DNA of 37,610 bases. It comes from an uncultured Opitutia bacterium. Lineage in GTDB: Bacteria > Verrucomicrobiota > Verrucomicrobiia > Opitutales > Opitutaceae. The position numbers and the translations under genes are program-made. The stretch's first letter is position 1, and every line of letters begins with the position of its first letter. Below the pieces are notes generated by a model. The model worked only from the letters and a program-made list of their open reading frames with translations, searched no databases and was not told the DNA's origin. Below are positions 1-37,610 of this stretch, piece after piece. The stretch is from NCBI GenBank assembly GCA_903820035.1, contig CAIJFT010000403.1, positions 1 to 37,610 of the forward strand. Direction: 5' to 3'.

Positions 1-371
1 GGCGGTGCGCGGGATAGCCGGTGGGGTCAAATGACCGAATCATCCGCCAATCCCTTTCCAGCAATAGGGTCGCCGCGTTGGAGCGCCAGGCCAACGTGGT
101 CCTCAGACGTGACCACGCTGTCGCCTCCGGCTTAAACGCGGCGACAGCAATCTCGAAACGGCTACTCATCGAGGCGGGGCGCCCGGCGCCCGTTGCAAGT
201 TTCGCCCTGACCCTTTCGGACTATCCCCTTTCGGACTATCCCCTAGACGCCGCTTCGGCCAAAATGGGTAACGGAAAAATTTCAGTCTTTTCGTCTGCTC
301 CCTTTCTTCCTGACTTCCCCCGTAGGCTGGCGGTGGTATCAGTGACCCTATCCGACGGAAACCCCCGACCG
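1..371. other. Gene-free leader upstream of the sigma factor gene, with repeat copy A
   Basis: An open frame runs through this stretch into the sigma gene. Its translation before the methionine at 372 has no sigma-factor similarity and crosses a dispersed repeat (172-228) and a 15-bp tandem duplication (211-244), so I read it as intergenic. No clear -35/-10 promoter was found by eye. The sequence near 13-30 shares a 'tgaccgaat' block with 10394-10402, just before repeat copy B. Confidence 0.5.
172..244 (+). repeat. Dispersed repeat family 1, copy A, with 15-bp tandem duplication
   Basis: Bases 172-228 align without gaps to 10417-10473 with 47 of 57 identical. The last 28 bases of the shared core (192-219) match the reverse complement of 10095-10122 at 27 of 28 positions. 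The end of the unit, ctttcggactatccc, is repeated in tandem with period 15 between 211 and 244. It lies about 130 bp upstream of the sigma start. Function is unknown; it may be a REP-like or miniature mobile element. Confidence 0.65.
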
Positions 372-929
372 ATGTCCCCTCCTGAAGAACCCCAATGGTT
401 TGCCGAGCACGTGCAACCGCACGAACCGGCGGTCCGAGCCTACTTGGCGTCGCGCTTCCCGTCGCTGCAGGATAGGGACGACGTCGTGCAGGAGTCTTTC
501 TCGCGCATGTTGCGGGCGCAGACCAAAGGCGGCGGGATCAGGCACGCGCGGGCGTTTTTCTTTTCTACCGCGCACAATGTTGCCGTGGATCTGTTCCGCC
601 GCCGGGCCAGGAACGAGCACGTCGAAATGACCGAATTGCACGAACTGCCGGCGCTGGAGGAGGCACGCGGGGCCGGCGATCTCCTGGATGAACAACAACG
701 GCACGAGACGTTGGCGGAAGCCCTCGCCAGTCTCCCGGAGCGCTGCCGTGAAGTGGTGCAACTGCGGTTCCAGGAAAACCTCAGCTACAAGGAGATTGCC
801 GAGCGCCTTGGCGTCACGACCGATACCGTCAAGGTGCAACTGGGTCGCGGCGTTCGGCGCTGTGCCAAATTCTTCGCCTCGCGCGAGCTGTTGCAGAGTG
901 GAAAAACTATGAAAAAGGCTGCGTCATGA
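372..929 (+). CDS. ECF sigma factor, FecI type
   Basis: Encodes a 185-residue RNA polymerase sigma-70 family protein of the extracytoplasmic function group. Region 2 is visible in the first ~85 residues (helix with DDVVQESFSRM, then FFFSTAHNVAVDLFRRR). Region 4 is visible near 115-165 (LPERCREVVQLRFQENLSY followed by the helix-turn-helix KEIAERLGVTTDTVKVQL). I start at ATG 372 because sigma homology begins right after it, although the upstream Shine-Dalgarno is weak and the frame is open back to 21. The stop overlaps the FecR start (ATGA at 926-929), so the two are translationally coupled. By analogy with FecI-FecR-FecA, the factor should direct transcription of the downstream TonB receptor and perhaps itself. 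The inducing ligand is unknown. Confidence 0.88.
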   Translation: MSPPEEPQWFAEHVQPHEPAVRAYLASRFPSLQDRDDVVQESFSRMLRAQTKGGGIRHARAFFFSTAHNVAVDLFRRRARNEHVEMTELHELPALEEARGAGDLLDEQQRHETLAEALASLPERCREVVQLRFQENLSYKEIAERLGVTTDTVKVQLGRGVRRCAKFFASRELLQSGKTMKKAAS

Positions 930-1945
930 ACGCCCAGGGAAGCGATCTGTTCGACGACCACGATCCCGTCGAGGAGGCGGCGGTGGCCTGGCTCATCGAA
1001 CGGGACGAAGGCTTTGCCCCCGGACGCGCGAAGGAATTCGAGCGCTGGCGGACGGCGAGCCCGCGATATGCTGCCGTCGTCGAGCGATTGGAGGAGACCT
1101 GGAGCATCCTTGAGGAACTGCCGCCGGTGGCCGTCGGCGCCACTCGTCAGAATCATCAATCCACCGCCGAGGCGATGTGGTCACGAGCGGCGGTCGTCTG
1201 GTCGCTTGCGGCGGCGGCACTCATCCTCGGCTTTTTCTGGTGGCGAAACGATCTCCGAAATCCGAATGAAGGCTACGCGACCGCGGCAGGCATGTTGAGG
1301 AAGATCGAGTTGCCGGATGGCTCCACCGTAACACTGAATGCCAACAGCGATGCGAAAGTGCAGTATTCTTCCGGTGCGCGCCGCGTGCTGCTGGATGCGG
1401 GCGAAGCGCATTTCGAGGTGGCGCACGATGAGGCGCGCCCGTTTCTGGTGACCGCCGGCGGGGTCACGGTTCGGGCCGTGGGCACCGCGTTTAACGTCCG
1501 CCTGGCCGCCGCGTCGATCGAAGTGGTGGTGACCTCCGGCAAGGTGCGGCTGTCCACCCCGGAGCAGTCGGCCGGGGAAAAACCGGAGACGCCGGCCGCA
1601 GCGCCGCTCTTGGTAAAAGGCGACCGCGCGGTCGTGCCGCGCAGCGCGGCCGAAGTCGTTCCGATCATCACGCGTTTGGAGCCCGCGCAATTACAGGAGG
1701 CGATCGCCTGGCAGGAGGAGATGTTGATCTTTTCCGAGACGCCCCTGCGCGAAGTCGTTGCGCAATTCAACCGCCACAACCGCACCCAACTGCAGCTGGG
1801 CGACGCCGACCTGGGCGGCCGGCGAGTAGGTGGCACGTTTGCCGCCGGAAACGTCGAGGCGTTTGTCAGTCTGCTGGAGCGCGGCGGCGATCTGAAGGCC
1901 GAGCGCCGCGGTGACCGCGAGATCGTGCTGCGCAAGGCGCAATAG
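926..1945 (+). CDS. FecR-family anti-sigma factor / signal transducer
   Basis: A 339-residue single-pass inner-membrane protein. Residues ~13-60 form the short cytoplasmic FecR N-terminal domain (DUF4880 type, DPVEEAAVAWLIERDEG) that binds the sigma factor. Residues ~88-106 are one hydrophobic segment. Residues ~120-215 form the periplasmic FecR domain (LPDGSTVTLNANSDAKVQY, GEAHFEVAHDEARPF, VRAVGTAFNV). The C-terminal ~75 residues resemble the DUF4974 domain that contacts the receptor's STN domain. It starts inside the sigma stop codon and is followed by the STN-bearing receptor, the order expected for cell-surface signalling. By family knowledge it holds the sigma factor inactive until the occupied receptor signals through the periplasm. 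No odd feature was seen. Confidence 0.92.
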   Translation: MNAQGSDLFDDHDPVEEAAVAWLIERDEGFAPGRAKEFERWRTASPRYAAVVERLEETWSILEELPPVAVGATRQNHQSTAEAMWSRAAVVWSLAAAALILGFFWWRNDLRNPNEGYATAAGMLRKIELPDGSTVTLNANSDAKVQYSSGARRVLLDAGEAHFEVAHDEARPFLVTAGGVTVRAVGTAFNVRLAAASIEVVVTSGKVRLSTPEQSAGEKPETPAAAPLLVKGDRAVVPRSAAEVVPIITRLEPAQLQEAIAWQEEMLIFSETPLREVVAQFNRHNRTQLQLGDADLGGRRVGGTFAAGNVEAFVSLLERGGDLKAERRGDREIVLRKAQ

Positions 1946-2159
1946 GCCGGAAACTCTGCAGCGCGCCTGCGCCGCCCCACCGATGGATGAGGATCGCCCA
2001 CGGAACTCACGGATTCGGCGGCGTTCCGTTTTTTTCCTGTGTTCCGTGGGCCCGATGATCGTGGGATGGATTCAATTCTTGGGAGCGTTCCGATTCGTGA
2101 AGATGTTTGTTACCCATTCTTTCGAATACGGCGTCTCAGGAGTGAAGCACCTCCTGCGC

Positions 2160-5100
2160 ATGGCTCAAAAATTTTACCCCGCCTCTCCGGTTATTGCCGC
2201 GGCCTTTTGCTGTGCGATCGGCGTGGCGGCGACATCCGGGGCCACGGCAGCCAGGAAGATTTATGAGGTGCCGGGTGGTGATGCCGCCGCAACGCTGACG
2301 CAGTTTGCGCGCCACTCCGGCTGCCAGATTGTCTACTTGGTTGAAAATGTCCGAGACGAGAAGACGCAGCCGGTGCGCGGCGAGTATGCGGCGCTCGATG
2401 CCCTCCGCGTGATGCTCTCCGGCACGGCTCTGTTCGCCGTCCAGGACGAGTCCACCGGCGCCTTGGTCGTCAGTCGAAAGCGTCCCGTACCTGCGCGGAA
2501 GGAGCACGAAGAATCGGAACGATTACGCGGCCCGCCGGCGGGCTCGCACGCTCCGCCGCCCGAAACGCCTAAAACCGATCAACCTAAACACAACGAATCT
2601 CTTCCTGTGAAATCACGTAATCTTCTCACTTTTCTTACCGCCTGGCTCTACGCTTCGACCGTTGCCGTAGGTGCTCAAACCACCGGCGCCATCGAGGGCC
2701 GCGTGTCCAACCCCGCCAATGGCGAATACGTCAAACTCGCCCGCATCACCGTCGAAGGCACCACGCTTGAAACCTTCACCGATTCCGCAGGACAGTATCG
2801 CCTCACCTACGTTCCAGCCGGCGTGGCGCGGGTGAAAGCGTCCCACACCGCGGGCGCCGCGCCAACCCAGTCGGTCATCGTCACCGCGGGCCAGACAGTG
2901 CAGCAGGACTTCAGCCTCGCGGGGCTCGAGGCGAAGCCGGCGGATGCCGGCATCATCAAGCTCGATCGCTTCATCGTGGCCACGTCGAAGGAAATGGAAG
3001 GCGCCGCCATCGCGATTAACGAGCAACGCTTCGCGCCGAATCTCAAGAACGTCGCCTCAACTGACGAGTATGGCGGCATCGCCGACGGCAACGTGGCAGA
3101 GTTTTTGAAAAATTTTGCCGGTGTCACGATCGGCTACAGCGGCGGCAACGCCCGCGAGATCTCGATCGACGGCGTCCCGGCCGCCAACGTGCCCGTCTCC
3201 ATCGGCGGTTTCAATCTCGCGAGCGCCGGGCAGACCGTCACGAGCCGCACCGTCGCGCTCGACATGGTCTCGATGAATAACATGTCGCGCATCGAGGTCT
3301 CGTATTCGCCGACCCCGGAGTCGCAGGGCTCGGCCCTCGCGGGTTCGGTCAACATGGTGCCGCGCAGCTCGCTCGAGCGCTCGCGCCCGGTCTACAGCGG
3401 CAGCGTGTTCCTCATGCTGCGCGACGACGCGCGGGACTTCAATAAGACGCCGGGTCCGCGGCAGGACCGGACGCGAAAGGTGCATCCCGGCTTCGAGTTT
3501 TCCGCCGTCGTGCCCGTGAGCAAACGCTTCGGCTTCACGGTCTCCGGCAGCAGTTCGACGAACTATGCCTCCCTCGACCGCATGCAGAACTTCTGGCGCG
3601 GCAACGGCCTGCCGACCAACGGCGCCGCGTTCCCCAATACGACTTTCGACAAGCCCTACCTTTCGAGTTACCAAGTGTGCGACGGCGCGAAATACACCAC
3701 CCGCAACTCGGCCGGCGTGACGGTGGACTACCAGCTCGCGCGCAACGACCAGCTCGCGTTCGGTTTCACGATGTCTACGTTCGACGCGCAATGGATGAAT
3801 CGCGTGCTCACGTTTAACGTGAACCGCGTGCTGCCCAGTGAGTTCACGACGACGTCGACCCACGGCGCCGCCGCCGCAGGTTCGCTGACGCTCGCCAACG
3901 ACGGCAACAACCGCACCAACCGGACCTACATGCCGACGCTGGTGTGGCGCCACGACGGGCCGACGTGGAAGGCCGAGGCTGGCGCAGCGCATTCGCAAGC
4001 GATCAACCACAATCGCGGTGTCGATTCGGGTGCGTTTCGCAATTCCACTGCGCAGCGGACCGGTGTGACGGTCTCGTTCGACGACATTTCTTATCTCCGT
4101 CCCCAAAGGATCACGGTCACGGACGGCACCACGGGCGCGCCGGTCGACCCATACAAGCTCAACAACTACGTGATGAGTTCGGTTAACGACACGCAGAACG
4201 ATTCCGACGACATTCAGCGGAACGCCTACGCCAACCTGCGCCGCGACTTTTACACGAGCGTGCCCTTCTCGCTGAAAGCGGGCGTCGACCTGCGCCAGGG
4301 CATTCGCGATCTCCGGGAAGACCGGACGCTGCCGTATACCTTTATCGGGAGGGACGGACGCGCGAGCACGGTGCCCGCCGGCAGCGACGATGTCGCGACG
4401 CCGTTTCTCGACGCGAGCTACGCGCACCAGACCGCGCCATTTGGGTTTCCAGAGATCGAATGGATTAGCAACGAGCAGCTCTGGAACTATTTTCGGGCTA
4501 ACCCCACCTCCTTCGCCCTCGACCAGAACGCCCAGTATCGATCGCTCATCAACGTCAGCAAGCGCGCGGAGGAGGTTGTTTCCTCCGTCTATCTGCGCGG
4601 CGATGTGCAGCTGTACGACCGCCGGCTGAAACTAGTCGGCGGCGTGCGCGCCGAACAGACCAACGTCAAGGCGTGGGGACCGCTCACCGACCCCGCGCGC
4701 AATTTCCAGCGCGACGCTCGAGGTGCGCCAATACTAGGCGCCGATGGCCGGCCGGTCAACATCCTGCCGGCCACCGACGCGCTAGGCGTCTCCAAGCTGA
4801 CATTCATCAGCCGCGGGAACCTGGCCGAGAAGGAGTACCTCCGGCTCTTCCCCAGTCTCAACGCGAGCTTCAACGTTCGGGAAAATCTCATCGCGCGCGC
4901 TGCTTTTTATCAATCGGTCGGCCGGCCCGACTTTGATCAATACGCGGGTGGCATCAGTTTGCCGGATGTCGGCGCGGCACCCGCGCCCAATAATCGGATC
5001 GTGGTCAACAATGTGGGCATCAAGGCGTGGAGCGCCAAGACCATCAACGTGCGGCTCGATTATTATTTCGAAAAGGTGGGCCAAGTCTCGGTCACCGCGT

Positions 5101-5717
5101 TCCGGCGCGATTTCCAGGATTTCTTCGGCGGCACCGCGTTCGCCGCCACGCCGGAATTTCTCGCGCTCTACAGCCTGGATCCCTCCGTCTATGGCGGTTA
5201 CGATGTTACCACCCAGCGCAACGTCGAAGGCACCGTCCGCATGTCCGGCGTCTCCGCCAACTATCGGCAAGCGCTGACGTTTTTACCGGCCTGGGCGCGC
5301 GGTGTGCAGGTGTCTGCCAACGGCAGCGCTCAGCGCGCAACCGGATCGAACCTCGGCAGTTTTACCGGCGCGTTCTATAGTCCGCGCACCGGCAACGCGG
5401 GCATCAGCATCACACGCCCGTCGTACAACTTCCGCCTGAATTGGAACTATCGGGGACGGCAACGCCGCGGCGCGGTCGCCAGCGGCACGGGCATCGAACC
5501 CGGCACCTACAACTGGGGCGCGCGGCAGACGTATATGGACCTGCTCGGCGAATATAATTTCCTGAAGCGTTTCGCGGCCTTCGCCAACCTTCGCAACCTC
5601 TCCGACACGGCCGATGATTTCGAAGTCGCGGGGCCCAGCACGCCGGCCCACGCGCAATTCCGCCAGCGCGAACGCTACGGCTCCCTGTGGACCTTCGGCG
5701 TGAAGGGCACTTTTTAG
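2160..5717 (+). CDS. TonB-dependent outer-membrane receptor with N-terminal STN signalling domain
   Basis: About 1185 residues from ATG 2160; GTG 2142 (KHLLR leader) and ATG 2103 are alternative starts in frame. Order: hydrophobic signal segment (1-30), STN domain (~34-107, IYEVPGGDAAATLTQFARHS), Pro-rich linker, a second signal-peptide-like stretch (~150-173) beginning at a GTG codon at 2607, a carboxypeptidase-regulatory-like beta domain (~177-260), a TonB box (KLDRFIVAT), plug (~295-400) and a 22-strand-type barrel ending in Phe. It should import a substrate across the outer membrane using TonB energy. The STN domain with the upstream sigma/FecR pair implies substrate-induced expression. 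The buried signal peptide is unusual (see findings). Nearby sulfatase and dehydrogenase genes hint at a carbohydrate substrate, which is inference. Confidence 0.9.
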   Translation: MAQKFYPASPVIAAAFCCAIGVAATSGATAARKIYEVPGGDAAATLTQFARHSGCQIVYLVENVRDEKTQPVRGEYAALDALRVMLSGTALFAVQDESTGALVVSRKRPVPARKEHEESERLRGPPAGSHAPPPETPKTDQPKHNESLPVKSRNLLTFLTAWLYASTVAVGAQTTGAIEGRVSNPANGEYVKLARITVEGTTLETFTDSAGQYRLTYVPAGVARVKASHTAGAAPTQSVIVTAGQTVQQDFSLAGLEAKPADAGIIKLDRFIVATSKEMEGAAIAINEQRFAPNLKNVASTDEYGGIADGNVAEFLKNFAGVTIGYSGGNAREISIDGVPAANVPVSIGGFNLASAGQTVTSRTVALDMVSMNNMSRIEVSYSPTPESQGSALAGSVNMVPRSSLERSRPVYSGSVFLMLRDDARDFNKTPGPRQDRTRKVHPGFEFSAVVPVSKRFGFTVSGSSSTNYASLDRMQNFWRGNGLPTNGAAFPNTTFDKPYLSSYQVCDGAKYTTRNSAGVTVDYQLARNDQLAFGFTMSTFDAQWMNRVLTFNVNRVLPSEFTTTSTHGAAAAGSLTLANDGNNRTNRTYMPTLVWRHDGPTWKAEAGAAHSQAINHNRGVDSGAFRNSTAQRTGVTVSFDDISYLRPQRITVTDGTTGAPVDPYKLNNYVMSSVNDTQNDSDDIQRNAYANLRRDFYTSVPFSLKAGVDLRQGIRDLREDRTLPYTFIGRDGRASTVPAGSDDVATPFLDASYAHQTAPFGFPEIEWISNEQLWNYFRANPTSFALDQNAQYRSLINVSKRAEEVVSSVYLRGDVQLYDRRLKLVGGVRAEQTNVKAWGPLTDPARNFQRDARGAPILGADGRPVNILPATDALGVSKLTFISRGNLAEKEYLRLFPSLNASFNVRENLIARAAFYQSVGRPDFDQYAGGISLPDVGAAPAPNNRIVVNNVGIKAWSAKTINVRLDYYFEKVGQVSVTAFRRDFQDFFGGTAFAATPEFLALYSLDPSVYGGYDVTTQRNVEGTVRMSGVSANYRQALTFLPAWARGVQVSANGSAQRATGSNLGSFTGAFYSPRTGNAGISITRPSYNFRLNWNYRGRQRRGAVASGTGIEPGTYNWGARQTYMDLLGEYNFLKRFAAFANLRNLSDTADDFEVAGPSTPAHAQFRQRERYGSLWTFGVKGTF

Positions 5718-5833
5718 AGTCTCATGAAACTTGTTCAAGCGATCCACGCCGTAGGGCGAGTCTCTGACCCGCTCTCGATTTTCCAAGCGCCGCAGGGCGG
5801 GTTAAGGAGCGCTCTTGCGCCACATTCCCCTGA

Positions 5834-5852
5834 CATGGGCGGGACGCCCATG
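5834..5852. terminator. Hairpin downstream of the TonB receptor (terminator-like repeat)
   Basis: CATGGGCG (5834-5841), a 3-base loop, then CGCCCATG (5845-5852) form a perfect 8-bp stem about 115 bases after the receptor stop. There is no T-tract, so rho-independent termination is uncertain. It could equally be an intergenic hairpin repeat. Confidence 0.4.
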
Positions 5853-5904
5853 CCAGCGGTGCGGGTCCTGCCGGTGGTTTTGGAATGTGGGGTAGGTGCA
5901 CGGT

Positions 5905-6105
5905 CAAAGACCAGCCCTGCTTTCCCGGGCGTCGCGCTCGTTACCCTGTTCATTCTCGCCGGCGCCGCCCGGGCCTCATCGGCCCCATCGCAAAATCCAA
6001 CGGCGTTCTCGTCCTCGCCGACGACCTCGGCTGGACCGCCGTCGCCAGCTTCAGTACCGATCTCCACGAAACACGCGCAGACGCAGGCGGCGGTTTCGGG
6101 GGTAA
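5905..6105 (+). pseudogene. Remnant of a sulfatase N-terminus (signal peptide plus first motif, frameshifted)
   Basis: In one frame the sequence reads a secretion-signal-like stretch (VALVTLFILAGAARASSAPS, about 5928-5987). From about 5996 a neighbouring frame reads SNGVLVLADDLGWTAVASFS, which is the opening strand and metal-binding Asp-Asp motif of the sulfatase family (compare PNIVFILADDLGYGDLGC in the intact gene just downstream). The two parts join only if about one base is gained or lost near 5990-6000, and the homology ends by ~6060. I infer the 5' end of a second sulfatase that was frameshifted and lost its body. No catalytic CxPSR motif survives. A chance match cannot be fully excluded, but signal peptide plus ADDLGW in the right order is telling. 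Confidence 0.55.
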
Positions 6106-6154
6106 TTAGCCAATCAAAATCCTGTTTCCTGCCTTTAACCTAACGAGAAATCGA

Positions 6155-7672
6155 ATGCAACGTTATCCACTGATGATGCTTACGGTCCTGCTGCTGCCGC
6201 CGCTGGCCGCACTCCACGCCGACGTGTCGAAGTTGGTTTCAAAGCCCAACATCGTCTTTATTTTGGCCGACGATCTGGGTTACGGCGATCTCGGCTGCTA
6301 TGGGGCGACCAAGGTCAAGACGCCGAACATCGACCGGCTCGCGCATGAAGGCATGCGTTTTACCGCCGCTCACTCACCCGCGTCCGTCTGCACCCCGAGC
6401 CGATACAACCTGATGACGGGCCGCTATTGCTGGCGGACGTGGGCCGGTCACGGCACAGTCTGGGCCAACGACCCGCTGCTCATTGATGAAGGACGCCTGA
6501 CGGTGGCTTCGCTGCTCCACCACGCGGGCTACTTCACCGGATGCGTCGGCAAATGGCATCTCGGCTTCGGACGGCCCGGGACGGCGGGATGGGACGATCT
6601 GCTCGGCCCGGATTTCAACGCCGAACTGCGACCCGGGCCCTTGGACGTCGGATTCGATTATTTCCATGGGATGCCGGCGGTGGGGCAGCATCCAAACATT
6701 TTCATCGAGGGACGCCGTGTGGTCGGCCTCGATCCAGGCGACCCCATCCGCTTCATCAATGATCCCCGCCCGGAATACCAAGTGGAGTATTCCAAACGCC
6801 CCCGCACCTCCCCGACCAATCTCCAGATGTCTAGCGGGACGAGCGCGGAATATCGTTTTGAAGATGCTGCGTTCGAGCTTACCCAACGGGCGGTCGCCTA
6901 TATTGAACAGCACCGCGAAACGCCATTCTTCCTCTACCTCGCTCACCGCAATATACATTCCCCCTTGCGACCCAATGCGCGCTTCAAAGGGACAAGCGAG
7001 ATCGGCGTTTACGGTGACTTCATCCATGAGCTTGACTGGTCCGTGGGCGAAGTGCTCGCCGCGCTGGACCGGTTCCAGCTTGCGGATAACACGCTGGTTT
7101 TCTTCAGCAGCGACAATGGCGGAGTGCTGCCCGGGAATCAGGCGAGCGATCATCCAGAGATCCGAGGTCATCGGATCAACGGTCCGCTGAGGGGACAGAA
7201 GACTGAGATCTACGAAGGCGGCCACCGCGTGCCATTGTTGGTGCGGTGGCCGGGGCATGTGCAGGCCGCGAGTGAGAGCCATCAGCTAGTAGCGCTCACC
7301 GACCTCCTGGCAACGCTCGCTGAATTGACAAACGAGAAGGTGCGCGGCGATGCCGGCGAGGATAGTTTCAGTTTTCTCTCCACGTTGCTGGGCACGAAGT
7401 CCAGCCAGCCCGTTCGTCAGACTCTGGTGACTGATAGTATGATGGGGCTCTTCGCGATTCAGGAAGGTCCTTGGAAACTCATTTTGGGACAAGGTAACGG
7501 TGGTCACCTGAGGAAAGATGCACCCCCCGCGAATGACTTGCCGGGCCAACTCTACAATCTCGCTGATGACCCAGGCGAAATCAGGAACCTTTACAGCCAA
7601 AAGCCCGATATTGTTGCCCGGCTCACGACCCTGCTCGGGAAGATCAGGCAAGACGGGCGCAGCAAGAGCTAA
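6155..7672 (+). CDS. Secreted sulfatase (arylsulfatase family)
   Basis: A 505-residue protein with a hydrophobic signal peptide (1-22), so it acts in the periplasm or outside the cell. Sulfatase motifs are clear: PNIVFILADDLGYGD at 31-45 carries the metal-binding Asp39/Asp40; CTPSR at 79-83 is the formylglycine signature with Cys79 as the residue to be oxidised; GKWHLG is found near 132; FFSSDNGG is found near 310. The Cys-type site needs a maturase (FGE or an anaerobic SAM enzyme), which is not encoded in this window. It should hydrolyse sulfate esters, possibly on an algal or host glycan imported through the upstream TonB receptor; the exact substrate cannot be read from the sequence. Length is normal for the family. 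A decayed relative lies directly upstream. Confidence 0.92.
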   Translation: MQRYPLMMLTVLLLPPLAALHADVSKLVSKPNIVFILADDLGYGDLGCYGATKVKTPNIDRLAHEGMRFTAAHSPASVCTPSRYNLMTGRYCWRTWAGHGTVWANDPLLIDEGRLTVASLLHHAGYFTGCVGKWHLGFGRPGTAGWDDLLGPDFNAELRPGPLDVGFDYFHGMPAVGQHPNIFIEGRRVVGLDPGDPIRFINDPRPEYQVEYSKRPRTSPTNLQMSSGTSAEYRFEDAAFELTQRAVAYIEQHRETPFFLYLAHRNIHSPLRPNARFKGTSEIGVYGDFIHELDWSVGEVLAALDRFQLADNTLVFFSSDNGGVLPGNQASDHPEIRGHRINGPLRGQKTEIYEGGHRVPLLVRWPGHVQAASESHQLVALTDLLATLAELTNEKVRGDAGEDSFSFLSTLLGTKSSQPVRQTLVTDSMMGLFAIQEGPWKLILGQGNGGHLRKDAPPANDLPGQLYNLADDPGEIRNLYSQKPDIVARLTTLLGKIRQDGRSKS

Positions 7673-7759
7673 ATGACCACCCTCTCTCCCCAGCCGGGCA
7701 ACAAATCCCACCGATTAGCGGAATCCGAAACGTTGACACCGCCTCGGCGCAGACACGCG

Positions 7760-7792
7760 CGTGAGCGAGTAGTTATCGCCCGCTCGCTCACG
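7760..7792. terminator. Hairpin between sulfatase and quinoprotein genes
   Basis: CGTGAGCGAG (7760-7769) and CTCGCTCACG (7783-7792) form a perfect 10-bp stem with a 13-base loop, about 90 bases after the sulfatase stop and 24 bases before the next start. There is no T-run. It may be a terminator-like structure or a leader hairpin of the dehydrogenase gene. Confidence 0.4.
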
Positions 7793-7815
7793 CTCGCAGC
7801 CACACAACCGATCCC

Positions 7816-9927
7816 ATGAGTCTTCGAACCGTGTTCGCACCGGCGTGCCTCGCCTGCATCCTTGGCGGCGGAGGACCGTCGGCCGCCGGCGCCGGCGCCG
7901 ACTGGCCCGAGTATCTCGGCGGCCCGGAGCGCAGCCACTACTCCGCGCTCACGCAGATTGACACGGGCAACGTGAGCCGGCTGCGCGTCGCCTGGGAGTT
8001 TCACACCGGCGACAGCGGCGAGATGCAGTGTAACCCGATCGCGGTTAACGGCCTACTTTACGGCCTCACTGCCGCGAACGGAGTGTTCGCGCTCGATGCG
8101 GCGACCGGCCGCGAGTTGTGGCGCGCCTATCCGCCGGGCCAGAAAGCGAACCGCGTCATCCGCGGTCTCGTGTACTGGTCCGCCGGTGACGACCACCGGA
8201 TTCTGTTCAGCGCGGAATCGTGGTTGTGCGCAATCGACGCACGCACCGGCAAGCCGATCACGACGTTCGGCGTGGACGGCCGGACCAGCTTGAAGGCGGG
8301 CCTCGGCGAGCAGGCGCAGCATAAGTATGTGATCTCCACTACGCCGGGAACAGTGTTCGATGACCTCATTGTGATGCCCATGCGCCTGTCGGAAAGCGCC
8401 GACGCCGCCCCGGGCTTCATCCAGGCATTCAACGTCCGCACCGGAAAACTCGCGTGGACGTTTCGCACGATCCCCGCGCCGGGGGAACCGGGCTACGAAA
8501 CGTGGTCGAAAGATTCCCATCGAAACATCACTGTGGGCGCGGCCAACAATTGGGCGGGCATGGCAGTCGATCGCCAACGGGGATTGCTGTTTGTGCCGAC
8601 CGGATCCGCCGCACCGGATTTCTGGGGCGGCGATCGCAAGGGCGCCAATCTTTTCGCAAACTGCCTCCTCGCGCTCGATGTCCGCACCGGCAAGCTGCGC
8701 TGGCACTACCAGTTCGTGCACCATGATATCTGGGATCGCGATTTGCCGGCTCCGCCGAATCTGGTCACGGTCACTCGCGATGGTCGCGCGATTGACGCCG
8801 TCGCACAGGTCACGAAATCCGGCTACGTGCTCGTGTTCAACCGCGACACCGGCGAGCCGCTGTTCCCGATCGAGGAAACCCGCGTCCCGAAATCCGACCT
8901 CGCGGGAGAGGAATCGGCTCCAACCCAGCCGGTGCCGACCCGGCCGGCAGCGTTCTCGCGGCAGACGCTCACGGAGGACGATCTTAGTCCGTATGCGGAA
9001 AATCGTGACGAGTTGCGCGCGAAGTTTCGTGCCGCACGCAAGGGTGCGTTTCAGCCTTTCGGCGAATACGACACGATTCTGTTCCCGGGATTCGACGGTG
9101 GCGCGGAATGGGGCGGCGCGGCGGTCGATCCCGACGGCATCCTGTACGTCAACGCCAACGAAATGGCCTGGGTCGCCCACCTGAAAGAAACGCCCAGGCA
9201 GGAGGATCTGGCGGATCTCAGCCCAGGCAATCGCGTTTACTCCACCTACTGTGTGGGCTGCCATGGGCCGGAGCGAAAGGGCAACCCGGCGAGCGGCGTC
9301 CCGTCGATGGTCGATCTCGGCGCCCGGCGGCCGCGCGACGAAGTCTTCACGTTGATCACGACCGGCAAGGGGATGATGCCCGGCTTCCCCGCGCTGCCCC
9401 TGGCGGAGAAACAGGTGCTTGTGGATTTTATATTCGGGGCCGAGAAAACCGAAGGTGACACCAACGCCCCTTCGATGATCGCGAAGTCGGCGCTCTCCCG
9501 TTCGCCTTTTCGCCTCGATGGGTACGTGAAGTTCGTGGACAGCAAGGGCTATCCCGCGATCAGCCCGCCGTGGGGTTCGCTCACGGCGATCGATTTGAAC
9601 ACGGGCGAGCATCGCTGGCGAATCACGCTCGGCGAGTTCAAGGAGCTGAAAGAAAAAGGCATTCCGGCCACCGGCACGGAAAACTACGGCGGGCCGGTCA
9701 TCACGGCCGGCGGCGTGCTCTTCATCGCGGCGACGAAGGACGGCATGTTTCGCGCGTTCGACCGCAAGACGGGAAAGCTCCTATTCGAAACCGAACTCCC
9801 CGCCGCCGGCTTCGCGACACCCTGCACGTATGAGGCGGGCGGAAAACAATTCGTGGTCGTCGCCGCGGGAGGATCAAAACTCGGCACGAAGAAGGGCGAC
9901 AGTTATGTCGCGTTTGCGTTGCCGTAG
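7816..9927 (+). CDS. PQQ-dependent dehydrogenase with embedded cytochrome c domain
   Basis: 703 residues with an N-terminal signal peptide (1-27). Residues ~29-460 are quinoprotein beta-propeller repeats (for example NGVFALDAATGRELW, FNVRTGKLAWTF, LALDVRTGKLRWHYQ). A c-type cytochrome domain follows, with heme site C479-V-G-C482-H483 and a candidate axial Met in GKGMMPGF. The last propeller blades (~570-700) then close the fold. Family knowledge: such enzymes oxidise alcohols or sugars in the periplasm with PQQ and pass electrons to cytochrome c; here the acceptor heme is inserted within the propeller rather than at the end. PQQ synthesis genes are not in the window. It follows the sulfatase by 143 bp. 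The substrate is unknown; glucose-type sugars or alcohols are possible. Confidence 0.9.
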   Translation: MSLRTVFAPACLACILGGGGPSAAGAGADWPEYLGGPERSHYSALTQIDTGNVSRLRVAWEFHTGDSGEMQCNPIAVNGLLYGLTAANGVFALDAATGRELWRAYPPGQKANRVIRGLVYWSAGDDHRILFSAESWLCAIDARTGKPITTFGVDGRTSLKAGLGEQAQHKYVISTTPGTVFDDLIVMPMRLSESADAAPGFIQAFNVRTGKLAWTFRTIPAPGEPGYETWSKDSHRNITVGAANNWAGMAVDRQRGLLFVPTGSAAPDFWGGDRKGANLFANCLLALDVRTGKLRWHYQFVHHDIWDRDLPAPPNLVTVTRDGRAIDAVAQVTKSGYVLVFNRDTGEPLFPIEETRVPKSDLAGEESAPTQPVPTRPAAFSRQTLTEDDLSPYAENRDELRAKFRAARKGAFQPFGEYDTILFPGFDGGAEWGGAAVDPDGILYVNANEMAWVAHLKETPRQEDLADLSPGNRVYSTYCVGCHGPERKGNPASGVPSMVDLGARRPRDEVFTLITTGKGMMPGFPALPLAEKQVLVDFIFGAEKTEGDTNAPSMIAKSALSRSPFRLDGYVKFVDSKGYPAISPPWGSLTAIDLNTGEHRWRITLGEFKELKEKGIPATGTENYGGPVITAGGVLFIAATKDGMFRAFDRKTGKLLFETELPAAGFATPCTYEAGGKQFVVVAAGGSKLGTKKGDSYVAFALP

Positions 9928-9976
9928 CCCGCGCTTTGGTCCGAAGATTTCGCCGGAGGAGGGTTCTCTGCAAATG

Positions 9977-10004
9977 GAGTCCGCGGCGGCCCCGCCGCGG
10001 ACTC
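9977..10004. terminator. Strong GC hairpin after the quinoprotein gene
   Basis: GAGTCCGCGGCGG (9977-9989), a 2-base loop, then CCGCCGCGGACTC (9992-10004): a perfect 13-bp stem about 50 bases downstream of the stop codon. No T-tract follows, but the position fits transcription termination or mRNA 3'-end protection. Confidence 0.5.
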
Positions 10005-10094
10005 GTACTAATCGCGGCGAGGGCGCCGCATCCCCATGAAATTCCAGGTACCGCAGCCGATCCTTCTGCATGGGAAAGTTTGGACGCGAGCCAG

Positions 10095-10142
10095 CCGAAA
10101 GGGTCAGGGCGAAACCTGCAACCACGCGCGGCACGCCGGCCT
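10095..10142 (-). repeat. Dispersed repeat family 1, copy C (inverted)
   Basis: Read on the minus strand this matches copy A over 48 ungapped bases. The half nearest the ctttcgg end matches at 27 of 28 positions, while the other half is diverged. It also shares agccagccgaaagggtca with copy D. It lies between the quinoprotein gene and hicA. Confidence 0.6.
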
Positions 10143-10416
10143 CCGGCGCCAGTGCGATTGCGTCGCCGCCCGCGGTTCCGCCTCAATCCAATCAACGCCT
10201 CGGCTACCCCAGATTTCCCCTCCCATTTTTGCGTCGCGCCCAGCCGGAAAAATCGAGGGAGACATCGGATTCCGGCATAAAACGAAGCCATCCGGGGCGT
10301 CGTGGCTGGCGGTCGCGAAATCAGCAACGGTGGCGCGATTGCAACAGGGGTCGCCGGCGACCGGGCGGCGGGCGGGATTGCCGGGGATTAAAGTGACCGA
10401 ATAGTCCCCCTGACGG

Positions 10417-10473
10417 AGGCAGGCCGACCAGCGCCGGTTGCACGTTTCACCCCGCCCCTTTCGGATTATCCCC
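10417..10473 (+). repeat. Dispersed repeat family 1, copy B
   Basis: 57 bases aligning without gaps to copy A (172-228), 47 identical. It ends 9 bases before the hicA stop codon, so it marks the edge of the toxin-antitoxin module. Confidence 0.65.
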
Positions 10474-10481
10474 GATCATCC

Positions 10482-10706
10482 TCACCGCCGTCCAAGGAAT
10501 TCCTCCACCGTCAGGCTAATGTCCTTGGCGATCTGCCGTAGGAGCGGGGGCGCGATGTCGCGGCCTTTGTGCAATGGGACCGTCGTGCCCCGTCCGTCGG
10601 CATGGCGGTATTGCATGTGGGAACCGCGCTGCCGCACGGCCGCAAAGCCCATCCCTTCCAGCAAGCGGCAAACTTCGCCGGGCTTGAGGACAGGAATCGA
10701 GCCCAT
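10482..10706 (-). CDS. hicA: HicA-family mRNA interferase toxin
   Basis: A 74-residue protein with the HicA double-stranded-RNA-binding-like fold. The pattern GFAAVRQRGSHMQYRHADGR places the conserved catalytic His at residue 30. TTVPLHKGRDIAPPLLRQIA and the closing SLTVEEFL are typical of the family. Known role: a translation-independent RNA cleaving toxin restrained by HicB. It starts 3 bases after the hicB stop on the same strand, giving a hicB-hicA order with the antitoxin first. Length is normal. The pair is bracketed by family 1 repeats, suggesting acquisition as a module, but the genes look intact. Confidence 0.9.
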   Translation of the reverse strand: MGSIPVLKPGEVCRLLEGMGFAAVRQRGSHMQYRHADGRGTTVPLHKGRDIAPPLLRQIAKDISLTVEEFLGRR

Positions 10707-10709
10707 GCG

Positions 10710-10919
10710 TCAACCCACCGCGACGCTCTGCGTGCCGACAAACTCGGCGTCGAGCTTCGGCTCGCCGTCCTCCAGCAACATCGCCACCACCTCGCGCAAG
10801 TTGACGTTCAGTTCATCGAGCGAGGCCGCTTGCGAGTGGGCCCCCGGAAAGCCCGGCACGTAGCCCACGAGCAGTCCGGTTACGGGATCGCGTTCCACGA
10901 CGGCGGTGAAATTCCTCAT
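10710..10919 (-). CDS. hicB: HicB-family antitoxin
   Basis: 69 residues from ATG 10919; an upstream GTG or ATG could add eight residues, but homology starts at MRNFTAVVERDP and a GGCAGG-like ribosome site sits about 10 bases upstream. The body shows the HicB ferredoxin-like (partial RNase H) pattern: TGLLVGYVPGFPGAHSQAAS followed by a helix LDELNVNLREVVAMLLEDGE. No C-terminal helix-turn-helix or ribbon-helix-helix is present, so this is the short HicB form. It should bind and neutralise HicA; how the operon is autoregulated without a DNA-binding domain is unclear. A repeat palindrome (10963-10988) lies about 45 bases upstream of the start. Confidence 0.88.
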   Translation of the reverse strand: MRNFTAVVERDPVTGLLVGYVPGFPGAHSQAASLDELNVNLREVVAMLLEDGEPKLDAEFVGTQSVAVG

Positions 10920-10954
10920 GCCCGCAGCCTGCCGTGAAACCACCTCGCGTCAAG

Positions 10955-10998
10955 GCAGCCAGCCGAAAGGGTCATCCGACCCTTTCGGATTATCCGCG
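10955..10998. repeat. Dispersed repeat family 1, copy D: palindrome upstream of hicB
   Basis: CCGAAAGGGT (10963-10972), 6-base loop, ACCCTTTCGG (10979-10988) form a perfect 10-bp palindrome. The right arm continues into attatcc, the same tail as copy B, and the left flank agccagccgaaagggtca matches copy C. It lies 44 bp upstream of the hicB start, so it could also serve as an operator; that is inference. Confidence 0.55.
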
Positions 10999-11011
10999 TT
11001 TGAGCCGAAGA

Positions 11012-11046
11012 CGAAAATGTGGTTACGACGGAGGACCACGTTTTCG
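11012..11046 (-). terminator. Terminator-like hairpin after the amidohydrolase operon
   Basis: CGAAAATGTGGT (11012-11023) and ACCACGTTTTCG (11035-11046) pair over 12 bp with one G-T, loop 11 bases. On the minus strand the distal arm ends in TTTTCG, giving the A-tract/stem/T-tract look of an intrinsic terminator about 105 bases beyond the stop at 11151. It is nearly symmetric and could work in both directions. Confidence 0.45.
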
Positions 11047-11150
11047 CTGCGCTCCAATGCGGCTACGGTATCGCGGTAATCGCTGTAGTTGCTCCGCCCC
11101 TTGCCGCTCTTCCTGTTCCAACGTTTCCGTGCCGGCTTTGCCAGGGCGGC

Positions 11151-12050
11151 TCAGGCCTTGTAGCCCTTGCGCTGCAGCGCGGGAAGTAGGAGCGCGCGGA
11201 GGTTCTCGCGGAGGATGAGCTTTTTGTCGGCGACCGAGATGTCGGCGCCGAGCACGCGACCAATCTGCGAGGCGAAACTCCGGCCGTTGACGTCGCTGCC
11301 GTAGAGCACGCGTTGGGCGCCGAGTTCGCGTACCGCCATCTCCACTTCGCCGTAAACGGGGTCGCCGCCGCCGAGGTCGGCGCGGATGTCGGCGCGCTCG
11401 CGAATGGCGCGAATGCCGAGGGCCCAGTCGCCGCCGCCGGTGTGGCCGCAGACGAGCGGGACGCCGGGGTGGCGGGCGGAAAGTTCGGCGAGCTCCATCG
11501 GGGTCGATTCCTGCGGGAGGTTCCCCTTGCCGCGCTGCTTGATCCACGTGTGCTGCAAGATCAGGGCCTTCAGCTCCGCGGCGCGCTGCACGATGGGATC
11601 GAGTTCGGCGCGGTTGCAGCGCGTGCCGACCCAGAGCTTGATGCCGATCATCGGGCCGTCGGCGACACAGCGCTCAAGCTCGTCGCGGCTCGCCTGCGTG
11701 TGGACCGGGTTGAGGTAGACCAAACCGAAGGCGCGCGAGCTCCATTCCTTCAAGATGGCGAGGACGTCGTTGTTGCTTTGGCGGAACTGTTCCGGCGTCG
11801 GCTCATAATGCCACGGCGGACTCATGCAGATGCAGATGCGCTCGACGCCCACGCGGTCGGCAATCCGGATCAGGGCTTCCATCCGCTTCGCGGGGGTGGC
11901 CCCGGGCGTGCCGACATGCGCGTGGACGTCCCAGATGCCGAGTCCCCGCAGCTCAGGGTCCCAAGCGCTGGCATCCGGCGCGGCGGCGCGGGCGGCGAAG
12001 GGGAGGGTGGCGGCGAGGGCGCTCGCGTGGAAAAAATCGCGGCGGTTCAT
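11151..12050 (-). CDS. Amidohydrolase family protein with twin-arginine-type leader
   Basis: 299 residues. The N-terminus MNRRDFFHASALAATLPFAA has a twin-arginine pattern and a hydrophobic stretch, suggesting Tat export. The body fits the amidohydrolase-2 TIM barrel: WDVHAHVG (~39-46) supplies the N-terminal metal-binding HxH, IKLWVG is a later strand, CGHTGGGDW carries a His, and LYGSDVNG holds the terminal Asp. Known members are metal-dependent hydrolases or decarboxylases; the substrate is not evident. Its ATG overlaps the stop of the upstream amidohydrolase-fold gene (12047-12050), so the two are coupled. It may lack a ribosome site of its own and rely on coupling. Confidence 0.82.
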   Translation of the reverse strand: MNRRDFFHASALAATLPFAARAAAPDASAWDPELRGLGIWDVHAHVGTPGATPAKRMEALIRIADRVGVERICICMSPPWHYEPTPEQFRQSNNDVLAILKEWSSRAFGLVYLNPVHTQASRDELERCVADGPMIGIKLWVGTRCNRAELDPIVQRAAELKALILQHTWIKQRGKGNLPQESTPMELAELSARHPGVPLVCGHTGGGDWALGIRAIRERADIRADLGGGDPVYGEVEMAVRELGAQRVLYGSDVNGRSFASQIGRVLGADISVADKKLILRENLRALLLPALQRKGYKA

Positions 12051-12913
12051 GAGCGGGTGGCGAGGAGTTGCCGGGCGTGGCCGGAGCGGACGGCCAGAAG
12101 TTGGGCCGGGGTGAGCGCCGACTCCTGCAGTTTCAGCAGCGCGGCTTCGAAATAAAAATACGGTGTGTGCGAGCCGAACGCGATTCGCAGCGCGGGCACC
12201 TTGGCGAGGAGGCCCTCGAGTCCGGCCACGCCTTCCAGGGTGGCGAGTTCGACGCCGACCCCGAGGTCGGCGAGTCGGGTGAGGAGCGGATTCGTCGGAG
12301 CGAGGAGGCGCGAGGTGGCGTTGAGCAGTTGCACGCGGGCCGTCGGCACCGTGGCCAACAAGCCCGGGAGCGGGGCGGCGGTGAGCGCGGGGGCGGTGAG
12401 CGCAGGGTTTTGGGAACGTTCGTCCTCGAGGGTCAGCGCGATCTGGACGAGCAGTCCGCGGCGGGAAGCGGCTTCGAGCAGGCGGGCGAGGCGCGCGTCG
12501 TCGAGGGTGTAGCCGTGATAACTGGGATACAGCCGCAGACCGGGCATCCGGTGGACCTCGTGGCAGCGGCGGACGTCGTCCGCCCAGTCGGGGAGCGTGG
12601 GGTTGACCGTGCCGAAAGGCACCAGCAGGCCGGTGCCGTCACTGCGGCAGGTTTCGGCGAGCCGGGCATTGGCGCCGGCGAGGTCGCTGTGTAACACGCC
12701 CTCGAAGGAGGCGGTCCAGGCCGCGGTGACGCCGTGGCGGCGGAGCCGCGCGACGAGGTCGGCGGGGGACTTCACCCAGGATTTGCGCACCGGCCAGTCG
12801 CCGAGCGAGACGTTGGTGTCGATGAGGTCCGCGGCGTCCGGCGCGCCGGTGCCGAAGACCAGCGGGGCGGCGGCGACGGTGGCCGCGCTGACGAGGAAGG
12901 GGCGACGTTCCAT
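12047..12913 (-). CDS. Amidohydrolase-fold protein with degenerate metal motif
   Basis: 288 residues from ATG 12913, chosen because MERRPFLVSAATVAAAPLVF is an export leader; an ATG at 12982 exists but adds charged, unconserved residues. The body reads like an amidohydrolase-2 barrel (LRLYPSYHGYTLDDARL, RIAFGSHTPYFYFEAALLKL). The first strand is IDTNVSLGDWP, so the usual metal-binding HxH is replaced by N-x-S. I recall relatives in planctomycete and verrucomicrobial genomes with a similar NVxLGxWP opening, so this may be a family trait rather than decay. It is the first gene of a two-gene operon with the Tat-leader amidohydrolase and is divergent from the ceramidase-like gene. Substrate unknown. 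Confidence 0.75.
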   Translation of the reverse strand: MERRPFLVSAATVAAAPLVFGTGAPDAADLIDTNVSLGDWPVRKSWVKSPADLVARLRRHGVTAAWTASFEGVLHSDLAGANARLAETCRSDGTGLLVPFGTVNPTLPDWADDVRRCHEVHRMPGLRLYPSYHGYTLDDARLARLLEAASRRGLLVQIALTLEDERSQNPALTAPALTAAPLPGLLATVPTARVQLLNATSRLLAPTNPLLTRLADLGVGVELATLEGVAGLEGLLAKVPALRIAFGSHTPYFYFEAALLKLQESALTPAQLLAVRSGHARQLLATRS

Positions 12914-12994
12914 CTTGCGGACGATCGAGCGCCGGCCGGCGGGTACTGGCAAGCCATCTCGCGGGCGGAATTGACGTTGCACCGGCGAAGTGAA

Positions 12995-13010
12995 GTAACG
13001 ATGTAGTTAC
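12995..13010. promoter_or_regulatory. Small palindrome in the divergent promoter region
   Basis: GTAAC (12995-12999), 6-base spacer, GTTAC (13006-13010) lies in the 142-bp gap between two divergent genes (starts at 12913 minus and 13056 plus). It may be an operator, but a similar, longer palindrome exists at 26982-26998 between convergent ends, so it may be just another repeat. Confidence 0.25.
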
Positions 13011-13055
13011 CACTCCGCCGGCTCCCGGGTGGCGGCCCCGTTTCCCCCACTTCCC

Positions 13056-14420
13056 ATGCGTACCCTTCTGCTCTGCGTCCTGTTTTCCCTCGTGACGGTG
13101 CACGCCGCCGAACCCGCCGTCACGTTGCGGATCGGCGCCGGCCGGGCCGACATCACCCCGGGCACCGACGTGCTGAATTGGGTCACCGGCAAGCCGTTCG
13201 GCGCGGTGCTGGATCCGCTCCTGGTGCAGGCGCTGGTGCTCGATGACGGGAGGACCAAGGCCGTGATCCTGCGCTGGGATTTGACCGATGTTTCCGATTC
13301 CGCGCGCGACGAGGTCCGTCGGGTGGTCAACGCCGCGCTCGGTATTCCCGGGGAGAATATTCTCATCAATGCGAGTCATACGCACTCCGCCCCGTGGTCG
13401 CCGGTGTACCGCGACGGTTACCGCGGCAAGGAGCGCGACAACTGGTGGTCGATCCGTTACATGAAGTCGCAGAACGATTTTCCACCGTATCAGAAGTGGA
13501 TGGACACGTTGCTCGCGAGCTGCGTCGAGGCGACGCGCCAGGCGGTGGCGGCGGCGCAGCCGGCGACGATCACGATCGGCCGGGTGGCGGTGAATGAGTA
13601 CCTCTATAACCGCCGGCCCCGGGGTCCGGGCTGGGGCATCGAGGGCAAGGCTCCGGCGGCGGTCGCGCAAACCCACCCGGAGTGGGATGCCGAGGTGCTG
13701 CAGGGTGGGGCGTCATTTGGCCCCATGGACCGTACGTTGGCGCTGGTTTCCATTCGCGACGCGCAGAACCGGACGATCGCGTCGCTGTACCACGTGGCGT
13801 GTCACTCGGTTTCCATTTACCCGAGTTATCCGGGGATCTCCGCGGACTGGCCGGGTCCGGCGTCGGTGGCGATGAGCCGGGCGTTTGGCGGGGAGAGTTT
13901 ATTTCTGCAGGGTTGCTGCGGGGACATCACGCCGTGGCGGCGCGGGTCGGCGGCGGTGGCGGAGATGGCGGCGGGCATGACGAAGAAGGCTCAGGTCGCG
14001 CAGAAGTTTGCGGTGAAGTTGGCGCCGGCGCCGTTGCAGATCGGCCGGGCCAAGGTGGAGTTGCCGCTGACGCCGGCGGCGCAGGAGCGGACCGGCGTGG
14101 ACCGCATCGTGACGGAGGTGCAGGCGATAGTGTGCGGGCCGCTGGCGTTTGTGACGCTGCCGGGCGAGCCGTTGACGGATCTCGGCACGGCGATCCGCGA
14201 GCGGTCGCCGTTTCCGCAGACGCTGGTGCTGGGTTACAGCAACGGCATGGGCGTGCACTACGTCGGGATGCCGGGCGAAAAGGCGCGGGGTGGTTACGAG
14301 ATGGGCGTGGCCGGGGCGGGTACCGATGCCTGCGGCGGCATCCTCGTCGACGCCGCGGTGAAGGTGTTGGAAGATCTTTTTGCGCAGACGTCGCGGGGCC
14401 GCGCGGCGGCCAAGAAGTAG
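13056..14420 (+). CDS. Neutral/alkaline ceramidase-like secreted protein
   Basis: 454 residues from ATG 13056, which directly precedes a clear signal peptide (MRTLLLCVLFSLVTVHAAEP); the frame is open 9 codons further up without signal character. Residues ~22-250 match the ceramidase N-terminal domain: IGAGRADITPG, then strands ending in NASHTHSAPWSP with the Zn-type His pair, and later CHSVSIYPSYPGISADWPGP. The family includes neutral ceramidases and many uncharacterised bacterial homologues, often annotated only as 'neutral/alkaline non-lysosomal ceramidase N-terminal domain'. At ~450 residues it is shorter than true neutral ceramidases (~650-700) and lacks their C-terminal part, so amide hydrolysis of another substrate is possible. 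It is divergent from the amidohydrolase operon. Confidence 0.82.
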   Translation: MRTLLLCVLFSLVTVHAAEPAVTLRIGAGRADITPGTDVLNWVTGKPFGAVLDPLLVQALVLDDGRTKAVILRWDLTDVSDSARDEVRRVVNAALGIPGENILINASHTHSAPWSPVYRDGYRGKERDNWWSIRYMKSQNDFPPYQKWMDTLLASCVEATRQAVAAAQPATITIGRVAVNEYLYNRRPRGPGWGIEGKAPAAVAQTHPEWDAEVLQGGASFGPMDRTLALVSIRDAQNRTIASLYHVACHSVSIYPSYPGISADWPGPASVAMSRAFGGESLFLQGCCGDITPWRRGSAAVAEMAAGMTKKAQVAQKFAVKLAPAPLQIGRAKVELPLTPAAQERTGVDRIVTEVQAIVCGPLAFVTLPGEPLTDLGTAIRERSPFPQTLVLGYSNGMGVHYVGMPGEKARGGYEMGVAGAGTDACGGILVDAAVKVLEDLFAQTSRGRAAAKK

Positions 14421-14453
14421 CGGGGCGGAAGGTTTGGTCTGCCGCCTGCGAAA

Positions 14454-14498
14454 TCGCGAAGCCGGAGGGCTTGATTCGCGATCTTCGCGGCTTCGCGA
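14454..14498. terminator. Bidirectional hairpin between convergent genes
   Basis: TCGCGAAGCCG (14454-14464) and CGGCTTCGCGA (14488-14498) form a perfect 11-bp stem with a 23-base loop, placed between the ceramidase-like gene (stop 14420, plus) and the M28 peptidase (stop 14606, minus). The position fits a shared terminator; no T-tract. Confidence 0.45.
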
Positions 14499-14605
14499 GC
14501 GCCTCCGGGCTTGGGCAACGGATCAGGGGGTGGAGGCGCGGCGCGCGGTGGTTGGCAAGTATGGGGAACCCGTGCCATCGGCCGGCCTGCAGGGAGCCGC
14601 CCGAC

Positions 14606-15901
14606 TTAGCCAAATAGTTCGCGGCCGAGGCGGCGCACCGTGGTTGCTTGCGCGGCCGGAAGACCGCCGGGGAATGGCCAGCGGCTCCGTTGCGCCAGGT
14701 CGGTGATTAACGGATACACGGCCTGCAACAGCTTGAGGACCTCCGCGGCCGACACGTTTTCCAAGGTATCGTGGTGGCTGTGATGCTGCCAGCGGCCGCC
14801 CGGAAAGTTCGTCCGCATGAACCACAGCGAGGGTGCGCCGGCGCGGTTGAACGGGAAGTGGTCGGAGAAGGGGATGATCTCGGGCTTCACCGCGACATCG
14901 AGGCCGCCCGCGGCGAGGCGGCGCTGCGTGTAGCGGGTCAGGCCGGGGTGTCCGGCGACGTACATTTCCCAATGCCCGAGCGGCGAAGCCACGCTGTCGA
15001 AGTTGATCACGAGGCCGGCCCGCGCGCTCTCGCGCCGGTGCCGGGCCACGTAGGCGGCGGAGCCGACCGAGAGTTGTTCCTCGGTTCCGAAGGAGATGCA
15101 GCGCACGGTGCGGCGGAGGGACGTGCCGGCGAGGGCACGGGCGAGGGCGAGCAGGCAGACGACGCCCGAGGCGTTGTCGTCGGCCCCGGGGTTGCCGCAC
15201 TGCGTGTCGTGGTGGGCGGTGAGCACGAGCGGCGGCAGCGCGGAGTCGCGGCCGGGAATTTCCGCGATGACATTTTGGGAGGTCGCGGCGCGCAGGTCGA
15301 CGTGCACGTCGACCCGCAGTTCGCGCACGCCGTCGCGGCGCCAGCGCCATGCCTCCGTGTACGGCACGGTGAGCGTGGGCGGCATACCGTGGCGGTGAAC
15401 CCAGTGAGGGTAGACGCCATCGTTCTTGGTCCACGGGAAGGGGAGGCGGTCGTCGACGTGGATCACCGCGAGCGGGGCGGCGGCGAGCAGGGCCCGGTGC
15501 ATCGGCGCCGACGTCGGCAGCGGGCCGAATACAGCCGCCACTTTACCGCGGAGGGAACCGGGGCGGAGGCGGGGGGCATTTTCGGGCAGTTCGAGCCAGG
15601 CGATTTCGCCGCGGACCACCCCGGGCGTACCGGGTGCGCCGACCAGCGGACGCGCGGCGACGTTGCGCCAAACGCGACCGCGGCGTTCCTGAACCGTCGC
15701 GCGGGCGGCGCGAAGGCTTTGGCAGGGGAATTCCTCGATGCCCGGGGGGGCGGTGCCGGCGGCGGCGAAGCGGGCGGCGATATAGTCGGCGGCGCGGCGT
15801 TCGGCGACGGTGCCGGCGCGCCGCTCGCCGATGGTGGAAGCGAGCATGGTCCAATCGCGTTGCAATGCGGTTGGGTTGAAACCGGGCGGGCGGAGTTTCA
15901 T
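14606..15901 (-). CDS. M28-family metallopeptidase (aminopeptidase Y/carboxypeptidase type)
   Basis: 431 residues from ATG 15901. The M28 di-zinc centre is legible: AHHDT (229-233) gives His230 and Asp232, GADDNASGV (239-247) gives the bridging Asp241, GTEEQ (272-276) gives the general base and a Glu ligand, NFDSV gives Asp302, and SHHDTLENVS near the end gives the last His. A PA-like insert (~90-200) sits before the catalytic core. There is no obvious signal peptide, so it may be cytoplasmic, unlike its secreted neighbours. It should cleave N-terminal amino acids or related amides. It is convergent with the ceramidase-like gene and divergent from the PHP-domain gene (141 bp apart). The frame is open far upstream but without homology. 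Confidence 0.87.
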   Translation of the reverse strand: MKLRPPGFNPTALQRDWTMLASTIGERRAGTVAERRAADYIAARFAAAGTAPPGIEEFPCQSLRAARATVQERRGRVWRNVAARPLVGAPGTPGVVRGEIAWLELPENAPRLRPGSLRGKVAAVFGPLPTSAPMHRALLAAAPLAVIHVDDRLPFPWTKNDGVYPHWVHRHGMPPTLTVPYTEAWRWRRDGVRELRVDVHVDLRAATSQNVIAEIPGRDSALPPLVLTAHHDTQCGNPGADDNASGVVCLLALARALAGTSLRRTVRCISFGTEEQLSVGSAAYVARHRRESARAGLVINFDSVASPLGHWEMYVAGHPGLTRYTQRRLAAGGLDVAVKPEIIPFSDHFPFNRAGAPSLWFMRTNFPGGRWQHHSHHDTLENVSAAEVLKLLQAVYPLITDLAQRSRWPFPGGLPAAQATTVRRLGRELFG

Positions 15902-16042
15902 CGGGGGAGATGGAGCGGACAACAGGGAGCGGGACAACGGCAGCAAAAGCGGGTCCGGGGGCCGAAGGCGAGTCCGGTCGCCGCGGTTGACGCACGGTGG
16001 GGAACGCGCTCGGATGCGTCGCTTTCGGTTCACCTCACCTCT

Positions 16043-17392
16043 ATGACGACGCCTCGCGTTTCCCGCCTCCTGCTTGCCCTGATCGCCACCGCCGGCGCCG
16101 CCCTGGTCCAAGGTGCCGCGCCGGAGTCGGCCCAGTGGTACAAGGGCAACTTGCACACGCACTCGCTGTGGAGCGACGGCGACGACTATCCCGAGATGAT
16201 CGCCGACTGGTACAAGCGGAGTGGTTACCAGTTTCTCGCGATCTCCGACCACAACGTCCTGCAGCAGGGCCTGAAGTGGTACGAGCTCAAGGCGCCCGTC
16301 TCCGTCGGCGGCAACGTCAGCCATCGCGGCACCGGACCGGTCATGGAAAAATATCTGCAGCGCTTCGGCCCCGACTGGGTGCAGTTGCGCGACGAAGGGG
16401 AAAAGCGGTTCGTCCGGCTGAAGCCGCTCGATGAATACCGTTCGCTGCTGGAGGAGCCGGGCAAGTTTCTGATGATTCCGAGTGAGGAAATCACCGGGTC
16501 GTGGAAGCAGCCGAAGACGGCGACACAGCCCGAGCGCGGCGGTCCGGTGCACATCAATCTCACCAATCCGCGCGAGTTCGTGAAGCCGGTGGAGGCCGCG
16601 GATGCGGTGACCGTGATGCAGCAGACGCTCGACGCGGTGCATGCGCAGCGCCAGCGCACGGGGCAGCCGATGATTGCGCACATCAACCACCCGAGCTTCC
16701 GTTGGGGCATCACGGCCGAGGACCTGATGCAGGTGAAGGGTGATTTGTTTTTTGAGGTCTACAACGGGCACCCCGGCGTGGAAAACGCGGGCGACGGCAC
16801 GCGGCTCAGCATGGACGCGATGTGGGATGTCATTCTCACCAAGCGGCTCACGGAATTGAAACTCGGGCCGGTGTTCGGGATCGGCGTCGACGACTCCCAC
16901 AACTACCACGCGATCGGCCTCGGCCGGAGTAACGTGGGCCGCGGCTGGGTGGTGGTGCGCGCGCAGCACCTCACCGCGGAATCGATCGTCAAGGCCTTGG
17001 AGGCGGGTGATTTTTATGCGTCGTCGGGCGTGGCGCTGCGCGATGTGACGCGCGCGGGCGACCGGCTTGCGGTGGCGATTCAGGCCGAGCCGGGCGTGAC
17101 GTACCGCACCCAGTTTATCGGCACCCGCCGGGGTTACGCCAAGGGCAGCCAGGAGATGTTGCCGCCGCAGTCGGAAAAGCAGCCGCGCCGCACGTTGCCG
17201 CACCGCCGCTACAGCCCGGAGGTGGGCGCGGTGCTGGCGGAAGTCGCCGGCACGCAGGCTTCGTTCACGTTGCGGGGGGACGAGATCTATGTCCGCGCGA
17301 AGATCATTTCCTCGAAATTGAAAAACAACGGCAGCGTGGCCGGGGAGTACGAGACGGCCTGGACGCAACCGTTGGTGAACGCCAAGCCATGA
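16043..17392 (+). CDS. Secreted PHP-domain metal-dependent hydrolase
   Basis: 449 residues with a signal peptide (1-24). PHP metal-binding motifs are plain: GNLHTHSLWSDGDDYPEM (His38, His40, Asp45-48 region), FLAISDHN (Asp69, His70), IPSEEI (Glu148/149), AHINHPSF and FGIGVDDSHNY. The domain is normally cytoplasmic (DNA polymerase editing, histidinol phosphatase); exported forms occur in PVC and Bacteroidetes genomes and are mostly uncharacterised. A phosphoesterase role is possible but not shown. The stop overlaps the start of the lipoprotein hydrolase gene (17389-17392, ATGA), so both are made together. Confidence 0.82.
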   Translation: MTTPRVSRLLLALIATAGAALVQGAAPESAQWYKGNLHTHSLWSDGDDYPEMIADWYKRSGYQFLAISDHNVLQQGLKWYELKAPVSVGGNVSHRGTGPVMEKYLQRFGPDWVQLRDEGEKRFVRLKPLDEYRSLLEEPGKFLMIPSEEITGSWKQPKTATQPERGGPVHINLTNPREFVKPVEAADAVTVMQQTLDAVHAQRQRTGQPMIAHINHPSFRWGITAEDLMQVKGDLFFEVYNGHPGVENAGDGTRLSMDAMWDVILTKRLTELKLGPVFGIGVDDSHNYHAIGLGRSNVGRGWVVVRAQHLTAESIVKALEAGDFYASSGVALRDVTRAGDRLAVAIQAEPGVTYRTQFIGTRRGYAKGSQEMLPPQSEKQPRRTLPHRRYSPEVGAVLAEVAGTQASFTLRGDEIYVRAKIISSKLKNNGSVAGEYETAWTQPLVNAKP

Positions 17393-18567
17393 AGCGCGGG
17401 CCAAGCGGGTTAGCCTGGCGGTTGGTGGGCGGTGCGGTCCTCTGTTTGGCGGGTTGTCTTGGGGTGCGGCCCCGGACCGAGCTGCCCGCGGAGTTGAAGC
17501 CGTGGTTCGGCCCGCCGTCGGAGTATGCGGGCAAACTCGGCGCGTATGCTTCGCCCCTGCGGTTCTACGACGGCCGGCCGGTGACCTCGCCGGTGGAGTG
17601 GCCGGCGCGGCGGGCGGAGATCCAGGCGTATTGGCATGCGCAGCTCGGGCCCTGGCCGGCGCTGCTCGAGCGGCCGCAGGTGACGCTTTCCGACCGGCGC
17701 GAGCGAGGCGGCGGGTTGGTCGAGCATCGGGTGGAACTTGAGGTGGCGCCCGGGGTGAGGCAGCACGGGTATTTGCTCGTGCCGCCGGGGACGCAGCCGA
17801 AGCCGGCGGTGCTCGTGGTTTTTTATGCGCCGGAAGTCAGTGTGGCCTATGACGGCCCGCGACCGCTCACGGGGCAGGCGAAGAAGATGCTCACGACCGG
17901 CGAGCGCGGGCAGGGGCGCGACTTTGCGCTGCAGCTGGCGCGGCGGGGCTTTGTCACGCTCGCGGTCGGCACGCCCGGCGACGACGCGTACAAGCCGCTC
18001 CAGAGCGGCGCCCGTTGCCAGCCGTTGAGCTACCTCGCGTACATTGCGGCGAATTGCCACACGGTCCTCGCGCAGCGTCCCGAGGTGGATCCCGCGCGGA
18101 TCGGCGTGATGGGCCATTCCTACGGCGGGAAGTGGGCGATGTTCGCCTCGTGCCTGTATGACAAGTTTGCCTGCGCGGTGTGGTCCGACGGCGGGGTGGC
18201 CTTCGACGAGACGCGGAACGCGGTGAACTATTGGGAACCGTGGTACCTCGGGTTGGATCCGCAGCAGAGCCGACGGCCCGGTCTGGTGACCGCGGCGAAC
18301 GGACGGACCGGCTCGTATCGGGCGATCTTCGAGTCCGGTCACGACCTGCATGAGTTGCACGCGCTGATGGCGCCGCGGCCGTTTCTGGTGTCGGGCGGTT
18401 CCGAGGACGGGGCGGTCCGCTGGACGGCGTTGAACCATGCCGTGGCGGTGAACCGGTTTTTGGGTTATGAGCACCGCGTGGCGATGACCTACCGGCCGGC
18501 GCACTCGCCGACGACGGAGTCGAATGAGCAGGCGTTTCGTTTTCTAGCGCACTTTCTGCGGCCCTAG
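17389..18567 (+). CDS. Lipoprotein alpha/beta hydrolase (acetylxylan esterase/dienelactone hydrolase-like)
   Basis: 392 residues. The leader ends in a lipobox, L20-A-G-C23, so the mature protein is probably a lipoprotein. The alpha/beta hydrolase core has the nucleophile elbow G242-H-S244-Y-G-G, a likely acid in SGGSEDGAVRW and a terminal catalytic His in YRPAHSPT. The preceding segment ~65-120 (EWPARRAEIQAYWHAQLGPWP) resembles glucuronoyl or acetyl-xylan esterase-like proteins of Verrucomicrobiota that cleave plant polysaccharide esters. It is translationally coupled to the secreted PHP gene, implying a joint extracytoplasmic role. Substrate is inferred only. Confidence 0.82.
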   Translation: MKRGPSGLAWRLVGGAVLCLAGCLGVRPRTELPAELKPWFGPPSEYAGKLGAYASPLRFYDGRPVTSPVEWPARRAEIQAYWHAQLGPWPALLERPQVTLSDRRERGGGLVEHRVELEVAPGVRQHGYLLVPPGTQPKPAVLVVFYAPEVSVAYDGPRPLTGQAKKMLTTGERGQGRDFALQLARRGFVTLAVGTPGDDAYKPLQSGARCQPLSYLAYIAANCHTVLAQRPEVDPARIGVMGHSYGGKWAMFASCLYDKFACAVWSDGGVAFDETRNAVNYWEPWYLGLDPQQSRRPGLVTAANGRTGSYRAIFESGHDLHELHALMAPRPFLVSGGSEDGAVRWTALNHAVAVNRFLGYEHRVAMTYRPAHSPTTESNEQAFRFLAHFLRP

Positions 18568-18732
18568 CCGGGTCAAGGCGGTTGTCCGTCGGCATTCCCG
18601 GCCGCCCGGGACCGCGGCGGTTTCAGCCGGAGGCTGGCAAACGAAAGTCTCCGGCGAGGAGGGCGCGGGGGAGCGGTTTGAATTCCGTCATTTCCCTTGC
18701 CGATTTCGCCGCCGCGCGGAAGGTTCCGGCGC

Positions 18733-20274
18733 ATGTCAGAACCTTCGCGCCATCCGTTTTTGCACGGGCTCAGCAAGCACCGGGGGGCGCCACCGACGGT
18801 GGTGGTGATCTTCGGCGCCTCGGGCGACCTGACCGCGCGCAAACTGATTCCCGCCGTCTACAATCTCGGGCACGATAACCTGCTGCCGGCGGACTTTTAT
18901 CTCGTGGGCTTCGGCCGCAAGGCGATTCCCGACGAGGAGTTCCGGACCCTGGCGGTGCAGGCGATCAAAGAGTTTTCGCGGCGCGAATTGAGCGAGGCCA
19001 TGTGGTCCCGCGTGGCGGCGCACACCACCTACGTGGCGGGTGGGTACGACGAGCTGCCGGCGTTCGAGCGGCTGGCGGCGCATATTGCGGGCATCGAGCG
19101 CCAGCTCGGTCGCGCGGTGCAACGCCTGTTCTACATTTCCACGCCGCCGTCGGTCTTCGCCCCGATCATTCGCAATCTCGGGGCGAGTGGGCTGGCTTCG
19201 AGCCACCTCGGTACGCCGCTGCACGCGAAGGTCATCATTGAAAAACCGTTCGGCAAGGACCTGACCTCGGCGCGCGAGCTCAACGCCACGATTCGCGGTG
19301 TGTTTGAGGAGCACCAAGTTTACCGCATCGATCATTACTTGGGGAAGGAGACGGTGCAGGACTTGCTCGTGCAGCGGTTCGCGAACGCGATCTTCGAGCC
19401 GCTCTGGAACCGCAACTTCATCGACAGCGTGCAGATCACGGTGGCGGAGGAGGTCGGCGTCGGGAGCCGCGGCGGCTATTACGAGCAGAGCGGGTGTCTG
19501 CGCGACATGATCCAGAACCACACCATGCAGTTGCTCGCGCTGACGGCGATGGAGCCGCCGGGCTCGCTCGCGCCCGAGGCGATCCGCGACGAGAAGGTGA
19601 AGGTGTTGAACGCAATCCAGCCCCTGACGATCGGACCCGCGGGCGATGTCGCACGCGCGCAGTACGCGGCCGGCATGATCGGCGGCAAGCCGGTGCCGGG
19701 CTATCTGGAGGAGGAGGGCATCGAGCCCGATTCGGGGACCGAGACCTATGCGGCGATGCGCCTCTCGATCAACAACTGGCGCTGGCAGGGTGTGCCGTTT
19801 TACCTGCGCTCCGGAAAGTGCATGGCCCGCCGGGCCTCCGAAATCGCGATCAATTTCCGCCGCCCGCCCGGCACGCTCTTCGCCGGTGAGACCGCGCGCT
19901 TCGATCTGGCGGCGAACACGCTGTCGTTCCAGATCCAGCCCGACGAGGGCCTCAGCCTGATCCTCAACACAAAGGTCCCCGGCCTCGAGACGCGCACGCA
20001 GCCGGTGAAAATGAGTTTCCGCTATGCGACGACGTTCGGCTCGAACACCGCCGAGGCCTACGAACGCCTCGTGCTCGATGCCATGATTGGCGACGGTACG
20101 CTGTTCATCCGCGGCGACGAGGCCGAGGCCTCGTGGAAACTCTGCACGCCCGTGCTCGACTTCTGGCGCAGTGTCGGTCGCGCCGGCATGGACTCCTATC
20201 CCGCCGGCTCGTGGGGCCCGCCGAGCTCGGACGCGCTGCTCGCGAAGCAGAGCCACGTCTGGAGGCAACCGTGA
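18733..20274 (+). CDS. zwf: Glucose-6-phosphate 1-dehydrogenase
   Basis: 513 residues from ATG 18733; the open frame extends 12 codons further but homology starts here. It catalyses glucose-6-phosphate + NAD(P)+ to 6-phosphogluconolactone, the first step of the oxidative pentose phosphate route, in the cytoplasm. The Rossmann motif VIFGASGDLTARK (26-38), VIIEKPFGKD, and the active-site signature RIDHYLGKE (198-206, with Asp200 and His201) are all intact, as is the C-terminal domain through GSWGPPSSDALL. Length is normal. It is followed 135 bp later by opcA on the same strand, supporting functional coupling. Confidence 0.97.
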   Translation: MSEPSRHPFLHGLSKHRGAPPTVVVIFGASGDLTARKLIPAVYNLGHDNLLPADFYLVGFGRKAIPDEEFRTLAVQAIKEFSRRELSEAMWSRVAAHTTYVAGGYDELPAFERLAAHIAGIERQLGRAVQRLFYISTPPSVFAPIIRNLGASGLASSHLGTPLHAKVIIEKPFGKDLTSARELNATIRGVFEEHQVYRIDHYLGKETVQDLLVQRFANAIFEPLWNRNFIDSVQITVAEEVGVGSRGGYYEQSGCLRDMIQNHTMQLLALTAMEPPGSLAPEAIRDEKVKVLNAIQPLTIGPAGDVARAQYAAGMIGGKPVPGYLEEEGIEPDSGTETYAAMRLSINNWRWQGVPFYLRSGKCMARRASEIAINFRRPPGTLFAGETARFDLAANTLSFQIQPDEGLSLILNTKVPGLETRTQPVKMSFRYATTFGSNTAEAYERLVLDAMIGDGTLFIRGDEAEASWKLCTPVLDFWRSVGRAGMDSYPAGSWGPPSSDALLAKQSHVWRQP

Positions 20275-20307
20275 CCGCGCGGCCGAAGCGCGCGGCAAGG
20301 CTCAAGA

Positions 20308-20398
20308 TCCAAATCACAAACGCCAAAGTGCCGAACGCGTTCCTGCACGTAAGATATGGGTTGTCCGCTTTGGGGCGTTTGAACCTTTGCAATTTGGA
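20308..20398. repeat. Interrupted inverted repeat in the zwf-opcA gap
   Basis: TCCAAAT...CAAACGCCAAAG (20308-20328) is mirrored by CTTTGGGGCGTTTG...ATTTGGA (20368-20398) with small interruptions. The block CAAACGCCAAAG recurs at 30342-30353 upstream of dtd, so this is part of a dispersed intergenic family rather than a gene-specific site. It lies right before the opcA start and could attenuate or stabilise the mRNA. Confidence 0.4.
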
Positions 20399-20409
20399 AT
20401 TCCCCCCCT

Positions 20410-21402
20410 GTGCCCGCCATCTTTGAAGCTCTCCCCGGTCTGGAAGTACCCGTTGGCGCCATTTCGCGCAGCCTCGCGGAAATGTGGGTGAACACGGCGG
20501 CCGACGGCCGGCCGGCCCCGGAGGCGGACGACGCGCGGGCCACGCAGGTCAATCTCGTGCTCCACCTCGGGCTCAACAGCACGGTCGAGGACGCCCTGCG
20601 GCAGTTTGAGGTGCTCGTAAACTTCGCGCGGCGCTATCCCAGCCGGATCGTCGTGTTGTGTCCGTTGGCGGTCGACGTGCCGCGTTGCGAAATGCGCGCC
20701 AAGATTTTCGGCGAGTGCTTTCTCGGCAAGTCGAAGTCGGACAAGCGCTGCGTGGAGTTCGTGATGCTCAGCTACTCGGTGTGTGCGCGGCCGTTTCTCG
20801 AGAACGAGGTTTCGATCTGCCTCTCGACCGATCTGCCGCTTTACTATTGGGCGCACCGTTTCTCGGCGAACGGCCGGCTGGCCGACTACCGTTACCTGCT
20901 CGGCCGGGCCAAACGCGTGCTGCTCGACAGCGCGATCGCGCCGGCCGACGCACTGACGTACCCGTGGCCGAATCCGGGCGCGATCCGTGATCTCGCCTAC
21001 GCCCGGCTGCTCCCGGTGCGTCAAAGCCTCGGTCAGTTTCTGGCCGCTTATGCGCCCGCGGCCCTGATTGCGGGTCTGGGGCGGATCACGGTGACCCACG
21101 CGCCGACCTTGGCGGCCGAGGCGCGGGTGACCCGGGCCTGGCTGGAACAACGCCTCGCCGAGTGCGGGCTCGCGCAAGGCACGGCGACGTTTGCGGTGGA
21201 GTCGGTGACCGGAGAAAACGCCGGCGCGTTGGCGGTCCGGTTTTCCTACGAGGATGCTGCGCGGCACTTTCAATGGCATGGCGATCTCCGCACCGGCCAG
21301 GCGCAGTTTGAGGCGGATTTCGGGACAGGGCTGACGCGTTTGCCCGCCGCGGTCAGCCTGCTCACGCCGGAGTACGCGTTGAGCGAGGCGATGTTTTTCT
21401 GA
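20410..21402 (+). CDS. opcA: OpcA-like glucose-6-phosphate dehydrogenase assembly/activator protein
   Basis: 330 residues starting at GTG 20410. It matches the OpcA family known from cyanobacteria and actinobacteria, where OpcA is needed for assembly and allosteric redox activation of G6PD. Visible family features are the N-terminal ARATQVNLVLHLG strand, the segment VVLCPLAVDVPRCEMRAKIF, and the C-terminal domain with tandem Arg/Glu-rich strands. Its place right after zwf is the family's usual context and is strong support. Cysteines at roughly 99, 107, 117 and 126 might serve redox control, which is inference. No catalytic role is expected. Confidence 0.87.
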   Translation: MPAIFEALPGLEVPVGAISRSLAEMWVNTAADGRPAPEADDARATQVNLVLHLGLNSTVEDALRQFEVLVNFARRYPSRIVVLCPLAVDVPRCEMRAKIFGECFLGKSKSDKRCVEFVMLSYSVCARPFLENEVSICLSTDLPLYYWAHRFSANGRLADYRYLLGRAKRVLLDSAIAPADALTYPWPNPGAIRDLAYARLLPVRQSLGQFLAAYAPAALIAGLGRITVTHAPTLAAEARVTRAWLEQRLAECGLAQGTATFAVESVTGENAGALAVRFSYEDAARHFQWHGDLRTGQAQFEADFGTGLTRLPAAVSLLTPEYALSEAMFF

Positions 21403-21407
21403 GGGGC

Positions 21408-21423
21408 GTGGGAGCGGTCCCAC
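21408..21423. terminator. Short hairpin after opcA
   Basis: GTGGGA (21408-21413), loop GCGG, TCCCAC (21418-21423) starts 6 bases after the opcA stop. The same gtcccaccggag words occur at 31709-31720 after the anti-sigma gene, so it belongs to another dispersed hairpin family. Confidence 0.4.
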
Positions 21424-21490
21424 CGGAGCGAGGACAAATATCGCCCACTTTCTCCGTGCCTGCGGGAGGTCGGATGGTTAGCACCGTTTC

Positions 21491-24424
21491 GTGAAACCCC
21501 AACTGCGTGCGTGTGTGGTGGCGCTGTTTCTGGGCGCGGCGACCGCGACCTTCGCCTACAAGGAGGTTCCGCCTCCGGAAAAAATCGCCCTGCCCGGTCC
21601 GAAGTCGCCCGCCGAATCGCTCGCGGCCATCCGTGTGCCCGCGGGCTTCGAGGTGAAACTCGCCGTGGCGGAGCCGTTGGTCATGGATCCCGTCGATGTG
21701 AGCTGGGGGCCCGACGGCCGGATGTGGGTGGTGGAGATGGGGGACTATCCGTTGGGCGAGGATAGCAAAGGGAAACCCGGCGGCCGGGTGCGCGTGCTCG
21801 AATCGACGCGCGGCGACGGGGTCTACGACCGGTCGACGCTTTTTGCCGACGGCCTGCGTTATCCGAATTCGGTGCGGCCCTGGCGCAACGGCGTGCTGGT
21901 GGTGTCCGTGCCCGAAATTCTTTTCCTCGAAGACACCGACGGCGACGGTCGGGCGGACCGCCGCACGGTGGTGTTTACCGGGTTGACGGTCGGAAATCCC
22001 CAGCACCTCGCCAACGGCTTGCAGTGGGGGCTCGACGGCTGGCTGTATCTGGCGAATGGCGACAGCGGCGGCCGGTTGACGTCGCCGCAGTTTCCGGCCG
22101 CGGTGGACATCGGTCGGCGGGATTTCCGGATCGCGCCGGATCGCGGCGCGCTGGAGCTGCTCACGGGCCAGACCCAGGCGGGGCGGGTGCGCGACGACTG
22201 GGGAAACTGGTTCGGCTGCAATAATTCCAATCCGCTCTGGCATTACGCCCTCGAGGAACCGTACCTCCGCCGGAACCCGCACCTCGTGCCGCCGAATGCG
22301 ATCGTGTCGGTCGCGACGCCTCCGGGTGCGGCGCCGGTGTTTCCGATCAGCGCGACGCTCGCGCGGTTCAACGATCCGCACGGGCTGAATCACTTTACCT
22401 CGGCGTGCGGGCTTTCCGTTTACCGCGACGACGCCCTCGGGGCCGACGTGGCGGGAAATATTTTCGTGTGCGAGCCCGTGCACAACCTCGTGCACCGCGA
22501 GATGGTGCGCCCGGCAGGGGCGACGTTTGTCGGCGGGCGGGCGGAGACCGAAACCACGGCGGAGTTCCTCGCCTCAGCGGACAACTGGTCGCGCTTCGTC
22601 GCGGCGCGGGCCGGTCCGGACGGGGCGCTTTACTTCGTCGATATGTACCGGCTCGTGATCGAGCATCCGACCTGGATCCCGGATGCGTGGCAAAAGGCGC
22701 TCGGGGACCTGCGGGTCGGCGAGCGGGCAGGGCGGATCTATCGCGTCCAGCGTGCCGGGGCGGCGCCGCGACCCATGCCCCGACTCGACCGTGCGGACGC
22801 GGCGGGATTGGCGACGGCGCTGGAGAGTCCGAGCGGATTGGTGCGCGATCTCGCGCAGCAGCAACTCATGTGGCGCAACCTAGTGGCGGCGGCGCCGCGG
22901 TTGGAGCGGATCGTGGCGGACTCCGCCCGGCCCGAGGCGCGGGCGCAGGCGTTGTGGAGTTTGCAGGGGCTGGGGCGGTTGACGCCCGCGCTCGTGCGCC
23001 GCGCGCTGGGTGACGGTCATCCCGGGGTGCGCCGGCAGGCCGTGCGTTTGAGCGAGGGGTTTGCCGGGACGCAACCGGACTTGCTGCCGGCGGTTCTGGC
23101 GCTGGCCGGGGACCCGGACGGTGGCGTGCAACAACAGGTCGCGTACACGCTCGGCGAGTGGCGCGGGCCGGAGGCGGGCGTGGCGTTGGCGCGGCTACTG
23201 CGGGAAAGTACCGACCGTTTTATCCGCGCGGCCGCGATGAGTTCGGCGCTGCCGCATGCGGAGACCATGCTTGCGCAGCTCGGCGCCAGTGGCCGCGGGG
23301 ATGATCCACTGCTGATCGAGATCGCGAGCGCGACGGAGAACGCGAAGGCCCTGGCTTCGATTCTCCGCGCTATCGCGGCGCCGCGTATGCCGGCGGATGC
23401 GGCCGGACAACTCCGCGCGTTGGCTTCGTTACTGGACTGGCTGCAGCGACAGAACAAGACGCTCCGGCAATTATCCGGGGCCGGTGATCCCGCGATGGGC
23501 GAGGCGCTCGGCGCGGTCGAAGGCGTGTTCGCGTTGGCCCGCCGGGTGGTGGGCGATGCGACGGCGCCGCTGGCCACGCGGCTGCTCGCGCTGCAGGTCG
23601 TGGGCCGCGGGCGCTCGGGTCAGGACGGGGATTTCGAACTCGTGGCGGGATTGCTGACGCCGCGTTCGCCGGTGGAGCTGCAGTTGGCGGCGGTGCCGGC
23701 GCTCGGGCGGCTGAACCGTGCGACCGTGCCGGAGCATTTGCTGGCGGGCTGGGCGGGCTATGGTCCGGCGCTGCGTACAGCGGTGCTCGATGCGCTCATG
23801 AGCCGGGCGGCCTGGACCCAGGTCTTGCTCGACCGGGCCGAGGCGGACCCGACGGTGCTCGCGCGCATCGACGCCGGCCGGCGCGAGGCCTTGATGCAGC
23901 ACCAAACCCCGAAGCTGGCGGAGCGGGCCACGGCGATTTTCAAAGCCGGGGTGGATCGCAACCGCCAGGTCGTGATCGACCGTTATCTGGCGGCGATGCC
24001 CCTGCTCACCGGCGAACCGAAGCGCGGCGCGGCGGTGTTCGCGGCGGCGTGCGTGGCGTGTCACAAGTTCGGCGAAGTGCCTGGGGCGGCGATCGGGCCC
24101 GATCTCGGCACGGTGAAGGACCGCAGCGCGGGGTATCTCGTCACGCACATCTTGGATCCGAACCGTGCGGTGGAGGAGAAATACATGCTCTATTCCGCGA
24201 CGCTGCAGGACAACCGCTCGCTGGCGGGCATGCTGGCCGGGGAGGCCGGTAACAGCATTACGTTGCGCGGACTCGACGGGGTGGATCAGGCGATTCTCCG
24301 CAGCGAGCTCCGCATGCTGGTGAGCTCGGGCCGCTCGTTGATGCCCGACGGGCTCGAGGGCGCGGTCAACGAACAGGCGATGACGGATCTGGTGGCGTTT
24401 CTCGCGGCGGGCGGCGCGAAATAG
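21491..24424 (+). CDS. PVC-type heme dehydrogenase: beta-propeller, HEAT-like repeats, cytochrome c
   Basis: 977 residues from GTG 21491, with a signal peptide ending near ATATFA. Residues ~45-425 form a soluble-glucose-dehydrogenase-like propeller of the 'membrane-bound dehydrogenase' type (VPAGFEVKLAVAEPLVMDPV, NGLQWGLDGWLYLANGDSGG, GPDGALYFVDMYR). Residues ~440-800 are Ala/Leu-rich helical HEAT-like repeats. The C-terminus holds one c-type heme site, C854-V-A-C857-H858, in the Pirellula/Verrucomicrobium-type heme domain. Such proteins are abundant in planctomycetes and Verrucomicrobiota but largely uncharacterised; a periplasmic sugar or alcohol oxidation or electron-transfer role is likely. 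It lies 106 bp before the GMC gene on the same strand and may be its electron acceptor. Confidence 0.87.
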   Translation: MKPQLRACVVALFLGAATATFAYKEVPPPEKIALPGPKSPAESLAAIRVPAGFEVKLAVAEPLVMDPVDVSWGPDGRMWVVEMGDYPLGEDSKGKPGGRVRVLESTRGDGVYDRSTLFADGLRYPNSVRPWRNGVLVVSVPEILFLEDTDGDGRADRRTVVFTGLTVGNPQHLANGLQWGLDGWLYLANGDSGGRLTSPQFPAAVDIGRRDFRIAPDRGALELLTGQTQAGRVRDDWGNWFGCNNSNPLWHYALEEPYLRRNPHLVPPNAIVSVATPPGAAPVFPISATLARFNDPHGLNHFTSACGLSVYRDDALGADVAGNIFVCEPVHNLVHREMVRPAGATFVGGRAETETTAEFLASADNWSRFVAARAGPDGALYFVDMYRLVIEHPTWIPDAWQKALGDLRVGERAGRIYRVQRAGAAPRPMPRLDRADAAGLATALESPSGLVRDLAQQQLMWRNLVAAAPRLERIVADSARPEARAQALWSLQGLGRLTPALVRRALGDGHPGVRRQAVRLSEGFAGTQPDLLPAVLALAGDPDGGVQQQVAYTLGEWRGPEAGVALARLLRESTDRFIRAAAMSSALPHAETMLAQLGASGRGDDPLLIEIASATENAKALASILRAIAAPRMPADAAGQLRALASLLDWLQRQNKTLRQLSGAGDPAMGEALGAVEGVFALARRVVGDATAPLATRLLALQVVGRGRSGQDGDFELVAGLLTPRSPVELQLAAVPALGRLNRATVPEHLLAGWAGYGPALRTAVLDALMSRAAWTQVLLDRAEADPTVLARIDAGRREALMQHQTPKLAERATAIFKAGVDRNRQVVIDRYLAAMPLLTGEPKRGAAVFAAACVACHKFGEVPGAAIGPDLGTVKDRSAGYLVTHILDPNRAVEEKYMLYSATLQDNRSLAGMLAGEAGNSITLRGLDGVDQAILRSELRMLVSSGRSLMPDGLEGAVNEQAMTDLVAFLAAGGAK

Positions 24425-24530
24425 AGCACGCGTCCCTCGGCCGAAACGTCGGATTGCCAAACGCCCTCGCGCCGGTTGAAACCTCGGCGAAACACCCCGT
24501 TCTTAACCCTTCCCGGTTTTTTCATTTCCC

Positions 24531-26240
24531 ATGGCCACGATCTCAGGCGCAGGCACCCGTCAAAACACCTATGACGCCATCGTCATCGGTTCCGGCATCA
24601 GCGGCGGCTGGGCCGCCAAGGAGCTCAGCGAAAAGGGGCTCAAGACCCTCGTGCTCGAGCGTGGGCGCGATGTGAAGCACGGCGACTACCCGACGGCGAT
24701 GCTCGACAGCTGGCAATTCCCCGGGCGCAACAAGCTGCCGCAGGCCGCGCTCGCGACGCAGCAGAAACAGAACCGCACCGGCTACACGACGCACCCGGGG
24801 TCGGCGCACTGGTTCGTCAACGACGTCGAGAACCCTTACTCCGAGGACAAGCCGTTCGATTGGATGCGCGGCTACCATGTCGGCGGCCGTTCGCTGCTCT
24901 GGGGCCGGCAGTCCTACCGATTCAGCGATCTCGACTTCGAGGCCAACGCGAAGGACGGCGTCGCGGTCGATTGGCCGATCCGGTATGCGGACCTCGCGCC
25001 GTGGTACGATTACGTCGAGCGCTACGCCGGCATCAGCGGTTCCACGGAGAACCTGCCGCACCTGCCCGACGGCCAGTTTCTGCCGCCGATGGAAATGAAC
25101 TGCCTCGAACGCGAGGTGAAGAAGCGGATTGCGGCGAAGTTCAACGGCCGTCCGATGATCATCGGCCGTGCGGCCAACCTCACGCGCGAGCACCTCGGCC
25201 GCGGCACCTGCCAGAGCCGCAACCGCTGTATCCGCGGCTGCCCGTACGGCGCCTATTTCAGCAGCAACGCCTCGACGCTCCCCGCCGCGTATGCGTCGGG
25301 CAACCTCACGCTCCGGCCGTTCTCGATCGTCAACCAGATCATCTACGACGAGGCGAAGGGCCGCGCGACGGGGGTGCGGGTGATCGACGCGCAGACCAAC
25401 GAAGTCATCGAGTTTCACGCCAAGGTGATCTTCAGCTGCGCTTCGGCCGTCGCCTCGACGTTTATTCTCCTCAATTCGAAGTCGCAGCGCTTCCCCAACG
25501 GCCTCGGCAACGACAGCGGCGAACTCGGGCACAACCTGATGGACCACCACTTCAAGGTCGGTGCCACCGGCATGTCGGACGAGTTCGCGGACACCTACTA
25601 CAAGGGCTCGCGGCCGAACGGCATCTACATCCCCCGGTTCCGCAACCTGAACGCGGCGACCAAGCAGAAGGACTACCTCCGCGGTTTCGGCTACCAGGGC
25701 AACGCGTCCCGCGTCGACTGGACGCAAAACATCAAGGAGCTCAGCCAATTTGGCGCCGGCCTGAAGGCTGATCTTATCGCGCCCGGCCCTTGGCGCTTCG
25801 GCATCGGGTCCTGGGGCGAGTGCCTGCCTTACCACGAGAACCGCCTCTATCTGAACGACGCGGTGCGCGACAAGTGGGGTCAGCCGACCGTGACGTTCAG
25901 CTGCGAGTGGAAGCAGAATGAACTCAACATGCGCAAGGATATGAAGGCGTCCGCGGTCGAGATGCTCGAGGCCGCCGGGCTGAGGAAAGTCACCGCGTTC
26001 GACGACGGCAGCGCGCCCGGCTTGTGCATCCACGAAATGGGCACGGCGCGCATGGGCCGCGACCCGAAGTCCTCGGTGCTCAACGCCTGGAATCAGGTGC
26101 ATACGGCGCCGAACGTATTTGTGACCGACGGCGCGTGCATGACGTCGAACTCCTGCGTGAACCCTTCGCTGACCTACATGGCGTTGACCGCCCGCGCCTG
26201 CGACCGCGCCGTGAGCGAATTGAAGCAGCACAACTTGTAA
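24531..26240 (+). CDS. GMC-family FAD sugar dehydrogenase, catalytic subunit with 3Fe-4S-like cysteines
   Basis: 569 residues. The FAD-binding Rossmann motif is at 13-45 (YDAIVIGSGISGGWAAKELS ... LVLERG). C227-x5-C233-x3-C237 (TCQSRNRCIRGCPYGA) resembles the cysteine cluster that holds a 3Fe-4S centre in bacterial FAD-glucose and fructose dehydrogenases. The C-terminal active site is present: H501 in HEMGTARMG and N544 in NSCVNPSLT, the usual His/Asn pair that abstracts the hydride and proton. There is no signal peptide; the next gene, 19 bp downstream, supplies a Tat leader on the small subunit, a known hitch-hiker export arrangement. It should oxidise a sugar or glycoside (possibly at C1 or C3) and hand electrons to a cytochrome c. 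Which sugar cannot be told. Confidence 0.88.
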   Translation: MATISGAGTRQNTYDAIVIGSGISGGWAAKELSEKGLKTLVLERGRDVKHGDYPTAMLDSWQFPGRNKLPQAALATQQKQNRTGYTTHPGSAHWFVNDVENPYSEDKPFDWMRGYHVGGRSLLWGRQSYRFSDLDFEANAKDGVAVDWPIRYADLAPWYDYVERYAGISGSTENLPHLPDGQFLPPMEMNCLEREVKKRIAAKFNGRPMIIGRAANLTREHLGRGTCQSRNRCIRGCPYGAYFSSNASTLPAAYASGNLTLRPFSIVNQIIYDEAKGRATGVRVIDAQTNEVIEFHAKVIFSCASAVASTFILLNSKSQRFPNGLGNDSGELGHNLMDHHFKVGATGMSDEFADTYYKGSRPNGIYIPRFRNLNAATKQKDYLRGFGYQGNASRVDWTQNIKELSQFGAGLKADLIAPGPWRFGIGSWGECLPYHENRLYLNDAVRDKWGQPTVTFSCEWKQNELNMRKDMKASAVEMLEAAGLRKVTAFDDGSAPGLCIHEMGTARMGRDPKSSVLNAWNQVHTAPNVFVTDGACMTSNSCVNPSLTYMALTARACDRAVSELKQHNL

Positions 26241-26259
26241 GCCAACCCACTTCCCGGAC

Positions 26260-26856
26260 ATGTCCCTGAACTTTTCCCCTGCGACCAACGATCCTCAGGC
26301 CATCGGCCGCCGCGAGGCGCTGAAACGCACCGCGCTCTTGTTGGGGGCCGCGCTTTCGCCGTCGATTTTAGCCGGCGCGCTCCGCGCCCAGGTCCCCGCG
26401 ACCGGTGCCGCCAAACCCGTTTATCTGACTGCCGCGGAGTTCGCGACCGTGGTTGCCGCGGCGGAGCGGATTCTGCCGCGCACCGACACGCCCGGTGCCG
26501 CGGATGTCGGCGTGCCCGCGTTCATCGACCTGATGGTGGGTGAATATCTGACGCCCGCGGAAAAGAAGACCTTCCTTGCCGGTCTCGCCGAGGTGGAGAC
26601 GGCCAGTGCCCAAGCGCACCGCCGGGCGTTTTCGCAGTTGGTGCCGGTGGAGCAGGACACGTTGCTCAAGCGGATCGCGACCGCGGCAGAGGGCAAGCAA
26701 GGCACGTTTTTTCACCTGCTGCGGGAAGCGACGCTGGCGGGGTACTTCACGTCGGAGACGGTCGGCAAGACGGTGACGCACTACGATCCGATCCCCGGTC
26801 CTTTCCAAGGCTGCATTCCGATGTCGCAGGTCGGCAACGTGGCTTGGACGCGGTGA
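26260..26856 (+). CDS. Gluconate 2-dehydrogenase subunit 3-family protein (Tat-exported small subunit)
   Basis: 198 residues. A twin-arginine leader is visible: GRREALKRTALLLGAALSPS with Arg17-Arg18 and a following hydrophobic run. The mature part matches the family: AERILPRTDTPGAADVGVPAFIDLMVG and a helical body ending in FQGCIPMSQVGNVAW. In characterised three-subunit dehydrogenases this small subunit carries the flavin subunit through the Tat system and stabilises it. It starts 19 bp after the GMC stop, so the two are surely co-transcribed. It has no redox centre of its own that I can see. Confidence 0.88.
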   Translation: MSLNFSPATNDPQAIGRREALKRTALLLGAALSPSILAGALRAQVPATGAAKPVYLTAAEFATVVAAAERILPRTDTPGAADVGVPAFIDLMVGEYLTPAEKKTFLAGLAEVETASAQAHRRAFSQLVPVEQDTLLKRIATAAEGKQGTFFHLLREATLAGYFTSETVGKTVTHYDPIPGPFQGCIPMSQVGNVAWTR

Positions 26857-26879
26857 GGCAGAACCGTGGTCAGGCGTAG

Positions 26880-26899
26880 CCCGCGGCGTGAGCCGCGGG
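26880..26899. terminator. GC hairpin after the dehydrogenase operon
   Basis: CCCGCGGC (26880-26887), loop GTGA, GCCGCGGG (26892-26899), 24 bases after the stop of the small subunit. An 8-bp perfect stem with a stable tetraloop. It is placed between convergent genes. Confidence 0.5.
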
Positions 26900-26981
26900 A
26901 AGGGCGGGCGGGACGCATTCGATCCCTGTGCGCACGCGCAGGGTCACGTCGTGAGCACGTCGTCGGGGCGAACGGCAGCAT

Positions 26982-26998
26982 GTAACGTAGTCCGTTAC
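26982..26998. repeat. Palindrome GTAACG-5-CGTTAC between convergent genes
   Basis: GTAACG (26982-26987), TAGTC, CGTTAC (26993-26998). It is related to the shorter palindrome at 12995-13010. Between convergent stops it is unlikely to be an operator; more likely it is an intergenic repeat or part of a terminator for the minus-strand amidase. Confidence 0.4.
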
Positions 26999-27036
26999 GA
27001 TCTCGCCCGCGCAGAGGGCGGAAGCCTTCGCGGGGC

Positions 27037-29850
27037 TTACGGCAGCTCGTAGACTTCGAGCAGCGCTTCGCCGGTGGCGCTGGCGACGCCGGACACCTGT
27101 ACGGTGTAGCCGCGACCGGCGGTGAGCGTGAGCACCAGCGCCGCGTCGCGGCTGCCGGCGGGCAACGGAAACGCACCGGCGGCGGAAAAGGTCGCCGCGA
27201 GCGCGGGGTCCCAATTGTCGTTCTCCCCGATCTTGCGGCCGTCGGCTTCGAAGGCCTCGACCTTCGGGTCGGCGAGCGCGCCGGTGACACCGAGTCCGGT
27301 CAACGTCGGGCCCACGGCCCGTACGAGCACGCGTTGCGGTCCCGTGCCGGCGACGAAGAAGCCCGCGATCAGCAGGTCGGTGCCGGTGCCGACGCGGTTG
27401 CGGGCGGAGAGGTTGACGAGGCGTTCGGCACTGCCGGTGCCGGCGTCGTAGCCTTCGACCAAAACCACGCCTGCTGTTGTGCCCGTCACCTGTACGGTGT
27501 GGGCGCCGCCGAGCGACTGGAGCAACGCCGCATCGCGGCTCGCGGAGTTAAAGGGAAACGCCCCGAGTGCGTTCATGCTCGGGGCCAACGGCGCGGACCA
27601 GTCGTTGTTGTCGGCGATGCGTGTGGTGCCGCGGTAGAGGTCAAGGCGCGGGTCGGTCATCGCGCCGGTGAGGCCGAATTGCGTGAGGGTCGGTCCCGCG
27701 GCGCGGAGGAGGATGTCCTTGGGTCCTCCGGCGACCACAAAGCCGACGATGACCGGCTGGCCCGCGGTGAGGAAGGTGCGGAGCGACACATTGGACAACC
27801 ATGCGGCCGGGCTGATGGTGAGCGGCACCGCGAGACTGGTGACGCTGCCGAGGGCGTTGGTGACAACGACATCATAGTTACCGGCGTCGGCGGTGGTGGC
27901 GTGCGCGAGGGGCAGGGCGGACTGGGTCGCGCCGGGCAGCGTGGTGCCGTTGCGGCGCCACTGGTAGCCGAAGGGCGCGGCGCCCGCGGTGGTGATCGTG
28001 AAACCCGCCCCGGCGCCGGCGGTGATGGTTGTCGGTGACGGCTGGGTGATGATGCTCGGGGCCCCAGCTGTGCCGCCGGCGTGGCTGACCTGCACCTGTG
28101 CCGTGAAGGTCGGGGCGGGGGCGTAGCCGGGTTTGGCGGCGTCGAAGCGAAGCGAATACGCGGCGTCGGCCTGTCCGGCGGGCACGGTCGCGCGCACGAT
28201 GAATTCGCCGTTGGCGTCGGTGCGTGTGGTCGCGTCCCCGAAGGCGCGGTTGCGCAGGCCGTCATGTCCGGTGAGGGCGGCGCCCGCGACGGGCCGGCCG
28301 GCGGGATCGGCGACCCGCAGGACGAATGCGACTTCCTGATTCCAGTCGCGCACGGGCACCGGGGTTGCGGTGGGCGACGACACCTGCAGCGCGGGCCGGG
28401 CGCTGAGGGCGGCGGTCACCTCGTTGGTGAACTGCAGCGAGGGGCCGCCGGCGTTGTACGCCGCGATCCGATACCGGTAGTTCGTGGCGGCGACGACGGC
28501 GGTGTCGCTGAAGGTTTTGGTGTCGGCCGGCAGCGTTGCGACGGTTTCCCAGGATTCGGCGGTGTCGGCGCGGCGTTCGACGGTGAAGCCGGCTTCGTTG
28601 GCCGAGGCATCCCGCCAGGTGAGTGCGATCGATGCGGTTCCGCCCGTGGCGGCGAGGTCCGCGGGCGCGGCGGGCGGAGGGCCGTCGAAGTATTCGCGGA
28701 TACCTTCGCGCAGGGCCTGGGTGACGATGCGTTTGAAGTTTTCGTCGTGCAGCGCGTCATTGTCGGGCGAGGGCCGGTCCATGAAGGCGACCTCCATCAA
28801 CACCGCCGGGCGGGTGGCGAGGCGGTTTTCGCCGTAGTTGCCGTTGAAGCCCTGGACACGGCGGTCGACCCAGGCGGCGTTGTAATCGCGGCGGATGGCG
28901 GTGATGACCTTGCCGTGCAGGAGGTCGGCCAGCCGCTTGCTCTCGACGGCGAAGCCGTTGCCCGTGTCGTAGAGGGTCTCGGTGCCCGTGCCGGCGCCGG
29001 GTGTGCCCGCGCCGTTGTTGTGCAGGCTGACGAGGATGTCGGCGTTGACGGCGTTGGCATAGCGCGGCCGGCAGCGGATGTCCTGGTCGATGTGGGTGTA
29101 GCCGCTTTCGTTCCACACTGACGGGTCGGCGCCGAGGGCCTTCACGTGGTAGCGCGCGGCCTCCTGCCACCTCGGGAAACCGGTTTCGCCGAGGCCGGCA
29201 CCGCGATCGAGGTTGCGCGTCGGGCGGACGTCGGCGCCGATCTCGGTGAGGCCGGCGTGCAGATACGTGATGAAGTCGTGGTTGACGAAGTCCTCGACGA
29301 TGCCGGACCAGTAGCTCCGCTGGAGGACGTAGGTGGAACCGTTGAGGTAGTAACCGTGACCCGGGCTGAGCGCGATGCGCCGGTTGGCGAGCGGTTGCCG
29401 CGGTGGTTCGCCGGGGAGCAGGCGGAGCGGTTCGGGCCGCGCGGGGGTGGGGCGATCGAGCGCGGCGAGCAACCGGTCGAGCGGCACGCCGTCGATCAGC
29501 GTCCGGATTTCAAACGCGGACCGGTGCCCCCGCAGCGCGTCGCCCGCGGCGAAATGCACGCGGCGGGAAAAAGTTTCGAAGGCGAGGCTGCCGGGTTCCA
29601 GGGCGAGCAGTTCGCGGCTGAAGTTCAGCGTGAGCTGGGCGCCGTCGAGGGTCGCGCCGAGCAGGTGGATGGGCGCGGATTCGTCGCCGGCAGGTTCGAG
29701 GACGCGGACCACGGCGGCGGATACGGCGGCGGGGATTTCCGCGGACGACTCCGGGGCGCTTTGCGCGACGATGGCGGTCGGACCGAGCAGAACGGTGGAG
29801 AACCAAGCGACAACCCTGCGGAGAAAAAGAGGGCGAAAACCGGGAAGCAT
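27037..29850 (-). CDS. Modular secreted N-acetylmuramoyl-L-alanine amidase
   Basis: 937 residues from ATG 29850, which opens a signal peptide ending near AIVAQS. Residues ~155-390 are an Amidase_3 zinc domain: RIALSPGHG (His165), VEDFVN (Glu186), SLHNNGAG (His277) and LMEVAFMDRP (Glu353). It should cut the amide between muramic acid and the peptide stem in peptidoglycan. A fibronectin III domain follows (~394-480), then a carboxypeptidase-regulatory or Ig-like beta domain (~500-600), an Ig-like domain (~605-690, YQWRRNGTTLPGA), and finally two tandem ~120-residue modules sharing FVVAG...LLRAAGPTL..FG(L/V)TGA. The end modules are found on many Opitutaceae exported proteins as I recall, with no proven function; surface anchoring or sorting is a guess. 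The frame is open upstream of 29850 without homology. Confidence 0.88.
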   Translation of the reverse strand: MLPGFRPLFLRRVVAWFSTVLLGPTAIVAQSAPESSAEIPAAVSAAVVRVLEPAGDESAPIHLLGATLDGAQLTLNFSRELLALEPGSLAFETFSRRVHFAAGDALRGHRSAFEIRTLIDGVPLDRLLAALDRPTPARPEPLRLLPGEPPRQPLANRRIALSPGHGYYLNGSTYVLQRSYWSGIVEDFVNHDFITYLHAGLTEIGADVRPTRNLDRGAGLGETGFPRWQEAARYHVKALGADPSVWNESGYTHIDQDIRCRPRYANAVNADILVSLHNNGAGTPGAGTGTETLYDTGNGFAVESKRLADLLHGKVITAIRRDYNAAWVDRRVQGFNGNYGENRLATRPAVLMEVAFMDRPSPDNDALHDENFKRIVTQALREGIREYFDGPPPAAPADLAATGGTASIALTWRDASANEAGFTVERRADTAESWETVATLPADTKTFSDTAVVAATNYRYRIAAYNAGGPSLQFTNEVTAALSARPALQVSSPTATPVPVRDWNQEVAFVLRVADPAGRPVAGAALTGHDGLRNRAFGDATTRTDANGEFIVRATVPAGQADAAYSLRFDAAKPGYAPAPTFTAQVQVSHAGGTAGAPSIITQPSPTTITAGAGAGFTITTAGAAPFGYQWRRNGTTLPGATQSALPLAHATTADAGNYDVVVTNALGSVTSLAVPLTISPAAWLSNVSLRTFLTAGQPVIVGFVVAGGPKDILLRAAGPTLTQFGLTGAMTDPRLDLYRGTTRIADNNDWSAPLAPSMNALGAFPFNSASRDAALLQSLGGAHTVQVTGTTAGVVLVEGYDAGTGSAERLVNLSARNRVGTGTDLLIAGFFVAGTGPQRVLVRAVGPTLTGLGVTGALADPKVEAFEADGRKIGENDNWDPALAATFSAAGAFPLPAGSRDAALVLTLTAGRGYTVQVSGVASATGEALLEVYELP

Positions 29851-29858
29851 GCGGGGTG

Positions 29859-30311
29859 CTACTCGCGCGTCTTCGTATCGATGAGGATGGTGACGGGCCC
29901 GGCGTTGACCAAGGCGACGTCCATCATGGCGGCGAAGCGGCCGGTCGCGACGGGTTTGCCGAGGGCGGCGCCGGCGTGGCGGTTGAAGGCTTCGTAGAGG
30001 GGAATGGCGACGTCGGGCTTGGCGGCGTCGTTGAACGACGGGCGCGTGCCCTTGCGCGTGCTGGCGAAGAGCGTGAACTGGCTCACGACCAGAATGCCGC
30101 CGCCCGCGTCGACGACGGAGCGGTTCATCTTGCCGTCGGCGTCCTCGAAGATTCGCAACGCGGCGACCTTGGCGGCGAGCCAAGCGGCGTCCGCGTCCGT
30201 GTCGTCCTGGGCGATTCCGAGGAGGACAAGCAGCCCCGGGCCGATCTCGCCGGTGACTTCACCCGCGACAGTGACGCGGGCGGAGGAGACGCGTTGGACG
30301 ACGGCGCGCAT
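29859..30311 (-). CDS. dtd: D-aminoacyl-tRNA deacylase
   Basis: 150 residues from ATG 30311 ([15 protein letters not shown] is the conserved family start; an in-frame ATG six codons upstream is less likely). It hydrolyses D-amino acids from mischarged tRNAs (D-Tyr and others, also Gly from tRNA-Ala) in the cytoplasm. The two signature motifs SQFTLFA (77-83) and NAGPVT (136-141) are intact, as is the Gly-rich middle. Length is exactly typical. It lies 8 bp upstream of the amidase gene on the same strand, which may be a simple transcription neighbour. Confidence 0.95.
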
Positions 30312-30427
30312 ACATTCGGAAAATCCCAAAACTCAAATGGGCAAACGCCAAAGGCTCCGGTCGGACCGTCGCTCGCGAATCCTTTTTGAGTATGGGTAGG
30401 GGCGTCAGGGACTTCCCCGCCGGGGCC

Positions 30428-31615
30428 TCAAATCATCGGCACATGCGGCTCGGTTTCCGCCTCGTAGTTCACGCCGGCGAGGCCGAAGCCGAAGAGCTTG
30501 AGGAACTCGGTCCGGTAGCCGGCGATGTCGGTTTCCGTGCCGAGGCTCTCGGTGGTGACGCGCGGCCAGATTTCCTGCACGGCGGCCTGGATCGCGGGGC
30601 GCATTTCCCAGTCGTCGATCCGGACGCGGCCGGCTTCGTCGAACTGCGGCTTGCCGCCATGGTACATCTGCGTCGCGAAGAGGCGCTGGATCTGCTCGAT
30701 GCAGCCCTCGTGCGTGCCGGCGGCCTTCATGAGCTTGTACAAAATCGAGATGTACAGCGGCACGACCGGAATTGCGGAGCTGGCCTGGGTGACGAGCGCC
30801 TTGTTCACCGAGATGAACGCGCGGCCGCCGCCGTTGAGTTTGAGCAGGGAGTCGATGTTTTTGCCGGCGCGCTCGAGGTCGTTCTTGGCGAGACCGATCG
30901 TGCCGTTCTTGTAGATGGCCCAGGTGACTTCCGGCCCGATGTAGGAGTAGGCCACGGATTGCGCGCCGGGGGCGAGGAGCTTGGCCTCGGCCAAGGCGTT
31001 CATCCAGAGCTCCCAGTCCTCGCCGCCCATGACGGTCGTGGTGTCGGCGATTTCCTGTTCGTTCGCGGGCTCGATCGTGACGGTGCTGACGATGCCCTTG
31101 TCGGTATCGACGGTCTTGTTCGAGTAGGAGGTGCCGACGGGTTTGAGAACGGACTTGTGGATGGCGCCGGTCTTCGGGTGCACGCGGCGCGGGGAGGCGA
31201 GGGAGTAAACGACGAGGTCGATCTGGTCGAGGTCGGCGCGGATCAGGTCGAGGGCCTGTTTCTTGATGTCGTCGGAGAAGGCGTCGCCGTTGATGTTCTT
31301 GGCGTAGAGTCCTGCGGTGCGCGCGGCCTTGGTGAACGCGATGGTGTTGTACCAGCCCGGGGTGGCGGGGCGGCCTTCTTCGGACGGGCGCTCAAAGAAA
31401 ACCCCGAGGGTCGCGGCGCCGGAGCCGAATGCGGCCGTGATGCGCGAGGCGAGGCCGTAGCCCGTGGAGGAGCCGACCACGAGGACCTTCTTGGGGCCCT
31501 CCTTGATGGGGCCCTTGGTCTTGATGTGGTTGATCCATTCCTGGACGTGCGCGGCGCAGCCTTCGGGGTGGGCGGTGACACAGACGAAACCGCGGACCTT
31601 GGGTTTGATGATCAT
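30428..31615 (-). CDS. fabV: Trans-2-enoyl-ACP/CoA reductase, FabV type
   Basis: 395 residues from ATG 31615 (MIIKPKVRGFVCVTAHPEGC is the conserved start). It reduces trans-2-enoyl-ACP/CoA with NADH, the last step of the fatty acid elongation cycle, and is the triclosan-insensitive alternative to FabI. Visible motifs: VLVVGSSTGYGLASR (44-58, NAD binding), DLVVYSLASPRR, AYSYIGPEVTWAIYKNGTIG and VPLYISILYKLMK, all family hallmarks. Length is typical (~400). It lies about 160 bp after the anti-sigma gene on the same strand, separated by hairpins, so it is likely its own unit. Confidence 0.95.
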   Translation of the reverse strand: MIIKPKVRGFVCVTAHPEGCAAHVQEWINHIKTKGPIKEGPKKVLVVGSSTGYGLASRITAAFGSGAATLGVFFERPSEEGRPATPGWYNTIAFTKAARTAGLYAKNINGDAFSDDIKKQALDLIRADLDQIDLVVYSLASPRRVHPKTGAIHKSVLKPVGTSYSNKTVDTDKGIVSTVTIEPANEQEIADTTTVMGGEDWELWMNALAEAKLLAPGAQSVAYSYIGPEVTWAIYKNGTIGLAKNDLERAGKNIDSLLKLNGGGRAFISVNKALVTQASSAIPVVPLYISILYKLMKAAGTHEGCIEQIQRLFATQMYHGGKPQFDEAGRVRIDDWEMRPAIQAAVQEIWPRVTTESLGTETDIAGYRTEFLKLFGFGLAGVNYEAETEPHVPMI

Positions 31616-31683
31616 GAGGGGGGAACGATTCCGGCCGCCTCGGTGAGTGGCAAGTGCGGTTTTAGGGGCGCAGGGCTCTGGCA

Positions 31684-31766
31684 CGGTGGGACGCGATGTC
31701 CACAGCGGGTCCCACCGGAGGGAGGGTCGGACCAAAACGACGCGACGGTGGCATCGGGCCCCACCG
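31684..31766. terminator. Two hairpins between the anti-sigma gene and fabV
   Basis: CGGTGGGAC (31684-31692) pairs with GTCCCACCG (31709-31717), 9-bp stem. A second, related pair CGGTGG (31746-31751) and CCACCG (31761-31766) lies nearer the anti-sigma stop at 31778. The words gtcccaccggag also occur at 21418-21429. They likely separate the sigma/anti-sigma unit from fabV. Confidence 0.45.
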
Positions 31767-31777
31767 GGAACAAAGGA

Positions 31778-32890
31778 CTACTTGCCCAGCAGCACGAACG
31801 GACCCTCGGCTTTCGGGACGCCGCCTTTGCGCTCGAGGGTCACGGCGAACGCGTTGACCGCGGCGACCGGTTGCTTCGATTTAAACTGGAAGCGTGCGGC
31901 ACCCGACGCCGGTTCTACGGTGAACACGCCGCCGTCGACGGGGTTCGGGTACTGCGGGTCGACGATCCACAGTTGGTAGTCCTGATCGGCGGCGAGCGCG
32001 GGCAGCTTCTCGATCTTCAACACGCCTTCCTGCTTCGCCGGATCCCACACGGCGACGGCCAGGGCCTGCGGGGAATTTTTCAACAGTGACGCCAGCGTGG
32101 TGATCTTGAATTCGGCGAGGTCGCCCTGGGTTTTGAGCGCGTTGGTGAGTTGTGCGATGCGGAGGTTGGCCCCGCCGAGTTGGCGACCGACGTCGGCGGA
32201 GGCGCCGGTGAGCGCGTCGACACGATTCACGAGGGCGGTGACTTCGCTCTCACGGGCTCTGACCTCGCGGCGGGCGGCGGCGAGGAGCTGTTCGCGCTCG
32301 GTGACGAGTTGGTCGCGGTTGGCGAGCTGGGTGCGGACTTCGGCGAGTTGTTGTTCCCGGGCGCCAAGCAACGCGCGGGCCTGCTCCAAATTGGCGGTGG
32401 CCGCGGCAAACTCCCGGGCGGACTCGTTGCGCAGGTGTTGGGTGACGATGCGTTCGGCCTCGAGCTGCTGGCGGGAGCTTTGCAGCGTGATTTCGCCGAG
32501 GCGGTTGAGATTGCGCAGGGCGTCGGTTTCCGACCGGGCGGTCATGGCGCGCAGGCCGAACCAGGTGGCGATGAGGGCGAAGCAGGCGGCGGCGGCCCAC
32601 GGGATGAACTGGCGGAAACTGGAGAGCGGCGGACGGATTACGGGATTGGCCTCCGCCGCGACCTCGGCCGCCTCGTCGATGGAGGCGAGGATCCGGTCCT
32701 TCAACCCGGCGGGCGGCCGGGCGGGGTTGGCGCAGTGGGCAAGCGCCGCGGACGCATTGCGGAGGACTCCGACGAGCGATTGCAACTCGCGGTCTTGGGC
32801 GAGGTCGGTCTCGAACTGCGCGTGTTCCGCGCCCTCGAGCAGCTCGAGGGCGTAAAGCGAGGCACGTTCTTGTTGGCGCTCGTCGATCAT
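31778..32890 (-). CDS. Membrane anti-sigma factor with long coiled coil (RskA-like)
   Basis: 370 residues. An N-terminal ~65-residue helical domain (ASLYALELLEGAEHAQFETD) is followed by a single membrane segment (~96-114, FIPWAAAACFALIATWFGL). A long charged helical region, probably coiled coil (~120-245, rich in heptads such as LEAERIVTQHLRNESAREF), comes next. The C-terminal ~115 residues resemble the RskA extracytoplasmic domain (AVAVWDPAKQEGVLKIEKLP, DYQLWIVDPQ). No HxxxCxxC zinc motif is present. Its start overlaps the sigma stop (32887-32890), so the pair is coupled. It should sequester the sigma factor at the membrane until a signal releases it. The coiled-coil insert is longer than in ordinary RskA proteins. 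Confidence 0.85.
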   Translation of the reverse strand: MIDERQQERASLYALELLEGAEHAQFETDLAQDRELQSLVGVLRNASAALAHCANPARPPAGLKDRILASIDEAAEVAAEANPVIRPPLSSFRQFIPWAAAACFALIATWFGLRAMTARSETDALRNLNRLGEITLQSSRQQLEAERIVTQHLRNESAREFAAATANLEQARALLGAREQQLAEVRTQLANRDQLVTEREQLLAAARREVRARESEVTALVNRVDALTGASADVGRQLGGANLRIAQLTNALKTQGDLAEFKITTLASLLKNSPQALAVAVWDPAKQEGVLKIEKLPALAADQDYQLWIVDPQYPNPVDGGVFTVEPASGAARFQFKSKQPVAAVNAFAVTLERKGGVPKAEGPFVLLGK

Positions 32891-33480
32891 GACCGGGGCG
32901 CGAGCGTGTCGCGCAGTTTGAGGAGGCCGCGGCGGATGCGGGCCTTTACGGTGCCGAGCGGGGCGGCGAGTTGGCGGGCAATTTCCTCCTGCGTCAGGCC
33001 GCCGAAGAACGCGAGTTCGAGGGCGCGGCGCTGTTCGGCGGGCAAGCCGGCGACCGCGGCGCGCACGGCTCGGGCCTCTTCGCCCCTGGCGGCGGCGTCA
33101 CCGCTATTGCCGGGGCCTGATTCATCGTAACCGAAGTCGCCCGGCGCGGCGGCCTCGAGCAGTTCCGCCCGACGCCGGCGCATCCTGACCCGATCGATGG
33201 CGCGATTCCGGGTCAGGGTTACGGCCCAGGCGAAGGCGCTGCCTCGCGTGGTTTCGAACGTGGCGGCCTTTTCCCAAAGCGAGACGAAGGTGTCGTGGAC
33301 GACATCCTGGGCCTCGGTCGGGTCCCGGACGATCTGGAGTGCGGCGCCGTAGAGCGGGCCGGAAAAGCGGTCGTAGAGTTCGGCCAGGGCGTGGCGATCA
33401 CGCTGGGCTACGCGTTGCAAAAGTTGCGCATCGATGCGTTGGCGGTCTTCCGGCGAAGGGCTGGAGACGGGTGCGCTCAT
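32887..33480 (-). CDS. ECF RNA polymerase sigma factor (SigK/RpoE-like)
   Basis: 197 residues from ATG 33480, just before conserved sequence; an in-frame ATG at 33570 would add 30 residues of no sigma character. Region 2 is plain (ALAELYDRFSGPLYGAALQI, DVVHDTFVSLWEKA, WAVTLTRNRAIDRVRMRRRR). Region 4 is at the C-terminal end (LPAEQRRALELAFFGGLTQE followed by EIARQLAAPLGTVKARIRRG). The partner anti-sigma gene overlaps its stop. This pair differs from the FecI-FecR pair at the left end and is the SigK/RskA type; no target promoters were identified. Confidence 0.9.
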   Translation of the reverse strand: MSAPVSSPSPEDRQRIDAQLLQRVAQRDRHALAELYDRFSGPLYGAALQIVRDPTEAQDVVHDTFVSLWEKAATFETTRGSAFAWAVTLTRNRAIDRVRMRRRRAELLEAAAPGDFGYDESGPGNSGDAAARGEEARAVRAAVAGLPAEQRRALELAFFGGLTQEEIARQLAAPLGTVKARIRRGLLKLRDTLAPRS

Positions 33481-33847
33481 CCACTCTGGGGCCGATTGCG
33501 GCGCGCCAGCCTTGTGCACCAGCACGGCTCCGGAGAGACCGTCGAGGCAACAGGACAAGGATGAGGGCATTTACTCTTCATACGCGCACCGGGCCGAAGG
33601 GGATGCAGCGGCGGTCGGAATGGCGAGGATTTTTGCTTCGTGGTGAAGTCTGCCCGCCGGGTGGGTGGATGCGTGCGAGGTTCCCGGCGAATCGCTCAGC
33701 CGGCGGCTGGGCCCACGGCGGGCCGGCGCACAACGTCGCAAGCGGGGAGTTCCCTGCTGGCCGCTCGCTTGCGGCCCCGGGGCCTCGGAGGTTGGTCGAA
33801 CTCCGAGTAGGCGCTCGCCAGCGAGCTGACCTACGGAATCAGACACG
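33481..33847. other. Intergenic stretch with hairpins
   Basis: 367 bases between the second sigma gene and the microprotein. Hairpins: GGCCGC (33759-33764)/GCGGCC (33771-33776), CTCGGAG (33784-33790)/CTCCGAG (33801-33807), and a GTAGGCGCTCGC/GCGAGCTGACCTAC pair (33807-33834) akin to repeat family 2. No gene or clear ECF promoter was recognised in the rest. Confidence 0.5.
33807..33834. repeat. Dispersed repeat family 2, diverged copy c
   Basis: Near-palindrome from GTAGGCGCTCGC (33807-33818) to GCGAGCTGACCTAC (33821-33834). The right arm is close to the reverse complement of the gtaggtcagcgcgct arm at 34885. It lies 14 bp past the microprotein stop and may work as a terminator. Confidence 0.45.
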
Positions 33848-33940
33848 TCAGAGCACTGCCTTCCCGATCAATCCCAGCACGATCAGCACCGCGATGACGG
33901 TGAGGACCATTCGTTCGCGCCGGGTGACGGGGAAGGGCAT
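33848..33940 (-). CDS. 30-residue membrane microprotein coupled to dapF
   Basis: A short frame, ATG 33940 to TGA 33848-33850. The 30-residue product starts with a charged head (MPFPVTRRERM) followed by one hydrophobic helix (VLTVIAVLIVLGLIGKAVL), ideal for a single membrane pass. A very good Shine-Dalgarno, TGAGGAG, sits 6-7 bases before the ATG and is built from the dapF stop codon (TGA at 33951-33953); the ATG is 10 bases past that stop. This spacing means translational coupling with dapF. No family is recognised. The ribosome site, polar/hydrophobic layout and coding on the same strand are the support; conservation was not tested. Confidence 0.7.
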   Translation of the reverse strand: MPFPVTRRERMVLTVIAVLIVLGLIGKAVL

Positions 33941-33950
33941 GGCCGGCTCC

Positions 33951-34811
33951 TCAGACCTTCACTAAAAACAACTCGGGATGCATCGTCCCCTCGGCGACCT
34001 TGTTCACGGTGCCGGTCATCATGATAGAGAAGCCGTCGCCGATCCGGATGCCGATCTGGCCGCCGGGCATGTGTACGGTGACGTCACGGTCGACCAGCCC
34101 GAGGCGATGCGCCACGGCGGCCGAGGCGCTGGAACTGCTGCCCGAGGCGAGGGTATATCCGGCGCCGCGTTCCCAGATCTCGATCTGAATATTTTTGCGG
34201 TCGATAACCTTCAAAAACTGGACGTTGGTTTTACGCGGGAAATTCGGATGCGTTTCCAAGTGCGGGCCGTACCGGTGGGCGAGCTCCGATGAGATCTCGG
34301 GCAGGGGGATCACGCAGTGCGGGTTGCCGATGGTGGCGGCACAGTAGGTGAATTCGCGGTCGAGGACGGTGAGCTTCTCATTGATGACCTCGCGCGGGGC
34401 GCCGGGGAGGTTGACCGGCACCTTGGTGCTGTCGAACGAGACCGAGCCCATCGCGATGGTGAGCAGCTTGCCGCCGTCTTTGATTTCGACCTGCACGTGA
34501 CCACCGGGTGTTTCGACGGTGAAGTGCGGGTTCTTCACCAGGCCTTGGTCCCAGAGAAAACGGGAGAAAATGCGCAGGCCGTTGCCGGACTTCTCGGCCT
34601 CGGAGCCGTCGGGGTTGAAAATGCGCAGGCCGAACTCGCTCTTCTGCGAGGGCAAGGGGCCCCAGAGGATACCGTCGGAACCAACCCCGAAGTTGCGGTG
34701 GCACACGATGCGGATCTGCTCCAGCGTCGGCGCGGGTTTCCACGTGGGGAAATCCGCGGGATTCAGGACGATGTAGTCGTTGCCGAGGGCGTGATACTTA
34801 TGGAAGCGCAT
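33951..34811 (-). CDS. dapF: Diaminopimelate epimerase homologue lacking both catalytic cysteines
   Basis: 286 residues from ATG 34811 (MRFHKYHALGNDYIV is the conserved family start). DapF interconverts LL- and meso-diaminopimelate for lysine and peptidoglycan using two cysteines, one in a CGNG motif and one in a TLACGTG motif. Here the motifs read E-K-S75-G-N-G-L-R (codon 34587-34589) and T-L-A-S223-G-S-S-S-S (codon 34143-34145): both cysteines are serine, while the surrounding fold (VCHRNFGVGSDGI, IFNPDGSEAE, IGNPHCV, EIWERGAGYTLASG) is well kept. The gene is intact, so it is not simple decay. It may use other chemistry, act on another substrate, or be non-catalytic; true epimerase activity may come from elsewhere. 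The symbol marks homology only. Confidence 0.88.
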   Translation of the reverse strand: MRFHKYHALGNDYIVLNPADFPTWKPAPTLEQIRIVCHRNFGVGSDGILWGPLPSQKSEFGLRIFNPDGSEAEKSGNGLRIFSRFLWDQGLVKNPHFTVETPGGHVQVEIKDGGKLLTIAMGSVSFDSTKVPVNLPGAPREVINEKLTVLDREFTYCAATIGNPHCVIPLPEISSELAHRYGPHLETHPNFPRKTNVQFLKVIDRKNIQIEIWERGAGYTLASGSSSSASAAVAHRLGLVDRDVTVHMPGGQIGIRIGDGFSIMMTGTVNKVAEGTMHPELFLVKV

Positions 34812-34884
34812 GTTCGAGGGGCGATGGGGAACCATGAAAGCGGGCAAAAGACACGAAGAAAGTGTGCCCCGATTCATGGTGCGG

Positions 34885-34945
34885 GTAGGTCAGCGCGCTC
34901 GCACGCGCGGTTTGGAGCGGGGCGCGCGCCAGCGCGCTGGCCTAC
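34885..34945. repeat. Dispersed repeat family 2, copy a (hairpin)
   Basis: GTAGGTCAGCGCGCT (34885-34899) pairs with AGCGCGCTGGCCTAC (34931-34945), one mismatch, loop 31. Bases 34885-34914 match 36568-36597 at 27 of 30 positions. It lies between the stop of the 492-residue gene (34969) and dapF (34811), so it may act as a terminator for the former. Confidence 0.6.
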
Positions 34946-34968
34946 GGGGAAGACCCGGCCATGCGAGG

Positions 34969-36447
34969 TCAGGCGGGCGCGCGGTAACCGAAGAGGTGCC
35001 GGGCCTTGATCGCGGTCGCCACGGTGGGTGGCACCAGTTGTTCCCAGCCGGGCTCGCCGTCGCGGATGCGACCGAGGACATCGCGGGAGATGATCCCGAG
35101 CACCGCCTGATTAAACTCGGTGATGCCCTCGATGTAGTGGTTTTCGAGGAGGTGATCGTAGAGGTTGCGCAGGTGGGGCTCGATGTGAACGTTTTTGGCG
35201 GTGATCAGGACGGCCGCGGCAAACGCGTGGCCCGCCGCCGATCCCGCCGGAGCCTTGCCGCCGATCGCCTGAAACCGGTCGAACGCTTCCTGCCGCATCG
35301 GGTAGACGTAGAGCTTCACCGCGTTTTTGAACATCCGGCCGAACGACTCCAGGATGCCGCCTTCGAGGTGTTCGTAGTATTTCTCGTTGAAGACCTCGAG
35401 GAGGTTATTGATGCCGAGCGCAACGCCGATCATCTCCTTGGTGAACCGCCGGAAATAGGCCGTCAGGCGGTAATATTCGGAGTAGTTCGACACCATCGTG
35501 GTGAAGCCGAGTTCGCCCAGCAGGTCCACGCGTTGGAGGAAATCCTCCGCGTCGAGCGTGCCGGTCAGCAGCAGGTTGTTCATCGTGATCTCCATCAGCA
35601 CGACCACATCCTTGCCCTTCACCTGCGGCTCCTGGACGAACTGCGCGGTGGCGCAGTTGAGCATGTCGACGTTGACGTGCGTCACCGGGCGGAAGCTGCC
35701 GCGCTCGAGGAGTACCGCCTTCTTGTAGAACACTTCCGCCGGCTGCAGCACCTCGCCCTGCGGGCCGAAGAGCACGGCGTTGGTGAGGCCGAGTTCGACG
35801 AGGTGCAGGGCCATCACCCGGTCGTCGTAGCCCGCAAACGCCGGGCCGGAGACGGTCAGCATGTCGACCTCGAAACGCTGCACGCCGAGGTGATCGACGA
35901 GGGATTGGATGAAGCGCTTGGGATCCTGCCGATAGTAGAACGCCGCGTAGATCAGGTTGGTGCCGGCGATGCCCAGCGCCTCCTGCTGCTGGAGATTTTC
36001 TTTGTCCCACATCCGCACGTGGAGGAGCACCTCGCTCGGTGGACCGCCTGGCTCGGTCTGGAACCGCACGCCCATCCAACCGTGGGCGTCGTTGGTGCCC
36101 TTGAAGCCCTTGGTCGCGACGGTGTCGGCGAACACGAAAAACGTCGTCCGGTCGCCGCGCGGCACAGCGAGGCGCTCGTGCAGTAAATTATATTCATGGT
36201 CGAGCATCAGTCCCAGGCGCTCGCGCGACACGTACCGCGGCGCCTTGCCGTAGATCGCGTCGCTGAAATTCATGTCGTAGGCCGAAATCGTCTTCGCGAC
36301 CGTGCCCGACGCGCCGCCGGCCTGGAAAAAAACGCGGGCCACTTCCTGGCCGGCGCCGATTTCGGCGAACGTGCCGTACTTGGGCTCGTCCAGGTTGATG
36401 GTGAGTGCCTTCCGGTTGGTGGTGAGCAGTTCTTTTTTCTCACTCAT
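34969..36447 (-). CDS. Conserved protein of unknown function (492 residues)
   Basis: Starts at ATG 36447 (MSEKKELLTTNRKALTINL); ATG 36459 is possible. The frame continues far upstream but is unconserved. The sequence resembles a family found in Bacteroidota and Verrucomicrobiota with a highly conserved start (YGTFAEIGAGQEVARVFFQA, TISAYDMNFSDAIYGKAPRY) and end (SRDVLGRIRDGEPGWEQLVP). As I recall, it is often given conflicting labels such as nicotinate-nucleotide adenylyltransferase or TonB receptor. I see no HxGH nucleotidyltransferase motif, no signal peptide and no membrane span, so I leave function open. Features: a Gly-rich GGASGT near the start, HGWMGVRFQTEPGG, and a central strand-rich part. 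It is probably a cytoplasmic soluble enzyme. Confidence 0.82.
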   Translation of the reverse strand: MSEKKELLTTNRKALTINLDEPKYGTFAEIGAGQEVARVFFQAGGASGTVAKTISAYDMNFSDAIYGKAPRYVSRERLGLMLDHEYNLLHERLAVPRGDRTTFFVFADTVATKGFKGTNDAHGWMGVRFQTEPGGPPSEVLLHVRMWDKENLQQQEALGIAGTNLIYAAFYYRQDPKRFIQSLVDHLGVQRFEVDMLTVSGPAFAGYDDRVMALHLVELGLTNAVLFGPQGEVLQPAEVFYKKAVLLERGSFRPVTHVNVDMLNCATAQFVQEPQVKGKDVVVLMEITMNNLLLTGTLDAEDFLQRVDLLGELGFTTMVSNYSEYYRLTAYFRRFTKEMIGVALGINNLLEVFNEKYYEHLEGGILESFGRMFKNAVKLYVYPMRQEAFDRFQAIGGKAPAGSAAGHAFAAAVLITAKNVHIEPHLRNLYDHLLENHYIEGITEFNQAVLGIISRDVLGRIRDGEPGWEQLVPPTVATAIKARHLFGYRAPA

Positions 36448-36729
36448 GCCCCAGACCATGCCCGCGGCGGGCGCCGGCGCAACGTTCCTGCAGAAAGCAT
36501 TCGCCGCGCTGCTGCCGGCGGAACGGGTCGTGAGCGGGCTTTCTAGGTGCGGGGTGCGCCACCCGTCGCAGGTCAGCGCGCTTGCGCGCGCGGTTTGCGG
36601 TGCGGGTCGGGGCGCTCGCAAGCGTGCTGAACTTCGGCGGAAAGTTCCTCTGGTCCCAGCGCGGCCTTTCCCCCTCTTTCCGCTTTCTACTGGAGGAACG
36701 CGGCAAAGCGGGTAGGGTCCGCGCCACGT
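36448..36729. other. Divergent intergenic region with repeat copy b
   Basis: 282 bases between the divergent 492-residue gene and sppA. It carries repeat family 2 copy b (36568-36634). Promoters for both genes should lie here, but none is clear by eye. Confidence 0.5.
36568..36634. repeat. Dispersed repeat family 2, copy b (hairpin)
   Basis: AGGTCAGCGCGCTTGCG (36570-36586) pairs with CGCAAGCGTGCTGAACTT (36617-36634) with few mismatches. Its first 30 bases match copy a at 27 positions. It is located between divergent genes, so in this case it is not a terminator for either. Confidence 0.6.
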
Positions 36730-37610
36730 ATGAAGAACTTCTTCACCTCGATGCTCGGTGCCTTGGTCGCGCTCACGGTTTTTTCGGTCGTTTGCGTCCT
36801 GCTCGCCATCGGGGTGCTCGCCGCGCTCGCCGCCATGGGCGGCAGCGATAGGGCGCCGTCGCTCGAGCGCGGTTCCTATCTCGTGTTCGACCTGAGCACC
36901 AACATCTCCGACGCCCCTCCGCCGGTGACCTTCGGCTCGCTGAGCCGTCATCGGGAGTCGCTGCAGCTCCGGTCCGTCACCCGTTCGTTGCGTGCCGCGG
37001 CCAAGGACGAGCGCATCGTCGGCGTCTACATCACGGGCGATCTCGCGCCCGCGGCCTTTGGCTCCGGCTACGCCGCCCTCAAGGAAGTGCGCGAGGCCCT
37101 CGAGGCCTTCCGCGCGTCCGGCAAACCCGTGACCGCCTACCTGACCTACGCGACCACCAAGAGCTATTACCTCGCGTCCGCCGCGAGCGACCTCGCGATC
37201 GATCCCTACGGCGTGATCATGATGCCCGGTCTCGCCTCGGAACCGATGTTCTTCGCCGGCGCCTTCGAGAAGTTCGGCATCAACGTCCAAGTCACGCGCG
37301 TCGGCAAATACAAGTCGGCCGTCGAACCCTTTACCCGCCGCGAGATGAGCCCGGAAAACCGCGAGGAAGTGCAGACGCTGCTCAACGGCATCTGGAGCGG
37401 CCTGCTCGCCGACATCGCGCCGAGCCGCCAACTCACGCCCGTGAAACTGCAGGCCGCGGTTGACCGCGAAGGGCTTTTCCGCGCCGCAGTGGCCAAGGAC
37501 GCCGGGTTGGTGGACCGCGTGGCGTACCGCGATGAGATTTACGATGCCCTCAAGGCGCGGACCGGCCGGACCGGTTCGAAGGAGCCGTTTAAACAGGTGA
37601 CGATCGCGGA
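36730..37610 (+). CDS. sppA: Signal peptide peptidase SppA (protease IV), 5' part
   Basis: At least 293 residues from ATG 36730; the frame is open to the end of the window, so the gene is cut. One N-terminal membrane anchor (~9-35, LGALVALTVFSVVCVLLAIG) is followed by the first SppA/S49 half: YIVF-type strand, GVYITGDLAPAAFGSGYAAL, and the sequence RVGKYKSAVEPFTRREMSP, in which Lys195 corresponds to the catalytic Lys of E. coli SppA. The nucleophile Ser lies in the second half, outside the window. Known role: digestion of cleaved signal peptides at the inner membrane. The tandem-domain 67-kDa form (about 590-620 residues) is expected. Confidence 0.9.
   Translation, partial: MKNFFTSMLGALVALTVFSVVCVLLAIGVLAALAAMGGSDRAPSLERGSYLVFDLSTNISDAPPPVTFGSLSRHRESLQLRSVTRSLRAAAKDERIVGVYITGDLAPAAFGSGYAALKEVREALEAFRASGKPVTAYLTYATTKSYYLASAASDLAIDPYGVIMMPGLASEPMFFAGAFEKFGINVQVTRVGKYKSAVEPFTRREMSPENREEVQTLLNGIWSGLLADIAPSRQLTPVKLQAAVDREGLFRAAVAKDAGLVDRVAYRDEIYDALKARTGRTGSKEPFKQVTIA

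Follow-up and report, generated by a model that had tools for sequence, protein, structure and literature searches.

The window analysed here, a stretch of 37,610 nucleotides from an uncultured Opitutia bacterium, carries a reverse-strand gene for a homologue of the diaminopimelate (DAP) epimerase DapF in which serine stands at both places of the catalytic cysteines. DapF inverts a centre of DAP, from which both cell wall and lysine are built. The gene and the codons discussed below are the following:

33951..34811, (-) strand: Ser/Ser DapF-type gene, translated to 286 residues plus stop
34587..34589, (-) strand: Ser75, codon TCC, at the place of catalytic Cys73 in E. coli and Cys75 in Anabaena DapF, directly before helix 76-88
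34143..34145, (-) strand: Ser223, codon TCG, at the place of catalytic Cys217 in E. coli and Cys224 in Anabaena DapF, directly before helix 224-236
34590..34592, (-) strand: Lys74, adjoining Ser75; K in 99% of 112 Ser/Ser sequences, M in 40/42 Cys/Cys sequences
34569..34571, (-) strand: Ile81; I in 112/112 Ser/Ser, C in 41/42 Cys/Cys
34155..34157, (-) strand: Tyr219; Y in 97% of Ser/Ser, E in 30/42 Cys/Cys
34134..34136, (-) strand: Ser226; S in 112/112 Ser/Ser, G in 42/42 Cys/Cys

A further in-frame ATG lies upstream at 34877; the start shared with homologues is the ATG at 34811. The gene upstream of dapF (34969-36408, reverse strand), which adjoins dapF in several Opitutaceae loci, is matched by neither Pfam nor NCBIfam. 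In the loci inspected by eye, no lysine or cell-wall genes were conserved beside the Ser/Ser dapF.

Several features place the window protein in the DapF family: (i) the TIGR00652 profile matches residues 1-277 with 227.8 bits, about twice the cut-off of 114.65; (ii) PF01678 matches with 189 bits and is the only Pfam family to do so in a search up to E 10, in which no proline racemase superfamily profile appeared; (iii) solved DapF proteins align across nearly the full length, the best being Anabaena 9mro with 184.5 bits; and (iv) the AlphaFold2 model, built from 46 sequences (pLDDT 92.1, pTM 0.87), has the two-domain DapF fold. DapF entries occupy Foldseek ranks 1-15 for this predicted model (TMq 0.81-0.88), and proline racemase superfamily structures stand below them among the 50 matches listed, 4k7g, titled 3-hydroxyproline dehydratase, being at rank 31. 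By every feature tested except one (profile, ligand side chains, fold), the window protein is a DapF homologue; the exception is the defining one, a catalytic cysteine at the N-terminus of each of the two central helices. In four phmmer alignments with solved DapFs, Ser75 and Ser223 fall on these two cysteines. The helices of the predicted model begin at 76 and 224, so both serines would occupy N-cap places. The sequence-only reading, which had placed the serines in the motifs KSGNG and TLASGSSSS and had described a clean frame of DapF-like length and fold, is thus borne out by the translation, the alignments, the full-length TIGR00652 match and the predicted fold.

To follow the Ser/Ser pair among relatives, we sampled homologues from the phylum Verrucomicrobiota and below, plus plasmid records. 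The first sample drew on 57 genomes from the same genus, family or order, of which 52 matched, and on the best 80 of 143 loci of GTDB species; among the 134 loci read, 131 were Ser/Ser, 2 were Cys/Cys and 1 was truncated, the sets overlapping and the window's own locus being counted. The class search took in 189 genomes (182 with a match); at phylum level, 85 of 288 genomes matched at 1e-35. Both codons could be read in 199 distinct aligned proteins, of which 154 carry Ser/Ser, 45 carry Cys/Cys (E. coli included) and none is mixed. All proteins read at 41% or more identity are Ser/Ser, and all those at 38% or less are Cys/Cys. Record titles of the Ser/Ser group include Opitutus, Lacunisphaera, Oleiharenicola, Rariglobus and Candidatus Didemnitutus, and the pair was also found outside the order, both elsewhere in the class (families f27, f28, f52, f59) and farther out in the phylum (families f77, f87, f93, f107, f112), as well as in single-contig genomes, e.g. 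G029 and G030. Plasmid records gave 118 matches, with an identity of at most 38.9% among the ten listed.

For the phylogenetic analysis, the alignment excluded matches shorter than about 230 residues and any sequence more than 90% identical to one already kept, and most close Ser/Ser rows were thinned before tree construction. With the eight diagnostic columns removed, the 62 Ser/Ser rows among 104 are all set apart by a single branch (SH-aLRT 99). In the careful tree (60 Ser/Ser and 40 Cys/Cys sequences, four long-branch rows being left out), the Ser/Ser clade has a support of 100/99, and a single Ser/Ser change is found in 100% of 200 bootstrap trees. The serines persist at the codon level as well. 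Ser75 is encoded by TCN in 109 and by AGY in 45 of the 154 Ser/Ser proteins, and Ser223 by TCN in 141 and by AGC in 13; the tree requires at least five TCN/AGY switches at residue 75 and at least six at residue 223, all with serine retained. By the genetic code, a stepwise switch between TCN and AGY passes through Cys or Thr. The dN/dS ratios against six relatives are 0.05-0.29, rough values with dS near or above 1. Judged from these comparisons, the Ser/Ser pair is a clade trait that arose on one branch and is kept by selection, and its retention by a whole branch of related bacteria suggests a working enzyme. A clade trait, the point that the sequence-only reading had wanted checked, is confirmed and reaches further than expected.

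The substrate pocket was compared with that of Anabaena DapF, in which, according to the accessible part of the structural report, DAP is contacted by the side chains of Asn13, Asn66, Asn164, Asn197, Glu215, Arg216 and Thr226, together with backbone amides where the two helices start (PMC12039745). The equivalents Asn11, Asn66, Asn163, Asn196, Glu214 and Arg215 are invariant in 62/62 Ser/Ser sequences, and the hydroxyl equivalent to that of Thr226 (residue 225) is provided by Ser in 57/62 and by Thr in 5/62. The place of Asn163 is taken by Val in 19/42 Cys/Cys sequences; such DapFs, without the Asn ligand of the distal DAP carboxylate, occur in the class (e.g. L304, L305, L306, L308, L309) and may have relaxed specificity. 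Besides the four positions tabulated above, residue 211 separates the two types, with E in 96% of Ser/Ser versus R in 42/42 Cys/Cys sequences. One Ser/Ser member, L132 (EISGNG), has lost Lys74. The same Anabaena report, in the part available, puts the amide of Gly227, which stands at the place of Ser226, close enough to the second catalytic sulphur for a hydrogen bond and describes no basic residue within 4 A of the catalytic sulphurs (PMC12039745). As far as conservation can tell, the co-fixed Lys74, Ile81, Tyr219 and Ser226 mark a redesigned pocket.

The possibility that the window protein is a paralogue of a true DapF did not survive the genome searches. No second PF01678 or TIGR00652 gene over the cut-off was found in the 98% complete window genome, in which two other PF01678 matches lie far below it (E 0.27 and 0.55), and Ser/Ser and Cys/Cys genes were seen together in none of the 182 matching genomes of the class (residues read in part, the rest assigned by identity). 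All of these genomes but G146 and G227 have a single match, and in a separate search a single gene (two half-domain hits) was present in each of the 18 genomes that matched. Both exceptions belong to genus g38. In G146 (G146:C29:57282-58232), the match consists of two adjoining pieces that meet around residues 56-61 inside an open frame of 515 residues, a pattern suggestive of an insertion; in G227, it is in three pieces, one of them listed at G227:C3:30721-31386.

Seven genomes of the order that are at least 90% complete lack the Ser/Ser DapF: three of them have a Cys/Cys DapF in its place (G033, G043, G235), three have the meso-DAP dehydrogenase Ddh and one has neither. On the tree, G033 and G043 sit within the class's Cys/Cys group; G235 is absent from it. 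Both types also occur within the class genus g54, with Cys/Cys in G061 and G096 and Ser/Ser in G075. The genomes of the order at this completeness without any DapF are G051, G186, G215 and G433, of which the first three (loci L300, L197, L198) encode Ddh with 443-462 bits, and G433 has neither DapF nor Ddh. Thus, Ddh is present in 3/4 genomes of the order (at least 90% complete) without DapF versus 4/58 with it (Fisher p 0.0035), and in 5/9 versus 8/102 in the class including the order (Fisher p 0.001); both tests ignore kinship and count G186 and G215, which belong to one genus, separately. Order genomes under 90% complete that lack both DapF and Ddh (G006, G036, G041, G052) were excluded from the counts. 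The either/or pattern has exceptions: G433, G070, G083 and G236, all at least 90% complete, have neither enzyme, and 8/102 genomes with DapF have Ddh as well. The Cys/Cys DapF or Ddh standing in for the Ser/Ser DapF in relatives points to a shared task, and we propose Ddh as a second way of filling the DapF step in those members of the order that lack DapF.

The surrounding pathways were searched in 75 genomes, 66 of which have the Ser/Ser DapF (55 from the order and 11 from the class). LysA was matched in 64/66 Ser/Ser genomes, over the curated cut-off in 38 and below it in 26/64 (G123 with only 115 bits), MurE in 58/66, DapL in 38/66, and Ddh was over its cut-off in 4/66. In the window genome, LysA is found with 449 bits, and MurE and DapL have no match at the thresholds used; both are present in all seven genomes of the same genus that were searched. 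Ddh has no match in the window genome, which speaks against a Ddh bypass there. Because LysA acts on meso-DAP at its D centre, a route through LL-DAP without Ddh needs an epimerase. The motif DNPR, which we take to be the mark of a DAP-type MurE, was found by alignment in 46/47 MurE stretches (9/47 from genomes without the Ser/Ser DapF, and G022 counted twice), in Opitutaceae as ADNPR; the remaining stretch, L234 of G040, reads DNSR. On this count, the idea of a MurE for another diamino acid was rejected. All six Ser/Ser genomes searched from two families, G062, G111, G123, G149 and G218 of f28 and G161 of f59, have no MurE match at 1e-30.

Drawing on what was observed directly (the gene and its residues, a clade on one tree branch, the ligand residues, the predicted fold, no other DapF and no Ddh found in the genome, and the stand-ins in relatives), we consider the window protein to be the functional LL-DAP epimerase of this organism, representing a DapF subfamily without catalytic thiols, with a probability of roughly 0.74. 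LL-DAP would be bound as in canonical DapF, with its distal end held by Asn66, Asn163, Asn196, Glu214 and Arg215 and its proximal carboxylate held by the starts of helices 76-88 and 224-236. The alpha proton would most likely be moved by two hydroxyls, that of Ser75 on one face and that of Ser223 on the other, the places at which other DapFs have a thiolate/thiol pair. We propose that the weaker acid/base strength of serine is offset by the co-fixed Lys74 beside Ser75 and by Ser226, at the place of a glycine that meets the second catalytic sulphur through its backbone NH; these residues would tune the serine pair. That Ser75 and Ser223 themselves are the acid/base pair we put at even odds. We would give the same chance of being right or wrong to the full picture of a natural epimerase free of both cofactor and thiols, in which two opposite-face Ser hydroxyls, tuned by a neighbouring Lys and an extra Ser, exchange an alpha proton whose pKa is around 29, and which originated a single time, when both Cys gave way to Ser and the pocket was redesigned, and then spread through several Verrucomicrobiota lineages. 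Among the functions suggested from the sequence alone, a modified mechanism gives the best fit; another catalytic activity or a regulatory role is less likely because the DAP-contacting side chains are kept, stand-ins occur in relatives, and LysA and MurE are retained.

Serine is a favoured N-cap residue of helices, and both serines precede helices in the predicted model. They might thus cap the helices and bind the carboxylate in a DAP epimerase whose proton is moved by Lys74, by bound water or by one serine with another partner. We regard this arrangement as unlikely, although it would agree with the near invariance of Lys74, a clade-specific residue in a region where Anabaena DapF has no basic residue close to the sulphurs, and with the carboxylate-binding hydroxyl of Anabaena Thr226 (Ser225 here) described in the available part of PMC12039745. 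The serines stand exactly at both catalytic positions, where no clade member read has any other residue, and Lys74 is absent from L132. It is quite unlikely, in our estimate, that the protein binds DAP without epimerising it, as a sensor, an enzyme partner or a one-base enzyme such as a dehydratase, with meso-DAP supplied by an unknown epimerase. Results on relatives favour such a role and count against an epimerase: in the accessible text, a single Cys-to-Ser change leaves the DapF-like racemase PddB with less than 0.1% activity, the same being cited for Mt-DapF (PMC8225329), the activity of HisR, another such racemase, is greatly reduced by Cys-to-Ser (PMC11602996), and the Ser/Thr pair Ser90/Thr256 belongs to trans-3-hydroxyproline dehydratase of the proline racemase superfamily (PMC4113996). 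E. coli DapF has also been solved in a complex with RppH (6d13). The pathway data add to the case against the epimerase, since the window genome yielded neither MurE nor DapL at the thresholds used and over a third of the matched LysA proteins fall below the cut-off. Finally, the part of PMC5303756 available to us gives no DL-DAP by TLC for Lacunisphaera, and DAP at 3-7 nmol/mg by GC/MS, configuration not given, for Lacunisphaera and Opitutus terrae (E. coli, in another study, 63); weak or absent meso-DAP formation would also fit these low values. The same part lists DapF among the genes of strain IG16b with no remark on its residues. Still, a binder of this kind would demand an unknown epimerase across the order, for the Ser/Ser genomes show no other DapF-type gene, rarely have Ddh and nearly always have LysA, and the relatives that carry a Cys/Cys DapF or Ddh instead argue for a task common to all three.

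A shifted or added substrate, e.g. glutamate, is very unlikely. The glutamate racemase MurI is over the cut-off in only 10/58 Ser/Ser genomes, and, according to the section of the report at hand, Chlamydia DapF makes D-glutamate with altered pocket residues that include a Val (PMC5885031). However, Asn163 is retained throughout the Ser/Ser sequences, Val at this place being a feature of Cys/Cys proteins, and MurI is also missing in 14/22 genomes without the Ser/Ser DapF (over the cut-off in 8/22; 80 genomes searched). The model for bifunctional DapF/glutamate racemases, NF038284, gives the window protein 61.3 bits against a cut-off of 350; this score and the retained DAP-binding Asn163 weaken the glutamate reading. 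The chance that the pair is an artefact of sequencing or assembly, or that the gene is decaying, is negligible. Although the window lies in an assembly of 469 contigs with 4.43% contamination, the presence of the same pair in 154 distinct proteins from many assemblies, single-contig genomes included, excludes an error at both codons, and dN/dS well below 1 argues against decay.

DapF is the textbook example of a cofactor-independent epimerase with two cysteines and is an antibacterial target; its thiols, treated as indispensable, are attacked by aziridine and other thiol-directed inhibitors. If the window protein is an epimerase as we suggest, a large natural clade shows that DapF chemistry can run on hydroxyls with the substrate pocket kept, and this clade offers a ready-made set of compensating changes and predicts a DapF that withstands oxidation and thiol-directed inhibitors. 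The Ser/Ser DapF also gives a new angle on an old puzzle, the DAP reported as absent or scarce in verrucomicrobial subdivision 4. According to the part of the report available, Coraliomargarita lacks both DAP and muramic acid (PMC3035286).

Among known systems, the Ser/Ser proteins share with canonical DapF (TIGR00652/PF01678; Anabaena 9MRO, Arabidopsis 3EJX, E. coli 4IJZ) the fold, length, DAP-contacting side chains, GNG and ERGxG motifs and a single gene per genome; canonical DapF differs in its Cys/Cys pair and in lacking the clade's Lys74, Ile81, Tyr219 and Ser226. The engineered C73S and C217S variants (PDB 2Q9H and 2Q9J, by title) bear the Cys-to-Ser change at the same places, but they are laboratory single mutants without the co-fixed changes. 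Where relatives lack DapF, Ddh (TIGR01921) would take its metabolic place; Ddh is an NADPH-dependent enzyme unrelated to DapF. Serine also serves in other epimerases and racemases, as far as the accessible parts of the reports go: 4-hydroxyproline epimerase, of related fold, has a serine as catalytic base beside a cysteine (Ser93/Cys236 in the figure legend, Cys255 in the text; PMC4113996, eLife 2014), and the PLP-dependent serine racemase has a Ser/Lys pair (PMC8142540). Racemases with a Cys/Thr pair have been described as unidirectional, or as turned into a dehydratase. No Ser/Ser DapF appeared in the titles and abstract starts among the open-access matches listed; the natural precedents seen in this fold are Ser/Cys and Ser/Thr. 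The 4-hydroxyproline epimerases and dehydratases of the proline racemase superfamily resemble the Ser/Ser DapF in their related fold and natural serine base at the first position, and differ in having other substrates and, in the available text, no Ser/Ser pair (PMC4113996), the Ser/Thr enzyme being assigned as a dehydratase. The bifunctional DapF of Chlamydia trachomatis comes from the same PVC superphylum and protein family and likewise from genomes without MurI, but it is described, in the part of the work at hand, as retaining both cysteines and combining a remodelled substrate pocket with PLP-dependent glutamate racemase activity.
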